Of a stretch of DNA of 64,000 nt, positions 1 to 64,000 are shown one piece after another (position 1 is the stretch's first letter; each line of letters opens with the position of its first letter). The position numbers and the translations under genes are program-made. The notes beneath the pieces are model-generated. The model did not search any database. It was not told the DNA's origin and saw only the letters and a list, made by a program, of their open reading frames with translations. The DNA comes from SAR202 cluster bacterium (GTDB lineage: Bacteria; Chloroflexota; Dehalococcoidia; Lucifugimonadales; VXLM01), in assembly GCA_022448725.1 (NCBI GenBank), contig JAKUTR010000003.1, positions 72,353 to 136,352 of the forward strand. The letters run 5' to 3'.

Positions 1-1
1 T

Positions 2-229
2 TACGTCATAAACGCGGGCGGTATAATAAACGCGGGTTCAGAGATTGGAGGGGTCTACTACCCTACTCGAGCCCGCGAGTTGACTGAGCGTATCTATGAA
101 ACCACTGAAGATGTCATAAAAACATCCAGAGTTGAAGGAATCCCGACTTCAACCGCAGCGAACCGTTTAGCGGAACGACGGATCAAAGCCGTACAGGCGC
201 TCAAGAAAATCCGACCGCGCGATTTTTAG
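2..229 (+). CDS. Glu/Leu/Phe/Val dehydrogenase, C-terminal fragment
   Basis: The gene is cut by the left edge of the window; only the last 75 residues are visible, with a TAG stop at 227-229. It begins 'YVINAGGIINAGSEIGG' and ends with an amphipathic helix containing 'IPTSTAANRLAERRI'. Both stretches match the C-terminal half of the NAD-binding domain and the closing helix of leucine dehydrogenase and related amino-acid dehydrogenases, which deaminate branched-chain or aromatic amino acids to 2-oxoacids. The 'NAGG' segment is the conserved loop near the cofactor. Substrate cannot be decided from this piece. The family call is fairly safe; leucine dehydrogenase is the best guess. Confidence 0.8.
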   Translation, partial: YVINAGGIINAGSEIGGVYYPTRARELTERIYETTEDVIKTSRVEGIPTSTAANRLAERRIKAVQALKKIRPRDF

Positions 230-293
230 ATGGCCCAACCTACAATCTCATGCTCATGACAAATGATTACAAAGATCGCATCAGGCCTTGCTG

Positions 294-1229
294 ATGAATT
301 TAGATTCCAGCGTCCTAGTCGAAAGACGGAAGCTAGGGAAGACTGGTCTTGAGGTCTCTGTTCTAGGACTCGGACTAGCCCAGATCTCAAGAGCAGCTTC
401 CACAAAGGGGTGCGTCAGCGACTCAGCAACGGTATTGAATTCGGCGCTCGATCTTGGAATCAACTTCCTTGACACAGCTGCCTGCTATGGTGACACAGAG
501 CAGTTAATTGGGCAGGCTGTGTCCCACCGCCGTGACGAATATATCCTTGCAACCAAAGCAGGGCACGTCGTTGATGACACCGACAACCTGCCATGGACAC
601 GCAAGACGATTGAAGAATCAATTAACCGAAGTCTGCGGCTTTTAAGAACCGAATACGTCGATCTACTGCAGCTACACTCCTGTAGTGTGGAGACACTTCA
701 ATCCGGCGAAGCGATCGAAGCCGTCCAAAAAATACAGCAGACTGGGAAAGCACGCTTCATTGGCTACAGCGGCGATAACGAGGCTGCCAGGTGGGCGGCC
801 TGCAGTGGAGTGTTTCAAACACTGCAAACTAGCTACAACGTTGTCGATCAACACTTTAAGATTAAAAGCATCCTTGATATTGCCCACGCTACACAGATGG
901 GTATCATTATCAAACGACCAGTCGCAAACAGCGCTTGGTGGGCTACCCACGAGCCATACCCCTACGCAGGCGAATATTTCCGCCGGACACAGATCATGAA
1001 GTCATCTGGACCATTTCTACATTCACTAAAAGACAAAGTACTTGAAGCAACGGGATTCGTGTTGTGCCAACCTGAAGTGAGCACCATAATTACCGGTACA
1101 CACAATCTTGCCCATCTACAGTCAAACGTAAGGTTGATTAACACCCAGTTACCCATCCCCGAAAAGACTGTTCTTGAGATTGCACAAAGGTTCAAAGAAG
1201 CAGAAGAGAACTGGCGTCAGCTAATGTAA
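294..1229 (+). CDS. aldo/keto reductase
   Basis: A 311-residue NAD(P)H-dependent aldo/keto reductase with the usual TIM-barrel pattern. The catalytic tetrad is visible: Asp60 and Tyr65 in 'FLDTAACYGD', Lys88 in 'ATKAGH' and His128 in 'LQLHSC'. The open frame begins at a TTG at 288, but the ATG at 294 is the more natural start; neither has a strong ribosome binding site. Late in the protein 'IITGTHNLAHLQSNV' is the family's cofactor-phosphate region. It stands alone between the dehydrogenase fragment and a convergent acyl-CoA dehydrogenase. The carbonyl substrate is unknown. A second, divergent aldo/keto reductase lies at 34.9-35.8 kb. Confidence 0.9.
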   Translation: MNLDSSVLVERRKLGKTGLEVSVLGLGLAQISRAASTKGCVSDSATVLNSALDLGINFLDTAACYGDTEQLIGQAVSHRRDEYILATKAGHVVDDTDNLPWTRKTIEESINRSLRLLRTEYVDLLQLHSCSVETLQSGEAIEAVQKIQQTGKARFIGYSGDNEAARWAACSGVFQTLQTSYNVVDQHFKIKSILDIAHATQMGIIIKRPVANSAWWATHEPYPYAGEYFRRTQIMKSSGPFLHSLKDKVLEATGFVLCQPEVSTIITGTHNLAHLQSNVRLINTQLPIPEKTVLEIAQRFKEAEENWRQLM

Positions 1230-1241
1230 GCTTAGCACCTA

Positions 1242-2381
1242 TTATGAGATTGACGATTTAGCGATGATTTCGCGCATCATTTCGGAACTGCCAGCAGCAA
1301 TAGTCCATAATCTGTAGTCGCGAGCAAATCGCTCAACTGGTAACTCACGCATGTATCCTAAGCCGCCATGCATTTGAACACATTCATAAGAAACTTTGTT
1401 CGCCATCTCAGACGCAAACAACTTAGCCATTGATACTTCAGTCGCACAGTCCTCACCAGCCACGAATTTCCTCACAGCATGGTAAGTAAGTTGTCGCGCT
1501 GCCTCAACTTCCGTCAGCAAATCTGCAATTCTATGCCTTAGGGCCTGGAACGTAGAAAGTGACTGTCCAAAGGTTTGACGCTGACTAAGAAACTCGACTG
1601 TGTCCGTAAGAGTTTGATCCGCAGCCGAAATACACAGCACTGCTGAAAGAAGTCTTTCGCGCTGAAGACCTGCTACGAGCTGGTAGAAACCTTCTCCCTC
1701 TTGGCCGAGTATGTTGGTCCCAGAGACACGAACCCCGTCAAAAACAAGCTCTGCAGTATCAGAGGCCCACATACCTGTCTTACTTAGCTTCTTACTAACA
1801 CTTAGTCCAGGGGTCCCTCCTTCCACCAAAAACAGAGATAGTTGTTGATGCTTACGACCAGTTTCACGTGTCCTGGCAGCTACAAAGTACAGATCTCCGT
1901 ATACTCCATTTGTGATGTAGGTCTTCGAACCATTAATCACCCAATCCTCGCCATCCAAGACAGCACGAGTGCTAATTGATGACATGTCGGAACCAACACC
2001 TGGTTCAGTTATCGCGAGTGCGCATACAGTCTGTCCACTAGTAATCCCGGGAAGATATTTTGTTTTCTGTTCTTCTGTCCCCACACTTGCGATCCAGGGC
2101 GAAGACATGTCAGTGTGAACGATGATACTAAACGCGGTACCGCCGGATCGACAACGTGCCAACTCCTCAGCTAATACAACTGTCATCCAGAATCCAGCTC
2201 CCGCACCACCATATTTTACTGGGTACTCTATCCCCAACAACCCCAGTTCACCCATCCGTCGAAAGAGCTCACGTGGAATTTGTTCAAGCTGTTCCCACTC
2301 ATCAACGTTTGGCACTATCTCCTGTTGGACAAACCGGCTTACAGTCTCGCGGAATAGTTCATTCTCAACGGTCATGTGCAT
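1242..2381 (-). CDS. acyl-CoA dehydrogenase
   Basis: FAD-dependent acyl-CoA dehydrogenase, which desaturates acyl-CoA thioesters to 2-enoyl-CoA and passes electrons to ETF. Signature regions are 'ALAITEPGVGSD' and 'QMHGGLGYMRELPVERF'. The C-terminal segment reads 'IAAGSSEMMREI', so the MCAD-type Glu position is Ala. However, 'LQRERLLSAV' supplies a Glu at the helix-G position (residue 250 counted from the GTG) used by isovaleryl-CoA and long-chain dehydrogenases, so the enzyme is expected to be active. The open frame extends to a GTG at 2405. I prefer the ATG at 2381 because a GGAGG lies 11 bases before it. Substrate chain length is not decidable. Confidence 0.9.
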   Translation of the reverse strand: MHMTVENELFRETVSRFVQQEIVPNVDEWEQLEQIPRELFRRMGELGLLGIEYPVKYGGAGAGFWMTVVLAEELARCRSGGTAFSIIVHTDMSSPWIASVGTEEQKTKYLPGITSGQTVCALAITEPGVGSDMSSISTRAVLDGEDWVINGSKTYITNGVYGDLYFVAARTRETGRKHQQLSLFLVEGGTPGLSVSKKLSKTGMWASDTAELVFDGVRVSGTNILGQEGEGFYQLVAGLQRERLLSAVLCISAADQTLTDTVEFLSQRQTFGQSLSTFQALRHRIADLLTEVEAARQLTYHAVRKFVAGEDCATEVSMAKLFASEMANKVSYECVQMHGGLGYMRELPVERFARDYRLWTIAAGSSEMMREIIAKSSIS

Positions 2382-2575
2382 ACGCTCGGACACCTCCGAT
2401 GTCACTTCTCACTAAGGCCGCCTCTGATTTAAAGTAAGTGCCAAGGGGCCATACCGGCAAGTCACCGAGAAAAATATCCCATTATGCTAGATTCACACAT
2501 TGATAAGGGGCAGCAATTGTCTCGATACGCTTTATTGGCCAATACAGTATCGGTCCAAACCAGATTACCGATCAC

Positions 2576-2617
2576 CTGACCAGAGGCGAATAAACTCCTT
2601 TATTCGCCTCTGGTCAG
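2576..2617 (-). terminator. 19-bp perfect hairpin downstream of rpoC
   Basis: The arms 2576-2594 and 2599-2617 are perfect inverted complements around the 4-base loop CTCC. The hairpin starts 19 bases past the rpoC stop, where a terminator would be expected. There is no T-run on either side, so classical intrinsic termination is doubtful; RNA 3'-end protection or Rho-assisted termination are alternatives. Confidence 0.65.
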
Positions 2618-2635
2618 ACATTGGGACGTATGAAA

Positions 2636-5600
2636 CTAATCATCCTCTTCGGGTTGATCATCATCCACCTTACTAGACGCGTCGGACTCCAAGACAGCCT
2701 CAAGTGCTGCTTCTAGCGAAGGCGAATCACTAGTTTTTGGCAGGTCCATGGATCCGAAAGGGTCTCTTTGCGACGGACTGCTATCAATGAGTTCTGAAAA
2801 TTCAACCCCTTCATCATCGGCATAGCGACGGCCTTCTGTAGCGACACTAAGCAACCCCGCCTGCTCCTCAAGCTCATGTAGCCCAAGTTTTTGTCGACCT
2901 TCTTCTGATTGGTCGAGACGCGCTGGTATCAGCCGACCGATGATAACGTTCTCTTTAAGACCCCGGAGCTGGTCAACCTCACCGTTCACAGCGGATTCAG
3001 TTAGTACTCTTGTTGTCTCTTGGAATGAAGCCGCGGCTAGGAAGCTATCCATATTCAGAGAAGCTCGGGTGATCCCAAGCAAAACCGGGCTTGCGGTTGC
3101 GGGCTCACCTCCCTCCGCTAAAATTCCAGCGTTGGTATCTTCAAACTGATACCGGTCAATTAGTTCACCAGGTAGGAGTTCAGTATCACCAGCAGTATCA
3201 ACCCGTACTTTTCGAAGCATCTGAGCTACGATCACTTCTATATGCTTATCGTGAATCGACACCCCCTGTGATCTGTACACCTTCTGTACCTCTTCAATAA
3301 GGTATGTCTGCACTGCCTCACGTCCCTGAATCCTAAGGATTTGCTGCGGGTTCTTCGGACCACTCGTCAACGCATCACCGGAGGCAACCTCTTGGCCATC
3401 CTCAACTATGATATGGGATGCGGCTGGAATAGCGTATTCTCTTCTGTCCTCATCAGTCCAAATTATGCTCAACAGACCCTTAGCACGTTTTACTTTGCCT
3501 GAAACACGAGCTACTAGCTCACCGCTGGCTAAGTCCGAAGAGTCAGCCTCACCGGATTTTGGCACGGCAAGCTTGTCTCCAATATTTACTTCAGTGCCAT
3601 TCTTAACTAACAGCTTCACACCTTCTGGTAAAGTATAGTCATCGCTGTATTCTTCAACACTGGACACAGCTACCCTGCGCCCTTCAGACGACTGGATCAC
3701 CTCGACTACCCCTTCAATTTCAGAAAGCACAGACTCGCCTTTTGGAGTCCGCGCCTCAAATAACTCCTCAACTCTAGGCAGACCACTGGTAATATCGACA
3801 CCCGCGATTCCGCCTGTGTGGAAAGTCCTCATAGTAAGCTGGGTACCTGGTTCTCCAATGCTTTGGGCTGCTATGATGCCTACCGCCTCTCCCATCATCA
3901 CAGGCTCCCACGTACCCAAAGAAAGGCCGTAAGCTTTGCTCGAAAGACCGGTTGGGCTTTCAGCCGTCAGCGGAGAATAAACACTCACTCCCAATACACC
4001 ACTCTCAGCAAGCATCTTGGCCCTGTCGGCATCAATGACTTCGTCCTTCTCAAGAATAATCTCACCTGTCTCCGGATGAATCACCTGCTCAAACAGATAA
4101 CGACTCTTTATCCTATCTTCAAATGGAGTCTCCAAAGCATCGTTAGGACTATTTGGGATCCAGAAGCCAGTCTCTGTGCCAAACTCCTCAGCGGTGATAA
4201 TCACTTCCTGCGCGACATCAATTAGTCGTCGTGTCAGATATCCACTATCCGCTGTCCGTAGCGCAGTATCAGCCAGCCCCTTTCTCGCACCATGTGTCGA
4301 GATAAAGTATTCAAGAACACTGAGGCCTTCCCGGAAATTTGATTTGATGGGCCGTTCTATGACTATTCCCTTGGGGTTGGCCATCAAACCTCGCATACCA
4401 GCCATTTGCTTAATCTGTTGAATGTTACCCTTCGCACCTGAAGTTGCCATCAGGTAGATACCACGGTACTTGTGTAAATCATCCCGAATGACGTCAGTCA
4501 AAGTGTCATTCGCATTGGTCCAAATATCAACAGTATTACGATACCGTTCATCGTCAGTTATCAATCCCATCATGTACTGTTGTTCTAGTTGTATAACCTT
4601 CTGTTCCGCCTCGGTGATAATGCTCTTCTTAAGTGGCGAGACCTCAATATCGTTAATGGCAATCGTCGTGCCAGACTTGGATGCATATTTAAAGCCCAAG
4701 TCTTTGATAGCATCAAGTACCGGCTGAGTTCTTTCGTTACCCAATAACTTGTGACACTCTGAAGTAATCTCCTGAAGTGCCTCTTCATCAACATCTCTAT
4801 TGTAAAACCCTTGCTCTCGAGGCAAAGCTTCGTTGAAAATGATCCTCCCAACTGTAGTTTCAAACCAATCTGTCGGGCCAACACTAGGAGCATCTTTTAT
4901 CATGATAGTCGTGGGTCTGCCACCACTAGCATCCGACCCATTCGCATCAACAATCTGAGCCACAGGACGAACTTGGATTAACGCACGTAGATCCACTTGA
5001 TCAAGTTCAAACGCCAGCTTCGCATCCTCGAAGCTGCCAAACTTGCGCCCTGCACCTTTGGTATCTTCAGCTACAATCGTCATATAGTAGCAACCCAGCA
5101 CCATGTCTAGTGTTGGGACGACGATTGGCTCGCCAGAACTAGGTGAGAGCATGTTGTAGGTACTGAGCATAAGACGCTTAGCTTCCTGCACGGCACCTCT
5201 AGATAATGGCACGTGTACAGCCATTTGGTCGCCATCAAAGTCGGCGTTAAACGCTCGGCACACCAAAGGGTGTACTTGCACGGAACCTCCTTCAACAAGT
5301 ATGGGCTCAAAAGCCTGAATACCCAGCCTATGCAAAGTTGGGGCTCGGTTTAGGAGCACTGGCCGGGTCTTTACGACCGCCTCAAGTATGTCCCACACCT
5401 CTGGTCGAGTCCTCTCAGCGAGCCGCTTGGCACTCTTGATGTTATGAGCATACCCATTAAGTACAAGTTTGTTCATTACAAAAGGCTTGAACAACTCCAG
5501 TGCCATTCGGCGTGGTAGACCACACTGGTTAAGACTTAGAGTAGGACCTACAGTAATGACCGAACGTCCACTATAGTCGACTCGCTTGCCAAGTAGGTTC

Positions 5601-6847
5601 TGCCGAAAGCGCCCCTGCTTACCACGTAACAAATCAGACAACGATTTCAACTTATGATTGTGGCTTCCAGCTACTGGTCTCCCCCTGCGGCCATTGTCGA
5701 TAAGTGCATCAACGGATTCTTGTAGCATCCGCTTCTCGTTCCGGATGATGATTTCCGGAGCTTGGAGTTCAATCAGCCGTTTCAGGCGGTTATTTCGGTT
5801 AATCACACGACGATACAGATCATTCAGATCACTCGTCGCAAACCGGCCTCCATCAAGCTGCACCATCGGACGTAGGTCCGGCGGTAACACCGGCAGCACA
5901 CTCAGCACCATCCATTCCGGTTTATTCCCGCTTTTGCGGAATGCTTCCACGACTCGTAAAGTTTTGATAGCCTTCTTCCGCCGCTGTCCAGAAGTAGTTC
6001 GTATTTCTTCCTGCAGGGCAACTCGTTTATCGGTCAAATCAAGCCCTTGTAAGATCTCAAGCACCGCATCCGCGCCCATGGCGGCTGTAAAGACTTCGGG
6101 ATACGCATCACGTAGCTCACGGTAACTGCTCTCTGTCAGCAACTGTCCAATATGCATACTTTCAAGATCATTGATCCGTTCCTGAAAATCGTTGTTCAGG
6201 ATTGATAGCTCTTCCTCAAGTTTTGCTTCAATCCCCTCAATTTGCTTAGATGCTTCCTTCGCCTCTTCACCTAAATCTTTCGGGTCAACCTCTGCACCTT
6301 CTTCCACTTCGGGGATCAGCTTGGAAAATTCCTCTAGTTGGGACTTCGCTACTCCTTCGGCATCCTCGATTTTTTGTGTAAGCTCGAATTCAAGCCGTTC
6401 AACAGCCCCTTTACGTAATTCATCATCAAGATTTGTTACAAGATATTGCGCAAAGTACACAACACGCTCAAGGTTCCTTGGAGAAAGATCAAGTAACAAA
6501 CCCAGCCGACTCGGCGTACCTTTTGAGAACCAAATATGGGTCACTGGCGCAGCCAGAGTTATACGACCCATCCGCTCTCGTCGGACCTTAGACCTCGCCA
6601 CCTCAACACCACATCTGTCACATATTACGCCCTTATATCGAATCTTCTTGTACTTACCGCAGTAACACTCCCAATCCTTAGTAGGACCAAAAATGCGCTC
6701 ACAGAAAAGACCATCTTTTTCGGGACGCAGTGTCCGATAATTTATAGTCTCGGGCTTAGTCACCTCACCGTAAGACCAGATCTTCATCTGGTCAGGTGAG
6801 GCTAATGAAATTCGGATCGCGTTGAATTCGTTTCCAGCTTGGACCAT
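2636..6847 (-). CDS. rpoC: DNA-directed RNA polymerase subunit beta'
   Basis: 1403-residue beta' subunit, second gene of the rpoBC operon and 64 bases after rpoB; the ATG has a GGAG just upstream. The active-site loop '[12 protein letters not shown]' carries the three Mg-binding aspartates (D536, D538, D540). The N-terminal zinc site is intact (C61, C63, C76, C79 in '[13 protein letters not shown]' and 'ICDRCG'). The second zinc site has lost all four cysteines: the positions equivalent to E. coli C814, C888, C895 and C898 are F889, A962, S969 and A972, although flanking sequence such as '[20 protein letters not shown]' is fully conserved. The C-terminus is a long acidic tail ending in '...DDDQPEEDD'. 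The gene is certain; the zinc-site loss is discussed as a finding. Confidence 0.99.
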
Positions 6848-6911
6848 TCTTCGCTCCTATAAAGGTCTGTTAACCTCTGCCAAACGCCCTTAATCAAGGT
6901 CAGGCGTTTCC

Positions 6912-9900
6912 CTATTCGTCACCCGAAACTTCTGATACTTCTTCTTCCGGTTGATCTGGTTTGATCTCTTCGGGCTCGACTCCTGTTGCCGTATCTTCAG
7001 CAGAATCATCATCTGTATTCTTATCAGCAGCCTCAAGTTCGCCGTTTTCATTGGAAGTGACTCCGCCACCATTGGTACCAACTGCGATATCCTCAAGATC
7101 ATCGAAGCTCACCAACGGCGTTGCTTCATCTAGACTAAGACCAAAACTGTCTAAGTCTCCTACCTCTTGGTCCACATCTACTTCCGGCTGCTCATGAAGC
7201 AGTTCGACGGATAGACCTAGACTCTGAAGTTCCTTTAACAGAACATGGAACGACTCAGGAATCCCTGGCTGTACAACATCCTCACCTTTAACGATAGCCT
7301 CGTATGTCTTAACCCGTCCCACTACATCGTCAGATTTAACCGTTAGCATCTCCTGTAGATTGTAAGCAGCGCTATAGGCCTCCAGCGCCCAAACTTCCAT
7401 CTCGCCAAAACGCTGACCACCGAACTGAGCCTTGCCGCCTAACGGCTGCTGAGTGATCAATGAATACGGCCCTGTCGAACGGGCATGGATCTTGTCTTCG
7501 ACAAGGTGGTTCAGCTTCAGCATGTATATGTAACCCACTGATATAGGCTGATCAAAGGCCTCACCGGTCCGTCCATCGTACAACGTTGACTTACCGAAGA
7601 TAGGCGCTACAATCTGGCGTTCGCGGTCTAGAGCAAGAGCCTCATCTTTCATCTCAGTTACAGATTTTCCCGTCACATCCATCCCCAGATCTTCCTCAAA
7701 CCAGATCTTTAGGCATGCTTCCCGAGCTTTGCCTGGGACACTCATAACCTCATCCAACTCAAAACCCTTCTCCTGAAGAAACGTCCGGGCTACCTCTAGA
7801 TCGGCGTTCCCATTGTCGAGCGTCTTTACATCAGTGGCACCAGATTTTTCAATTAACCATGCCTGCCCCAGACTATCCTCTACTGACTCATCAAGTGCGC
7901 CATCGAAAACGGGGGTAACAGCCCTAAATCCAAGGGACTGCGCTGCTTTGCCAAGATGTGTCTCAAGCACCTGACCAAGATTCATACGTGACGGGACACC
8001 TATCGGGCTTAGAATGATATCTACAGGTGTACCATCTGGTAGATAAGGCATGTCCTCTGCTGGCATGATCTTGGCAATAACTCCTTTATTGCCATGCCTA
8101 CCAGCCATCTTGTCTCCCACAGCAATCTTTCTCGTTTCAGCGATCCACAGCCGGACTAGCTTCGTTACACCTGGTGGCAGGTCGTCATTATTGTCTTTAC
8201 TTAGCACACGCACATCAATAACTTTACCGCGCTGGCCGTGTGGCACACGAAGCGATGTGTCTTTAACATCCCGAGCTTTCTCACCGAAAATCGCTCTGAG
8301 TAACTTCTCTTCGGCGCTAAGTTCAGTCTCACCCTTTGGAGTAATTTTGCCGACAAGAATGTCTCCTGGACCTATTTCGGCTCCGATACGTACAATTCCA
8401 TCCTCATCGAGATTGCGGAGACTCTCCTCTCCTACGTTGGGGATATCACGTGTAATTTCCTCAGGGCCTAGTTTGGTATCTCGAGCCTCAACGTCATGTT
8501 TTTCTATGTGCATAGAGGTAAACCGGTCATCTCGTACCATCCGATCGCTCAAAATGATGGCGTCTTCAAAGTTGTAACCTTCCCAACTCATGAATGCTAC
8601 GAGTACGTTCTGACCAAGGGCGAGCTCGCCATTCGCAGTTGATGAACCATCCGCGAGCACACTCCCAACAACCACTGTGTCATTTTTCCTAACTACTGCC
8701 CTCTGGTTTATACAAGTGCCTTGGTTGCTCCGTACAAACTTTTTCAGTTTGTACTCATGTAGCTCCCCTTCCCCATCGGTGATTACCACCATATCCCCGG
8801 ATACATTAGTAACGACCCCATCAGTTCCTGAAACCACTACTTGCCCGCTATCAATGGCAACTCTACGTTCCATCCCAGTACCCACAAGCGGCGGGTCAGG
8901 CTTGAGCAGTGGCACAGCCTGCCTCTGCATATTCGATCCCATGAGCGCTCTGTTTGCATCGTCATGTTCAAGGAAGGGAATAAGTGCAGTCGAAACACTG
9001 ACGATCTGCATAGGAGAAACGTCCATAAACTCTATGCGCTCGCGTGGTTCCATGACAACATTCTCACCAGATCGGGTTTCTACTCTGTCTTCCGCGAACT
9101 CGCCCTTGTCATTCAAGGCTGAGGTAGCCTGTGCGATTATTGATTCCTCTTCTTGATCTGCAGTGAGGTAGCTAATATCATCAGGATCATTCGAAACGTA
9201 TGGCCTAACTGAAAGCATTTGTTCGTTTAACTTTAATATACGAGTCCCAATACCCTTTGAAACTTTACCTCCGTCGTTCAATATCGTGTTGCCGGCCTTG
9301 TCCACAATTGTCTCAGCAACTGTCCTACCAATTAGATCAGGATCATTGCTCAGAATTTCCTTTTTAATAGCACGATATGGCGTCTCGATAAACCCGTGGG
9401 CGTTCGTGCGAGCGTACGTAGCCATCGATCCCAGAAGGCCAATATTGGGACCTTCGGGAGTCTCAATTGGGCAAATACGGCCATAGTGCGAGTGATGTAC
9501 GTCACGAACATCAAATCCTGCACGATCACGTGAAAGGCCACCAGGCCCAAGAGCAGACAGCCGCCGCTTATGCGTCAACTCAGCGAGTGGATTAGTCTGA
9601 TCCATAAATTGAGACAACTGTGATCCACCGAAGAATTCTCGGACCGACGCCACAACAGGGCGAATATTAATGAGTGCTGCAGGAGTAGTAGTCGCAGGAT
9701 CCATCTGCGTAGTCATCCTCTCCTTGATTACACGCTCCATCCGCATTAGGCCTACACGGATATGATTTTGGATCAATTCCCCAACAGCTCTAACTCGTCT
9801 GTTTCCAAGATGATCAATATCGTCCGGTTCCCGTTCACCTCGATTGATAAGGATCATACTCTTCAGTAAGCCGACAACATCTTCTCTGGAGAGGACACGG

Positions 9901-10826
9901 GGACTTGTCTCAGGATCGTCCATCACACCTAGACGACGGTTTAGCTTGTATCTACCGACGCGACCAAGGTCATAACGTCGCGGGTTGAAAAACAGGTTCT
10001 CAAGGAGAGCCTTAGCATTCTCAACGCTGGGAGGTTCTCCAGGACGCAGTCGTCTATAGAATTCTAGAAGAGCTTCATCCTCATTAGCTACTGTTGCATC
10101 CTTATCAATAGTCGTTCTCATGAAAGGATGCTCAGGGTCAGTGTCAACATCTTCAAACGTAGCAATTATCTCATCATCGCTGAACCCCATCGCTCTTAAA
10201 AGCATACTCACAGGACTTTTACGCTTACGATCCACTTTCACCGATATCACGTCTCGGTTACTAGTTTCAAACTCCATCCAAGCCCCGCGAGAGGGAATAA
10301 GTTTCGCAGAGGCTAACGGACGTCCAGTTGCCGTATCCGAATCAGTGGTGAAATAGACACCAGGCGAGCGAACTAACTGGCTCACAACAACACGTTCAGC
10401 ACCGTTGATGATGAACGTCCCTGTAGTGGTCATCATCGGGACGTCACCAACAAAGAGTTCCTGATACTTTATCTCTCCTTCACCTGGACCGGATCCCTTG
10501 GTGTGTAAACCTATGGTTACGTATAACGGTGCTGAGTACGTGATTTCTTTATCACGACATTCAGCCTCGCTGAACGGAGGTTCATCAAAGCGATGCTCGT
10601 CAAATGTCAGTTCAAAGCGCCCTCCCGGGAAATCTTCTATCGGAGAGATTTCTTGAAACAGATCGCCCAAGCCATCGGTCATGAACCAATTGAAAGAATC
10701 CAGTTGAACCTGTATCAGATTGGGAACGTCGAGAACTACTGGGATTCGAGCATACGATTGTTGGTCGTCGCTCAGACGATTTGTCTTACCATTACCATTT
10801 TTGACACGCGTAGCGGCTAGAGTCAT
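6912..10826 (-). CDS. rpoB: DNA-directed RNA polymerase subunit beta
   Basis: Beta subunit of RNA polymerase, first gene of rpoBC. The open frame reaches a GTG at 10835, but AAGGAG lies 10 bases before the ATG at 10826 and almost touches the GTG, so the ATG (1304 residues) is preferred. The rifampicin-binding cluster '[20 protein letters not shown]' near residues 400-420 is of the sensitive type, with Asp, His and Ser at the classical positions. '[12 protein letters not shown]' and '[20 protein letters not shown]' are the conserved active-centre and C-terminal blocks. The C-terminus is a long Glu/Asp-rich extension. It is separated by about 50 kb from rplJL, with which it is usually linked. 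Confidence 0.99.
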
Positions 10827-10845
10827 ACGAAACACACTCCTTAGA

Positions 10846-10879
10846 TAAGAAAAGGGCTACAAATTAAGAAAAGGGCTAC
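10846..10879 (-). repeat. 15-bp direct repeat in the rpoB leader
   Basis: The 15 bases TAAGAAAAGGGCTAC occur at 10846-10860 and again at 10865-10879, a period of 19. On the transcript they read GTAGCCCTTTTCTTA twice, just ahead of the rpoB Shine-Dalgarno. They could bind a protein or be a chance duplication; no hairpin is formed by the repeats themselves. Confidence 0.6.
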
Positions 10880-10987
10880 TGTTTTTGGCACAAACTGCGG
10901 TAAAGGACGCACCACGATAAGGGACGAGAAATCTGAACTTGAAGCTTGAGAAATGCACATGTGTGTGGAAGACACATCAAGATTGCA

Positions 10988-11016
10988 ATGATACCTTACA
11001 TATATTTGGTTGTCAA
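10988..11016 (-). promoter_or_regulatory. sigma-70-type promoter of rpoBC
   Basis: On the minus strand TTGACA (11011-11016) is followed after exactly 17 bases by TATCAT (10988-10993). The -35 is perfect and the -10 matches five of six. It is correctly placed to give a leader of about 150 bases before rpoB. Confidence 0.75.
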
Positions 11017-11228
11017 CTACAGATCCTGTTGTTTGGGAAAAAGCCTTCGACACATCCTTCTATACATACTACATCTAAGTAGCATCGCTATTTTCTAAGG
11101 GGAAGACACATCAATAGATGAAAGATAACTCCCAGTACTTTCATCATTGAGGCAATTAATTGACACGTTATAGGCATCTAAACGGGGAGATCCAAGAAGG
11201 AAAAGTGACCTGGTGTGCGAAAAGCTAC

Positions 11229-12242
11229 TCAACCAAAATGGAATACCAAAAAACTTGCTGATGCATACGTTCCCAGCAAAAGAACTGATTCCAAGGTGAT
11301 GAAGGTAGGACGTTCCTTCCTCGGTCGATTAACAACCGCCAACAGGACAACTGTCGTCATAGCAATTGCTAGAACTCCTGCAAGGGCATGAACGGGTGAG
11401 ACCGACGCCCAGATAGTTCCCTGGGTATACGCTATTTCGTCGGCAAACAAAACAAACCCCATGTTGAAGAGATTACTACCTAACAAATTGGTGACCGCCA
11501 TTTCAGGAGCGTTCAGACGCAGTGCTGCAATGGAAGTTACTACCTCGGGTAATGATGTGACCGCTGCTAAAAACTGAGTCCCCATAAAGCTTGCTCCCCA
11601 ACCCAACTCCGTTGCAAGCTGATCACCTACCACCGATAACCAAATTGCACCACCAACCACGATGGCGGCTGATGAAATATAAACTATGATCCCAATAGAA
11701 AGACGCTTGTTGGCGTAATCATCTCCACCATACTCACTCGGATTGGAGTCTTGTTTTTTTTCGTAGTTGTAGATAAAGAACATTGCAGCAAAAAACAGAC
11801 CCACGGCCATAAGAGATACGGGACTCAAGTACCACGTGCCAAATGAGGTGGTCATTCCGTGTAGCATCACCGCTATGGAAGCAATGGATATAATTCCAAC
11901 TCCAAGAGTCCCTACTACCAAAGAACTCATCCCCACATGATTGAGTAGGTAGCGGTTCCACCACAATACGTCTAATAACCCAATGATTAATAGATTGAAC
12001 AAACTACTGCCAAATGCTGAACCTACAGCCATGTCCGGTTCACCAACCCAGACAACTGAACTGACTCCTGTACCAAGTTCAGGCAAGGATGTTGCAGTTG
12101 CTAGTAAAACAATCCCAGCAAACGACCGTCCCAGTCCTGTCTTGATTGCAATGACGTCTGCAGATTTTGTTAGTTGAAGGGAAGCACCGACTATTATCGC
12201 CGCTGCAACACCAAGCTGTACCCAAAGAGCTACAAGATCCAA
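11229..12242 (-). CDS. CaCA-family sodium/calcium exchanger-like membrane protein
   Basis: A 337-residue integral membrane protein of the cation/Ca2+ antiporter family (Na_Ca_ex domains). The two inverted alpha-repeats are visible: 'LLATATSLPELGTG' around residues 46-59 and 'FLAAVTSLPEVVTS' around 224-237, followed by 'LLGSNLFNMGF'. The acidic Pro-Glu residues (E55, E233) are the ion-binding positions of the family. A hydrophilic loop at about 160-180 separates the halves. It starts at TTG (12242) with a GGAG seven bases upstream. It is the downstream member of a tandem pair with the gene at 12325-13329. The transported ion (Ca2+, Na+ or another cation) cannot be decided from sequence. Confidence 0.88.
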   Translation of the reverse strand: MDLVALWVQLGVAAAIIVGASLQLTKSADVIAIKTGLGRSFAGIVLLATATSLPELGTGVSSVVWVGEPDMAVGSAFGSSLFNLLIIGLLDVLWWNRYLLNHVGMSSLVVGTLGVGIISIASIAVMLHGMTTSFGTWYLSPVSLMAVGLFFAAMFFIYNYEKKQDSNPSEYGGDDYANKRLSIGIIVYISSAAIVVGGAIWLSVVGDQLATELGWGASFMGTQFLAAVTSLPEVVTSIAALRLNAPEMAVTNLLGSNLFNMGFVLFADEIAYTQGTIWASVSPVHALAGVLAIAMTTVVLLAVVNRPRKERPTFITLESVLLLGTYASASFLVFHFG

Positions 12243-12324
12243 TCTATCTCTCCTTATGCTCCTCTAGACCAACAACTTCGTACAATACGGCAAGCTGAAT
12301 CGGGGCCTTCAATCGAGGGGATCT

Positions 12325-13329
12325 TCAACCAAGTCGCCAAACGAGAAAACTAGCTGTCGCGTACATACCAACCAGTAGGACGGATGTAGCCTTTGAAAAA
12401 GTGAGCGAAACTTTACCTGCCCCACTGCGTATATGCAGAACCACAATCGTGGTCATTAGGACTGCTAAGACCCCAGTAACCACATGGATCGGCGAAATCA
12501 CCGCCCAGAAAGCTCCGTTAGTATAGGCTACGTCATCCAAGAACAGGACGAACCCCATATTGAAAATGTTGCTACCAAGTAGATTACTAATAGCGAGCTC
12601 TGGCGCATTTATACGAATAGCCGCGTACGACGTAGCTAGTTCTGGCAGTGAGGTCGCCGCAGCCAGGAACTGAGTTCCCATGAAACTTGCCTCCCAACCC
12701 ATCTCATCGGCAATGAAGTCGCCGACTGTCGCTAACCATATGGCTGCTCCAACAACTAGTAACGCGGCTAAGCCGTATAACAGGAACGAAGCTGACAGCC
12801 GTTTGTCAGCGTATTGCATATCCTCCGTAGCAACGGTGTCACCACTGGCTTCATTCCTGTAAATGACATACATCGCAACGATGAAAAAGCCGATAACACC
12901 GACCGATACAGGACTCAGGAACCAGTCGTCGAAAGGAGTCGGCGTACTATGTAGCTGAACAGCGAGCGTCGCGAGGACAGTCACCCCTATAGCTAACATC
13001 CCGACGATAACAGCAGATGAATTGACTTGACCCAAAAAAGTCCGATTCCACCACAGCAATTCCAGTAAGCCTACAATTAGCAGATTAAAAAGATTACTTC
13101 CAAAAGCGTCACCAGCTGCAAGGTCGGGTTCTCCCACAATAGAAATGGAACTTATTCCAGTGCCCAACTCGGGCAGTGAAGTAGCGGTAGCGAGTAGTAC
13201 GACCCCTACAAAAGATCGTCCAAGGCCCGTCTTCACTGCAATAACGTCCGATGCTCGTGTCAAAAACATTGCTGCAATGACAATAATTGTGGCGGCAAAT
13301 GCAAGCTGAATCCAGAGAAATATAAGCAA
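12325..13329 (-). CDS. CaCA-family sodium/calcium exchanger-like membrane protein (paralog)
   Basis: A 334-residue paralog of the neighbouring exchanger, similar along the whole length, for example 'KTGLGRSFVGVVLLATATSL' and 'FMGTQFLAAATSLPELATSY'. Both alpha-repeats keep the Pro-Glu ion-binding motif (E54 in the first). The start is TTG at 13329; no ATG is available without losing the first membrane segment. The 82-base gap to the next gene suggests co-transcription. Either the two proteins pair, or this is a recent duplication with divergent ion specificity; the sequence does not say which. Confidence 0.88.
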   Translation of the reverse strand: MLIFLWIQLAFAATIIVIAAMFLTRASDVIAVKTGLGRSFVGVVLLATATSLPELGTGISSISIVGEPDLAAGDAFGSNLFNLLIVGLLELLWWNRTFLGQVNSSAVIVGMLAIGVTVLATLAVQLHSTPTPFDDWFLSPVSVGVIGFFIVAMYVIYRNEASGDTVATEDMQYADKRLSASFLLYGLAALLVVGAAIWLATVGDFIADEMGWEASFMGTQFLAAATSLPELATSYAAIRINAPELAISNLLGSNIFNMGFVLFLDDVAYTNGAFWAVISPIHVVTGVLAVLMTTIVVLHIRSGAGKVSLTFSKATSVLLVGMYATASFLVWRLG

Positions 13330-13395
13330 CTAGGGCCTGCCTATTCTGTAAGATCTAATCAAGAGGTATTCTACGTTAAACCCCGGAAGCATACA

Positions 13396-14136
13396 TTAGG
13401 GTCGCTCCTGAAGCTTCTTGCGAGCAGTGTGGAGCCCCCCTAGCCTAAGACGCAACAGGCCTTTCAGATCCTCGAACGCCGTATTTAATATTCTTACACG
13501 GCTGTCAGGATCATCAACCCAGTGCACAGGGATCTCTTTGATACGAAAACCATTCTTCTCGGCCAGAATCAGCAGTTCTGTGTCAAAGAACCAACCCGTA
13601 TCCTGAACTACCGGAAGCAAGCTGTTGGCAGCTTCCCTTGATAAGGCTTTAAAGCCGCACTGTGCATCACGGAAACTTACAAAAAACAACGAGAAAACAA
13701 TCGAATTGTATACTCGTGATATTGCTTCTCGCAGAAGGGTTCTTCCAACTACGGTTGCCCCCTTCTTGAGCCTCGATCCAATAGCGACATCGTATCCTTC
13801 GATTGCAATTGAACTCACCAATGCGGGTAGAGTCTTAAGGTCCGTTGATAAGTCAACATCCATGTACACGACCACATCAGAATCACTTTCAAGCCAAGCA
13901 GACTTGAGGGCTCTGCCTCGTCCTCGGTCCTCTATTCGATGGTACTGGACTCTCAGAAATTCTCGAGAAAGGGATCGAGAAACTTCAGGAGTTCTGTCTG
14001 TAGAACCATTGTCAGCGATAACGATTGTCCACTCGTAGTCTTCCATCTGGGTTGTCATGAACGCGTGGAGTCGTGTTAATGATGACTGCAACGCATCCTC
14101 CTCGTTCAGAACAGGTATGACAACATCCAATGTCAC
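13396..14136 (-). CDS. GT2-family glycosyltransferase, polyprenyl-phosphate sugar transferase type
   Basis: A 246-residue GT-A fold glycosyltransferase. It opens with 'VVIPVLNEED', then 'IADNGSTDRT', and has the metal-binding DxD as 'YMDVDLSTD' (D93, D95). 'DAQCGFKALSREAA' and 'GWFFDTELL' are typical of dolichyl/polyprenyl-phosphate beta-glucosyltransferases (ALG5/DPM1-like). There is no C-terminal membrane segment, so it is probably peripheral at the inner membrane, making a lipid-linked sugar donor. The donor sugar and final acceptor are unknown, and no glycan cluster surrounds it. Confidence 0.87.
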   Translation of the reverse strand: MTLDVVIPVLNEEDALQSSLTRLHAFMTTQMEDYEWTIVIADNGSTDRTPEVSRSLSREFLRVQYHRIEDRGRGRALKSAWLESDSDVVVYMDVDLSTDLKTLPALVSSIAIEGYDVAIGSRLKKGATVVGRTLLREAISRVYNSIVFSLFFVSFRDAQCGFKALSREAANSLLPVVQDTGWFFDTELLILAEKNGFRIKEIPVHWVDDPDSRVRILNTAFEDLKGLLRLRLGGLHTARKKLQERP

Positions 14137-14330
14137 TGCTATAGAGCTCCCATCTCATGTGTCGCAAACTGTATCAACTGTACGTCTTACGATCAGGTAT
14201 CGGGGCCGATGCCAAACCCTTAAATGCAACCGGCAAGATACGTGAGGCTTTCTAGTCATCTAAGTGCTGCTACGCTGAAATTGTAATTAACTCTAGGATA
14301 ATTAAACCTGCAGAAACAGAGTTCAGACCT

Positions 14331-14657
14331 TTAAGTCTTTAGTCTCTCTTCAAAAAAGTCGGACGCTTGCATCATCTGGTTCCTTTGCCGGAGTATCAGG
14401 TCCTTAACCCTAGGCGTATAGTCATTTATCCATTGAGGGTCTTTCCGGAAAGATTCGCGGGCCTCCTGATAATGAGAGTAGTCCCGGTAGGCCCAAATAT
14501 GGATAACTTGGTTCTGCTCTCCAATATCAGAGAAGTACCAACCAGCCAGTCGCACTCCGTATCTTTCGCGAACAGGGAGCGCTACCTCTCGAACCGCTTC
14601 CATATACTCGGGCACGTGCCCCATCGATATATCGTATGTTCGCACATCAAATATCAT
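14331..14657 (-). CDS. NIPSNAP family protein
   Basis: A 108-residue alpha/beta-barrel (dimeric ferredoxin-like) protein of the NIPSNAP family. Characteristic are 'FDVRTYDISMGHVPEYMEA', 'GWYFSDIGEQNQVIHIWAY' and 'ARESFRKDPQW'. The function of bacterial members is not established. The ATG has AGGAGT just upstream, inside the end of the preceding SDR gene, and only three bases separate the two genes. It therefore appears to be the last gene of a three-gene operon with the two SDRs. Confidence 0.88.
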   Translation of the reverse strand: MIFDVRTYDISMGHVPEYMEAVREVALPVRERYGVRLAGWYFSDIGEQNQVIHIWAYRDYSHYQEARESFRKDPQWINDYTPRVKDLILRQRNQMMQASDFFEERLKT

Positions 14658-14660
14658 AGG

Positions 14661-15605
14661 TCACTCCTCTTTGGGTGCCGGGTTTACTAGACCAACAGCC
14701 AACGATATAGGTGCCACACTCTCTATCTCCTCGAGTGTCCACTGTCCCTCTCCCTTATAAACACTCTTGGTAGGGAAACGACGAAAGTACCGTGACATCG
14801 ACCATCCATGGGTTCCGATGACTTCCCCGTTTATCGCCCCTCCTACTTCTGTACACAGGTAGACGATCTTAGCTGCGTTACTCTCTGGTACAAGTGCCTC
14901 TTCTGGTTCTGGTGAAGCAACCAAATCGGCCACTGGGTAGCTTCCAGGTGATTTCTGGGCTTGTTCTCGAAGCCACTCTCTCGCACTATCAGGTATCGAA
15001 GCAACCATTCTAGTACTGCCGCCTGGATAGACCGCGTTGACTGAAATATTGTAGTCGCCCAACTCTCCCGCCAACGAGCGTGCAAGCCCAACTACGCCCT
15101 CTTTAGCAGCTGAATAGTTAGACTGCCCTGGCGACCCGAGAGCGGATATCGATGAGAAAAGAACGACCCGCCCGTAGTTTTGGTCAACCATGTAAGGTAA
15201 CGCTTGACGAGTAACATTAAAGCTGCCTAATAGGTGGACGCGTATAACCGCTTCCCACTCTTGGGGGCTCATATTAAACACCATGCGGTCGCGGAGAATT
15301 CCTGCAGCATTACAGAGAATATCAACTCTCCCAAACTCTGCGAGAGCCATTTCAACAATTTTGCCTGCAGATCCAAATTCGGCTACTGAGTCGTAATTGG
15401 CAGATGCAGTCCCCCCATCTTCACGTATCTCAGACACTACTGCATCTGCTGGAGAAACTGAACTGCTTGCTCCTTCGACCGAGCCTCCCAGGTCGTTTAC
15501 TATAACGGAGGCTCCCTCTTCAGCTAGAAGCTTTGCAACACTCCGACCAATGCCGCGGCCCGCTCCAGTTACAATAGCAACTCGGTGTTCGAGTCTCTGG
15601 CCCAC
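14661..15605 (-). CDS. short-chain dehydrogenase/reductase, catalytically complete
   Basis: A 314-residue SDR with N-terminal NAD(P) motif 'VTGAGRGIG' (13-21), 'NAAG' (99-102), a Ser in 'LFSSIS' and the YxxxK pair Y164/K168 in 'SNYSAAKEGV'. A C-terminal extension of about 60 residues, including 'KGEGQWTLEEIE', is shared with the next gene upstream. It resembles the hydroxyacyl-CoA dehydrogenases of MFE-2/17-beta-HSD4 type; 'VNDLGGS' after strand 2 supports that comparison. Its start lies one base after the stop of the upstream SDR, so translation is probably coupled. The likely role is oxidation of a hydroxy-acyl thioester or similar alcohol; the substrate is unknown. Confidence 0.9.
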   Translation of the reverse strand: MGQRLEHRVAIVTGAGRGIGRSVAKLLAEEGASVIVNDLGGSVEGASSSVSPADAVVSEIREDGGTASANYDSVAEFGSAGKIVEMALAEFGRVDILCNAAGILRDRMVFNMSPQEWEAVIRVHLLGSFNVTRQALPYMVDQNYGRVVLFSSISALGSPGQSNYSAAKEGVVGLARSLAGELGDYNISVNAVYPGGSTRMVASIPDSAREWLREQAQKSPGSYPVADLVASPEPEEALVPESNAAKIVYLCTEVGGAINGEVIGTHGWSMSRYFRRFPTKSVYKGEGQWTLEEIESVAPISLAVGLVNPAPKEE

Positions 15606-15606
15606 T

Positions 15607-16437
15607 CTACTGTTTCTCCCAATCCATCAGCCGAGGGACAAACCTGTCCATTTCATCCATCGTAAACTGGCCTTCTTTATGAATGCTTCGCCTAATCATA
15701 GGGTTTGAGAAAAGTGAGATCTCGTTTCCCTGAACTCCAAATACGTTCCCGTTTGCGTTTGGCATTAGATCGGTACACAGTAGAGAAGCGAGTACACCGG
15801 CTGTATTAAACTCGCTATCCTGGCTGCCAGTATCTAGATCTCTAGCAGCCGACAGAGGAAGTGAAACTGCATTGCACAACACCCCGTACTTCCCGAGATC
15901 ACGGGCAACCGTACGCGTCAATCCAACAATAGCCTCTGAGGCGGCTCCGAAGTTAGCAGCACCTCCACCCAGTCCGGCTTCCGAGGTAATATTAACTATA
16001 TTTCCACTACGCTGTTGCCGAAACTGAACGGCTGCAAATCTTATCAGCATAAAAGAAGTGGTCACATTCGCTTCGACGACGCCCTCAAATTCGTCGGGTG
16101 TCATATCTAAAAAAGGCGAGTCAATTCGCAAACCGACGTTATTGATGATGATATCCAGCCCGCCCAATTCATCCACTGCGCGAGCAACCAGGGCCTCAGC
16201 TCCTTCCGGGGTAGAGACATCTTCATGATCAGTGACACCCTGCCCTCCGGTAGAGGTGATCATAGCAATAACTTCATCCGAAGATTGTTGGATTTCTCCA
16301 ACTTCTCGATGGTATTTCGGATTGTCATTCGCCAAAACAGCCGCTCCTTCGGATGCCAATATCAACGCAGCCGCGCGGCCAACACCCCGCCCCACTCCAG
16401 TAACAACTGCAACCTTCCCTTTAAATCGCCCGCTCAT
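15607..16437 (-). CDS. SDR-family protein lacking catalytic Tyr and Lys
   Basis: A 276-residue SDR fold protein. The cofactor motif 'VTGVGRGVG' (12-20) and 'NNVG' are present. At the active site, where the partner has Tyr-x3-Lys, this protein has 'NFGAASEAIVGL', with Phe163 and Ser167 replacing the two essential residues. The rest of the fold, including 'ARDLGKYGVLCNAVS', and the C-terminal extension 'SIHKEGQFTMDEMDRFVP' are well preserved, so this is not a decaying pseudogene. It is immediately upstream of the active SDR. The inference is a structural or regulatory subunit of a hetero-oligomer, as known for the inactive subunit BbsC of BbsCD. Confidence 0.87.
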   Translation of the reverse strand: MSGRFKGKVAVVTGVGRGVGRAAALILASEGAAVLANDNPKYHREVGEIQQSSDEVIAMITSTGGQGVTDHEDVSTPEGAEALVARAVDELGGLDIIINNVGLRIDSPFLDMTPDEFEGVVEANVTTSFMLIRFAAVQFRQQRSGNIVNITSEAGLGGGAANFGAASEAIVGLTRTVARDLGKYGVLCNAVSLPLSAARDLDTGSQDSEFNTAGVLASLLCTDLMPNANGNVFGVQGNEISLFSNPMIRRSIHKEGQFTMDEMDRFVPRLMDWEKQ

Positions 16438-16570
16438 TTCCCCTCACTAGTTTCGAAAGTATCAGTGTACTGACGAACTCGAATTAGTGTGAGTGATCTC
16501 TTGGCTTGGCCTATATTCGAAGACATAAGAATTGAAATAACTTACACCGTAGAGGGTTGAAATAAGAACG

Positions 16571-17986
16571 CTAGTCGACCACAGAATCTACCGCCGTCGA
16601 ATTGGTCCCAAACCGCAAAACCAAGAACCCAATAACTCCAGATATTAGAGAACCAACTAAAATTCCAATCTTTGCTTCGGAGCCCAACGCCCCATCAGTA
16701 AAGGCGAGATTAGAGATGAATAATGACATCGTGAAACCGATCCCTCCAAGAATGCCAACACCGTAAAGATGACGCCAACTTACGCCAAATGGTAGTTCAG
16801 CAATTCCCCATCGAATGCTTGCCCAGGCCGACAGGGCAATACCAACTTGTTTACCTATAACAAGCCCGGCTACTATTCCGAGGTTGATCGGTTGTAAGAG
16901 TGCGTCCCAAAAATCTCCCTGAATATGAACGCCGGCGTTTGCCAGAGCAAATAAAGGCATGATGAAAAAGGCGACGTAGGGAGTAAGAAGATGCTCGAAG
17001 CGGTGGAGGGGTGATTCCATTTGATGAACCACTGTTTCAAACTCTTGCAGAGCAGCTTTTTGGTCATGGGATGCTCGGATCGTATCCCTATCAGATTCAC
17101 AACGCTCAAGTAGTGCCAGCAGATCTCGACAACGGGACACAAAATCTGGTGTCTTCACCCTTATCTTGATCGGCACAGTCGCAGCAACAAGGACTCCCGC
17201 TACAGTCGCGTGCACACCAGATTCAAGGAACGCAAACCAGACAAGAACACCGACGAAGGCATAGACTATCAGGCTACGGACACCAAGCATGTTTATTACC
17301 GAAAGCACTACCAACAACGCAGCGCCTACTCCCAGAGCCCCCCACGCAATGTCGCCCGTATAGAAAACCGCTATCACGATAACTGCCCCGATATCATCAA
17401 TAATCGCTACTGCTGTCAAAAATACTTTGAGCGCAATTGGCACCCTACTACCGAGCAGGGATAGGACTCCAAGGCTAAACGCGATGTCGGTCGCCATTGG
17501 TACGCCCCAGCCTCGAGATGCCTCACCTTCTGTGTTCAAAGCGATATAGATTACCGCTGGGACAACCATCCCCCCCACTGCTGCGACTATTGGAAGAGTC
17601 GATTTCCTGAGGGAAACTAATTCTCCGACCAACATGGCTCTTTTAATCTCTAAGCCCACGACGAAGAAAAAAACCACCATGAGTGCATCATTGATCCATA
17701 TCTCAAGAGGCTCATCCATCACAAATCGGCCTAAACCTATCTTGAGATGAGTCTCCCAAACAGCCTCGTATCCGTGGCCCCAGGATGAGTTAGCCCATAT
17801 AAGTGCCACAACTGCTGCTGTAAAAAGTACGATTCCACTCGCAGCCTCTTGTCGAGCAAAATTCTGGAAGGGCTGGATGAGACGATTAAGGGGCTGCCTT
17901 GTGGCGACTTCTGAATTTTGGTTCATTGCATCTTGTTGGAAATCATCCAGATCTTCGGGCATCTTATCATTGAAGAAGTTGCCCAA
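16571..17986 (-). CDS. nhaA: Na+/H+ antiporter NhaA
   Basis: Inner-membrane antiporter exporting Na+ in exchange for protons. The conserved blocks are 'NDALMVVFFFVVGLEIKRA' (99-117), 'PMATDIAFSLGVLSLLGS' (163-180) with Asp167, and 'AIIDDIGAV' with the ion-binding pair D197/D198. The C-terminal half has 'GIGFTMSLFISNLAF'. A hydrophilic stretch at about residues 285-325 is longer than in E. coli NhaA. The frame opens at a TTG (17986); the first ATG is at 17962. Neither has a clear ribosome binding site. An antiporter fits a marine habitat. Confidence 0.95.
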   Translation of the reverse strand: MGNFFNDKMPEDLDDFQQDAMNQNSEVATRQPLNRLIQPFQNFARQEAASGIVLFTAAVVALIWANSSWGHGYEAVWETHLKIGLGRFVMDEPLEIWINDALMVVFFFVVGLEIKRAMLVGELVSLRKSTLPIVAAVGGMVVPAVIYIALNTEGEASRGWGVPMATDIAFSLGVLSLLGSRVPIALKVFLTAVAIIDDIGAVIVIAVFYTGDIAWGALGVGAALLVVLSVINMLGVRSLIVYAFVGVLVWFAFLESGVHATVAGVLVAATVPIKIRVKTPDFVSRCRDLLALLERCESDRDTIRASHDQKAALQEFETVVHQMESPLHRFEHLLTPYVAFFIMPLFALANAGVHIQGDFWDALLQPINLGIVAGLVIGKQVGIALSAWASIRWGIAELPFGVSWRHLYGVGILGGIGFTMSLFISNLAFTDGALGSEAKIGILVGSLISGVIGFLVLRFGTNSTAVDSVVD

Positions 17987-18248
17987 GTACTAATATACAA
18001 ATATGAGAACAGCCTGGCTTACCAAAAAGTATAAGCCCGAGTTAGAGTTCCCCGATTATGAGTTCAAAATCGACTAGGTAGCTACATCTCCAAAAGGCAA
18101 CATTCTCTTAATCATCCTTAAAATATCGCGGCGTTACAGGCACCTTCACACAGATCGCGGGATACGCCTCAAAAAGTTACCCTACGATTGATGGCCGTTC
18201 CTCTTTAGAAAATTGCACCATGTGAGTAATCCTAGGTACAATCCTCAT

Positions 18249-19037
18249 ATGGTTTCGCCTGAGCGGGCGTCGATGCTCTTCATCATACTGGCTACTCTGG
18301 GCCTGGTAATCGCGTGTAGTTCTCGCAATGATCCTCGGCTCTCAGCAGGAGAGATCGCGACTCCTACCCCTGCTAAAGGACAACCGACGGCTACCCCTAC
18401 GCCCGGAGCTCTCGGGGATCAGGCAGCCAGCGACGAAGCCAGCGTCTTTGGATTCGAGTATACAAACGAAGGTGACCCCATTCGTATTGCAGCTTGGGAG
18501 CACAATCAAATTGATTTGATCAATCAGCTTGTTGGATACATCCTGGTACAGGGGTACCTCTATGACATCGAGCTGGTCGACCTAACTAAGCCCGAGGCCG
18601 GCTCGAGCCTAGAAGATGGAACGGTTGACATCATACTTTCAATCTCTAAAACTGAATTTAGTGACTGGTATAACCGGGTCGCTGATTCTGGGGAGGTACT
18701 AGATATCGGATCGCTATACGGCGATAGTTCTAACGATCGTGTCATCGTTCACCCGAGTTTGATTAACCGGCTACCGGAAAGTGTAGACATCATCAGCCGT
18801 ATTCAGCCTGGAGAAGAAATACTGAATGATCTTGCTGGACGTATCAAAGGCGGAAGGCTCGGGCTAAAGTCTAATGTTGCGGTACAAATATACTTGAAAC
18901 AGCACGAGGACCAGTGGTCTCAGTGGCTAACTGCTGAAGCATATGCAGGAGTTAAAAGTGCCATAGAGACTGGCCGAACTGGTTTATTTAGAAAATGCCT
19001 GCAGGGTAATGGGCCAAACGTCTTCTACTGCAAGTAA
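18249..19037 (+). CDS. substrate-binding-type lipoprotein (glycine-betaine-binding-like), orphan
   Basis: A 262-residue predicted lipoprotein. The signal 'MLFIILATLGLVIACSS' has a lipobox with Cys23, followed by a Thr/Pro linker ('TPTPAKGQPTATPTPG'). The core, beginning 'IRIAAWEHNQIDLINQLVGY' near residue 80, resembles the OpuAC-like glycine-betaine/choline-binding fold, but it is shorter than the usual ~280 residues and has no permease or ATPase beside it. Two Cys near the C-terminus ('RKCLQGNGPNVFYCK') could form a disulfide. The open frame starts at TTG 18213; the ATG at 18249 gives a more normal signal peptide. A clear paralog is at 29600-30460. The function is inferred and the ligand unknown. 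Confidence 0.8.
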   Translation: MVSPERASMLFIILATLGLVIACSSRNDPRLSAGEIATPTPAKGQPTATPTPGALGDQAASDEASVFGFEYTNEGDPIRIAAWEHNQIDLINQLVGYILVQGYLYDIELVDLTKPEAGSSLEDGTVDIILSISKTEFSDWYNRVADSGEVLDIGSLYGDSSNDRVIVHPSLINRLPESVDIISRIQPGEEILNDLAGRIKGGRLGLKSNVAVQIYLKQHEDQWSQWLTAEAYAGVKSAIETGRTGLFRKCLQGNGPNVFYCK

Positions 19038-19079
19038 GCTTCTGTTCGCTGACTACACCAGAGAATAGGAATCCATCTT

Positions 19080-20201
19080 ATGCCTGGTATCGAGCAACAG
19101 ATCAAGTCCCTAGCCTACGATCAGGGATTTAACATAATCAAGATAACCAACGCGGAACCGTTCTTACGGGACGAGCAAGCTGCCCTGCAACGAGTTCGAG
19201 ATGGCCTCATGGATGGCTTACCTTGGTACACCGAAGAGCGTGTCCACAAGGCCAATCACCCCGAATTACTCATAGATAAACCAAAAACTATTATCTCGGT
19301 CGCTTTAAGCTATAACTATGGAGACAGTGCTGTAGAAGACGACCGGCTGCAAGGTAAGATCGCCAAGTACGCTTGGGGTGATGACTACCATGACGTTATG
19401 AAGAAGAAATTACGCATCCTCGCGGACGGCCTGCCAAAGATCGCAGGTCATCCAGTCGGAACACGAATCTTCGTTGACGATGGTCCTATGAACGACCGCG
19501 CTGCGGCAGAGAGAGCGGGATTAGGATGGTTCGGAAAGAATACAAACATCCTTACACCGAGTCATGGTTCGTGGGTACTACTGGGCCAAATCATCACTGA
19601 CCTAGCCCTGAAAACTGATTTGCCTTTGGCAAAGAACTGCGGAGAGTGTGTTCGCTGTATCGACGACTGTCCTACCGGCGCGATTGTTGCACCCTTCGTT
19701 ATTGACAATACGAAATGTATCTCTTACCTAACTATAGAGTTACGTGGTTCCATCCCCCGTAACCTCCGCCCACTCATGGGTGACTGGATTTTTGGCTGTG
19801 ATATTTGTCAGGACGTGTGTCCCGTGAACGTCAAAGCGGCTAAGAGTGCGGAACCATCCTTTACCAAGCGGCACGATTTTGATGCCCCTTCACTGCTACC
19901 GTTACTTGAACTTGACGACCAAACGTTTCGTGCACGGTTCCATAAGAGCCCGATCAAACGCGCCAAACGGGTGGGACTCCAACGCAACGTTTGTGTTGCA
20001 CTAGGCAACATTGGAGACCCCGTAGCAATACCAGCTCTCAAGAAGGTCCTCAACTCACTGGAACCACTCGTGCGCGAGCATGCTGCGTGGGCCCTCGGCC
20101 GCATAGGTGGCGACGAAGCACTAGCTGCCCTACGAGATACATCTGCCTCTGACCCTGATCCAGAAGTGCGGAAAGAAGCAGCCAAATCTCTACTCAACTA
20201 G
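19080..20201 (+). CDS. queG: epoxyqueuosine reductase
   Basis: A 373-residue QueG, the cobalamin- and iron-sulfur-dependent enzyme that converts epoxyqueuosine to queuosine in tRNA anticodons. Two ferredoxin-like cysteine clusters are seen: 'CGECVRCIDDCPTG' (C187, C190, C193, C197) and 'CDICQDVCPVN' (C240, C243, C247). 'RIFVDDGPMNDRAAAERAGL' is the catalytic region carrying the conserved Asp. Residues from about 290 onward form HEAT-like repeats ('LEPLVREHAAWALGRIGGDE'), as in full-length QueG. It follows the lipoprotein gene by 42 bases; the association looks incidental. Confidence 0.95.
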   Translation: MPGIEQQIKSLAYDQGFNIIKITNAEPFLRDEQAALQRVRDGLMDGLPWYTEERVHKANHPELLIDKPKTIISVALSYNYGDSAVEDDRLQGKIAKYAWGDDYHDVMKKKLRILADGLPKIAGHPVGTRIFVDDGPMNDRAAAERAGLGWFGKNTNILTPSHGSWVLLGQIITDLALKTDLPLAKNCGECVRCIDDCPTGAIVAPFVIDNTKCISYLTIELRGSIPRNLRPLMGDWIFGCDICQDVCPVNVKAAKSAEPSFTKRHDFDAPSLLPLLELDDQTFRARFHKSPIKRAKRVGLQRNVCVALGNIGDPVAIPALKKVLNSLEPLVREHAAWALGRIGGDEALAALRDTSASDPDPEVRKEAAKSLLN

Positions 20202-20311
20202 TTAATTCCTCTTTACCCTCTGAACCTGAGAAGTGAGTCATAGTTATATTGGCAGGTTACGGTCGGATATAAACCATGGGTCATGTCGCTAAGCGTACAT
20301 ACCGCGTTCGG

Positions 20312-21580
20312 TCAGGTCGTACTAGCAGAATCAGTTGGCCTGGGATTACGTATCACTATGAACACAATACTAGCGACAGCGTACACACCCACAAGAGGCA
20401 ATAGCGCCCAGTAGTAACTTTGAGTCACATCGAACACACGGCCTGCAAAAACAGGCGACGCAAGAGACCCTAAACTGACTACGAAGGTTATGACCCCTCG
20501 AAGTGTTGCAAATGAAGCGCGGCCAAAGAAATCTCCGATCATTGCCCAGGTCAGACCAGCTGCTCCATCAGTGAGTGAGAACACTACAGCAAAAATCATC
20601 ATGACCCACAATTCACCAGGAGCAAAAATCAAAATTAGTACACTCGCTATCCCTGCAAGCATTCCAATAACAACTACCTTACGTTTATCCCAGCGGTCTC
20701 CCCACCAACCCATTAGCAGTCGGGTTCCTACTGCTGAAAATGAGATCGTCGCGATGATAATTGCACCGTGAGCCTCTCCAAGTCCCTTCCATACCATTAA
20801 TGGCACTATGTGTACGATAATTGCTGCTTGTACAGCAATGCGAAGGCTTATCCCGGCTGCGAGTAACCAGTAGGAAGACGTGCGAAAGGCCTCTCGAACA
20901 GTAAAATCCCTGCTAGAAGATTTAGTATGAGACTCTGAGTTCGGAGGTCTACGCCCATCAGGAAATTGACCAACGTCTTCAGGTGCATCACGGATAAGGA
21001 AAGCTAGCGGAAGAGCCACAATAAGTATTACTAACCCAGCGATCGTAACCGCTGGACGCCACCCAAAGTTTAGGACAACGTACGCCATGATGGGCGTCAA
21101 TATGCCACCACCGAGAGCAATCCCTACAGAAGTAATTCCAAATGCAAGACCCCGATGACGCAGAAACCACTGATTGACAACGGTACCAACAGCAGAATGG
21201 AATCCTGCGTTGATCCCGAGCCCAATGATCCCGACATAAATGAGGACGAAACTTAAAAAATCATTGGCCAATGGAAGCAAAAGAAATCCCAGGCCAGCGA
21301 GAGCAGCCCCAAATAACATCATTAATCGCGCACCGAAACGGTCGATCAGATACCCCGTAAGGGGGGCTTGGATACCCGCTTCAATAGAAGCAAACCCAAA
21401 GATGAGCGATGTTGAAGTGTGACTGAGGCCTAGGTCACGTGAGAGTGGGAGGAAATAAACTCCAAAACCTCGGCCGTAAAACCCAGATCCGAGAGCATTA
21501 AGAGTAGACCCTATTGCTGCGTACCGCCAACCATAGAACCGCGTGTCGTCATTAGCGGCCATCGGCCAGCGGAGCTTCAT
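20312..21580 (-). CDS. MFS transporter, OFA/monocarboxylate-like
   Basis: A 422-residue major facilitator with about 12 hydrophobic segments. The start 'FYGWRYAAIGS' and the loop 'GYLIDRFGARLMMLFGA' (the MFS loop 2-3 motif) are typical of the oxalate/formate antiporter and monocarboxylate porter branch. A hydrophilic central loop lies at about residues 200-230. The last segment ends in 'VIRNPRPTD'. It is convergent with queG. The substrate is probably a small carboxylate, but this rests on subfamily resemblance alone. Confidence 0.85.
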   Translation of the reverse strand: MKLRWPMAANDDTRFYGWRYAAIGSTLNALGSGFYGRGFGVYFLPLSRDLGLSHTSTSLIFGFASIEAGIQAPLTGYLIDRFGARLMMLFGAALAGLGFLLLPLANDFLSFVLIYVGIIGLGINAGFHSAVGTVVNQWFLRHRGLAFGITSVGIALGGGILTPIMAYVVLNFGWRPAVTIAGLVILIVALPLAFLIRDAPEDVGQFPDGRRPPNSESHTKSSSRDFTVREAFRTSSYWLLAAGISLRIAVQAAIIVHIVPLMVWKGLGEAHGAIIIATISFSAVGTRLLMGWWGDRWDKRKVVVIGMLAGIASVLILIFAPGELWVMMIFAVVFSLTDGAAGLTWAMIGDFFGRASFATLRGVITFVVSLGSLASPVFAGRVFDVTQSYYWALLPLVGVYAVASIVFIVIRNPRPTDSASTT

Positions 21581-21809
21581 ACAGCGGAGTATAGCAGGTA
21601 GAGATAACTAAGGATCTATGATTAAGATTAGAGAAACTTGGGTTATATCTGACGTAAATAGTGGATGCTGATCCGATTGTTGATTTCACGAAATGTCAAT
21701 ATGCCGTGTTTAGCAGTACCTAGTGGAGCACATTGACGAACTAAAGACTCATCCATAACCTGCACCTGCTACCATACCGACTACTAATTACCTGGAGCCC
21801 CTGTCGCTT

Positions 21810-22598
21810 ATGACTACACCCGATCTTCTAAATACCCGAACTCTCCGCCAGCGCCTCAGCGCGGGTCGTGAAGCCCTTGGCATGTGGCTCGGAATCACCG
21901 ACGCATTGGCTGTCGAGGCCATCGCAGCTGACTGTTCTCTAGACTGGGTATTACTTGATATGGAACATGGCGGGGGTGGATGGCGGGACCTTCAGCAGGT
22001 GCTACTTGGGTGGAAGAATTCAACCGTACCCTTATTGATCCGGCCTCCATCACACGACCAAAAATTTCTTATGCGTGCTCTAGACTTGGGCGTCAGTGGG
22101 TTTGTCATCCCTTTTGTTAATACCGTTGAGGAGGCAACTGACCTAGCGGCAGCTTGCCGTTACCCACCTCGGGGTATCCGTGGGGTCGCACCCCGACGAG
22201 TAAGTCATCATTACACCAAAACTGACCAGTATCTTGCGTCGGCCAACGATGATGTGTTCGTGATGGTTCAGATTGAGCATAAGACCGCTGTAGAGCATGT
22301 TGAGGATATTGCGAAATCCGATGTTGATGGTCTCTTTATCGGACCTGGTGACATGAGTCACTCCTACGGCCTACCAGGCCAAATAGACCACCCAACTATG
22401 GTGTCTGCGATTGAGCGAGTAATCAACGCGGGTAAAGTCAACGGCAAACCGATCGCGATGGCGGTAGACGATACTCCCAGCGCGGTAGTAACTCGCATTA
22501 ACCAAGGGATTCAACTCGTTACCATCGGCCTTGACTGGATGTTCCTGCGTGAGGGCATGAACGCTCAGGCCAACGCCACAAGGGAACTTTTAAGCTGA
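21810..22598 (+). CDS. HpcH/HpaI aldolase family protein
   Basis: A 262-residue class II pyruvate aldolase-type TIM barrel. The active-site residues are complete: His53 in 'LLDMEHGGG', Arg78 in 'LLIRPPS', and metal ligands Glu156 ('VQIEHKTA') and Asp181 ('IGPGDMSHS'). Family members cleave or form 2-keto-3-deoxy sugar acids and 4-hydroxy-2-oxo acids to pyruvate plus an aldehyde. It is the first gene of a group with the TIM-barrel protein and the M24 peptidase downstream. A second family member at 32130-32936 lacks the catalytic His and Arg. Confidence 0.88.
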   Translation: MTTPDLLNTRTLRQRLSAGREALGMWLGITDALAVEAIAADCSLDWVLLDMEHGGGGWRDLQQVLLGWKNSTVPLLIRPPSHDQKFLMRALDLGVSGFVIPFVNTVEEATDLAAACRYPPRGIRGVAPRRVSHHYTKTDQYLASANDDVFVMVQIEHKTAVEHVEDIAKSDVDGLFIGPGDMSHSYGLPGQIDHPTMVSAIERVINAGKVNGKPIAMAVDDTPSAVVTRINQGIQLVTIGLDWMFLREGMNAQANATRELLS

Positions 22599-22630
22599 CC
22601 GGATAATTTGCATTAACAGGGAGGGAAGTT

Positions 22631-24220
22631 ATGACAAAACAACACGAGGTAATGTTCGAAACGGATGGGCGGCACTCAAGTATTTACCTGTACGAGCCCC
22701 CTATGAGTATCCGACAGTATGTCGAACCAATTGATGAGATCATCGACACAGGGGTTGATACCGTAAGTTACGTTGTAGGCGACTGTGCGGTTCTCCTCTA
22801 CGATACAAAAGTTGGTGAGATCTGGGGTGATAACCATGACCTCCTTGATCACGAGGTTTGGTACAAAGCTGCATTCAATGTCCGCATGATGATCGATAGT
22901 GGCTATGACCCTCTAAAGGTAGTCCTTGAGCATACCCACGCCCGGGGTATGAAGTTTATACCTCATCTACTTTTGAATATGGTACATAGTGAGCCTAGCC
23001 GTGTTACAAGTGGCCGTGTGGCCACTTACAATACTCAACACCCCGAGTGGGTCGTCGGACCGGAACCTGATTATCCCGAAGCAGTTGATGACAACCCTAA
23101 TCGGATGTCGTACTCGGTCCCAGAGATCCGGGAAAACCGCCTGTCTGTTATTCGCGAGTTAGTGACTGACTACCAGAGTGACGGAATCGAACTGAATTTT
23201 AATACCTATACTCCGCTTATAGCGCGTAGGGAAGTACCGGAACACACTGAAACTCTAACGAATTGGATGCGCCAAATTCGCCAAACCGTCGATACCGCGG
23301 CTGAAACTCAAGGCCGACCAAAGCGAATAATTGCTCGAGTTGCAGCGTCAGTTGCAGGCAATAAGAGTATAGGACATGACATCGAGGCATGGGTTAGTGG
23401 AGGGCTTGTTGACACGATTGTCGCGATGCCGGTCGGTGGTGATTTCTCTAGTGAGACAACACGTCTCCAAGAACTCGTGGAGGTCGCAAATACTGGCAGT
23501 ATCCCCGTGATCGTCGGACTCGACAGCGTTGGTTCCGACCAAACAGCCCTAACGCATCGTGCTGCAGCTGTTAACGCCTACGCTGCAGGCGCGCAAGGGA
23601 TAATGTACCACCGGTACTATCCTCCGCCACGACGCTATCCTTACTCCAACGATGACTATTCACGACTACGGTACTTAGCGTACCCAGACATAATGGCCCA
23701 CAAAGATAAAACCTTTTACGTTGGGCCAGGGACGGATCGCCGTAATGGAATCTCGTTTGGACTGCAAGAGCAGCTTCCACAGGAGTTGAGTGTAGGTGAG
23801 CGTGGCAGAGATGTGACTATAGATATCTTGGAAGACATCGCCATCAAAGCGCAGGACGGTGAACTATGGCGTTGCGAACTACGCATCATGCTGGAAGAAA
23901 TGCTGCACCATGACGAAGTGAAGGTATTTTGGAATGAGCAAGAAGTACCAGAAGAAAACATCCGCAAGGCAGACCACGTCTTCCAGATGCGAGAGACTTC
24001 ACGTGCAAGAGGCTATCGACTACACATCGACCTGCGGCAAGTATCACTCCCCTTGCAAGGCACAAATCTATTACGAGTTGATTTGATAAAGAAAGACGAG
24101 AAACTAATCATGCCTATAAAGATTAGTGACGTGGACATTGCCGTTGAATACCTCCCGGGTCGGAACCAATTACGTGATTCTGAGACCTATGAAGGAGCTT
24201 CCATCCCCTTCACACCCTAG
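22631..24220 (+). CDS. TIM-barrel protein, distant glycoside-hydrolase-like
   Basis: A 529-residue soluble protein without a signal peptide, preceded by GGGAGGGAAGTT ahead of the ATG. Residues ~25-330 read like a (beta/alpha)8 barrel: 'LEHTHARGMKFIPHLLLNMV', 'YQSDGIELNFNTY' and 'AYAAGAQGIMYHRYYP'. The order 'GIELNF' and 'AGAQGI' recalls GH10-like putative glycoside hydrolases. Residues ~400-529 look like a beta-rich accessory domain. I do not recognise a named family, and the catalytic acid pair is not certain. The start is 32 bases after the aldolase stop, so it is probably co-transcribed and may act on a sugar or polyol feeding that aldolase. Confidence 0.6.
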   Translation: MTKQHEVMFETDGRHSSIYLYEPPMSIRQYVEPIDEIIDTGVDTVSYVVGDCAVLLYDTKVGEIWGDNHDLLDHEVWYKAAFNVRMMIDSGYDPLKVVLEHTHARGMKFIPHLLLNMVHSEPSRVTSGRVATYNTQHPEWVVGPEPDYPEAVDDNPNRMSYSVPEIRENRLSVIRELVTDYQSDGIELNFNTYTPLIARREVPEHTETLTNWMRQIRQTVDTAAETQGRPKRIIARVAASVAGNKSIGHDIEAWVSGGLVDTIVAMPVGGDFSSETTRLQELVEVANTGSIPVIVGLDSVGSDQTALTHRAAAVNAYAAGAQGIMYHRYYPPPRRYPYSNDDYSRLRYLAYPDIMAHKDKTFYVGPGTDRRNGISFGLQEQLPQELSVGERGRDVTIDILEDIAIKAQDGELWRCELRIMLEEMLHHDEVKVFWNEQEVPEENIRKADHVFQMRETSRARGYRLHIDLRQVSLPLQGTNLLRVDLIKKDEKLIMPIKISDVDIAVEYLPGRNQLRDSETYEGASIPFTP

Positions 24221-24317
24221 TTACAGCAAGGTACTAGATTGGCTTCATTATTCACAGCAACTCTGAGTCCGTGTGGTTATGGACTACGGATAACGAGGGT
24301 GGAATCCAAATGAGCTA

Positions 24318-25583
24318 ATGGAACTAAACATTACTGAGCAAGCCACCAAGGGACTGTTCGCGGACTGCACCCTCGAGGAGCATAATCGGCGCATAGCTAG
24401 GCTCCGCGAGGAAATGGACCGACAGGGCGTGGATGCTCTCTTCCTTACCCAAGAATCTAATGTCCGTTATGCAACTGCCATGTTCGATGTGGCATGGGTC
24501 ATCCCATCCTATTTCTACACCGCTTTGATCCCTCGAGACGATAAACTTCCACCCGCACTGTTCGTCCCGAATGGGGGTCAGATTCAAACTCAGGCCAGTT
24601 GGTTCGATACCGTCGTTCGTTGGGACTTCCCACCCGGGTTCTATATGGGCAAGGTTGGAGACTCACTGATTGAAGCAGTTTCTGAATGGCTAACCAGGCT
24701 AGGGCTTACAAAGGGACGCATCGCAACTGAAACGGGTGCCCATTTTCGTATCGGATTGTCACTAGAGGTGTTCGACGCCTTACGCTCATCGGTGCCAGAA
24801 GTTATTTGGAGCGACTGCGGGGCTGTCGTATGGCCGGTGCGCAGTATCAAATCCGACGAAGAGATTCGTCGCCTACGCGAATCCGTTCGTATCTCTTGTG
24901 AAAGCATCAAGGTAGGGTTTGAAGCGATTCACGATGGTATGTCCGAGCGAGACCTCGTGAATATTATAGCGGCAGAGATGCACTTGCGAGGTGGTAGCGA
25001 CATTAAATTCACGTCACTCTACGCAGGGCCGGATCGAGCACTTTGGGCTGACGCGAGCCCTCGCCGAGAAATGACCATCCACCCGGGTAGCTTGATCCAG
25101 TTCGACGGTGGCTGTACCTACGACGGTTACTATACAGACATCAAGCGTTTTGCCTCCCTTGGAGAACCCTCCGATGATCAGCGGTCCTTTTACGACATAG
25201 CTAGAGCAGCGGAGCAGGCATCCATCGATTCTGTAAAACCTGGAAGAAGTTACGGAGAGGTATACGAAGCATCTCAAGGGGCGATCCGGGACGCTGGATA
25301 TCCACAGTTCGTCCAAGAATCACAGAGGTTCAGGTGGACTAGCATTGGCCATAATATTGGCCTCGACCTACACGAAATGCCGGGAATCGCTAAGGGCAAC
25401 GAGTCCGGACTACAGGTTAACCAAGTGATCTGTATTGAGCCCTTCTTTTACCACGACGGCGGTTTCCCTATCTGGACAGTGTCGAACAAATACGGACTTG
25501 AAGATCAAGTGCTTGTTACCAATGACGGGCACGAGGTGCTCTCATCAGACGACTTCATTAGCCGTGATATCTGGGTAGCTTGA
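24318..25583 (+). CDS. M24 metallopeptidase (Xaa-Pro aminopeptidase/creatinase fold)
   Basis: A 421-residue pita-bread-fold enzyme with an N-terminal creatinase-like domain ('VDALFLTQESNVRYATAM') and a C-terminal M24 domain. All five metal ligands are present: Asp263 ('FDGG'), Asp274 ('YTDIKRF'), His345 ('GHNIGLDLHEMPG'), Glu374 ('CIEPFF') and Glu395 ('LEDQVLV'), so a dinuclear metal peptidase is likely. Members hydrolyse Xaa-Pro bonds or related amide substrates such as creatine and DMSP-like compounds. It lies 97 bases after the TIM-barrel gene on the same strand, possibly in the same operon. Confidence 0.88.
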   Translation: MELNITEQATKGLFADCTLEEHNRRIARLREEMDRQGVDALFLTQESNVRYATAMFDVAWVIPSYFYTALIPRDDKLPPALFVPNGGQIQTQASWFDTVVRWDFPPGFYMGKVGDSLIEAVSEWLTRLGLTKGRIATETGAHFRIGLSLEVFDALRSSVPEVIWSDCGAVVWPVRSIKSDEEIRRLRESVRISCESIKVGFEAIHDGMSERDLVNIIAAEMHLRGGSDIKFTSLYAGPDRALWADASPRREMTIHPGSLIQFDGGCTYDGYYTDIKRFASLGEPSDDQRSFYDIARAAEQASIDSVKPGRSYGEVYEASQGAIRDAGYPQFVQESQRFRWTSIGHNIGLDLHEMPGIAKGNESGLQVNQVICIEPFFYHDGGFPIWTVSNKYGLEDQVLVTNDGHEVLSSDDFISRDIWVA

Positions 25584-25631
25584 CTATCCAGCCTTCCAAA
25601 ACTGACGCGCGACTTTCTAGTCTGGTGAACG

Positions 25632-25901
25632 CTAACCGAGGGCTCTCACCCGCTGCTCTATATCTGCTTTAATCTCCTTGATACGATCAAGGTTAGGGTG
25701 CCCTCCCTCAGTCTTCTTATCGAACACCATTTCTCCATCGATCTCGACTGTAAGGACACCAGCGTCCCCAGGAATCAGAGAGATAGCAACATCACCACCA
25801 CCCGCCGCAAAAAATTCGCTGACCATCCAGGCAGCTTCATTGTGGTAGCCTCAGGGAACACAATATGCGATATCGATCGGTATCTTGCCTTCAAGAGCCA
25901 T
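25632..25901 (-). CDS. Rdx (SelW/SelT/SelH-type) selenoprotein with in-frame TGA (Sec17)
   Basis: Read through one TGA, the frame encodes 89 residues: 'MALEGKIPIDIAYCVP', then the TGA at 25851-25853, then 'GYHNEAAWMVSEFFAAGGGD' and on to '...VRALG'. This gives C14-V-P-U17 in a beta-strand-loop position at the start of an Rdx domain, the CxxU motif of the SelW/SelT/SelH family. The rest of the domain is also typical: 'LIPGDAGVLTVEIDGEMVF' and a Lys/Glu-rich helix. The ATG at 25899-25901 has an ideal AAGGAG five bases upstream. The only alternative start after the TGA, ATG 25826, has no ribosome binding site and would delete the active site. A bSECIS-like hairpin follows the TGA. The likely role is thiol-disulfide redox chemistry; the partner is unknown. 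Confidence 0.85.
25818..25850 (-). promoter_or_regulatory. bacterial SECIS-like hairpin
   Basis: On the minus strand, starting 16 bases after the TGA, GCTGCC (25830-25835) pairs with GGTCAGC (25818-25824) leaving one bulged T, around the loop TGGAT (25825-25829). The loop begins 22 bases after the TGA, and G is its second base. Both fit the published general bSECIS model: a short apical loop with a G in its first two positions, 16-37 bases downstream. It lies inside the coding sequence, as in bacteria. Confidence 0.65.
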
Positions 25902-26166
25902 GATGTCTCCTTAACGTAAGTTCACACTCTGCAAAGACCTGTAGACCACATCAGTCACATCAAGTATCACGCTGCCACGACGCTACCACAGGGTTGTGAA
26001 GTCGTCAATAAAGTTTAAACACTCGAAACAATGTGACGTGGTCTTAGTCGTTCGCATACGTATCAATGAGTCTTACTCGAAGATTATTCGCACAGGTGTA
26101 CGTCCAGAACACACCCGAGAGGTGTCGTGAAGTAGACTAGTAAATCATATTACTGAGGCAATTCCC

Positions 26167-26958
26167 TTGAAACTCCCCGACATGTTCGACCTCACTGACC
26201 AAGTCGCGATTGTGACCGGAGGGGCCACACACCTAGGCAAAGCAATGGCAACTGGGCTAGCTGAACTTGGAGCAACCACGATCATAGCAAGCAGACGGAG
26301 ACAGCTGTGCGAAGACGTAGCTGCAGAGATGCGGAGCAAAGGGCTTAACTGCACAGGGCTGCAATGCGATGCTACATCTGAAGGAGAGGTGCGCACCCTT
26401 ATCAACGATGTCGTTTCACAATTCGGACAACTCAACGTCATGGTATGCAATGCGGGAGGAGTAGCCGTCCCAGCAACATACATACCAAATGGTGATGTTG
26501 AAGAATTCACTGCCACACTAGATATAAATGTTAGAGGCACATACCTGTGTGCGAACGAGGCAGCGAAGGTGATGGTTCCTCAAGCTTCCGGGGCGATCAT
26601 CACAATCGGATCGATCCACGGCTCCCTCACAAATGACAAACGTTTTTACGAGGGCCTTAGCTTCAATAGAGGCGGCTCCGCCTATCAAACCGCCAAGGCG
26701 GGCATAATCAATTTTACACGGTATCTCGCCATGGAGTTAGGGGAACACGGAATCACCGCCAACTGCATCAGCCCAGGCCAAATCCCAAAACCTGGGACTG
26801 AACCAATATTCCTAGAACGCGCTGCAAGGTTGAATGCCCTTAGCCGCAATGGAGTAGCGGACGACTTGAAGGGCGCTGTAGCCCTGCTAGCATCACCAGC
26901 CGGTTCCTGGATCACCGGCCAAAACGTGATCGTCGATGGTGGGTGGAGTATCTGGTAA
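26167..26958 (+). CDS. short-chain dehydrogenase/reductase
   Basis: A 263-residue classical SDR. It has 'VTGGATHLGKAMATGL' for NAD(P) binding, 'NAGG', a catalytic Ser in 'TIGSIHGS', and YxxxK in 'SAYQTAKAGIINF', followed by 'ANCISPGQI'. It resembles gluconate 5-dehydrogenase and related polyol/sugar-acid dehydrogenases. The frame opens with TTG at 26167 with GAGG nine bases ahead; an ATG is available at 26182. It is convergent with the threonine-dehydrogenase-like gene. A polyol or sugar acid substrate is inferred from this region's aldolases. Confidence 0.9.
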   Translation: MKLPDMFDLTDQVAIVTGGATHLGKAMATGLAELGATTIIASRRRQLCEDVAAEMRSKGLNCTGLQCDATSEGEVRTLINDVVSQFGQLNVMVCNAGGVAVPATYIPNGDVEEFTATLDINVRGTYLCANEAAKVMVPQASGAIITIGSIHGSLTNDKRFYEGLSFNRGGSAYQTAKAGIINFTRYLAMELGEHGITANCISPGQIPKPGTEPIFLERAARLNALSRNGVADDLKGAVALLASPAGSWITGQNVIVDGGWSIW

Positions 26959-27000
26959 AAGCCACGACATCATATTAACGAGGGGTAAACGTTGCCTACC

Positions 27001-28131
27001 TTATCGGTGGAGGTCCTGTCCCTCCACGTTAGCATTTACACCGGGCAAGCCATTTCGAGTCTCCGGCTGCGATATCTCTATGGACGGCCTCAAGATAACT
27101 TTCCCCGCTTGCCCCGCTGCTAACGTCTTCATAACTTCCTCAACTTCCTTGAGGGATACTTCCTTGGTTATAACAGGCCTGAGATCCACTCTACCTGATT
27201 CCAGCAACCACCTTGTCTTATACCATGTGTCAAAGATACGCCGACCGTTGAGGGCCAGTACGGTTAAATTCTTGAATATCATACTTTCGGCAACATCAAT
27301 GCGGACTGGAGTTGATGGTATGCCGAAAAGAGTCACTCGTCCTCCGTTACGAACACCTCTGAAAGCTGCGTCTATAGAAGATGCTGCACCGCTCATCTCT
27401 AGAACGATATCGACACCGTAGCCTTCATTAGCTTCGATCATCCAAGTCGCTACATCGTCTCCTTGCCGCAAGGGATTGTATACACGGTCAGCCCCCATAG
27501 TTGTCGCAAGCGAGAGACGGTAATCGTTTATATCAGCCGCGTAAACGGAACCTGCTCCTGAGGCATTGGCTATGCCAATCGAAAATAACCCGGTCGGGCC
27601 ACACCCAAGCACAGCGACACTCTGGCCGGCAAGTTCGTGTGCCAACGTCGCGAAGACCCCATTTCCAAATGGCTCCTGCAGAGTTGCTATCTCTGGTGGG
27701 ATCTTGTTGCGGTCGTTACGCCAAACTACTTTTTCCGGTATCGACACGTAATCCGCGAAACAGCCGTCTCGATCAACACCAAGGATACGGGTCATTGGAC
27801 ACATGTGGGCTTGTCCAGTACGGCATTGGAAACACATGCCACAGGTCACATGGCTCTCAGCGGAGACGTAGTCACCTATCGAAACATGACGCACGGCACT
27901 ACCTACATCAACCACAGTGCCAGCGAACTCGTGACCGATGGTCAGCGGCGGACGTATACGATTGGACGCCCAATCATCCCACTTCCATATGTGTAAGTCA
28001 GTTCCACAGACACTCGCAGCCTCGACAGCCACCAGGACCTCGTCAACTCCCATCTCAGGAATAGGCACCTCTTCAACAGTCAGGCCAGGCGCCTTCTCTA
28101 ATTTCCGAACCGCCATCATAGTCTCAGACAT
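27001..28131 (-). CDS. tdh: zinc-dependent alcohol dehydrogenase, L-threonine 3-dehydrogenase-like
   Basis: A 376-residue medium-chain dehydrogenase. Catalytic zinc ligands are Cys42 ('SVCGTDLHIWKWDDWA'), His67 and Glu68 ('GHEFAG'). The structural zinc is bound by C97, C100, C103 and C111 in 'CGMCFQCRTGQAHMC'. 'VLGCGPTGLF' is the NAD motif. The 'HIWKWDDWA' block and the overall N-terminal domain are those of threonine 3-dehydrogenase, which makes 2-amino-3-oxobutyrate. No glycine C-acetyltransferase gene (kbl) is adjacent, so a sorbitol- or other polyol-type substrate remains possible. A 7-bp inverted repeat (27007-27013/27021-27027) overlaps the end of the coding region. Confidence 0.82.
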   Translation of the reverse strand: MSETMMAVRKLEKAPGLTVEEVPIPEMGVDEVLVAVEAASVCGTDLHIWKWDDWASNRIRPPLTIGHEFAGTVVDVGSAVRHVSIGDYVSAESHVTCGMCFQCRTGQAHMCPMTRILGVDRDGCFADYVSIPEKVVWRNDRNKIPPEIATLQEPFGNGVFATLAHELAGQSVAVLGCGPTGLFSIGIANASGAGSVYAADINDYRLSLATTMGADRVYNPLRQGDDVATWMIEANEGYGVDIVLEMSGAASSIDAAFRGVRNGGRVTLFGIPSTPVRIDVAESMIFKNLTVLALNGRRIFDTWYKTRWLLESGRVDLRPVITKEVSLKEVEEVMKTLAAGQAGKVILRPSIEISQPETRNGLPGVNANVEGQDLHR

Positions 28132-28212
28132 ATTAATTCTCTCTGCCAGATAGTCTACAGGTTATGGGTTGTCAACGGTGCCATATTCTGCCTCAACCAG
28201 TATGATTGGCGG

Positions 28213-29466
28213 ATGTCTAGGCGCATCAGGAATGGGCTAGCGGTTTTCGGACTAAGTGTCATAGCCATCCTCGCAACGGACCTGTGTGGAAGAGCAGTGC
28301 ACAGCATTAATGACTGGATTTCCACCCCAAGCGAGACAATAAAGTCTGACTTACGCTCTCAACTCCCTGCTTATCAAGATGTCGATTACGATGCATCGAC
28401 GTTGATACAAGAAGTACGTGAGAGTAGCCCTGTACGCTACCAGCCGTACACCGTTTGGCGTCGGAGGCCCTTCCAAGGCCATACCACCACAGTTGAAGTC
28501 AACGGCTCCCGTACTACCCACTACAACTCGGAGGATCCGAACGCTCTCAATATCTGGATGTTCGGAGGCTCGACAACATGGGGAGTCGGAGCACCTGATC
28601 AAGAAACTATATCGAGCCTGTTATCCAAATCACTCAACGAACGCCTCGTTTCGACCCACGTACGTAACTTAGGGGAACGGGGGTTTGTATCGACCCAGGA
28701 GGTTGTGTACTTGCTGAGGGAACTGCAGGCTGGATACCAGCCGAATGTAGTCATCTTCTACGACGGAGTCAATGACGCGGCCGCTGCAGGTCTGTGGCCC
28801 GAAGTTCCTGGTACTCACCTCGAACTTGACGTGGTCCGAGACAGGTTTCAACAGCATCAGGATGACATGCTAGAGGAATTCGTCAGATCAACCGGCTTAT
28901 ACAAAGCAGCACAAGTATTTCTAGATCGAACTGGAATTACTGTTCAAGAGCCTCACTTTGATCAAGAGACCACGCCCGAATCCAAAAACACTACCGAGCC
29001 CGACTATCACTGGCTTGCCAAGCGCGGTTTGGACCTGTGGTTTGAGAACCACCGACTTGTACAAAGTCTAGCCAGTGAATATAACTTCATACCAATCTTC
29101 ATATTCCACCCTGGTCTATGGGATACAGGGAAACCACTCCATCCATCGGAATTGGAGATCCTCGAGTCCGAAAAACAATCCGCAAACCTGTATATGATCA
29201 TGCGGGTCCGCGCAGAGATGGCTTCCATCCTGACACAGCGATTAAAAACCACTGACAATACAAAGAACATATATAATTTGAATGAGGTTTTCATAGACTC
29301 GGCCGATCCCCTATATATTGACTACGTACATGTCACCGGCAAAGGCAATAAGATCGTGAGTGAAAAGCTAACCGACATTGTGTTATCCGAGATCTGTGAA
29401 ATTAGTCCTCTCTTGGCCACGAGCCTGCCGAAGGATTTATGGGCACATTGCAATCATAATCCGTAA
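28213..29466 (+). CDS. membrane-anchored SGNH/GDSL-type hydrolase
   Basis: A 417-residue protein with one N-terminal membrane segment ('GLAVFGLSVIAILATDL') and an extracytoplasmic SGNH domain. Block I is 'WMFGGSTTWGVG' with nucleophile Ser120, block III 'FYDGVND' with Asn187, and block V 'DYVHVTGKGN' with the Asp-x2-His pair near the C-terminus. Such proteins are esterases or acyltransferases acting on cell-surface glycans or lipids. It is divergent from the dehydrogenase at 28131 and 133 bases before the second lipoprotein gene. The substrate is unknown. Confidence 0.8.
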   Translation: MSRRIRNGLAVFGLSVIAILATDLCGRAVHSINDWISTPSETIKSDLRSQLPAYQDVDYDASTLIQEVRESSPVRYQPYTVWRRRPFQGHTTTVEVNGSRTTHYNSEDPNALNIWMFGGSTTWGVGAPDQETISSLLSKSLNERLVSTHVRNLGERGFVSTQEVVYLLRELQAGYQPNVVIFYDGVNDAAAAGLWPEVPGTHLELDVVRDRFQQHQDDMLEEFVRSTGLYKAAQVFLDRTGITVQEPHFDQETTPESKNTTEPDYHWLAKRGLDLWFENHRLVQSLASEYNFIPIFIFHPGLWDTGKPLHPSELEILESEKQSANLYMIMRVRAEMASILTQRLKTTDNTKNIYNLNEVFIDSADPLYIDYVHVTGKGNKIVSEKLTDIVLSEICEISPLLATSLPKDLWAHCNHNP

Positions 29467-29599
29467 GACCACCCTTCCCCAATTGCAGATATCGGAGCCA
29501 CAAAGAAAAAAACGCCAGGATAGACGCTCTCAGCAGGGGGTGGTAGGATGGTTCGAACATCAATACCGCTCACGTGGTGATCTGTACAAGGGGGGTTAG

Positions 29600-30460
29600 A
29601 TGAAGGTGATTCGTGGACTCTTGTCACGTACGTTTTTTGTGGCCGTTGCCATGCTCGCACCTCTGCTGGTAGTAGCATGCAACGAACAAGACGATCCTTT
29701 TGAGTTCGGTGAACGGATGAATACTCCCACTCCCACAGCAGACGGGACTTCTTCGGAGAATGGAGTCACATCAAAAGAGGCTCAAGCTTCACCGACTCCA
29801 CTTCCAACCCTTGCCCCAGCAGCTGCAGTCGCCACCGTAGAAGCAAGAGAAACTGCACATCTCGCATCTCTCTTTCCAGAGTCAAAGGGTGATATCAAAA
29901 TGGCTGAGTGGGACCACAAGCCTCTTCAGTTCGAGAACGCACTAATCGGTTATTTCCTTGTGTACGGTTATGACTGGAACATCGAAATCATCCCGACCGA
30001 ACAAGACAACTATCAAAAGGCCCTGGAAAAGGCTGAGATTGACGTGGTGATAGAGTTCGATCGGTCATCCGCAGGTGATTGGTACAAGACCCACATAGAT
30101 AATGGTGCTATTACAGATCTTGGCTCCATGAATAGTTCACAGGACAACAATCGTATAGTGATTCACTCCGGTCTAGCTAAGCGTGCCCCAGAAGCAGCTG
30201 AGTTGATGCGTACGGTACGGCCATCACCAGAATTGATTGATAAGCTTTCGAGTTCAATCTCCAGTGGACGCATAGGAATTAAGCCGACGGTTGCCGTCAT
30301 AAAATTCCTCAAGGAAAACGAAGAAACCTGGAGAAAATGGCTTGAGCCTGAAGTAGGGGAAAAAATAATCGCAGCTGTTAAAGGTGGCAAGATCAGCCTA
30401 GTCAATCAGAAGTGTATCCCTGCTGGTGGGTCTGGTGGCGCAGGCAGTCCTAACTGTTAG
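29600..30460 (+). CDS. substrate-binding-type lipoprotein, paralog of 18249-19037
   Basis: A 286-residue predicted lipoprotein with lipobox 'LVVAC' (Cys27) and a Thr/Pro linker. The core lines up with the 18.2-kb protein: 'IKMAEWDHKPLQFENALIGY' against 'IRIAAWEHNQIDLINQLVGY', then 'AGDWYKTHIDNGAITDLGSM', 'NRIVIHSGLAKRAPE' and 'GRIGIKPTVAVIKFLKENE'. Two C-terminal Cys are again separated by a short Gly/Ser segment ('KCIPAGGSGGAGSPNC'). No ABC permease or ATPase gene is nearby. It probably binds a small ligand at the outer face of the membrane as a receptor or scavenging protein; the fold is inferred from local resemblance to OpuAC-like domains. Confidence 0.8.
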   Translation: MKVIRGLLSRTFFVAVAMLAPLLVVACNEQDDPFEFGERMNTPTPTADGTSSENGVTSKEAQASPTPLPTLAPAAAVATVEARETAHLASLFPESKGDIKMAEWDHKPLQFENALIGYFLVYGYDWNIEIIPTEQDNYQKALEKAEIDVVIEFDRSSAGDWYKTHIDNGAITDLGSMNSSQDNNRIVIHSGLAKRAPEAAELMRTVRPSPELIDKLSSSISSGRIGIKPTVAVIKFLKENEETWRKWLEPEVGEKIIAAVKGGKISLVNQKCIPAGGSGGAGSPNC

Positions 30461-30567
30461 TAACAGAGAGAACCCGAGTCATTCTCAAAGATAAGGTCTT
30501 TTAATTAGAGCTAACCAAATCCGACATCGAGGTTCCCCTTTAAGAAATCTCGGTGTAGGATATCGCG

Positions 30568-30942
30568 ATGCAAACCAGCCAAAATCATTGGATGCAATCT
30601 GAGTCCTCCGACCAACGGTACACTCAGGCGATCCACGATGGAGACGGCCTGATAACGCGACGGCCGTTTTTCCGTGAGGCCAGTTCTCTTCCAATTAATA
30701 TAGAGGTCTGGGAACTTGAACCCGGCGCGAGTGAAGGGACGCACACACACTCGGGCGATGGCTCTCTCGAAGAAATCTACTACTTCCTCCAGGGAACTGG
30801 GGAGATGGATATCGAAGAAGAGGTGGTCTCCATCAAGTCAGGTGATGCGATAATGGTACCCCCCGGCGTAGATCATGGCTTCCGCAATACTGGCAAAGAT
30901 ATGTTGAAACTCGTAATCGTTTGGGGCAAGCCAACGGAGTAA
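30568..30942 (+). CDS. cupin-domain protein
   Basis: A 124-residue single-domain cupin. The metal-binding motif 1 is 'EGTHTHSGDGSLEEIYYFLQ', with two His and a later Glu, and motif 2 is 'MVPPGVDHGFRNTG' with the last His. These form a mononuclear metal site. Function ranges from isomerase to dioxygenase to sensor and cannot be assigned. It is immediately upstream of, and likely co-transcribed with, the SelA-fold PLP enzyme and the second HpcH-type protein, so a role in sugar-acid processing is plausible. Confidence 0.85.
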   Translation: MQTSQNHWMQSESSDQRYTQAIHDGDGLITRRPFFREASSLPINIEVWELEPGASEGTHTHSGDGSLEEIYYFLQGTGEMDIEEEVVSIKSGDAIMVPPGVDHGFRNTGKDMLKLVIVWGKPTE

Positions 30943-30947
30943 CTACT

Positions 30948-32096
30948 TTGAGCATAGGGACTAGTCACAATATATACGACAAGTTGGGTGTTAAGCGTAT
31001 TGTAAACGCCGCTTCTTGGCGAACTATCATGGGAGGTAGCTTAATGCCACCTGCCGTCATTGAAGCCATGGCTCAGGCGGCCCAATCATTTGTCGATGTG
31101 GATGATCTAAACGCGCGGGCAGGGGAAACCATCGCAAGATTAACTGGCGCAGAGGCTGGTCTGGTAACCGCGGGCTCGGCTGCGGGGATGCTACTAGAAG
31201 CAGCAGCATGCATGGCCGGCACAGACCCAGCAAAGGTCAACCGGCTACCGGACACTAAAGGAATGAAGAATGAAATCATCATCCATAGGGCACACAGGGT
31301 AACGTATGATCGTAGCTTCAGAGGGGCAGGGGCTACATTGGTGGAGATCGGTAATACCCACTCAACCCATGAGTGGGAACTGGAAGATGCAATCACCGAC
31401 AACACTGCTGCAGTAGCCTACGTATTCGGCCCGCCTCCGGGAGGAGCACTACCGTTACCCATGGTTGTCGAGATAGCTCACTCACGAGACGTTCCCGTGG
31501 TAGTGGACGCGGCTGCAATGCTGCCGCCACCTGAAAATCTTACGCGATATTTGGACATGGGGGCAGATATGGTGAGTTTCAGTGGTGGTAAGGGTATCCT
31601 TGGACCACAGTCCACTGGTGTGTTGTGTGGCAGAGCAGACCTGATACAAGCAGCAGTAGCAAACGGTGCACCTAATCAAGGCGTTGGACGAGTAGCAAAG
31701 GTCTGCAAAGAAGAAATTGTAGGACTGGTCACGGCACTTGAGATTTTTGTGGACACAGACCACGATGCAAAAAATGCCCACTGGTCAAATGTGTCGGAAA
31801 ACCTAGCAGACAAGATTGACGATATACCCGGTTTGACTGGCAAATATATACAAGCAATACCCGAGCTTGACGCTTTCGAGAGTGCAACAGCCCGCGTGTT
31901 TGTTTTCCGGGACCACAACTACTCCGGGCCTAGTGAGAGTGAGATTGAAGCCCTCCTTAAAGATGGTGACCCTCCAATCTACGTGTTTAGTGCTGACCAT
32001 AGCAACGGAATTGCTTTGAGCCCAGTCTGTCTGGTGGACGGTGACGATGACATAATCGTGGAACGACTTAAAGAAATCATGAGCAACGCAAGTTAA
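30948..32096 (+). CDS. SelA/DgaE-fold PLP-dependent enzyme
   Basis: A fold-type I PLP enzyme of about 382 residues. Asp187 ('VPVVVDAAA') and Lys215 ('FSGGKGILGPQSTGVLCG') are the cofactor-binding positions. The arrangement 'KLGVKRIVNAASWRTIMGGS' at the start matches the SelA-like family that includes D-glucosaminate-6-phosphate ammonia-lyase. At this length it lacks the larger N-terminal region of true selenocysteine synthase. The open frame begins at a TTG within the cupin gene (30921). I prefer the TTG at 30948, six bases past the cupin stop, with GGAG eight bases before it. A lyase on an amino-sugar acid is inferred and would feed the aldolase-type protein that follows. Confidence 0.8.
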   Translation: MSIGTSHNIYDKLGVKRIVNAASWRTIMGGSLMPPAVIEAMAQAAQSFVDVDDLNARAGETIARLTGAEAGLVTAGSAAGMLLEAAACMAGTDPAKVNRLPDTKGMKNEIIIHRAHRVTYDRSFRGAGATLVEIGNTHSTHEWELEDAITDNTAAVAYVFGPPPGGALPLPMVVEIAHSRDVPVVVDAAAMLPPPENLTRYLDMGADMVSFSGGKGILGPQSTGVLCGRADLIQAAVANGAPNQGVGRVAKVCKEEIVGLVTALEIFVDTDHDAKNAHWSNVSENLADKIDDIPGLTGKYIQAIPELDAFESATARVFVFRDHNYSGPSESEIEALLKDGDPPIYVFSADHSNGIALSPVCLVDGDDDIIVERLKEIMSNAS

Positions 32097-32129
32097 TCGG
32101 GTTATAGAAAACCTACTGAGGAGAGTATC

Positions 32130-32936
32130 TTGGACTTACGTAATCGACGAAACGTACTGCGAGAACTTATCGACGACGGCAAACCTACTATCAGTACCCA
32201 CGTCCACTCAATTTGGCCTGGGATAGCAGAAGTGATCGGACATGCTGGTACGATGGACTACATCGAATTCACAGGACAGTATGCGCCCTGGGACCTCCTC
32301 ACTTTAGAGAACTTTGGGCGTGCCATCGACCTGTTCCCAAATATGTCGTCTATGATGAAACTTGATCAGGAACCTAGGACCTTTCAAGCAGAGCGCGCGG
32401 TTGGTTCGGGTATCCAGAATCTCCTTTTTGCAGATGTCCGTACAGTTCAAGATGCTGAAGAGTGCGTGGCGGCGGTCCGTGCTGAGCATCCGGATACTGG
32501 AGGAATCGCAGGGGTTAAAAGCACTAGAGACATGGGATACGTATACCCTAACGTCACGCTCCAAGACTACGTAGAGGAAACAAAAAAATCGGTCGTGGCG
32601 ATAATGATAGAGAAAAAGATGGCTGTCGAGAACCTGGAAGCTATCCTAGACGTGCCAGGTATCGATATGGTCCAGTTCGGTCCGGGGGACTACTCTATGA
32701 GCATAGGAAGAGCAGAAGATTATCAGCACCCCGAGGTGGCAGCAGCCGAAAAATATACTATTGAGGAATGCTTGAAGCGGGGTATCCGCCCTCGAGCTGA
32801 AATTGGTTCTTGGGAATTAGCCAAACCCTATCTAGACATGGGCATTATTGATTTCTGCGTCAGCAATGACGTCGGTATCATTTTTGACTTCATGCGTGAC
32901 CAGGGTGAACGCCTTGCTAAGTTAATAGGCCGGTAG
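32130..32936 (+). CDS. HpcH/HpaI family protein lacking catalytic His/Arg
   Basis: A 268-residue phosphoenolpyruvate/pyruvate-type TIM barrel starting at TTG with GGAGAG upstream. Metal ligands are kept: Glu161 ('IMIEKKMAVENLEAI') and Asp187 ('QFGPGDYSMSIG'). The catalytic His seen in the 21.8-kb paralog ('MEHGG') is replaced by 'IEFTGQYAP', and the catalytic Arg position is 'MMKLDQEP'. It therefore probably uses a different chemistry or substrate from typical HpaI aldolases. It follows the PLP enzyme by 33 bases, which suggests a common pathway. Confidence 0.82.
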   Translation: MDLRNRRNVLRELIDDGKPTISTHVHSIWPGIAEVIGHAGTMDYIEFTGQYAPWDLLTLENFGRAIDLFPNMSSMMKLDQEPRTFQAERAVGSGIQNLLFADVRTVQDAEECVAAVRAEHPDTGGIAGVKSTRDMGYVYPNVTLQDYVEETKKSVVAIMIEKKMAVENLEAILDVPGIDMVQFGPGDYSMSIGRAEDYQHPEVAAAEKYTIEECLKRGIRPRAEIGSWELAKPYLDMGIIDFCVSNDVGIIFDFMRDQGERLAKLIGR

Positions 32937-32938
32937 CA

Positions 32939-33304
32939 TCAGGCTACTCCCAATTCGTGTAATCTAGCATCATCGATACCGAAGTGGTGCGCGACCTCGT
33001 GGACTACGGTAATGCGTATCTCTTCGACCATCTGCTCCTCAGACTCACAAATCATCTCAATAGACCCCTGAAAGATCGTGATTCGATCGGGAAGTACTCG
33101 CACGTAATCGTGTCTTTCCGTAAGCGGTACGCCCTCGTAGAGCCCTAGGAGTACGTCCTCGTCAGTTAATGAATGTGTCTTCAGTTGAGCAGTCGTAGGC
33201 CAATCCTCAACAATAACGTCAACATTCTCGAGGTAAGCTCGGAATTCTTGAGGTATCGCGCTCAATACACGCCGGACCAATCTCTCGAATGTAGTACGTT
33301 CCAT
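32939..33304 (-). CDS. small zincin metallopeptidase family protein
   Basis: A 121-residue protein of the zincin-like metallopeptidase family (PF06262 type). The zinc motif is 'VVHEVAHHFGIDD' at residues 101-112, with the HExxH histidines 102 and 106 and a downstream Asp as third ligand. The N-terminal part contains 'VIVEDWPTTAQL', usual in this family. It is convergent with the HpcH-type gene, two bases from its stop. The cellular substrate of this widespread family is not established. Confidence 0.88.
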   Translation of the reverse strand: MERTTFERLVRRVLSAIPQEFRAYLENVDVIVEDWPTTAQLKTHSLTDEDVLLGLYEGVPLTERHDYVRVLPDRITIFQGSIEMICESEEQMVEEIRITVVHEVAHHFGIDDARLHELGVA

Positions 33305-33408
33305 TCTTCACATTCTAGCAGGGACTCACCTTAGAACTTTGGGAGTGGTAGTTTCCTAGATATAAACGGATTCTAGAAAACAATCACTACTTGTGATAAA
33401 TTGCACAT

Positions 33409-34131
33409 ATGCTTTCGACCGTCTCTACAGGCCCAGCACAACGGGTAGGACGCGGCGGTCTTGCACGCGATGGCGTTCTTGTTGCCTGTGCCATACTCAT
33501 GTTGCTGACTCTCTACCTAGTCTTCTTATGGGTACCAACAGATGCGAATCTCGGTGTGTCACAACGTATCCTGTATTTTCATGTACCCTTGGCAATCCTG
33601 TCTCTTATATCCATCGTTGTAGTAGCGATAGCAAGTGCGGTGCACCTGGCCAGAAAGGATGAGAGGTCTGATGCAATTGCTTACGCGTCTGCCGAGGTCG
33701 GTATTGTCTTCTGTACTCTAGCAATAGTTACTGGTGCTATCTGGGCGAAGCCAGTATGGGGTGTTTGGTGGACTTGGGACCCGAAACTCACCCTAACCCT
33801 AGTACTGTGGTTTGTATACGCTGCATACATGATGTTAAGAGCCTATGGTCCCAAAGGCTCTCAGGGTGCTAGATATGGATCGGTTCTGGCTCTTGTGGGA
33901 GCTATCGATGCTCCAATCGTCTATTACGCAGCGGAGTTATGGCGCTCCACTCACCCAAGTCACGTAATCGGAGTTTCTGCCGAATCAGGTTCACTCCCAC
34001 CTGAAATGGCCATCGGATTAATAATATCTCTATTGGCATTTTCTCTACTTTTTACTCACCTGATTATTGAGCGATATGTTCTACGACGTGCGGAAACAGG
34101 CGTCGACGAAATTTTTCGGAGTTTCACATGA
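33409..34131 (+). CDS. ccmC: cytochrome c maturation protein CcmC (heme handling)
   Basis: A 240-residue inner-membrane protein of six segments with the tryptophan-rich heme-binding loop 'WGVWWTWDPKLT' (117-128) and flanking histidines (His58 in 'YFHVP', and one in 'STHPSHV'). In System I maturation, CcmC presents heme to CcmE. It is the first gene of a tight ccmC-ccmD-ccmE group and overlaps the next gene by four bases. The remaining export genes ccmA and ccmB lie separately at 38.8-40.2 kb. ccmF, ccmG and ccmH are not in the window. Confidence 0.93.
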   Translation: MLSTVSTGPAQRVGRGGLARDGVLVACAILMLLTLYLVFLWVPTDANLGVSQRILYFHVPLAILSLISIVVVAIASAVHLARKDERSDAIAYASAEVGIVFCTLAIVTGAIWAKPVWGVWWTWDPKLTLTLVLWFVYAAYMMLRAYGPKGSQGARYGSVLALVGAIDAPIVYYAAELWRSTHPSHVIGVSAESGSLPPEMAIGLIISLLAFSLLFTHLIIERYVLRRAETGVDEIFRSFT

Positions 34132-34406
34132 AAATGTACCACCTAGTAATAAAATTAATAGTTCCCATCATCCTTGGGGCAATCGCTGTGGCCCATCCTA
34201 CAGTTGTGTATGCTCAAGAAGGTACTGGCTCTTCCAATCCAGAGGCAAACTTACCATTCTTATTCGCTGTTTATACCATTACCTGGGCAGGATTCTTTGC
34301 GTACCTATTCTTCATATCGCGACGACACCGAGAACTACGAAATGAGATAGAATCTCTTAAGCTAGAACGCTCAAATGAGCCGGAAAACCAATCGGATTCG
34401 GAGTGA
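34128..34406 (+). CDS. ccmD: CcmD-like small membrane protein
   Basis: A 92-residue protein with an N-terminal signal-like segment ('PIILGAIAVAHPTVVYAQ') and then a second membrane helix, 'FLFAVYTITWAGFFAYLFFI', followed by a basic coiled-coil tail, 'SRRHRELRNEIESLK'. This one-helix plus basic-tail pattern, placed between ccmC and ccmE, is that of CcmD-type accessory proteins that help release holo-CcmE. The N-terminal extension makes it longer than usual CcmD. The four-base overlap with ccmC suggests translational coupling. Confidence 0.8.
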   Translation: MKMYHLVIKLIVPIILGAIAVAHPTVVYAQEGTGSSNPEANLPFLFAVYTITWAGFFAYLFFISRRHRELRNEIESLKLERSNEPENQSDSE

Positions 34407-34413
34407 TCTCGGT

Positions 34414-34872
34414 ATGACAGGACCAACAGATCCGGCATTTGACCCACTTCCGACTAAGCCTGAGTCGAATAACTTCAATCACCGGCTAAAACTTTTAATG
34501 GGCCTCACTGTAGTTTTGGGCGCCCTAGCATTCCTAGGCTTCACTGCATTTCAAAGCGCAACCGTCTATTTCTACACGGTCAACGAGATTACGGAGGTCG
34601 GCCCCACTGAAGAAGGCCGAACGGTACGAGTAAGCGGCAAACTTGTACCAAATTCTTTTAGCCGTGAACAGAACTCAACGATGGCACGTTTTGTGTTAAA
34701 AGATAAGGATACCGAGGTCACACTCACTGCACTGCATGATGGCGTGGTACCAGACCTATTTTTTAACGATCACTCAGAAATTATACTCGAAGGCAAGTAT
34801 GGTGTAGATGGCGTTTTTCATAGCGATAACGTCATTGTGAAATGCCCATCGAAATATGTAGCCGCAGGGTAA
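34414..34872 (+). CDS. ccmE: heme chaperone CcmE, CxxxY type
   Basis: A 152-residue membrane-anchored periplasmic heme carrier. One N-terminal helix ('LMGLTVVLGALAFLGF') is followed by the OB-fold domain, with 'VRVSGKLVPNSFSREQNST' and 'ALHDGVVPDLFFNDHSEIIL'. The heme-attaching residue, His in the classic 'HxxxY', is Cys144 here ('VKCPSKY', with Tyr148), the variant known from archaea and some Desulfovibrio (System I*). The track frame opens earlier, inside ccmD; the ATG at 34414, eight bases after the ccmD stop, is the sensible start. Confidence 0.9.
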   Translation: MTGPTDPAFDPLPTKPESNNFNHRLKLLMGLTVVLGALAFLGFTAFQSATVYFYTVNEITEVGPTEEGRTVRVSGKLVPNSFSREQNSTMARFVLKDKDTEVTLTALHDGVVPDLFFNDHSEIILEGKYGVDGVFHSDNVIVKCPSKYVAAG

Positions 34873-34936
34873 CCGTTCGCTCCACTACCATCGCATCAAA
34901 GGTAAATTAGAGTATCTGTAAGAGCTTCATCAGGTA

Positions 34937-35809
34937 TCACGTCAATAACTCAAGCCGCTTCTTCGCCTCAATATAGATATCATTATTCAACGGCCCTTGT
35001 GAAGCTGCATGAACGTTCGCACGAATGTGATCTAGGTTCTGAGTCCCCACGATAACCGTGTCTATCTCGGGGTGTGAAAGTGTGTATCTAAGCATGAAGG
35101 TCGTTGGCGTCTCACCCTCTTGGCAAAGATCGCCTAGCCCTGCCTTCTCCCACAGTGCCCATCGATCCGGAGTACCCTTACCTTCTCCTGGGTGACCTTT
35201 TGCAACTCCACCTCGAATAATGGTCCCCATCCCCGCCTTTGAAGCATCGGTAATCTGCGTCTCATTTTCTTGAGAGAAGGCGGAATAGGGAATCTGAAAA
35301 ACATCAAAACTTCCCCACTCAGTGTAGGTTTCTATATGAGGTGTACTTGTAGACGCACCAATCCACCGTACTTTACCCTCATCTCTCATCCTGATAAGCG
35401 CTTCTAGCGATTCCTCTTGATTGAGGTCATCAGGCGTTGCACCATGGAGCTGGACTACATCAACGTAGTCTGTTTGCAATCTTGTAAGACTGCGTTCCAC
35501 TCCGCGCTTCAGATTGTCGGCAGTCCAGTCCCTCCCGCCAGGTATGCAACCACATTTTGTGGCAAGGGTAAACTCAGAGCGGCGACCGGAAATAAACCTT
35601 CCTATAAAGTCCTCCGACCTACCATAGCAGTCTGCAGTGTCAATAAAAGTGATGCCCTGATCAAGCACACGATTCAGTAGAATCTCGGCGTCCGTATCTT
35701 CAATCGGCCATTTTATGCTTGAGTCACGCAACTCCATAGCGCCAAATCCAAGGCGTGTGACCTCAACAGTAGTTCGTCCAAGCTTAGACGTCGGAAGCTG
35801 CACTGACAT
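34937..35809 (-). CDS. aldo/keto reductase
   Basis: A 290-residue aldo/keto reductase of the AKR11/13-like type. Catalytic residues, numbered from the TTG one codon before the ATG, are Asp58 and Tyr63 ('TFIDTADCYGR'), Lys86 ('ATKCG') and His123 ('QLHGATP'). The cofactor region is 'TVIVGTQNLDHIRANV'. It differs from the one at 0.3 kb in most positions. It sits beside korB, 14 bases after that gene's stop on the same strand. The substrate is unknown. Confidence 0.9.
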   Translation of the reverse strand: MSVQLPTSKLGRTTVEVTRLGFGAMELRDSSIKWPIEDTDAEILLNRVLDQGITFIDTADCYGRSEDFIGRFISGRRSEFTLATKCGCIPGGRDWTADNLKRGVERSLTRLQTDYVDVVQLHGATPDDLNQEESLEALIRMRDEGKVRWIGASTSTPHIETYTEWGSFDVFQIPYSAFSQENETQITDASKAGMGTIIRGGVAKGHPGEGKGTPDRWALWEKAGLGDLCQEGETPTTFMLRYTLSHPEIDTVIVGTQNLDHIRANVHAASQGPLNNDIYIEAKKRLELLT

Positions 35810-35823
35810 CAATCAACTCTCGG

Positions 35824-36690
35824 CTAGGAAGTATACGAGTTCAGCATCTCCTGGGGCGTCCTGACTCTAGCGTTTGCATTCATCTTCTCCACTCGTTTTT
35901 CAAGTGGAAGCTTCGGTTCGGCTTGATAGACTACCCCAAGAGGAACTCCACCTTGCTCCACTATTCCATTCGCAGCCCTAATATCGCGTGTGTCATGGCT
36001 ATCAGGTATATCCCATGCAAGCCCGGGGATCCCTTCTCGAGGTTTACCTTTCAGTTCCTGGTACGTATCGTTAAATTCAGTGCACGGAGACTGTACATGG
36101 ACGATGGAAAAACCGGGATACTCCATTGCATCATAGACCATACCCGCAAGATCTTTAATTTTACTAGACATGGCAGAGGCAACATGAGACACACCGTAAG
36201 TTAAATATAGTTTGAGCGCGTTTAGACCCTCTTCAGGTTTACCGTAAGGAGTTGAACTAGTGACCATCCCCAACTCACTAGTCGGGGAACTTTGACCTTT
36301 CGTAAGTCCGTACACAGCATTATCCATGATTACGGCGGTTACGTTTAAGTTGCGCTGCGCCTGCGGTGCAATGTGTTCCATTCCTATACTGAGAAAGTCA
36401 CCATCACCTGCCACAACCACAACGTTCAACTCAGGACGTGCCATCTTAGTGCCAAATGCAATGGGGAGAGATCGTCCATGCAGACCATGGATCCCAAAGG
36501 GTTGTGGCCCTTCAAGTAAATGAACCATATTTCCAGAGCATCCAATCCCCGCAACTACAACCGTATTCTCGATCGGTTCTTCCGTATCAGTGAGGCGACG
36601 GGCCACTGCTTGTTCGAGTGCCCGACGCACCCCAAAATCACCACATCCTGGACACCACTTAAAATCATACTCTGGGTTTTTATCTGTCAT
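35824..36690 (-). CDS. korB: 2-oxoacid:ferredoxin oxidoreductase, beta subunit
   Basis: A 288-residue thiamine-diphosphate subunit. 'WCPGCGDFGV' at residues 12-21, 'VVAGDGDFLSIGMEHIAPQA' and 'DNAVYGLTKGQSSPTS' are the TPP/Mg and active-site motifs of the KorB/PorB family. The start codon overlaps the korA stop by four bases, so translation is coupled. With korA it makes the two-subunit enzyme that converts 2-oxoacids such as 2-oxoglutarate, or the reverse, using ferredoxin. Substrate preference between 2-oxoglutarate, pyruvate and branched 2-oxoacids is not decidable here. Confidence 0.93.
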   Translation of the reverse strand: MTDKNPEYDFKWCPGCGDFGVRRALEQAVARRLTDTEEPIENTVVVAGIGCSGNMVHLLEGPQPFGIHGLHGRSLPIAFGTKMARPELNVVVVAGDGDFLSIGMEHIAPQAQRNLNVTAVIMDNAVYGLTKGQSSPTSELGMVTSSTPYGKPEEGLNALKLYLTYGVSHVASAMSSKIKDLAGMVYDAMEYPGFSIVHVQSPCTEFNDTYQELKGKPREGIPGLAWDIPDSHDTRDIRAANGIVEQGGVPLGVVYQAEPKLPLEKRVEKMNANARVRTPQEMLNSYTS

Positions 36691-38414
36691 ACTAAGGCAC
36701 CTTCTTTAGCATCCACCTGAATCCTATTAAGAATCCTCTGACGTAGTTCGCCCACCTTAAAAGGTAAGCCTGTGTATTGTGTCAACGATTCTGCATTTAC
36801 ACCCTGGGTTCGTAGGATTGAAGAGAACTGTCCTTGATAGTTGAGTTCCGGCACAATCACCAAATCTTTGGTTCGCAACTCTTCCAAAAGTCGAGACGGC
36901 AGGGGGTTGAGAAACATAGTGTAGTACCAGCTAAGCTCAGTATCGCCATTCCCCTGAATTTCGTTCCATGCTTCCCGAGCAGGACCTTTTGATCCTCCCC
37001 AGGGCATAACTGCTATACCAGCCTCTGTGTTGTCAGACTCGTAATCCCCATCTTCAAGCAGCTTAAGCTTACCAAAACGTCGTTCCGTCATTTGAACATG
37101 CCGCTCCGGCAGGTGCGTAGTGTCACCCATTCCATCATGTTCGCTCGCATTAGCAACATAGCTACCGGGCCCACCAGGTACAGGGAAGGGACCTAATTCC
37201 CTCGATTCATATCTGTGGTAGCTATCAGAACCATTATTGCTTACGTAGATATTACGGTTCTCCACCGGAATTTTTGACAGATCAGGTTTACGAATGTTCT
37301 GATTCCGCCCTTCAAACGCATGCTCGCTGAGAAGGATTACAGGGCCTTGATAACGCTCAGCCCAGTTGAATGCAGCTATAGCGGCGTAAAAACACTCCTC
37401 CACTGACCCAGCTGCGATGACTGGTAAACTAACGTCACCATGCGCGGGGTGCATCGCTTGATACAAATCGGATTGCTCAGTTTTGGTAGGTAGACCGGTT
37501 GCAGGTCCTCCTCGTTGTACATCACACACTACAATAGGGATTTCAGCCATCCAAGCAAGACCTAGCCCTTCACTCATCAGGGAGAATCCAGGTCCTGCTG
37601 TCGCCGTCATTGACTTCTTACCAGAGTAACCCGCCCCGATTATCGCATTAATTGCCTCAATTTCAGAACTCACCTGGTAAACAAAGCGGTCTTCCCCAAC
37701 ATAGTGCTGCTGCATCCACATCAAGATGGTTGTCGCAGGCGATATGGGATATCCCGCATAAAAGTTTAGACCAGCATGAGCAGCTCCTAGACTGATTGCC
37801 TCATTCCCATTCAAGAAAAGCTGTTCGTAATCAGGTTTTTCCGGGGGAGCCAGTTCGCCGAGAGCGAATCCACTCTTAACAGCCTCTTCCCGACCAAGCG
37901 TCAGACCATGAATATTTTGTGGTATCGTCTTTTCACCGTAGCGTTGTACATTAGCATATCGCTTGCTAACAAAGTCTTCGAGAATCGACTGAGGCATGCT
38001 CATCAAACCCGCTAAACAGCCCATAACCACCATGTTGGCCGCTCGCTGGTTACCCGTTGACTTACCAAGCTGTTCAAAAGGAACACCTAGGCTGCGGCCA
38101 TCATCCGGGAGTTCTAGCATCTTCGAATCATAGACCACCACACCCTCATCACTCACATCATCCTTATGGGTTTCATACGCGTACTCGTTGAAGGCGACCA
38201 GTACGTCTAATTTGTCGCCTCGGCTGAGGACTGGCGTCGTGGAAACACGAACTTGAAACCAAGTCGGCCCGCCAGTGATCTGAGAAGGGAAAGTAGCAAA
38301 TGTCTGGGCATGGTACCCAGCTTGGACGTTCGCCGCGGCAAAACCTTGCGCTGCAGTTTGGAAGCCTTGGCCTCCCTCACCAGCAAACCGAATCACGAAG
38401 TCTGTCTTCTTCAA
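36687..38414 (-). CDS. korA: 2-oxoacid:ferredoxin oxidoreductase, fused gamma-alpha subunit
   Basis: A 575-residue protein starting at TTG with a strong GGAGG five bases upstream. Residues ~1-180 are the gamma domain ('RFAGEGGQGFQTAAQGFAAA', 'ATFPSQITGGP'). Residues ~195-575 are the alpha domain ('AISLGAAHAGLNFYAGYPIS', 'TATAGPGFSLMSEGLGLAWM', 'IPIVVCDVQRGGPATGLPT'). This gamma-alpha fusion is the usual form in aerobic bacteria and Chloroflexota. The pair could run the oxidative or reductive TCA step at 2-oxoglutarate. No ferredoxin gene is visible next to it. Confidence 0.95.
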   Translation of the reverse strand: MKKTDFVIRFAGEGGQGFQTAAQGFAAANVQAGYHAQTFATFPSQITGGPTWFQVRVSTTPVLSRGDKLDVLVAFNEYAYETHKDDVSDEGVVVYDSKMLELPDDGRSLGVPFEQLGKSTGNQRAANMVVMGCLAGLMSMPQSILEDFVSKRYANVQRYGEKTIPQNIHGLTLGREEAVKSGFALGELAPPEKPDYEQLFLNGNEAISLGAAHAGLNFYAGYPISPATTILMWMQQHYVGEDRFVYQVSSEIEAINAIIGAGYSGKKSMTATAGPGFSLMSEGLGLAWMAEIPIVVCDVQRGGPATGLPTKTEQSDLYQAMHPAHGDVSLPVIAAGSVEECFYAAIAAFNWAERYQGPVILLSEHAFEGRNQNIRKPDLSKIPVENRNIYVSNNGSDSYHRYESRELGPFPVPGGPGSYVANASEHDGMGDTTHLPERHVQMTERRFGKLKLLEDGDYESDNTEAGIAVMPWGGSKGPAREAWNEIQGNGDTELSWYYTMFLNPLPSRLLEELRTKDLVIVPELNYQGQFSSILRTQGVNAESLTQYTGLPFKVGELRQRILNRIQVDAKEGALV

Positions 38415-38840
38415 TTCCGCCTCCGCGGGGCATACACAACCCGCACAGCCGTAGGGCTTCCAATCACTGCCTACACACTAAACTAGGCTCCAACAAACGA
38501 ACGTCCTGCCCATGAGATGCTGCAGGACGGCCCAAGTGCACAATATAGTGAATTCTTTGCGCTTCAAAAGTCATATTGGACGGTATGAAATTTTACAGCA
38601 GTCCTGTGTCTCTGTCAAAGAATAGCGGCGTGGCATAGGGGCTAAGGGGATCCTTAATGACCCACGGCCATGAAGGTCTTTACGTCACATTGTGTGCCTC
38701 TTACACGATAAGCAACCCATTCCTTTTTACGCTGTCTGATAAAGAACAAACGACGCGATTCCGCTACATAATTCTCCAACCTTAATCGTCTGATTACACT
38801 AAACAGCGCAGTTCACCTAGGGTTGTCTCCATTGTCCCAT
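38415..38840. other. intergenic region, korA upstream side
   Basis: About 425 bases. An 8-bp perfect inverted repeat (38502-38509 and 38522-38529, CGTCCTGC and GCAGGACG) lies about 90 bases before korA and could be an operator. A weak promoter candidate on the minus strand is TTGAAG then TATTGT with a 16-base spacer near 38537-38564. From 38600 to 38840 I see nothing recognisable. Confidence 0.45.
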
Positions 38841-39515
38841 CTAGTCCTGCACTACAAAGCTAAACGCCACGGGGCATACAACAAGGAAAATAAGATCGAA
38901 TGCAGCTAACAGTGGTAGCCAATCGGCAACTCCCAATAAACCGCTACCCTGAAGTACAGCCCCCGTGATCTCTACCGCAGCTATGATTGCGGGGAGGGCG
39001 ATAGGGAAAAAAAGAACCGGCAATAGCACCTCGCGAGCCTTCGTATTTATGGACATTGAGGAGAACACCGTCCCAACTGTCACAACCGCTACAGTCGAAA
39101 GAACTAATATAGGCACCATCTCAATAACCAATAAGGGGAAATTGAATAAAGCAGCGAAAATAGGAAATACAAGAATCTCCACCAACAGCATAAACAATAA
39201 ACTAGAGAGCATCTTCCCGAAAAAAATTGCATCACGGCCGATAGGCGCTATCAATAGAGTACTGATACTACTGTTCTCAGCCTCACTAGAGAAGGATCGA
39301 CTCATACCGAGAATCCCTCCAAACACAAACGAAATCCACAGAACGCCAGGTGCTGTAAGGGCTACTATTTGTGGTGTCGGATCAACAGCAAAGCTAAAAA
39401 CGACAACGACTAGTAGAGAAAAAACTAGAACCGCAACCACTGTATCCTTGGTCCTAAGCTCTAGCAAAGTATCCTTCCAAATGATAGCTGCAATAGGCTT
39501 GATGTATCTTTTCAT
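38841..39515 (-). CDS. ccmB: heme exporter subunit CcmB
   Basis: A 224-residue six-helix membrane subunit of the CcmAB ABC transporter that, with CcmC, works in cytochrome c maturation. Characteristic are 'IIWKDTLLELRTKDTV' at the start, 'GILGMSRSFSSEAENSSIS' and 'LLIAPIGRDAIFFGKMLSSL'. The open frame extends 31 codons upstream into ccmA, but the ATG at 39515 is eight bases after the ccmA stop and matches the family N-terminus. It is separated by about 4 kb from ccmCDE. Confidence 0.93.
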   Translation of the reverse strand: MKRYIKPIAAIIWKDTLLELRTKDTVVAVLVFSLLVVVVFSFAVDPTPQIVALTAPGVLWISFVFGGILGMSRSFSSEAENSSISTLLIAPIGRDAIFFGKMLSSLLFMLLVEILVFPIFAALFNFPLLVIEMVPILVLSTVAVVTVGTVFSSMSINTKAREVLLPVLFFPIALPAIIAAVEITGAVLQGSGLLGVADWLPLLAAFDLIFLVVCPVAFSFVVQD

Positions 39516-39522
39516 ATAATCT

Positions 39523-40245
39523 TCAGTCCCTGTACTGGAAGTAAGCTTCTCGCAAGACAGCTGTGTCAGGAACTGATTCAGTTGAGGACTTATAGACCAC
39601 TCGACCATTGGAAAGAATCACGACCTCATCCGCTAATGAGATGCCGCGTTCAAGATTATGGGTTGTCATGACAACGGACCGTAAAGCTTTGGAATCATCC
39701 TTTATAATTTGGTCAAGGCTACTTAATGCCTGCTGGTCGAGCCCATTCTCTGGTTCGTCCAATAACAAGATGTAAGGGTCGTGTAAAAGGGCTCGGGCGA
39801 TGCTAATCCGTTTCTTCCAACCATGTGAAAGGGTACCTACCCTTTGATAGAGTCGTTTTTGAATTCCCATCTGGTCTGACACTAATTCTATTTTGCGATC
39901 GGCATTATCAAGAACAAATAGTTTGGCTGCCAATTGCAAATTTTCTAGACCGCTAAGTTCATCATACAAAAGGGAATCGTGGGTCACTACACCAATCATG
40001 CGGCGGATAAAGCTGTCCCCAGAACCCAGTTCACTGCCTGCGATCCACACGTTGCCTTTGTCTGGTTTAGCAAGAGTAGCCAATACTCGAATGAGCGTTG
40101 TCTTACCTGAGCCATTTGGTCCGAGTACGGCCAAGATTGTGCCCCACTGCACCTGAAGATCCAGGTTACGAAGCGCAACGCGTCTACCATAAGCTTTATT
40201 GAGACCACGAATGTCGATCGCGGGCCCCTTATCCAGCTGCGTCAT
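39523..40245 (-). CDS. ccmA: heme exporter ATP-binding subunit CcmA
   Basis: A 240-residue ABC ATPase. Walker A is 'GPNGSGKTTL', the signature is 'TLSHGWKKRISIARAL' (LSHGW in place of LSGGQ), Walker B is 'ILLLDEPENGLD' and the H-loop His follows in 'VVMTTHNLERG'. These are CcmA-type features. The track frame starts at a TTG (40290); the ATG at 40245 gives the usual family length. It is followed directly by ccmB and preceded by hrcA, so the order is hrcA-ccmA-ccmB. Confidence 0.92.
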   Translation of the reverse strand: MTQLDKGPAIDIRGLNKAYGRRVALRNLDLQVQWGTILAVLGPNGSGKTTLIRVLATLAKPDKGNVWIAGSELGSGDSFIRRMIGVVTHDSLLYDELSGLENLQLAAKLFVLDNADRKIELVSDQMGIQKRLYQRVGTLSHGWKKRISIARALLHDPYILLLDEPENGLDQQALSSLDQIIKDDSKALRSVVMTTHNLERGISLADEVVILSNGRVVYKSSTESVPDTAVLREAYFQYRD

Positions 40246-40331
40246 GAAGTTAATGCTACTACGAAGACCCTCTGAAGAGAACAGCAACAATACTTCGCAC
40301 AGACCAAAAGTGTACGAGATACCCCTGCAAA

Positions 40332-41363
40332 TTAATTCGTCCCCTGCACGCTTTCGACTAGATCACTCATAAGTTCAACCATCAGCTGAACTCCAGCGAT
40401 TGTTCGATCATATTGCATACGCATGGGCCCCACTGCACCAACAACCCCACTCGCTTCTCCTGGGATCCCATACTGACTTAGAACTAGACTGAGTGGCCTA
40501 AGCCTATCTTCCCGATTTTCATGGCCAATAACGACACGTACCATCGTGCCTTCTGGTGCCTCGTTCAAAACTGCCTGTGCTAAGCTGCCATCTTCAATCG
40601 CTCCCACAATTTCACCCACCGAATCGCTGCTCGTAAACTCGGGTTGCCTGAGAATATTTGAAAGCCCTAGAAGGTAGTATTCAGGTCGGCGAGCAATATC
40701 TTCTTGTTCAAGGATCGCGATTGTCGTTTTAAGGAGGCATTCCTCAATCGAAGAAAGGTGCAGATGGTTGAGACACATTTCATCAGAAGATTTGCCACGC
40801 GAGACATCGTTAAGTTTATTGGCCATCATCTGAACAGCATCTGGGAGAAGCGGCTCTTTGAGACGAACAAACTGTTGTTTGACCCTTCCTTGTTCCAACA
40901 CAACTATCAGAAGAACTTGGTTATCTTGGATACTGACAATCTGCAGATGCCTCACGCGGGATTCGTATGCACGTGGGAACGTAGCGATACCCATATTACC
41001 GACAAGGTTAGCTAACAGGGTTGCTGCGACACTACTCCACTCGTCCATATCCTGTTCAACTTCAACTAACCTGCTACGAATCCGAATCTTTACATCATTC
41101 GGCACTCGATGCATTTGGACAAGTGGCATCGATTCAACGTATAGCCGGTAGGCTTTATCTAGGGGAATCGTGCCGGCGGAAGAGTAGGGGCGCCCCAAGA
41201 AAGATTCTCTTTCAAGCGCCATTATGTCATTACGAATAGTGGCAGGGCTAACACCGAGACTGTGGTTTTGAGACAGTGATTGAGACGCGACTGGCACAGC
41301 ACCGCTGATGTATTCGCTAACTATGAGATTAAGGATGGTCTTCTGCCGTAATGTCAGAACCAT
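40332..41363 (-). CDS. hrcA: heat-inducible transcription repressor HrcA
   Basis: A 343-residue HrcA. The N-terminal winged helix has 'GVSPATIRNDIMALERESFL' and is followed by 'RPYSSAGTIPLDKAYRLYV'. The C-terminal domain has 'SGVVGAVGPMRMQYDRTIAG', where family members usually have 'iGvIGPtrM.Y'. HrcA represses chaperone genes by binding CIRCE elements. No CIRCE element and no groEL or dnaK gene was seen in this window, so its targets are elsewhere. Confidence 0.95.
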   Translation of the reverse strand: MVLTLRQKTILNLIVSEYISGAVPVASQSLSQNHSLGVSPATIRNDIMALERESFLGRPYSSAGTIPLDKAYRLYVESMPLVQMHRVPNDVKIRIRSRLVEVEQDMDEWSSVAATLLANLVGNMGIATFPRAYESRVRHLQIVSIQDNQVLLIVVLEQGRVKQQFVRLKEPLLPDAVQMMANKLNDVSRGKSSDEMCLNHLHLSSIEECLLKTTIAILEQEDIARRPEYYLLGLSNILRQPEFTSSDSVGEIVGAIEDGSLAQAVLNEAPEGTMVRVVIGHENREDRLRPLSLVLSQYGIPGEASGVVGAVGPMRMQYDRTIAGVQLMVELMSDLVESVQGTN

Positions 41364-41467
41364 CGCACCACCATTGAGGGCCTCTGAATTCGGGAGTGAA
41401 TGGAATGTAGCACCAGCGTAAGACAGGTGTCAAGAACCTTAATTCAGGAAGATAGAGCTCACATGAT

Positions 41468-42781
41468 CTATCGACGTCGGCGCCAGCTCCGGATCCCGAA
41501 CACCATTGCAAGCGGTGCTATCAGCATCAGAGTATTTGTCACACCAGCAGCCGCAGAAACAGGCCGCTGAGTCGAGCAGAGTCCTCCTGCTGGCTCTTGG
41601 GTAGGTGTCGGAATCACCGCCTCCACCGTTGGCTCTGATGTAGCAGTCGGTGCCACCGTAGGCCGGGCAGTGGGGACTGAGATTGTAGGCAGGGGGGTAA
41701 TCGTTGGTCGTAATGTTGGGACTGAGGTAGGAACAAGCACGGTCGGCGTCGCCATGGGAGTGTCGGTAGGCACCGGCGTCGGGGTAAAACTTGGAGTAGG
41801 CGATGGAACAACTGTATGTGTCGCCGTAGGTGTAGGTATAGGTGTCTGAGTAGGGGTATTAGTTGGTGTGTTCGTAGGTGTGTTCGTAGGTGTAGGCACT
41901 GGAGTTGGGAATCCAATGAAAATCACGTCGAATTGCGGGTTAAATTCACCGCTGACATACGTCTTAGTCGTCGCTGATGCAAATCCATTGAGGAAGAATT
42001 CGATCGGATGACCTATAAGAGCGACATCATTAGGCGCTATAACTAAATTCCGGTATGTCTCGCCGACTATAACTCCAGGAGTGGATTGGTACGAGCCTAC
42101 GTGAGCAGTTAAAACTGCTCCAGAGGGTACCGATCCACCTGCGATAATTATCTGCCCTGAGTAAACCGCAGGGCTCGCGACAGACGGAGTTGGTGTTGCA
42201 ACAAGAGTAGCGGTTGGTATAGGCGTTGCCGTTGGTATAGGCGTTGCCGTTGGTATAGGCGTTATGGTCGGCACAAGGGTAGGCGTGGGTGTTGGAATTG
42301 GCAAATTTGGAAAAGTGAGATCCGTATATGGCTGGCCAGCGATGCCATTTTTGAAAAGACTTGTAGCCGGGGCTCCACTATAAATATACGTGTCGACTTG
42401 ATCGGCTGCAGTTCCATCGATTAGGTGGAAGGTTATTTGCAAGCGATTGTAGTTAGTACTCGGGGCGCCCAGCGCCAAGCCGTAGTACCTACCATCTTTC
42501 GTTATAGCCGACTTGGGAGGGCACTTCCAAGAAGCCGAGTCACCAACCCGCGCAAAGATTTCAATCCCGTCAGGGGCTGGCGATCCAGCTACCGTTACAG
42601 ATCCACCAAATAGCATCGGGAAACCAGGAACTCCTTGTTCTTCAATGTTGCAAATAACAGGAGTCGCCGTAGGTTCGGGGGTTTCCGCGTAAGCCACAGG
42701 AATCATCAATTGCAGCCCGATAGCCACCAAAACCAGGAGCCCGATTCGTGCCAGAAATATTTTTCTAAAACTATTTAGCAT
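41468..42781 (-). CDS. cell-surface protein with Thr/Pro-rich stalk
   Basis: A 437-residue exported protein with a signal peptide (~1-32, ending 'PVAYA'). Two similar beta domains follow: 'GGSVTVAGSPAPDGIEIFAR' and 'GQIIIAGGSVPSGAVLTAHV'. Each is followed by a low-complexity Thr/Pro segment ('PTATPIPTATPIPTAT' near 180; a longer one at ~293-405). The C-terminus is one hydrophobic helix plus Arg-rich end ('LIAPLAMVFGIRSWRRRR'), a membrane anchor or possible sorting signal. The repeats are carried by DNA repeats such as 42213-42263. It lies 97 bases beyond the S-layer-like gene on the same strand but past its terminator. A function in envelope architecture is inferred. Confidence 0.75.
   Translation of the reverse strand: MLNSFRKIFLARIGLLVLVAIGLQLMIPVAYAETPEPTATPVICNIEEQGVPGFPMLFGGSVTVAGSPAPDGIEIFARVGDSASWKCPPKSAITKDGRYYGLALGAPSTNYNRLQITFHLIDGTAADQVDTYIYSGAPATSLFKNGIAGQPYTDLTFPNLPIPTPTPTLVPTITPIPTATPIPTATPIPTATLVATPTPSVASPAVYSGQIIIAGGSVPSGAVLTAHVGSYQSTPGVIVGETYRNLVIAPNDVALIGHPIEFFLNGFASATTKTYVSGEFNPQFDVIFIGFPTPVPTPTNTPTNTPTNTPTQTPIPTPTATHTVVPSPTPSFTPTPVPTDTPMATPTVLVPTSVPTLRPTITPLPTISVPTARPTVAPTATSEPTVEAVIPTPTQEPAGGLCSTQRPVSAAAGVTNTLMLIAPLAMVFGIRSWRRRR
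42213..42263. repeat. 18-bp coding tandem repeat, about 2.8 copies
   Basis: The 18-base unit GTTGGTATAGGCGTTGCC repeats at 42213-42230 and 42231-42248, with a partial third copy to 42263. It encodes the Pro-Ile-Pro-Thr-Ala-Thr stalk repeats of the surface protein. Such repeats are prone to copy-number change. Confidence 0.85.
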
Positions 42782-42792
42782 GTGGAATCACT

Positions 42793-42832
42793 AAAAAAGA
42801 CCTCCCTCCCCGAGTTATGAGGAGGGAGGTCT
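42793..42832 (-). terminator. intrinsic terminator of the S-layer-like gene
   Basis: A perfect 12-bp stem (42798-42809 paired with 42821-42832, AGACCTCCCTCC / GGAGGGAGGTCT) with an 11-base loop. On the minus strand it is followed by six T (42793-42798). It begins about 47 bases after the stop of the 987-residue surface protein. This is the clearest Rho-independent terminator in the window. Confidence 0.92.
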
Positions 42833-42878
42833 CTACTAAAAGCCTCTAAATCCTATCTATACCTATGTGACTATCAAA

Positions 42879-45842
42879 CTACGGTACGAGCACGGTTGCG
42901 GCGGCCATATAGACCCAGTAACCGCGACCAACCCTGTACTCACCTTCACCGACATCTAGTGTGTCGCCGTCGCTGTTACCGTCAGCGGCCGCAGCTGGTA
43001 CATTCGCCCATCGGTCGTTAAAGATATCCCACTCATAGGCCCTGCGAGGTGCAGTGCCGATGTAGGCGGAGCCTATACCCATGCCGCCATCGAATACCTT
43101 CGTACCAGTCACGTCGAGGACAGGAATCAAGTTCCAGCCAGCGACTAAGTTAACTGTCGGCAACTGCGAAGCTGTTCCAGCGCCCAAAGTCTGTAGGGAG
43201 ATCTTCAGAGCGTCGAACGAGTCCGTGTATACCCAGTAGGCCCTGCCTGAACTAAGCGTCGTGAGCGTACCAGCAAAAGCGGTACCTGCACTCGGGCGGG
43301 TAGCAGTTAGCCAACCACCGGCCGCGCTCGGGTCGTACGTCAAGACGATACTGGCCTTGTGAGTCAACGCAATCGCATCATTAATCGCAGGCGTCTTAGG
43401 CTCGCCCGGTAGGGATACGAGGTTCCAGCCAGGGCTAAGCGTCAGCGAGAATGCCGCGCGCTCCTTGACCGTGAACTTCTGTTCCACGTCCCGAGTGTTA
43501 CCAGCGTCGTCCGCACCAGTGATCTTAAGGGTGTGCTCAGCCAACGTAAGGTTACGAGCGGACAGCAGGAACTTGCCATCATTTACTCGCAAGACGTCAG
43601 CAGACACATCCACGCCATCCAATGTAATCGTGTTGAGCGTCACCTTGTTATGGGTGTCCGTATCAACCGTCTGGGTGCCGTCGTTCCTAGGTGGAGTTGC
43701 TCCACTGGCGGTACCCGAAACCCCGTACTCAGTACCCTCAGTCGTCCAGTCAATCGTTATGAACGGGTTCTGCGTATAGACGCTAGCCGGTACGTTACCG
43801 CCCGGGAAGCTCAGGGTCGGGGCAGGGATCGCATTGTCAATCTCGAATAAGATTGCGCCAGCGTCATCATGCGCTGCTACACCTGAGGTAGCCGTGTTGT
43901 TCGTAGTGTCCGTAGAGCTAACCTGGACGTTGAACGAGTTCGGTGCACCAGTATTAGCGGTGGAAGCCGCTGTATACACGGAGCGGAACAGGTTCGTACC
44001 GACCAAGCTAGGTACCGTCAACTGGGCTCCCGTACCAACAGCGTTAACAGTAACGGTCGGTGCGGTCAGCAGAGCCTCGTCAGACTGTACATCAATCGTC
44101 ATTTTCGCCTTGTCAAGCTTCGTGCTCGGGCTAATTGTGACCGTAACAGTCGGAGCAATTCCGTCTACTGCAGCTGCAACGCTCAGTCCACCTTGGACGG
44201 TGTTACCAGCCCTGTCACCAACTGCGCTTACGACCTCAACCTTGGGCTTCGCGTCGGACGCCTGCTTTGCGACCTTAAGGAATACGCTCTTACCCTTCGT
44301 AGCGCCAGCAACCCACTTAACTTCTGCAGGGGCCACGCCAGCAACCTTAAAGTCGCTGGTTGCGAGTGTCGTGCCGTCCAACTCTTCGTTGAACTTCAGG
44401 TGGACCCATAGGGGATCCGCCTTCGAAGAATCTGTAATTATTGCGTTAGCAGCATCCAGGTATTGACCGGTTACAGCGGCGTTGGAGCTAGCCAGCGCAG
44501 GAGCATCCGTGTCAACTCTGATTTCCTGGTTCTTTCTAGGGGTAATGGCGGCGTCCTGGTCACTACTCGCCACGTTACCAGCCTTGTCAGCTGCGGTCAC
44601 GAACCAACCGACCGAGTGAGTACCAGTACCAAGGTTGCTCAACTGGCTCTCAATCCTGTAACCACCGGAAATTGCGGTGGCGACGACGGCTGTTGTCGTC
44701 ACAGTGGTCGCGCTGTTTCCATCGGTCTGTAGGTTCACGCCTGCAGAGGTTGTCGCGTACTGGACCGAGAAGGTCAGTGCTGTGTTATCAACGCCAGCGT
44801 CGGCGTCAGTAATCTCAGCAATCAGTCGCGTACTCTGGGTTCGCGTTGCCGCGTTATGGGTTGGCGAAACAATCGTTATGCTCGGCTTTGTCGTCTCAAC
44901 GGTGGCGCTAGCCGTTCGGGCCGTGCCAGCATCGTCATACGTAACGGTGATTAGTGCACCCGTTACCGTGGCGATCGTCGGGCGAACAAGGCCCTGCGGG
45001 AACGCATTCAGCGCGACTGTGGTTGATGCGGCGGTTGCTGCGTCGGTGTAATCACCGTCGCCATTGTAGTCCGTAAGTAGTATTGCGGACTCAGCTGCCG
45101 TTGTGGTGACACCGGCATCCGTGGCATCGCCGTCGCCGTTCAGGTCTATACCGAGATTCGCTTCATCAATACCCTCGCCTGAACAAGGAGAGACGGTCTT
45201 ACAACCTATTGGCGAAGTGGTCGACGTGGTCGCCAATGTCTTAAAGGTACCGGTGAATATACCAGTGTTTGCTCCAGTCTCACGCACCGTCAAATTAAAG
45301 CCGGTGGTGTCCTGGGTGCTAGCGATCTTTACCGTAGCATGCTGGATAGCAGGTGCCGTGTAGGTCAGCTTAAAGTTGAAGGCTGACGCCGTGGTAACTG
45401 ACGCGTGTGTATTGCGGACAGTTACGATGCCGTCGTCGGCATCAACGGCCCAGACTTCCCAGGTGCCTATCCTCGTAGAGAGGACCGCGCTCGTCGTCAT
45501 GACGCGAACGTCTGCCGCATTCACGACTCCGTCAGCGTTGGCATCCATTATGGGGACGTTCTTCACCTTAACTTCTTTATCGCTCGCTGAACCTACAACG
45601 TTCTGCGCCGCGACTGCATAGGTGACATTGGACCTGTCTGACGTCTCGGTCGTCGAGACTCCAGTATTAAGGTCTGCGTCCGTCAAGGTAACCTGGATCG
45701 TGCCACCAGGGGTAGTAATGTAGCTCTTGTCAAGCGCTACCGTACCCGCGACAGCGGACCCTGACGCAGTCGTCAATAGATACATAGCCGTCAACAGTGT
45801 CAACGCTATTGCGATTGGGAGAAACTTAACCATGCTTTTCAC
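42879..45842 (-). CDS. giant exported surface-layer-like protein with Ig-like domains
   Basis: A 987-residue secreted protein. The GTG start has an ideal GGGGG six bases upstream. An N-terminal signal peptide (~1-33) is followed by 'GTVALDKSYITTPGGTIQVT'. Dockerin/EF-hand-like segments ('DANADGVVNAADV', 'DLNGDGDATDAG', 'DYNGDGDYTDAAT') suggest Ca2+ binding. Several beta-sandwich (bacterial Ig-like) repeats follow, rich in Thr, Ala and Val with very few Cys. The C-terminal part has 'FSLTLSPGWNLVSLPG' and 'NLVAGWNLIPVLD', duplicated modules common in Chloroflexota surface proteins. It appears more GC-biased at third positions than its neighbours. With a strong promoter and terminator it is probably an abundant S-layer or cell-wall protein. 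Confidence 0.85.
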   Translation of the reverse strand: MKSMVKFLPIAIALTLLTAMYLLTTASGSAVAGTVALDKSYITTPGGTIQVTLTDADLNTGVSTTETSDRSNVTYAVAAQNVVGSASDKEVKVKNVPIMDANADGVVNAADVRVMTTSAVLSTRIGTWEVWAVDADDGIVTVRNTHASVTTASAFNFKLTYTAPAIQHATVKIASTQDTTGFNLTVRETGANTGIFTGTFKTLATTSTTSPIGCKTVSPCSGEGIDEANLGIDLNGDGDATDAGVTTTAAESAILLTDYNGDGDYTDAATAASTTVALNAFPQGLVRPTIATVTGALITVTYDDAGTARTASATVETTKPSITIVSPTHNAATRTQSTRLIAEITDADAGVDNTALTFSVQYATTSAGVNLQTDGNSATTVTTTAVVATAISGGYRIESQLSNLGTGTHSVGWFVTAADKAGNVASSDQDAAITPRKNQEIRVDTDAPALASSNAAVTGQYLDAANAIITDSSKADPLWVHLKFNEELDGTTLATSDFKVAGVAPAEVKWVAGATKGKSVFLKVAKQASDAKPKVEVVSAVGDRAGNTVQGGLSVAAAVDGIAPTVTVTISPSTKLDKAKMTIDVQSDEALLTAPTVTVNAVGTGAQLTVPSLVGTNLFRSVYTAASTANTGAPNSFNVQVSSTDTTNNTATSGVAAHDDAGAILFEIDNAIPAPTLSFPGGNVPASVYTQNPFITIDWTTEGTEYGVSGTASGATPPRNDGTQTVDTDTHNKVTLNTITLDGVDVSADVLRVNDGKFLLSARNLTLAEHTLKITGADDAGNTRDVEQKFTVKERAAFSLTLSPGWNLVSLPGEPKTPAINDAIALTHKASIVLTYDPSAAGGWLTATRPSAGTAFAGTLTTLSSGRAYWVYTDSFDALKISLQTLGAGTASQLPTVNLVAGWNLIPVLDVTGTKVFDGGMGIGSAYIGTAPRRAYEWDIFNDRWANVPAAAADGNSDGDTLDVGEGEYRVGRGYWVYMAAATVLVP

Positions 45843-46023
45843 TATCTGCCCCCTTAGTTCCTAATCTAACTTACTAAATTTTGTCGCTACTATCCCGAAA
45901 AACACAAGAAAAGAGCGAGACGCTGTCGGTCGCTAACTCCGCTCTCAGTACGTATGTATTTATGCGCTTATCCAGTTCAGTTACCTTGCTGACCGACCGA
46001 GCACATATGCCAGGTCGCCTAAA

Positions 46024-46052
46024 TTTTTACACCTTTTTTTGTACGATGTCAA
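46024..46052 (-). promoter_or_regulatory. candidate promoter of the S-layer-like gene
   Basis: On the minus strand TTGACA (46047-46052) is followed after 17 bases by TAAAAA (46024-46029). The -35 is perfect and the -10 weak. It would give a leader of about 180 bases, consistent with a long, stable mRNA leader on an abundant envelope protein. Confidence 0.55.
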
Positions 46053-46343
46053 GACATATCCGGTCTTATACATAGCAGTTCCGCCCCAAGTGGAGGCGGT
46101 CCTTACTAGTTGAATATCGAGTTACCGTTGTCTGTCTTGTCCATTTAGGGATGTAAGCATCCTCACAAACCATGCCCAACTATATAGTAGGCTACTCTCC
46201 ATTGTCAATAAGAGTTCGGCAGTCTGTTCGCTAGGTTTTTGACTTGCTTGTACCCTTCCAAGAGACCTGAAAAGCCGTTGCCCATAATTTCATGGCCCAG
46301 GGTAAAGAATCCAGTCCGTAGAGTAAATGAATAAGTAAAGGTC

Positions 46344-46358
46344 CGCGCGTAGCGCGCG
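46344..46358 (-). terminator. GC-only hairpin downstream of rho
   Basis: CGCGCG at 46344-46349 and 46353-46358 form a six-base stem with a three-base loop, 24 bases past the rho stop. There is no T-run. It may slow polymerase or protect the 3' end; its role is uncertain. Confidence 0.35.
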
Positions 46359-46381
46359 CGCGAGCTCCACATCCCTATAGC

Positions 46382-47644
46382 CTATTCCTTACCAAGCGTG
46401 GATAAGAATTCTTGATTATCTTTGGTCCTGACAAGCCGCTCGAGAACTTTTTCAGTTGCTTCAGCTGAGAATTTTTCATCATTACTAATAATCGCCACCA
46501 TCCTACGTAGCAACCACACCTGACGCAGAGTTTCTTCGTCAAGCAAAAGCTCTTCTCTCCGTGTGCCGCTCTTGGGAATATCAATCGAAGGGAAGACCCG
46601 CTTCTCGGATAGTCTCCGATCCAGGTGCACCTCCATGTTGCCGGTGCCTTTGAATTCCTCATAAACAACATCGTCCATTCGACTGCCAGTATCGACCAAA
46701 CATGCGGCAAGGATCGTCAAACTACCGCCATCCTCCACCTTACGAGCAGCTCCAAAAAATTTCTTCGGTGGGTAAAGTGCCACCGGATCCATACCTCCAG
46801 AAAGAGTCCTACCACTCGATGGTACGGCTAGGTTATAAGCTCTGGTAAGTCGAGTCAGACTATCTAGAAGAATACATACATCTTTACCAGCCTCGACCAA
46901 GCGCTTGGCCCTCTCAAGAACCAATTCGGCCACCCGGCAATGATCCTCCACGGGTTCATCAAAGGTTGACCCATAAACCTCACCTTCTACTGACCGAGTC
47001 ATATCGGTGACTTCTTCGGGCCGCTCTCCTATAAGTGCGACCATTAGCTGAATGTCAGGTGAGTTGGCAGTGATACCATTTGCGATCTGCTTAAGGAAGG
47101 TCGTTTTCCCTGCCTTGGGTGGCGACACTATTAGACCACGCTGACCGCGACCTATTGGTGCGATCATATCAATTAGTCGAGTGGACAAACCCTTCTTAGT
47201 CGTTTCAAGCTTGATCTGCTCTATCGGAGAGATGGGCGTGAGTTTCTCGAAGTGGGGACGGTTTCGCACCTGCTCCGGATCCAAGCCATTAACTGACTCA
47301 ACCCTGACCAATCCAAAATAGCGCTCCCCTTCCTTGGGAGGCCTGATCTGACCCGAGACTTGGTCTCCTGCCCTGAGACTAAAACGCCGGATCTGCGATT
47401 GAGAAACGTAGACGTCACTGCCATTCGAAACCTGGCCTTGCGGTTTCAAAAACCCATAACCATCATTTGTGATCGAGAGTACCCCGCTAACCTGTAGATC
47501 CCCATTCTTTTCGGCATGTGCCTGCAGAATCTTAACCATTAAGGATCGTCGTCTCGGCCTAGCACCATTTTCAAAAGCGCCAAGCTCTTTTGCTATGTCT
47601 AATAGTTCGTCGTCTGATTTTTCTTCTAGTTCAGCAATATCCAT
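46382..47644 (-). CDS. rho: transcription termination factor Rho
   Basis: A 420-residue Rho hexamer subunit. The N-terminal RNA-binding (cold-shock-like) domain has '[19 protein letters not shown]' around residues 52-70. Walker A is 'SPPKAGKTT' with Lys180, Walker B '[17 protein letters not shown]', the Q-loop region '[20 protein letters not shown]', and the R-loop region '[20 protein letters not shown]'. Rho terminates untranslated transcripts. Its presence is relevant to the many hairpins without T-runs in this window. Confidence 0.97.
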
Positions 47645-48031
47645 GTATACCTCGAAGTCTATATATATATATTTAGATTAAACTCGTGTCACTCGTTCGG
47701 ATTCTGGTGATGTTATGCCTACCTTAAGATGGCTGTGTTTGGGTATACGAAAAGCAAGTTGGGGAATCATACGGTGAGTGGTGAAAAGGAGGGGAAGCCG
47801 AAGCTCGTGCTAAAGCAACTTAGAAGAGATTAGAGATTTTCCTATTCAATTGAGTTAATTAAACTGCTTTTATAAGAAAGAAGTAACCAAAGCGCTCATC
47901 CAGTGCTCTCCAGCAGTACTTTAAGCCGTTAACGAAACCGCTAAGCGCGCAATCCCGTTAGGGAAATTGTGGATGAAGAGCGAACGAATCGACGTGGGAA
48001 TCCTACCATACACATACACGTTTGTCCAGTC
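47645..48031. other. intergenic region between rho and pyrG
   Basis: About 390 bases without an ORF that looks like a gene. An AT run (TATATATATATTTAG near 47661-47675) lies just before rho and may hold its promoter. I tested both strands by eye for SRP RNA, RNase P RNA and tmRNA consensus elements and saw none. The rest is unremarkable. Confidence 0.5.
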
Positions 48032-49681
48032 TTAGGGCGCTGTGGAAACAGTGCCTAAATGCATTGAGTGCTGGGATCCCTCTCGCAAAGTGTCTTTTGC
48101 CACACCTACAAATTCACGGAACAACGGATGGGGTCTATCAGGCCTAGATAAAAACTCTGGATGGAACTGAACTCCTACCATAAAGGGATGCCTCTGATAC
48201 TCCATGATCTCTACAAGACGGCCGTCCGGTGATACGCCCGTTGGCCAAAAACCAACAGATTCGAACTTCTCTCGGTTCACATTGTTAAATTCAAAACGGT
48301 GGCGATGGCGCTCATACACACTCGTGCAATCATAAGCTTTGGCTGCCAAAGAGCCCTTCTGTAGGTCGCACGGATAAACGCCCAATCTCATCGTCCCACC
48401 CATATCAACAACGTCGCGTTGGTCTCGCATCAAATCTATGACCGGATCGGACGTATCCGGATCAAATTCTGTTGAATTCGCTGACTCCTTACCCAGAAGA
48501 CTGCGTGCAATCTCAATTACCATAACCTGCATGCCCAAACACAGACCGAGGTAAGGGACTTCATGGTCACGAGCATACTTAACAGTATCAATCATCCCCT
48601 CAACTCCACGGGCCCCAAATCCTCCTGGCACCACAATACCTCCCACGCTTTGAAGATATCTTTCAGGACCATCGCGCTCGATTTCTTCTGCAGGGATCCA
48701 CTGAATGTCGACAGATACTTCGTGTAGGGCACCTGCGTGGCAAAGTGCCTCCTTGACCGATAAATATGAATCATGGAGATCCACATATTTCCCAACCATT
48801 GCGATGCTTATCTCTCGTTTTGGCTGAAGGATTGAGTCGACTAGAATTTTCCAGTCAGCCATCTGTGTCGGAGTAGTAGCGAGATCAAGGCTCTCAACTA
48901 TTAGATCCCCCAAGCCCTCATCCTCAAGCATAAGGGGTACCTGATACACCGACTCAACGGTAGGCAGCGCAATAACTCCTCTACGTTCGACATCGCAAAA
49001 AAGAGAGACCTTATCCTTTATATCGTCTGGCACAGCCTCATCACTACGACAAATAATTGCGTCGGGCTGGATCCCATCACCCCTGAGTTCACGAACGCTG
49101 TGCTGCGTTGGTTTAGTTTTTAGCTCACCCGTGGCCCTTATGTACGGTAGGTAGGTAACGTGAACGTAGAAAACACAATCCCGCGGAGCCTCGTTCCGCA
49201 TCTGGCGAATTGCCTCTAGGAACGGTTGGCCTTCAATATCCCCAACTGTACCTCCCACTTCCACTACAATGACATCGGCTTTGCTCTCCTCTGCAAGTCT
49301 TAAGATACGTTGCTTGATTCCATCAGTAACGTGAGGAACCGACTGTATTGTGCCACCCAAAAAATCCCCTTTTCGCTCTTTGGCGATGACATCCGTATAT
49401 ATCTGGCCGGCGGTTACATTGGAAGACTCGGTTAATTCCATGTCGATGAAACGCTCGTAGTGGCCCAAATCCAAATCGGTCTCTGATCCGTCCCGCGTAA
49501 CAAACACTTCACCGTGCTGATATGGAGACATCGTCCCAGGGTCCACGTTCAGGTAAGGGTCAAGTTTGAGAACTGAGACGGATACGCCACGATTCTTTAG
49601 AATCCGTCCTATCGAAGCAACAGCGATCCCTTTACCTACCGAACTCACCACACCACCGGTCACAAAAACATACCTTGTCAC
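48032..49681 (-). CDS. pyrG: CTP synthase
   Basis: A 549-residue CTP synthase, which aminates UTP to CTP with ATP and glutamine. The N-terminal synthetase domain starts 'YVFVTGGVVSSVGKGI' and has 'KLDPYLNVDPGTMSPYQHGE' with the conserved phosphate loop. The C-terminal class I glutaminase domain has the nucleophile Cys in 'LGLCLGMQ', the oxyanion region 'VPGGFGARG' and the His/Glu of 'QFHPEF'. The length is normal. It is followed by rho on the same strand, with about 390 bases between them. Confidence 0.97.
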   Translation of the reverse strand: MTRYVFVTGGVVSSVGKGIAVASIGRILKNRGVSVSVLKLDPYLNVDPGTMSPYQHGEVFVTRDGSETDLDLGHYERFIDMELTESSNVTAGQIYTDVIAKERKGDFLGGTIQSVPHVTDGIKQRILRLAEESKADVIVVEVGGTVGDIEGQPFLEAIRQMRNEAPRDCVFYVHVTYLPYIRATGELKTKPTQHSVRELRGDGIQPDAIICRSDEAVPDDIKDKVSLFCDVERRGVIALPTVESVYQVPLMLEDEGLGDLIVESLDLATTPTQMADWKILVDSILQPKREISIAMVGKYVDLHDSYLSVKEALCHAGALHEVSVDIQWIPAEEIERDGPERYLQSVGGIVVPGGFGARGVEGMIDTVKYARDHEVPYLGLCLGMQVMVIEIARSLLGKESANSTEFDPDTSDPVIDLMRDQRDVVDMGGTMRLGVYPCDLQKGSLAAKAYDCTSVYERHRHRFEFNNVNREKFESVGFWPTGVSPDGRLVEIMEYQRHPFMVGVQFHPEFLSRPDRPHPLFREFVGVAKDTLREGSQHSMHLGTVSTAP

Positions 49682-49789
49682 TGGCAGAACACCTCGGAGA
49701 AAAATAGGCGGAACAGGGAGGTCAAGCGAAGAGAGTTGGGGGGAAGGAAACCCGCCGAGCCTGGAGCCCAGCTAGAAATGGTCATCCAG

Positions 49790-49951
49790 CTAGTTGCGAA
49801 TGCCTCTCTGAGCAAAAACGAACTTCCCTTCGATCAGATCCCGAGTATAGGACTCCGCTAAAATCGTGTCAACATCTCTTTTAACAGTCGCAACCGAGTG
49901 GCTATCACTGCCACGTAAATCAAACCCCGAGTCGCCTGCGATCAGTATCGC
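49790..49951 (-). pseudogene. possible frameshifted C-terminal extension of the P-loop-like protein
   Basis: Beyond the TGA at 49920-49922, the frame shifted by one base reads on without a stop to a TAG at 49790-49792, through about 45 residues such as 'GFDLRGSDSHSVATVKRDVD'. The composition looks coding (acidic-basic helices), there is no own start codon with a ribosome binding site, and it joins at a run of four G and three T. It may be the true C-terminus of the upstream gene after a one-base insertion, a recoding event, or a chance open frame. Confidence 0.4.
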
Positions 49952-50663
49952 TGAGCAAAGGCTTCAGACGCTCAACTAGTTCGCTAACCGACTGCTCGAC
50001 GGAAGATCTGCTGGTATCAACCGTGATCTTATGTCGAAGAATCGATGCTTCGTACGCTTCAGTATACAGACGTAGCACCGTATCGATATCATCCTCCTTG
50101 ACTGCACCATTGGTGTGAGGATTTTCCAGCATTCTCTCCCTAATTACCTCTGCAGTCGCGGTGACAAGAACAAGTATGGTATCTGGAGCAAGTTCGAGAA
50201 TCTGCTCCTCGTATCCCCGCACGAACTTCCGTCGATCGCCTTTCATACCGTTACCGCCATACCCAAAGTAGAGTGGACCTAAGATTCCTTCATCAAGATG
50301 CGCGCCCACCATTATATGGTCAGGCTGAGCATAGAAAGACGGGTGGAGATGGTACTGAAGATGATAACGCTGAACCATCTCCTTCAGCTTGGGGGACAGA
50401 GCCATCACTTGCACTTGCTCTTCGGCTGTCAAACCTGTTCGGGTGTAATCCCCGCATTTAGAGTCAGGATAATCCGTAACAAGTTCTGCAATGTCCTCTA
50501 CCCCGGGCGGAGAGAAATTGTTGATGTGTGGTAATTTCCAGTGATCATGATACTGATTCGGCCCAAAGCCTGACTCCCCACACCTCTCATGTGCCCAACG
50601 ACCAAACTCCGTTGCAAGCGTGGTCGAGCCAGAGTATTCACAACCGGCTATTATCAAATGCAT
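49920..50663 (-). CDS. P-loop-like nucleotide-binding protein with altered Walker A
   Basis: A 247-residue protein with the fold order of a nucleotide kinase: an N-terminal strand and loop 'IIAGCEYSGSTTLATEFGRW', an internal helical region rich in His/Tyr ('YHLQYHLHPSFYAQPDHIM'), 'TILVLVTATAEVIRERMLEN' and a C-terminal helical end. The loop has the GxxxxG spacing of Walker A, but the essential Lys is Ser13, so ATP binding or catalysis is doubtful. The AAGGAAG upstream supports the ATG. I do not recognise a named family. The C-terminus may be frameshifted (see the neighbouring entry). Confidence 0.6.
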   Translation of the reverse strand: MHLIIAGCEYSGSTTLATEFGRWAHERCGESGFGPNQYHDHWKLPHINNFSPPGVEDIAELVTDYPDSKCGDYTRTGLTAEEQVQVMALSPKLKEMVQRYHLQYHLHPSFYAQPDHIMVGAHLDEGILGPLYFGYGGNGMKGDRRKFVRGYEEQILELAPDTILVLVTATAEVIRERMLENPHTNGAVKEDDIDTVLRLYTEAYEASILRHKITVDTSRSSVEQSVSELVERLKPLLSDTDRRRLGV

Positions 50664-50811
50664 TGAAAATCACTTCCTTCTAAGAATCTCTGGATACTAC
50701 CATCTTGGTCGATTTGTAATTGCCCATTCATGGCTGAGGAAAATGGTGAGACCAGTCAGACACTACGGCGTTGAATTCCTTCACTGCGTCAAAGAGAACT
50801 CAGCATTCAGA

Positions 50812-51048
50812 TCAAAAAGTACAGCCAATACCGTTGTGCCCAATCTGGACGCTTTCCCCATCAACTAAGACAGGGGTGAGTCGGTCGCCTTTCGTAAGCA
50901 AAAGAAGCTCAGGGATTCGATCTGGCTCAAGCGAGAGATCAACTTCATCATATTCAACAGCTTTTTTCTTGAGCTCACGCTTCAAATCCGTCGTATACCC
51001 ACAACCTGGGTAAGTATACAAAATGGGTCTGTCTGACCTTATATTCAT
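50812..51048 (-). CDS. glutaredoxin-like thiol protein
   Basis: A 78-residue glutaredoxin fold. The active site is 'YPGCGYTTDLKRELKKK', a monothiol-type CGYT with Cys16 and no second Cys of a CxxC. The cis-Pro loop 'LTPVLVDGESVQIG' is present. It may reduce mixed disulfides, or carry Fe-S clusters as many monothiol CGFS-type proteins do. It lies 11 bases upstream of the VOC gene on the same strand and probably shares its transcript. Confidence 0.85.
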   Translation of the reverse strand: MNIRSDRPILYTYPGCGYTTDLKRELKKKAVEYDEVDLSLEPDRIPELLLLTKGDRLTPVLVDGESVQIGHNGIGCTF

Positions 51049-51059
51049 ACGGCGTTAAA

Positions 51060-51488
51060 CTAGCTCAGCTCCAAAAGTTCTATCCAATTCCCATCAGGAT
51101 CTTGTAGGTAGCACGCGATCCGGCCTGGTTCAAGTTCTGCAGGGGGATTCATGACCTGCCCCCCTTTTTCAGCGAGGCGGGCGTACATGGCGTGAATGTC
51201 ATCAACTAGAAGCGCCAAGTGCGTTGCACCAAGTACATTTCTTTCTTCGGTGGGCCGATCCTCAGACCTAGGATTAACATATTGAATTAACTCAAGAATG
51301 TGCCCTCCACCTATATCTAGGATCGCCGCACTTAGATGAGCATTCTCGTACCCAACCACCTGATCAATCCCAGTACCCATCCGTTCATATGCGCGGATCA
51401 GACTCAGCCCAACCACATCCCTATAGAAAGCTGTAGATTCTTCGACATTTTTCACTACAAATCCGGTGTGGTGAAGTTTTTGTACCAT
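51060..51488 (-). CDS. VOC-family protein (glyoxalase/methylmalonyl-CoA epimerase-like)
   Basis: A 142-residue vicinal-oxygen-chelate protein of two beta-alpha-beta-beta-beta modules. The first metal ligand is His6 or His7 in 'KLHHTGFVVKNVEESTAFY'; later ligands are Glu in 'HILELIQYVN', His in 'GATHLALLVDDIHAMY' and Glu in 'NWIELLELS'. It resembles methylmalonyl-CoA epimerase and glyoxalase I. The neighbour is 3-hydroxyacyl-CoA dehydrogenase, four bases away, which favours acyl-CoA metabolism. Confidence 0.85.
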   Translation of the reverse strand: MVQKLHHTGFVVKNVEESTAFYRDVVGLSLIRAYERMGTGIDQVVGYENAHLSAAILDIGGGHILELIQYVNPRSEDRPTEERNVLGATHLALLVDDIHAMYARLAEKGGQVMNPPAELEPGRIACYLQDPDGNWIELLELS

Positions 51489-51491
51489 AAG

Positions 51492-52430
51492 TCACGTCTC
51501 CTGCGACATGCTCTCAAGCATCGAAAGTGTGCTAGCAATCCGACTACGAAGAGCACCGACTGACTGATTATCCCATTTATAGAAGCCAGAACCTGACTTT
51601 ACTCCCAATTCCCCTTGACTCACCATTTCACTAACTGAAGTAGGGATACCTGCAGTGGAATCAAGGTCTGGGAAAAGTTGGTCAATAATCTTAGATATCG
51701 TGTCCCAGCCGGCGATGTCAAATACCTCAAAGGGCCCAGCAACCGCAAGTCTCCGTCCGAAGCTAGTTTTCACCACTGTATCGACGTCCTCTGCACTCGC
51801 AATACCATTATCTACAATAAATAAAGCTTCGCGAAGCAGCGCAAACTGCATACGATTACCGATAAAACCCAGTGACTCTTTAGATAGAACAACAGGCTTT
51901 TTGCCAACGCTCTCAAAGATGGCGGTAGCCGTCTCAACAGTCTCATCGCTCGTGTCAGGTCCCCTGACAACTTCAACTAGTGGCAAGAGGAATGGTGGAT
52001 TCCACCAATTAGCCACTAATACTTTATCAGGACGGGCGGTCGATGAAGCCAGCTGGCTAGTCATGAACGATGAGGTGTTACTCGTGAGAACGGCGTCCGG
52101 TGGACATACCTTATCCAGCTGCGCAAACACCTCTTGTTTCAAGGCTAAGTCCTCATATACAGCCTCTACGACAAAATTGACTTTGTCCATCGCCTGCGCC
52201 ATCGGCACAATTGTGTGAATCCTACCAGGGACATCGGATGCGGTGGCATCGTCAACAAGCCCCAATTCTACAAGTGAAGTGAGACTATTATCGATATTCT
52301 CGCGAGCTAGCTGAAGGTTTTTTTCTGAGGTGTCGGTCAATGAGACCTCATAGCCCCCTACAGCAAACTGCAGAGCAATACCATGTCCCATTAACCCAGC
52401 ACCAACCACGCCAATACAATCCATCGTCAA
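51492..52430 (-). CDS. 3-hydroxyacyl-CoA dehydrogenase
   Basis: A 312-residue NAD-dependent dehydrogenase of the 3-hydroxyacyl-CoA (FadB-C-terminal/HBDH) family. Rossmann motif: 'GVVGAGLMGHGIALQFAVGG'. 'NTSSFMTSQLAS' is the catalytic loop with Ser/Asn, followed by 'ANWWNPPFLLPLVEVVRGPD', where a His usually stands in 'HFFNP'. Here it is Trp-Trp-Asn-Pro, so the catalytic His may be replaced. 'SLGFIGNRMQFALLREAL' begins the C-terminal helical domain. It oxidises 3-hydroxyacyl-CoA or a related hydroxy acid. The frame begins at TTG 52430, with an ATG at 52424. Confidence 0.88.
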   Translation of the reverse strand: MTMDCIGVVGAGLMGHGIALQFAVGGYEVSLTDTSEKNLQLARENIDNSLTSLVELGLVDDATASDVPGRIHTIVPMAQAMDKVNFVVEAVYEDLALKQEVFAQLDKVCPPDAVLTSNTSSFMTSQLASSTARPDKVLVANWWNPPFLLPLVEVVRGPDTSDETVETATAIFESVGKKPVVLSKESLGFIGNRMQFALLREALFIVDNGIASAEDVDTVVKTSFGRRLAVAGPFEVFDIAGWDTISKIIDQLFPDLDSTAGIPTSVSEMVSQGELGVKSGSGFYKWDNQSVGALRSRIASTLSMLESMSQET

Positions 52431-52442
52431 AGCCCTTGTGTC

Positions 52443-54167
52443 CTAAGCGTATTCCCTGACGCCATAATGAGAGGTCGGGCGGTACTTCGGAGCCCCATGG
52501 TGTGATGGATCACAATACTTGAGTTCCGGTTCCCGATATCCCATTACAAGGCTACCATCCACCTGACTGTAGATAATGTTCTTGAGCCAATCTGGTTCTG
52601 TGTCAGGGTAGTCATCTCTGAAAAACGCTCCTCGACTCTCCTTGCGAGCCAGCGCGCCAATAAAGTGCAATTCCACAGCCCAAAGAAGATTCCGTGCCTC
52701 AAGGGTCCTGGCCCACTGACGTCCTGTCGCAGCACGTAGGGTTGCGACCTCATCCTTCAATGCTTGGATACGGCAAAGACCCTTGCTAAGCCCTTCTTCG
52801 TCCTTGATAACCCAAGCATATCGTTTTGTAGCAAGTTTTATCTTACGCTTAATGTCACTAGCCTTAGTTACCGCCAATTCGTCAACACCGGCATTAGCCC
52901 GTGCAAAACTGCCCGTGATTTCATCCATGTCCAGGACGGGTTCTGGAGAGTCCAACGCTTGCTGAGCAGCATATTCGCCGCCACGTTTGCCAAATACCAG
53001 GGTGATCATGGAAGTGTACCCTTCCGGTCTAGCATGACCGTATACTCCTCCTGCCACCGCTCCACAAGCATAAAGACCAGGGACCGTCGTTTCACATCGC
53101 TCATTAATGACTATTCCGCCCATTGTGGTGTGAGATTTAGGATGAGATTCCACCGGCTCCTTGCGAGGGTCACGTCCAGTTTTCTTGATAGATCGCTCAA
53201 CGTTATCCATAAACCAAGGAAACGACTCTGGTTCTTGTATGTTGCTAAGATCCAGCATTATGTTGTCACCCTTGAATCCCCTGCCTGACATGATCTCCTT
53301 CCAAACCGCGTATGCGAGTGGTTCTTTAGCAAAATCGCGAGGGTTATCAATACCGTATTTTGGGAGAAATTCCTCACCAAGAGAGTTCAGGAACTTGGTC
53401 CCTGGAGGGAAGGGGATAGAAGTTGCAACAAATTGAGATGCTTCCATACTGGTGAGTTCGGCTCCGACACGGTAAGCCGCAGCATGACCGTCACCAGTCT
53501 CAAAAGGCGACACTGTTGTTGGAGAAAATATCTGACTATAGGTTCCGGTAGCTAATACTGTGGACTTTGCCGTTACTACTTTTAGGCTCCCGGTTTCACA
53601 GTCAAGAACAGTCGCTCCAACAACTTTACCATCCCCCTTAATCAGATCAATTAGAACTGTGTCATCTAATACTCGTATGCCTCTGCGCTCAATTTGCTCA
53701 GTAAGGGTGTCCATCATAGCCATGCCCGGAGGTGCTCCGTAATCATGCTTACGCGGGTTCACGGGGCTAAAGGTAAAGTTACGGGTACGAGTATGGGCAG
53801 CAGACCTGTAGGTATACACGCTACCGTCATCTTCACGAAGAAAGTCAATGCCCCAATCAACCATCTCTTCAACTCTTTCCATAGTTTCAGTAACAAGAAT
53901 TTTTGCGAGGTCTTGATTCCCTAGAAATCCACCAAAGGAAATGAGATCGCATAGAGAAGATATGTCCGAATCGTCCTCATCGTCATTAAACCCAACGACA
54001 GCACTGGTACCAACATGTAGGGTGCAACCGCTGTTACCAAACTTCCCTTTCAGAACCATCGTCACTTTGGCACCTAGGTCATGTGCTTCAATAGCTGCCC
54101 TACACCCTGCGCCGCCACCACCGATAATTAGTACGTCGGTCGTAGTGAGTTCGTCAGTAGTATTCAT
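52443..54167 (-). CDS. FAD-dependent flavoprotein of the fumarate reductase/succinate dehydrogenase family
   Basis: A 574-residue flavoprotein. FAD motif: 'DVLIIGGGGAGCRAAIEAHD'. The isoalloxazine loop 'KGKFGNSGCTLHVGTSAVV' holds the SdhA-like position. A capping domain around 'KSHTTMGGIVINERCETTV' and the closing 'PGLYACGAVAGGVYGHARPE' are typical of the FrdA/AprA/L-aspartate-oxidase group. No iron-sulfur or membrane subunit is adjacent, so it is probably a soluble redox enzyme on a C4 or hydroxy acid substrate rather than complex II. The gene ends 12 bases before the hydroxyacyl-CoA dehydrogenase on the same strand. Confidence 0.88.
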   Translation of the reverse strand: MNTTDELTTTDVLIIGGGGAGCRAAIEAHDLGAKVTMVLKGKFGNSGCTLHVGTSAVVGFNDDEDDSDISSLCDLISFGGFLGNQDLAKILVTETMERVEEMVDWGIDFLREDDGSVYTYRSAAHTRTRNFTFSPVNPRKHDYGAPPGMAMMDTLTEQIERRGIRVLDDTVLIDLIKGDGKVVGATVLDCETGSLKVVTAKSTVLATGTYSQIFSPTTVSPFETGDGHAAAYRVGAELTSMEASQFVATSIPFPPGTKFLNSLGEEFLPKYGIDNPRDFAKEPLAYAVWKEIMSGRGFKGDNIMLDLSNIQEPESFPWFMDNVERSIKKTGRDPRKEPVESHPKSHTTMGGIVINERCETTVPGLYACGAVAGGVYGHARPEGYTSMITLVFGKRGGEYAAQQALDSPEPVLDMDEITGSFARANAGVDELAVTKASDIKRKIKLATKRYAWVIKDEEGLSKGLCRIQALKDEVATLRAATGRQWARTLEARNLLWAVELHFIGALARKESRGAFFRDDYPDTEPDWLKNIIYSQVDGSLVMGYREPELKYCDPSHHGAPKYRPTSHYGVREYA

Positions 54168-54182
54168 TAGAATCTCCGGAAG

Positions 54183-54413
54183 CTAAACTGATATACATGT
54201 CATCGTACGATCGATGCCATCAATAGCATGTATGTGATTATGAACTAGATCACCCACCGCGTTAAGGTCAGGCCCGTTAACAACTGCAATAGCATCGTAG
54301 TCGCCTGTAACAGCGTCAGCTTCGACCACGCCTTCCATACCTCTCAACTGGTCTACGACTGCTCGGGAACTCCCCACTTTTGTCTTCAACAGTATGTAAG
54401 CTTTCGTTGCCAT
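54183..54413 (-). CDS. Lrp/AsnC-type ligand-binding (RAM) domain protein
   Basis: A 76-residue stand-alone effector-binding domain of the Lrp/AsnC family without a DNA-binding helix-turn-helix. The pattern 'AYILLKTKVGSSRAVVDQLR' and 'TGDYDAIAVVNGPDLNAVGD' matches the RAM beta-alpha-beta-beta-alpha-beta fold with the amino-acid loop 'TGDYD'. The ATG at 54413 has GGAGG five bases before it; the earlier in-frame start at 54425 lies within that site. Such domains sense amino acids. Being upstream of the flavoprotein on the same strand, it may tune that operon or form a complex with its product. Confidence 0.88.
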   Translation of the reverse strand: MATKAYILLKTKVGSSRAVVDQLRGMEGVVEADAVTGDYDAIAVVNGPDLNAVGDLVHNHIHAIDGIDRTMTCISV

Positions 54414-54531
54414 ATTAACCTCCAAAGGGCCGGTATCAAATGTCCTGGGGACACCTTACATAACATTAGTTTCTGTGGGCGGATTTTACGGGTGGTGTGT
54501 TAAGGTGTCAAATAAGTTTGAAGCGGCATGA

Positions 54532-55542
54532 GTGGCTATGCAGACTGGCAAACTACCTCTCGCACTCCTGGACAAACTTCTAGCAAAAATAGAAGTCACA
54601 GACCCTGACGTTATCCTAGGAGGGGCAACAGGCGAAGATGCCGCACTCATCGATATCGGGGACCGCTATCTAGTATCAAAAACTGACCCAATAACTTTCG
54701 TAACTGATCTCATTGGATGGTACCTAGTACAGGTTAATGCTAACGATATAGCTGTCATGGGCGGCACCCCTCGGTGGCTGATGGCTACTCTTTTACTACC
54801 TGATGGTACGAACGAGGAGACTGTCGAAAACATCTTTGACCAATTGAGTCAGGCCTGTACAAAGCTAGGGGTAACGTTAGTGGGCGGTCATACCGAGATT
54901 ACCAAGAACGTGTATCGTCCAATAGCTGTCGGGGCGATGCTAGGTGAGGTTGCAAAAGAACGCGCTGTACTTACTTCAACAGCAGAACCTGGCGACCGCA
55001 TCGTTCTGACCAAAGGAATCGCTGTCGAAGGCACCTCTATTCTAGCTCGAGAAGCGGCCTGCAAACTTGAAAATAGTGGTATCAGCCAAGCTACAATTCA
55101 AAAGGCCCGCTCCATGCTGTTTACCCCCGGCATCAGTATAGTAGAGGAAGCGCGTATAGCGTGTGAAGTAACGGACGTTCACGCCATGCATGATCCCACC
55201 GAGGGAGGGATATCAGGTGGACTGGTAGAGATGGCACATAGTGCAAGCGTTGGCTTTGTGGTCCATGAAGAAAGCATTCCAATCCTGCCAGAGTGTAAGG
55301 AATTCTGCGAAGTGCTTGGACTGAACCCACTTGGCCTTATCGCTTCTGGAGCACTACTAGTGACCATGCCAGCATCCGGTGTCTCAACCTTTGTTCACGC
55401 CACTGCGCAGCAAGGGATCAAGGCATATGAAATCGGCCAAGTAACCCCTCCCGATCAAGGAATGAAGATTAGCACCTCTAAAGGTCTACGTGATTTCCCA
55501 ACGTTTGCGAGAGATGAATTAGCAAGATGGTTCGACGAGTAA
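54532..55542 (+). CDS. AIR-synthase/HypE-family protein
   Basis: A 336-residue ATP-dependent PurM-fold protein. Motifs: 'GGATGEDAALIDIGDRYLVS' with the ATP-binding Asp, 'NANDIAVMGGTPRWLMATLL', 'LVGGHTEITKNVYRPIAVG' and 'DPTEGGISGGLVEMAH'. It resembles HypE-like and ThiL-like proteins. It lacks the C-terminal 'RxC' motif of HypE that carries the cyano ligand, and lacks the N-terminal reactive Cys/Sec of SelD. No hydrogenase genes are near. It is divergent from the RAM gene; the true function is uncertain. Confidence 0.75.
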   Translation: MAMQTGKLPLALLDKLLAKIEVTDPDVILGGATGEDAALIDIGDRYLVSKTDPITFVTDLIGWYLVQVNANDIAVMGGTPRWLMATLLLPDGTNEETVENIFDQLSQACTKLGVTLVGGHTEITKNVYRPIAVGAMLGEVAKERAVLTSTAEPGDRIVLTKGIAVEGTSILAREAACKLENSGISQATIQKARSMLFTPGISIVEEARIACEVTDVHAMHDPTEGGISGGLVEMAHSASVGFVVHEESIPILPECKEFCEVLGLNPLGLIASGALLVTMPASGVSTFVHATAQQGIKAYEIGQVTPPDQGMKISTSKGLRDFPTFARDELARWFDE

Positions 55543-55613
55543 CAGATAGGTAGCTACATTGACTCTATCGATCCTCCAAACTATCATGGGAGCGAGAGGT
55601 AAGGATATACACA

Positions 55614-55802
55614 ATGCCGTTTGGTATAGGTCCAACTGAATTAATTATCGTCCTCGTAATTGTTCTCATCATCTTCGGTGCTGGACGCCTCCCGGAGATT
55701 GGCGGAGCAATGGGAAAGGCGCTTCGAGAATTTCGCTCCTCGCAATCCGGGTCTGATGAAGCAGGGACTCCAACAGACACGGAGCAAGCGAAAAAAGAGT
55801 AG
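55614..55802 (+). CDS. tatA: twin-arginine translocase subunit TatA
   Basis: A 62-residue TatA/E. An N-terminal membrane helix 'LIIVLVIVLIIFGAGRLPEI' is followed by 'GGAMGKALREFRSSQSG' and a hydrophilic tail. This is the expected pattern: the Gly hinge, Pro-Glu and amphipathic helix. TatA polymerises to form the pore for folded proteins. No tatC is adjacent. It starts 71 bases after the HypE-like gene on the same strand. The stem 55848-55855/55876-55884 beyond the stop is a weak terminator candidate without a T-run. Confidence 0.9.
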   Translation: MPFGIGPTELIIVLVIVLIIFGAGRLPEIGGAMGKALREFRSSQSGSDEAGTPTDTEQAKKE

Positions 55803-55928
55803 GAACGGCTGCGTCCTAGGCTACCTCAGGGTGATTTCGGTTTGGTTATCGGGGCGCCCCGCCTTGTAAGCGTATGCCCCTGATGAAAGATGATCAGCCA
55901 GGTACGCTCCCGATCAAGAACTAGACTA

Positions 55929-56180
55929 CTACCAGTCTCCCCCTTCGTCACCGACAGAAAATCCCAAGCCTTCGATGCCAGCCTGAAGCTCTGGTAACCA
56001 TTCCCTAATAGGGATCCCTATGGGTACGACAACCTCAATCGAACCATCATCAAGAGCGAAGACTGAACCACTCAGTCCCTTCTCTAGGGGGACGGAAATT
56101 GTCTCGCGATCAATTTCAAACAGGTCAATAATTTCAAAAATCGCTTGCATATCATCCATCGTGATTAGCTCTTCAGTCAT
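55929..56180 (-). CDS. small acidic protein of unknown function
   Basis: An 83-residue acidic protein, 'MTEELITMDDMQAIFEIIDL...', with a possible amphipathic helix at the N-terminus and a beta hairpin ('GSVFALDDGSIEVVVPIG') in the middle. GGAGG stands four bases before the ATG, so translation is likely. I do not recognise it, and its domain boundaries and neighbours give no function. It is convergent with tatA. Confidence 0.6.
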   Translation of the reverse strand: MTEELITMDDMQAIFEIIDLFEIDRETISVPLEKGLSGSVFALDDGSIEVVVPIGIPIREWLPELQAGIEGLGFSVGDEGGDW

Positions 56181-56481
56181 TGTCCCTCCAGATCACCACA
56201 TTAGGAGCAGAACTTATAGGCAGTCGGCAGACTCTTCTCGATAACTCCGGAACCTGCTCTCGTTCCGGTGTCATCGATCAACCTCATGAGTAGTACACTC
56301 CACCGTAGTGGCTCACATCATAAACGGGTCTCGGTGATTCAACTAGGGTAGGACTCCTTCAGTTCACCAAATTCCGTACTACAAACTAACCCTCAAAACA
56401 GTTGACCCAAAGAATACCAATTGGCTAGACTGTGGTTTGGGCCAGTTGGATGCTGGCCCTTTTATTTGCGCGGCGTGTCGA
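56181..56481. other. intergenic region upstream of the tRNA-tuf group
   Basis: About 300 bases. TTGACC (56402-56407) and, after 18 bases, TAGACT (56426-56431) make a possible promoter for the tRNA operon. A strong T-run hairpin at 56439-56467 follows. From 56181 to 56400 I see no gene or recognised element. Confidence 0.5.
56439..56467 (+). terminator. intrinsic-terminator-like hairpin ahead of tRNA-Thr
   Basis: GGGCCAG (56439-56445) pairs with CTGGCCC (56453-56459) around a seven-base loop and is followed by TTTTATTT. It is 15 bases before tRNA-Thr and starts where transcription would begin if the TTGACC...TAGACT promoter is real. Either it belongs to a transcript entering from upstream, or it serves as a leader attenuator. 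Confidence 0.7.
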
Positions 56482-56557
56482 GCCCCAGTGGCGCAACGGT
56501 AGCGCAGCCGATTTGTAATCGGCAGGTTAGCGGGTTCGAGTCCCCTCTGGGGCTCCA
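56482..56557 (+). tRNA. tRNA-Thr (TGT)
   Basis: A cloverleaf with acceptor GCCCCAG/CTGGGGC, anticodon stem CGATT / AATCG around loop TGT, T-arm GCGGGTTCGAGTCCCC-like, and encoded CCA at 56555-56557. The anticodon TGT reads ACA and wobble ACN codons. Confidence 0.95.
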
Positions 56558-56641
56558 AGAACAGATAGCTGAGTGGGTCGGACCTCTCGCTTGCCTTGGA
56601 TTGGTGAAGGCGCTGTGCTAAAATTTTAGGCTGTTAACAAC

Positions 56642-56728
56642 GCAGGGATGGGAGAGTGGTTAAATCCACCAGACTGTAAATCTGGCGCCCGATGGGCTAC
56701 GTAGGTTCGAATCCTACTCCCTGCACCA
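56642..56728 (+). tRNA. tRNA-Tyr (GTA)
   Basis: Acceptor GCAGGGA pairs with TCCCTGC; the anticodon loop has CTGTAAA with GTA. A long variable arm (GGCGCCCGATGGGCTAC region) identifies a class II tRNA. CCA is encoded at 56726-56728. Confidence 0.95.
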
Positions 56729-56771
56729 AGGCAATCGTCCCTTAATCCCCCTAAAAGTGGGGAGCGAGGAC

Positions 56772-56847
56772 GCCCTCATAGCTCAGGAGGCAGAGCGCGT
56801 TCTTGGTAAGAACGAGGTCAGCAGTTCGAGTCTGCTTGAGGGCTCCA
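56772..56847 (+). tRNA. tRNA-Thr (GGT)
   Basis: Acceptor GCCCTCA/TGAGGGC and anticodon stem CGTTC/GAACG around the loop TTGGTAA, so the anticodon is GGT, for ACC/ACT. The T-arm is CAGCAGTTCGAGTCTGCT-like and CCA is encoded at 56845-56847. It is the last tRNA before tuf, an arrangement known in many bacteria. Confidence 0.95.
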
Positions 56848-56906
56848 CGAAAAAATACGCGGGAACCAGGAAAGAATAAATTTAGAGAAAATCTTAGGAG
56901 ACGCTG

Positions 56907-58106
56907 ATGGCAAAGGAGAAGTTCGTACGAGACAAGCCCCATCTAAACGTGGGCACTATTGGCCACGTTGACCATGGCAAGACAACCCTAACGGCGGCAA
57001 TAACCAGAACATTAGCAAACGCCGGGATGGCAGACTTCCGAGCATTCGATACAATCGATAATGCCCCGGAAGAGAAGGAAAGAGGCGTAACTATCGCCAT
57101 CACTCACGTCGAATATTCGACTGAGAGCCGACACTATGCTCACGTTGACTGTCCAGGGCACGCCGACTATATCAAGAATATGATTACTGGCGCTGCGCAG
57201 ATGGATGGAGCGATTCTTGTCGTTAGCGCCCCCGACGGCCCTATGCCTCAGACTCGTGAACATATTCTCTTGGCACGCCAGGTTGAAGTACCTGCATTGG
57301 TCGTCGCACTCAACAAGGTCGACATGATGGACGACGAGGAACTCCTCGAGCTCGTTGAATTGGAACTCCGCGAGCTGTTGACGGAGTATGGCTTCCCGGG
57401 TGACGACATCCCTATAGTACGAGTCAGTGCCCTGAACGCGCTTGAGGCAGAAGATACCTCTCGCGAGTCCGAGTGGGGCAAGGGCATCTGGGAGTTGATG
57501 GACCACGTAGACTCTTACGTTCCTCAACCAGACCGCCCCCGCGACCTACCCTTCCTCATGCCGGTTGAAGATGTGTTCAGCATAAAAGGCCGAGGTACTG
57601 TTGTTACGGGACGTGTGGAACAGGGCACCGTTGATGTGGGTGACCAGATTGAAATCATTGGGATCAAAGAGACCAGTCAAACCGTGGTCACAGGCGTCGA
57701 GATGTTTAACAAAACGCTTGACTCCGCTGAACCGGGAGACGCAGTAGGTGTGCTCCTCCGAGGGGTTGAAAGAGATGACATCGAGCGAGGCCAAGTTCTG
57801 GCAGCTCCTGGTAGCATCACTCCGCATACGGAGGCTCACGCACAGGTTTATGTTCTCTCTAAAGACGAAGGCGGCCGGCATACACCCTTCTTCTCAGGGT
57901 ACAAGCCACAGTTTTACATTAGGACAACAGACGTCACTGGTGAGATCAAACTGCCTGATGGTGTAGAGATGGTGATGCCTGGAGATAACATAGAGATGAC
58001 AGTATCTCTTACCACTCCAGTAGCAATGGAAGAGCAGTTGCGGTTCGCAGTTCGTGAGGGCGGCAGGACCGTAGGCTCTGGCGTTTTCACTTCCGTCATT
58101 AGCTAA
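56907..58106 (+). CDS. tuf: elongation factor Tu
   Basis: A 399-residue GTPase bringing aminoacyl-tRNA to the ribosome. '[15 protein letters not shown]' is G1, '[12 protein letters not shown]' G3, '[10 protein letters not shown]' G4, and '[19 protein letters not shown]' is the conserved C-terminus. AGGAG stands six bases before the ATG. It is the first protein gene of the translation operon that follows the three tRNAs. Confidence 0.98.
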
Positions 58107-58175
58107 ATTTGGAGATATCTATCACATAGAGTAGGGGCGTTCCAGTAGCGTCCCTGCTTTATCTAGAGGCGAATA

Positions 58176-58343
58176 ATGCCAAGACGCGGCGACGTTAGAA
58201 CATTAATTAACCTCTCATGCACTGAGTGCAGAGAGAGGACGTACCATACTGACAAGAATCGTCGGAATGATCCCGACAGACTCGAACTTAAAAAGTACTG
58301 TCCTCGGTGCCGTACTCACCAACTCCATAGAGAGGTCCGGTAA
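58176..58343 (+). CDS. rpmG: 50S ribosomal protein L33
   Basis: A 55-residue L33, short enough to be missed by an ORF length cut-off. It reads '[20 protein letters not shown]' onward, with zinc ligands Cys15, Cys18, Cys42 and Cys45, so it is the zinc-containing (C+) form. It stands 69 bases after tuf and one base before the secE GTG. The conserved '[18 protein letters not shown]' ends the protein. Confidence 0.95.
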
Positions 58344-58344
58344 A

Positions 58345-58584
58345 GTGGCACAGAATCCATCCGCAGGTGGTCGCTCAACGGCTAACAACCCACCACAACG
58401 AGGAAGTGCTCTGCGATTCCTAGGGGAATCATACCAAGAGCTAAAACGGGTCACCTGGCCCACGTTTGACGAGACGTTACGTTTAACACTAATGGTTCTA
58501 CTAGTATCAGCGATGATCGGCGCTTTCTTGTTTTTCGTTGATCTTGGATTCAATCGTGTAATGGAAGTATTACTAGGAACCTAA
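58345..58584 (+). CDS. secE: preprotein translocase subunit SecE
   Basis: A 79-residue SecE with one membrane helix ('TLMVLLVSAMIGAFLFFVDL') preceded by the conserved 'YQELKRVTWPTFDETLRLT'. The open frame extends upstream over the L33 gene in another frame, but the GTG at 58345, immediately after the L33 stop, is the true start; GAGAGG is about nine bases ahead. SecE clamps SecY in the translocon. Confidence 0.95.
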   Translation: MAQNPSAGGRSTANNPPQRGSALRFLGESYQELKRVTWPTFDETLRLTLMVLLVSAMIGAFLFFVDLGFNRVMEVLLGT

Positions 58585-58586
58585 AA

Positions 58587-59156
58587 ATGACACTCGCAAC
58601 TAAAGAACTAGTCGAACCTCGCTGGTATATTGTCCACACCTACTCTGGCCAAGAGGACCGTGTAAAGACTAACCTCGAACTCCGTATTGAATCTATGGAT
58701 GTTCAAGACAAGATATTTGAGGTTGTGGTGCCAACCGAAGAGGAGATTGAGATAAAAGAGGGAAAGCGAACTTCTGTTGAAAGAAGAGTTTTCCCAGGTT
58801 ATATCCTCGTCAACATGGTGATGGACGACCAGAGTTGGTTCGTCGTCCGGAACACTCCTGGGGTTACTGGCTTTGTATCTGCGGAGGACGAAAACGAGAA
58901 ACGACCAAAACCGGTCCCCCTCGAACAAAGTGAGGTTGACGCAATCCTTCGTCATATGGAATCAGCGGAGCCACGTATCACAGCTGGTTTTGAAAAAAAT
59001 GAAATTGTCCGGATTGTCGATGGACCGTTCATGGATTTTGTTGGAGCAGTGGACGAGGTCTACCCTGAGCGTTCAAAACTCAAGGTCCTTGTTTCCTTCT
59101 TTGGCCGTGAAACGCCCGTTGAACTAGACTATCTACAAGTTGAAAAAGACAGTTAG
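58587..59156 (+). CDS. nusG: transcription antitermination protein NusG
   Basis: A 189-residue NusG. The NGN domain starts 'RWYIVHTYSGQEDRVKTNLE' and has 'RRVFPGYILVNMVMDDQSWF'. The KOW segment reads 'EIVRIVDGPFMDFVGAVDEV'. NusG couples RNA polymerase to Rho or ribosomes. It starts three bases after the secE stop. Confidence 0.97.
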   Translation: MTLATKELVEPRWYIVHTYSGQEDRVKTNLELRIESMDVQDKIFEVVVPTEEEIEIKEGKRTSVERRVFPGYILVNMVMDDQSWFVVRNTPGVTGFVSAEDENEKRPKPVPLEQSEVDAILRHMESAEPRITAGFEKNEIVRIVDGPFMDFVGAVDEVYPERSKLKVLVSFFGRETPVELDYLQVEKDS

Positions 59157-59165
59157 GAGAATCGT

Positions 59166-59591
59166 TTGGCAAAGAAAGTCAAAGCAGTACTGAAACTCCA
59201 GATTGAGGCCGGAAAAGCGACCCCAGCTCCACCTGTGGGCCCTGCACTTGGACAGCACGGCGTCAACATCATGGCTTTTGTCAAAGAGTACAACGCCCGA
59301 ACAGCTCAGCAGATGGGGAATATCATCCCTGCTGAATTGACTATCTTCGAGGACACCTCCTTCACCTTTGTGGTCAAGTCCCCACCAGCATCTGATCTAC
59401 TGCGAAAAGCAGCAGGCATAGAGAAAGGGAGTGGAAACCCGCTCGCCGAAAAGGTGGGGTCAGTACCAGTTGCGAAGGTCCAAGAAATTGCTGAAATTAA
59501 AATGAAGGACCTTAACGCTGCAGATATCGAGGGCGCGATCCGAATAATTGAAGGTACTGCAAGAAGTATGGGCTTACAGGTTGAAGGATAA
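59166..59591 (+). CDS. rplK: 50S ribosomal protein L11
   Basis: A 141-residue L11 with TTG start and AGGAG six bases upstream. Motifs '[20 protein letters not shown]' and '[20 protein letters not shown]' are the rRNA and factor-binding regions. It is co-transcribed with nusG and rplA. Confidence 0.97.
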
Positions 59592-59593
59592 AC

Positions 59594-60307
59594 ATGACAA
59601 CCGCAACGAAACGCTACAACGCCGCAAAAGAGCTAGTTGAGTTTGGGAAACTATACAGTGCGCAAGAAGCTGTCTCGATAGTAAAAAAGACAGCGACTGC
59701 AAAATTCGACGAGACCATTGAGCTACATCTCAGAACTGGGGCAGACCCTAAGCACGCGGACCAGATCGTTCGAGGTGTCGTGACTCTTCCGCATGGAGTA
59801 GGCAAGCAAATGCGGGTGACCGTTTTTACAGACGGTGAGAATATAGCTGCTGCTGAAGCTGCTGGAGCAGACTTTGCAGGCAATGATGATCTAATAGAGC
59901 GAGTTGAGGGTGGCTGGACCGATTTCGATGTAGCCATTGCTACCCCTGACATGATGGGGCGAATAGGTCGGCTGGGACGCCACTTGGGCCGTCAGGGCCT
60001 AATGCCGAATCCCAGGACTGGCACCGTTGTTCAACCAGATGACCTCCCCCGGGCAATTGATGAAGCTAAGAAGGGCAGAGTAGAATACCGACTCGACCGT
60101 GAAGGGCTGATGCACGTAACGATAGGGAAAGCAAGTTTTGACGAATCTCAGTTACATGAAAATCTATCATCGCTTATGGAAGCGGTAGTGCGCGCCCGTC
60201 CCAGTGGTGTAAAAGGCCAGTACATCAAAACTGCAAGCCTCACCTCCACTATGGGGCCCAGCGTGGCAATGGATGCGATAGAGTTAACCGAACTGCAAAC
60301 AGAATAG
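59594..60307 (+). CDS. rplA: 50S ribosomal protein L1
   Basis: A 237-residue L1, two-domain protein binding 23S rRNA at the L1 stalk. 'DETIELHLRTGADPKHADQI' and 'MPNPRTGTVVQPDD' are conserved. It begins two bases after the rplK stop. L1 often also represses its own operon by binding mRNA. Confidence 0.97.
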   Translation: MTTATKRYNAAKELVEFGKLYSAQEAVSIVKKTATAKFDETIELHLRTGADPKHADQIVRGVVTLPHGVGKQMRVTVFTDGENIAAAEAAGADFAGNDDLIERVEGGWTDFDVAIATPDMMGRIGRLGRHLGRQGLMPNPRTGTVVQPDDLPRAIDEAKKGRVEYRLDREGLMHVTIGKASFDESQLHENLSSLMEAVVRARPSGVKGQYIKTASLTSTMGPSVAMDAIELTELQTE

Positions 60308-60317
60308 TACCTACGAC

Positions 60318-60438
60318 CCGTAGACCGTGGGCTCCGCAGTAGCGGATTAAACATGACGCCCACCGAGGGAACGTATTCAACAGCCAAGAGAACATTGGGT
60401 GTTGAACGCTTCCTCGAGTCTACGGCTCGGGGATTTTT
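60318..60438 (+). ncRNA. ribosomal protein L10 leader with attenuator
   Basis: The gap before rplJ can form an outer helix: CCGTAGAC (60318-60325) is exactly complementary to GTCTACGG (60418-60425). Alternatively CCTCGAG (60412-60418) pairs with CTCGGGG (60426-60432, one GU pair) around a seven-base loop and is followed by ATTTTT, a terminator. The two structures share bases and cannot coexist. The layout fits L10(L12)4 autoregulation of rplJL. Confidence 0.75.
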
Positions 60439-60457
60439 AGTTTAAAGGGGGCGCACA

Positions 60458-60979
60458 GTGCCAACTCCAAAAAAAGTTGAACAGGTAGCACAGATCAAGG
60501 ATCTGATCGAGACAGCAACGATCGCCATCTCGGCAAACAACGAAGGTATGTCAGTTCAGGACATGACCGATCTACGCAGAACCTTACGTGAAAAGGATGT
60601 CAGGTTTCGAGTTGTTAAGAACAACCTTGCTTACATTGCAGCCGATGAGGCTAAAAAACCTCATATCAAGGATGTTATCACTGGGCCAACAGGGATCGCC
60701 TTCGGCTTCGACGACCCTACGATAGCAGCCAAAGCATTAACTGAGTTTATAACGAGTAACCGCTCTCCTATGACGATTATCGGGGGGATTCTAGGGGACG
60801 ACTCACTTAGCCCAGAACAAGTAAACAGGCTCGCTACACTACCTTCGAAAGACCAGATGGTTGCAACACTGCTAGGACAACTGCAAGCCCCCATCAGAAA
60901 TTTAGCCTACGTACTTAATGCCACGCAGACAGGGTTGGTTACAGCTTTACAGTCTATTGTCGATCAAAAGGGCGAATAA
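60458..60979 (+). CDS. rplJ: 50S ribosomal protein L10
   Basis: A 173-residue L10 with GTG start, preceded by a purine-rich GGGGG about six bases ahead. It begins 'PTPKKVEQVAQIKDLIETAT' and carries 'TDLRRTLREKDVRFRVVKNN'. It anchors L7/L12 dimers at the ribosomal stalk. Confidence 0.96.
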   Translation: MPTPKKVEQVAQIKDLIETATIAISANNEGMSVQDMTDLRRTLREKDVRFRVVKNNLAYIAADEAKKPHIKDVITGPTGIAFGFDDPTIAAKALTEFITSNRSPMTIIGGILGDDSLSPEQVNRLATLPSKDQMVATLLGQLQAPIRNLAYVLNATQTGLVTALQSIVDQKGE

Positions 60980-61007
60980 CTAGTTCACTAACCACAAGGA
61001 GAAGAAG

Positions 61008-61409
61008 ATGCCACCGAAGAAAAAGCCTACACAAGAAGAGATTCTGGAAGCCATCAAGGAGATGTCGGTTGTCGATCTAGCCGACTTAGTCAAGGAGCTT
61101 GAGGACGCATTTGGCGTAAGCGCTGCAGCACCGGTAGCAGTGGCTGCCGCGCCAGCAGCGGCTGGAGACGGAGCTGGAGCTGCTGCAGAGGAAGAAAAAA
61201 CAGACTTCAACGTCGTGCTGAAGGATATTGGTGACAAGAAGATTAACGTCATCAAGGCTGTCCGAAGTGTTACGAGCTTAGGCCTCAAAGAGGCTAAGGA
61301 CGCCGTCGAAGCTGCTCCTTCTAATATCAAGGAAGGTGTTTCTAAAGAAGAGGCTGAAGAAGCCCAGAAGGCTCTTGAAGAAGCTGGAGCAACTGTCGAG
61401 ATCTCTTAG
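61008..61409 (+). CDS. rplL: 50S ribosomal protein L7/L12
   Basis: A 133-residue L7/L12: N-terminal dimerisation helix hairpin ('[20 protein letters not shown]'), a long Ala/Gly-rich hinge ('[20 protein letters not shown]') and the C-terminal factor-binding domain '[20 protein letters not shown]'. The hinge is on the long side. GGAG lies seven bases ahead of the ATG. Confidence 0.97.
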
Positions 61410-61418
61410 GTTTATTCA

Positions 61419-61469
61419 ACGGACTCCGCCCAACTTATACCAGGATTCGGCTTGTTGGGCGGAGTCCGT
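61419..61469 (+). terminator. 16-bp perfect hairpin after rplL
   Basis: Positions 61419-61434 pair exactly with 61454-61469 (ACGGACTCCGCCCAAC against its complement), with a 19-base loop. It begins ten bases after rplL and no T-run follows. It separates the ribosomal operon from the lexA promoter. Confidence 0.7.
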
Positions 61470-61486
61470 GTAGTCTATGGCTTGCC

Positions 61487-61531
61487 TTGACAGGCTTTGA
61501 TCCTTATGATACGTTTGTTCGGAACATACGT
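61487..61531 (+). promoter_or_regulatory. candidate lexA promoter and operator
   Basis: TTGACA (61487-61492) is followed after 17 bases by TACGTT (61510-61515), with an extended TG at 61507-61508. A near-palindrome with core TGTTC-G-GAACA (61516-61526), flanked by ACGT on both sides (61511-61514 and 61528-61531), overlaps the -10 region. It is where LexA would block its own promoter. The spacing of half-sites differs from the Bacillus box, so this remains a candidate. Confidence 0.5.
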
Positions 61532-61588
61532 GCGGAGTTGTGTCGCCTGAGGCACTACATACGTATAGAACTTACAGACGAGGCATCG

Positions 61589-62227
61589 ATGAAAAAGAAA
61601 CTCTCCCCGAAACAGGAAGCCATCCTAAAATACATTGGTGATTTCCTCGATGATAACCGCTATCCACCCACTGTCCGAGACATTCAGTATGGATGTGCGA
61701 TCAGTTCCACCTCCGTTGTCGACTACAACCTGCGCATCCTCCAACGTGAAGGCTTCATTAACAGACAATCTGACGTATCTCGCGGCATTGAGCTTGTCGG
61801 ACACAGTAGTCGGAACGAGTCCTTCACACCGGTTCCGGTCTATGGCTCTATAGCCGCAGGTGAACCTCTACACATCCCTGGTGCAGGCACTGACAGGGTT
61901 GCCCCTGAAGAAAGTCTTGAGTTACCTGGATTCCTAACCGGAGGGCAATTGGATGCCTTCGCTGTCAGGGTCAAGGGCGAGTCAATGATTGACGCCCTTG
62001 TTGCCGACGGTGACCTAGTTGTAATGGTACCAACATCAAATGCTCGTAATGGTGAGATGGTCGCCGCTGAGATAATCGACCGGGAAGAAGTAACTCTTAA
62101 ACATTTTTTCATGCATAACGGGCAGGTGACATTAGAACCTGCTAACAGCCAGATGGAACCACAGGTCTATCCTGCGGAAAACGTCGCCATCAGAGGTAGG
62201 GTTGTAGGCGTCGTTAGGTCAGTGTAG
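61589..62227 (+). CDS. lexA: LexA repressor
   Basis: A 212-residue LexA. The N-terminal winged helix-turn-helix covers residues ~1-68 ('RYPPTVRDIQYGCAISSTSV'). The self-cleavage site is Ala90-Gly91 in 'YGSIAAGEPL'; the catalytic Ser132 is in 'VKGESMID' and Lys171 in 'VTLKHFF', so RecA-stimulated self-cleavage is expected. The open frame begins at 61487, but that TTG is the promoter's -35; the ATG at 61589 with GAGG five bases before it is the start. LexA governs the SOS DNA-damage response. Confidence 0.95.
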   Translation: MKKKLSPKQEAILKYIGDFLDDNRYPPTVRDIQYGCAISSTSVVDYNLRILQREGFINRQSDVSRGIELVGHSSRNESFTPVPVYGSIAAGEPLHIPGAGTDRVAPEESLELPGFLTGGQLDAFAVRVKGESMIDALVADGDLVVMVPTSNARNGEMVAAEIIDREEVTLKHFFMHNGQVTLEPANSQMEPQVYPAENVAIRGRVVGVVRSV

Positions 62228-62258
62228 AAGGGCCAACCCACAACTTTGGACTAAATCC

Positions 62259-63140
62259 CTATACGGTAGCGCCCATCTCAAGTGCCGATCGGTGCTGTTC
62301 GTCTGCATGGTACGAACTACGGACCAACGGTCCGTATGCAACGTGACTAAAACCAAGCTCCATTCCTAAATCACGCAGTTCATCAAACTCTTGGGGCGTA
62401 TACCACTTGGCTAGCGCAATATGCTTTTTCGAAGGTCTAAGGTACTGCCCAATTGTCAGAAGATCACAATCAACTTCGCGTAGATCCCTCATCGTCTGAA
62501 TTATTTCATCCCATGTCTCCCCAAGACCTACCATCATGCCTGACTTTGTCACAGCGCCAGAGTCAATCTCTTTTGCCTTGGCAATAAGTTCGAGAGAGAG
62601 TTCGTAATCTCCTTTGGCCCGCACTCGGTGAAACATTCGACGCACGGTTTCAATGTTGTGATTTAGTGTATCTGGCTTGGCTTTCATAACCTTACCAAGG
62701 GCTGACCAATCACCTTCGAAATCGGGAATTAACACCTCAACTTTGCACTCTGGAGTACGGCGGCGGACGTTGCGGATACACTGGGCAAATACGGAGGCTC
62801 CGCCATCGGGAAGATCATCACGATTCACCGAAGTAATAACCGCATAATTTAGCCTCATTCGCTCCACAGTTTCAGCCAGCCGTATCGGCTCTTCAAAATC
62901 AACTGTCATTGGAGTACCAGTTGTCACTGCGCAGTAAGCACAGGCTCGAGTACATGTGTCCCCGAGAATCATAAAGGTAGCTGTACCACGATCCCAACAC
63001 TCTCCTATGTTGGGGCAGTGGGCCTCTTCACATACAGTATGAAGCTGATTACCTTCAAGCAGGCCCTTTATCTGTCGGTAGTTATCGCTACCTGGCATCT
63101 TGACTTTGAGCCAGTGCGGTAACCGTCTCTCTGCGACCAT
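62259..63140 (-). CDS. lipA: lipoyl synthase
   Basis: A radical-SAM lipoyl synthase of about 293 residues. The auxiliary cluster is 'CEEAHCPNIGECW' and the SAM cluster 'CTRACAYC'. The C-terminal 'LVRSSYHADEQ' contains the conserved Ser that ligates the auxiliary cluster. It inserts sulfur at C6 and C8 of octanoyl groups on lipoyl domains. The open frame starts at 63167, but the ATG at 63140 has GGAGG four bases ahead and fits family length. It is convergent with lexA. Confidence 0.95.
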   Translation of the reverse strand: MVAERRLPHWLKVKMPGSDNYRQIKGLLEGNQLHTVCEEAHCPNIGECWDRGTATFMILGDTCTRACAYCAVTTGTPMTVDFEEPIRLAETVERMRLNYAVITSVNRDDLPDGGASVFAQCIRNVRRRTPECKVEVLIPDFEGDWSALGKVMKAKPDTLNHNIETVRRMFHRVRAKGDYELSLELIAKAKEIDSGAVTKSGMMVGLGETWDEIIQTMRDLREVDCDLLTIGQYLRPSKKHIALAKWYTPQEFDELRDLGMELGFSHVAYGPLVRSSYHADEQHRSALEMGATV

Positions 63141-63224
63141 GACGCCTCCAAAATAACGGTATATCAATCATAGCAGAGTCGAAGGAACGAACATCACCTC
63201 GGAGAGCATGTTAATCTACTTCAT

Positions 63225-64000
63225 ATGAACACTAGCGATCTTGATTTTTCAGGACAAGTAGCACTGGTGACTGGGGCAAGCAAGGGCATCGGCAAAGCTA
63301 TAGCCATCCGCCTAGCTCAAACTGGTATGTCAGTAGCAGTCACCGCCCGTACGAGAAATGCATTGGACGAGACCGTTGAGCTGATCAAGGCTGATAATGG
63401 TAATGCCATAGCTTTCCCTGCAGATGTCACTGATCAGCCTACGGTCAACCAACTAGTTGCAGATATTCACAGACAATTCGGTCCTATTGATCTTTTAGTT
63501 AATAATGCGGCTGTTCCTGGCGCTCCGGGTCCTGACTGGGAGAACGACTCAGATTTATGGTGGCGCGCTATGGAGATTAATATTCGGGGACCATTCATTG
63601 TGTCTAGATCTGTGTTACCCGGAATGATAGATCAGAGAAAGGGCCGCATCGTAAACGTCTCAAGTAGTTCTGCTTACCTTTCGTCACCATACCTATCATC
63701 GTATACAGCCTCAAAGGCAGCCTTGACCAACTGGACCCTATCACTCGCCGATGCAACCAGCGAGTATGGGATTAAAGTCTTCGCCTACAGTCCCACTCTA
63801 GTAGCGACTGAAATGACAGAAATCATGAGCACATCTCCCGATCTTCCACAATCACACCGAGCGGTTATGATCGACGCGTTACAGGATCGCGCCCAGCCAC
63901 CTTCTGTGTCTGCAGAGGGGGTAGTCTACCTCGCATCGGGTAAAGCAGATGTACTGAACGGCCACTTTGTTGACGTCCGCTGGGGTATCGACGAGATGAT
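63225..64000 (+). CDS. short-chain dehydrogenase/reductase, 3' end cut by window edge
   Basis: An SDR open to the end of the window, with about 258 codons visible. 'VTGASKGIGKAIAIRLAQTG' is the cofactor site, 'VNNAAVPGAPG' follows, a Ser in 'VNVSSSSAYLS' and YxxxK in 'SSYTASKAALTNWT' give a full catalytic set. It resembles 3-oxoacyl-ACP reductase (FabG)-like enzymes. It is divergent from lipA. The natural end probably lies just beyond the window, since the visible part already covers most of the family length. Confidence 0.9.
   Translation, partial: MNTSDLDFSGQVALVTGASKGIGKAIAIRLAQTGMSVAVTARTRNALDETVELIKADNGNAIAFPADVTDQPTVNQLVADIHRQFGPIDLLVNNAAVPGAPGPDWENDSDLWWRAMEINIRGPFIVSRSVLPGMIDQRKGRIVNVSSSSAYLSSPYLSSYTASKAALTNWTLSLADATSEYGIKVFAYSPTLVATEMTEIMSTSPDLPQSHRAVMIDALQDRAQPPSVSAEGVVYLASGKADVLNGHFVDVRWGIDEM

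Follow-up and report, generated by a model that had tools for sequence, protein, structure and literature searches.

On the minus strand of the window, by which we mean the whole stretch of 64,000 nucleotides of SAR202 cluster bacterium DNA analysed here, lies a gene of the Rdx/SelW-like type, at 25632-25901, whose reading frame is crossed by a single TGA. The gene starts with an ATG at 25901-25899, a ribosome-binding site read directly as AAGGAG (25912-25907) stands five nucleotides before it, and a TAG at 25634-25632 ends it. Translated with TGA as selenocysteine (U), the frame yields 89 residues and opens MALEGKIPIDIAYCVPUGYHNEAAWMVSEFF; the one TGA is codon 17, at 25851-25853, and takes the place of the second redox residue of the CxxC/CxxU motif, here CVPU at residues 14-17. 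Ordinary gene calling, which stops at the TGA, leaves just a 64-residue ATG-initiated ORF at 25632-25826 on the same strand. An earlier note on this DNA had described the ATG and its AAGGAG, the run Ala-Tyr-Cys-Val-Pro-TGA-Gly-Tyr leading into an Rdx domain, the place of the TGA in the motif, and the 64-residue stub; coordinates, translation, the Pfam Rdx and TIGR02174 profiles and ORF calling bear out each of these points.

The gene appears to stand alone, since a neighbourhood comparison finds the Rdx gene of a congener among other neighbours and in the other orientation; a conserved operon was rejected for the same reason. Promoter and terminator scans at the gene found nothing. Phage records searched with the gene gave no match, and a phage origin was rejected on that ground. 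Six other frames of the window that span a TGA and have a Cys nearby were judged by eye to be ordinary ends of genes, 5' extensions or frames open by chance. Among named records, the closest are two metagenome-assembled genomes, Dehalococcoidia bacterium SB0661_bin_13 and Chloroflexota bacterium IRC4_bin_30, whose proteins are 74-75% identical to that of the window.

The read-through protein matches Pfam Rdx (PF10262) over residues 9-77 (3.2e-16, 59.7 bits versus a cut-off of 22.6) and TIGR02174, CXXU_selWTH (42.1 bits versus 34.2), and it scores 47.6 bits, below the cut-off of 88, with the Campylobacter-specific model NF041051. When a profile of 26 homologs was compared with the PDB, bacterial SelW-related structures were found with E-values down to 3e-13, and an AlphaFold model built from the same 26-homolog alignment has a mean pLDDT of 95. 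In the model the CVPU motif lies between strand 1 (residues 7-14) and helix 1 (residues 20-37) of a thioredoxin-like beta-alpha-beta-beta-beta-alpha fold. Structure comparison by VIA-align gave Z scores of 11.6-13.4 with SelW structures, the best being bacterial SelW-related proteins (about 13), while thioredoxins scored lower (Z 7-8). The domain profiles, the PDB profile search and the structure comparison thus all confirm the earlier assignment to the Rdx/SelW-T-H family. The bacterial Rdx structures 2fa8, 2obk, 2oka, 2p0g and 3dex share the fold and the family (Z about 13) at 25-32% identity, and the window protein differs from them in having Sec at the second Cys position. Mouse SelW (PDB 2npb), of the same SelT/SelW/SelH family, also shares the fold, superposing over 85 residues with an rmsd of 1.8 (Z 11.6), though its identity to the window protein is only 16%; the eukaryotic SECIS lies in the 3' UTR, whereas the element considered here is directly behind the UGA (PMC12013277). 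The product, then, would be a small thioredoxin-fold protein in which Cys14-x-x-Sec17 ends strand 1 just before helix 1. Fold and motif suggest that it probably has a thiol/selenol redox role, exercised through a Cys14-Sec17 selenenylsulfide.

Is the TGA a genuine part of the gene? Of 296 genomes searched for Rdx homologs, 209 had one, and codon 17 was compared among 94 homologs drawn from numerous genera of the order to which the window genome belongs. The codon is TGA in 68 homologs, TGT in 15 and TGC in 11, so that the earlier expectation of Sec or Cys at this residue holds for all 94, with no third residue. The Y-C-V-P and A-x-W flanks of the TGA are conserved among homologs, and domain profiles and alignment alike show the Rdx domain running on both sides of it. 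The TGA form is present in both congeners in which the Rdx gene was found. One might suppose that a cysteine codon, TGC or TGT, had been misread as TGA through a sequencing or assembly error, a supposition to which the homologs with TGC or TGT at this very codon lend some colour. Against it, 67 further homologs, from many genera and separately assembled genomes and including both congeners, have TGA at the same codon, and the synonymous sites of the TGA homologs covary in a way that keeps a hairpin that the Cys genes lack. Because the 94 homologs have a TGA or a Cys codon only, we take such an error, which the earlier note had named as a threat to its reading, to be refuted for all practical purposes.

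The hairpin in question is a SECIS-like element at 25818-25835 (minus strand), GCUGCC / UGGAU / GGUCAGC, with its loop at 25829-25825 and a bulged U at 25822, defined by folding and covariation. Folding agrees with the earlier note that the loop begins at the 22nd base after the TGA (nucleotides 25-29 counted from the T of TGA) and has a G at loop position 2; the predicted free energy, for a folding window of 30 nucleotides, is -8.3 kcal/mol. Over 54 nucleotides the sequence is no more stable than its shuffles (z 0.20), so that a lone fold proves nothing; single-sequence thermodynamics was accordingly dropped as evidence, and the case for the hairpin comes from comparison among homologs. An Rfam search at the locus gave no match.

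For the comparison, 64 distinct UGA genes were set against 26 Cys genes, with the T of TGA as column 1. Columns 21 and 33, both of them third codon positions, are paired in 86% of the UGA genes against 41% expected, by way of GC, CG, UA and AU pairs; in the 26 Cys genes they are paired in 27% against 24% expected. The excess pairing of 21-33 in UGA genes ranks first among all column pairs, and the ranking is a fair control because relatedness is identical for all column pairs. Columns 23 and 31 are paired in every UGA gene, versus 69% of Cys genes. Of the 64 UGA genes, 47 have a hairpin whose loop starts at nucleotides 22-27 with a G within its first two bases and whose dG is at most -7.5; of the 26 Cys genes, 3 do. 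Randomisation that preserves the encoded amino acids gave mean z values of -1.28 (UGA genes) and -0.60 (Cys genes). The loop G is part of a Trp codon, UGG, in all UGA genes, and the Trp is lost in several Cys genes. The stem of the window gene is shifted by its bulged U (GCUGCC-UGGAU-GG(U)CAGC). Covariation at synonymous sites, present in UGA genes and not in Cys genes, supports the view that the hairpin behind the TGA has been maintained.

These comparisons also bear on the idea that the gene is decayed, or that the TGA is a true stop followed by a separate 64-residue frame. An in-frame ATG at 25826 does offer such a frame a start. That ATG, though, encodes the Met that follows the conserved Trp, and it shares bases with the hairpin loop; the codons upstream of the TGA, active-site motif included, are moreover conserved in homologs. 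Between the window genome and one congener, 41 of the 63 nucleotide differences after the TGA fall on third codon positions, and 29 of the 45 changed codons are synonymous, which indicates that the stretch behind the TGA is under selection at the protein level and is translated. Decay or a true stop is thus exceedingly improbable.

Does the organism have the means to decode UGA as selenocysteine? The window genome is a draft of 2.09 Mb in 75 contigs, 95% complete. It contains a tRNA-Sec (68.4 bits, anticodon TCA), selB (335 bits) and selA (518 bits), the latter two proteins being confirmed as equivalogs. The tRNA-Sec gene (G000 contig C22:12732-12825; L001, L058) is 15 bases from a contig end and is preceded by genes that by eye are LarC-like and cysteine desulfurase-like. 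The prediction that selA, selB, selC and selD would all be found elsewhere in this lineage therefore stands for the first three, while selD was not found in the 75-contig draft: the TIGR00476 profile gave sub-threshold matches and a congener SelD query led to the same two places. Both weak matches were rejected as selD, one being ThiL and the other a HypE/ThiL-like relative of AIR synthase. The three congeners all have selD above the cut-off, and in total 12 of 15 sampled relatives do. It is likely that selD is missing through an assembly gap, that is, that it lies outside the assembled contigs. In ten relatives selD is not beside tRNA-Sec within 1.5 kb, so that the contig break there does not by itself account for the missing gene. 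A species truly lacking SelD, its selenophosphate coming from another enzyme such as the AIR-synthase relative that the window itself encodes at about 54545-55550, is very unlikely. That relative (plus strand; L022:1486-2496) is a 336-residue protein of the AIR-synthase superfamily, not SelD, and scores 123 bits for HypE, 110 for ThiL and 95 for SelD, all below cut-offs and about equidistant.

Several observations touch on the same machinery. The order's SelD is itself a selenoprotein by its reading frame, one in-frame TGA being present in all 12 above-cut-off copies (L064:1459-2526; L062-L071); in congener G003 it falls within HCAGU. A 529-residue protein encoded at 22631-24220 (plus strand) of the window resembles, by eye, the gene adjoining selD in G003 (L064, minus strand). 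At 30921-32096 (plus strand) the window encodes a PLP enzyme distantly related to SelA (TIGR00474, 46.6 bits, below cut-off), which is not a selenocysteine synthase.

With tRNA-Sec (anticodon UCA), selA and selB in the genome, with Cys and never Trp as the alternative residue in homologs, and with other long genes of the genome free of TGA under table 11, the notion that this lineage reads UGA as another amino acid, e.g. Trp as in code 4, for which no supporting point was found, is the least credible of all. We put the probability at roughly 97% that the gene encodes a SelW-like (Rdx-family) selenoprotein whose UGA is decoded through the hairpin in a SelB-dependent manner, and from the sequence comparisons we infer selenocysteine insertion at codon 17. 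In the proposed mechanism, selenocysteyl-tRNA-Sec (anticodon UCA) would be made by SelA and SelD; SelB would bind the hairpin, which begins about 15 bases past the UGA, and bring the tRNA-Sec to the ribosome; and the UGA at codon 17 would thus be decoded as Sec.

What has become of the two forms of the protein within the order? To judge by the codons, the UGA form occurs throughout the order. A tree of the 94 proteins, which has no outgroup root, requires at least two changes between Sec and Cys: 25 Cys copies, nearly all from family f29, make up one supported group amid Sec copies, and the Cys copy of genome G043 sits alone amid Sec copies. The direction of exchange in this tree without an outgroup root is likely from Sec to Cys. 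Tandem Sec and Cys Rdx copies occur in several genomes of family f29 (L034:1504-2064, L035:1191-1758, L093, L123).

Among genomes with the UGA form, 94 of 101 have selA, and the seven without it are 56-87% complete; selA is found in 18 of 26 Cys-only genomes (Fisher p 0.003, a value not corrected for relatedness). In one Cys-only genome that is 97% complete (G031), selA, selD and an above-cut-off tRNA-Sec were all not found. G043 (L032, L137), 83% complete, combines a strong tRNA-Sec with a Cys-form Rdx gene, and selA and selD were not found in it; it is probably incomplete rather than exceptional. Loss of the Sec machinery as the cause of its Cys form was rejected, as the 66-bit tRNA-Sec is still there.

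Bacterial SelW-like selenoproteins were already listed in 2006 (PMC1794560), and in the Global Ocean Sampling study of 2008 no prokaryotic selenoprotein family had more members than the SelW-like (CxxU) one, which counted 427 sequences with Sec and 56 with Cys (PMC2398784); a 2026 review has it under PF10262 as a high-confidence prediction (PMC13188914). Most sponge symbiont bins, from various phyla, have been noted to contain SelA and SelB (PMC5649159). A literature search of incomplete coverage found no paper on the Rdx gene in this order, SAR202 or Dehalococcoidia. The known bacterial members (PF10262; TIGR02174), e.g. those of Geobacter sulfurreducens, Symbiobacterium thermophilum and the Global Ocean Sampling data, are like the window protein in size, family and CxxU motif, and in both cases Sec homologs are many and Cys homologs few. 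The window protein differs in its host, a member of the Chloroflexota (Dehalococcoidia, going by the nearest named relatives), and in the motif YCVPU...AAWM, which is found order-wide. SelW-like proteins form a bacterial selenoprotein family that is among the best known and the most abundant, and the window gene adds a member from the Chloroflexota.

Standard annotation drops the active site of the Rdx protein here, and a TGA at this codon brings the same loss in scores of relatives. Closely related Sec and Cys homologs, tandem pairs included, form a natural series within the order in which loss of the hairpin can be traced, and this series is useful for learning what the SelB of this lineage recognises.
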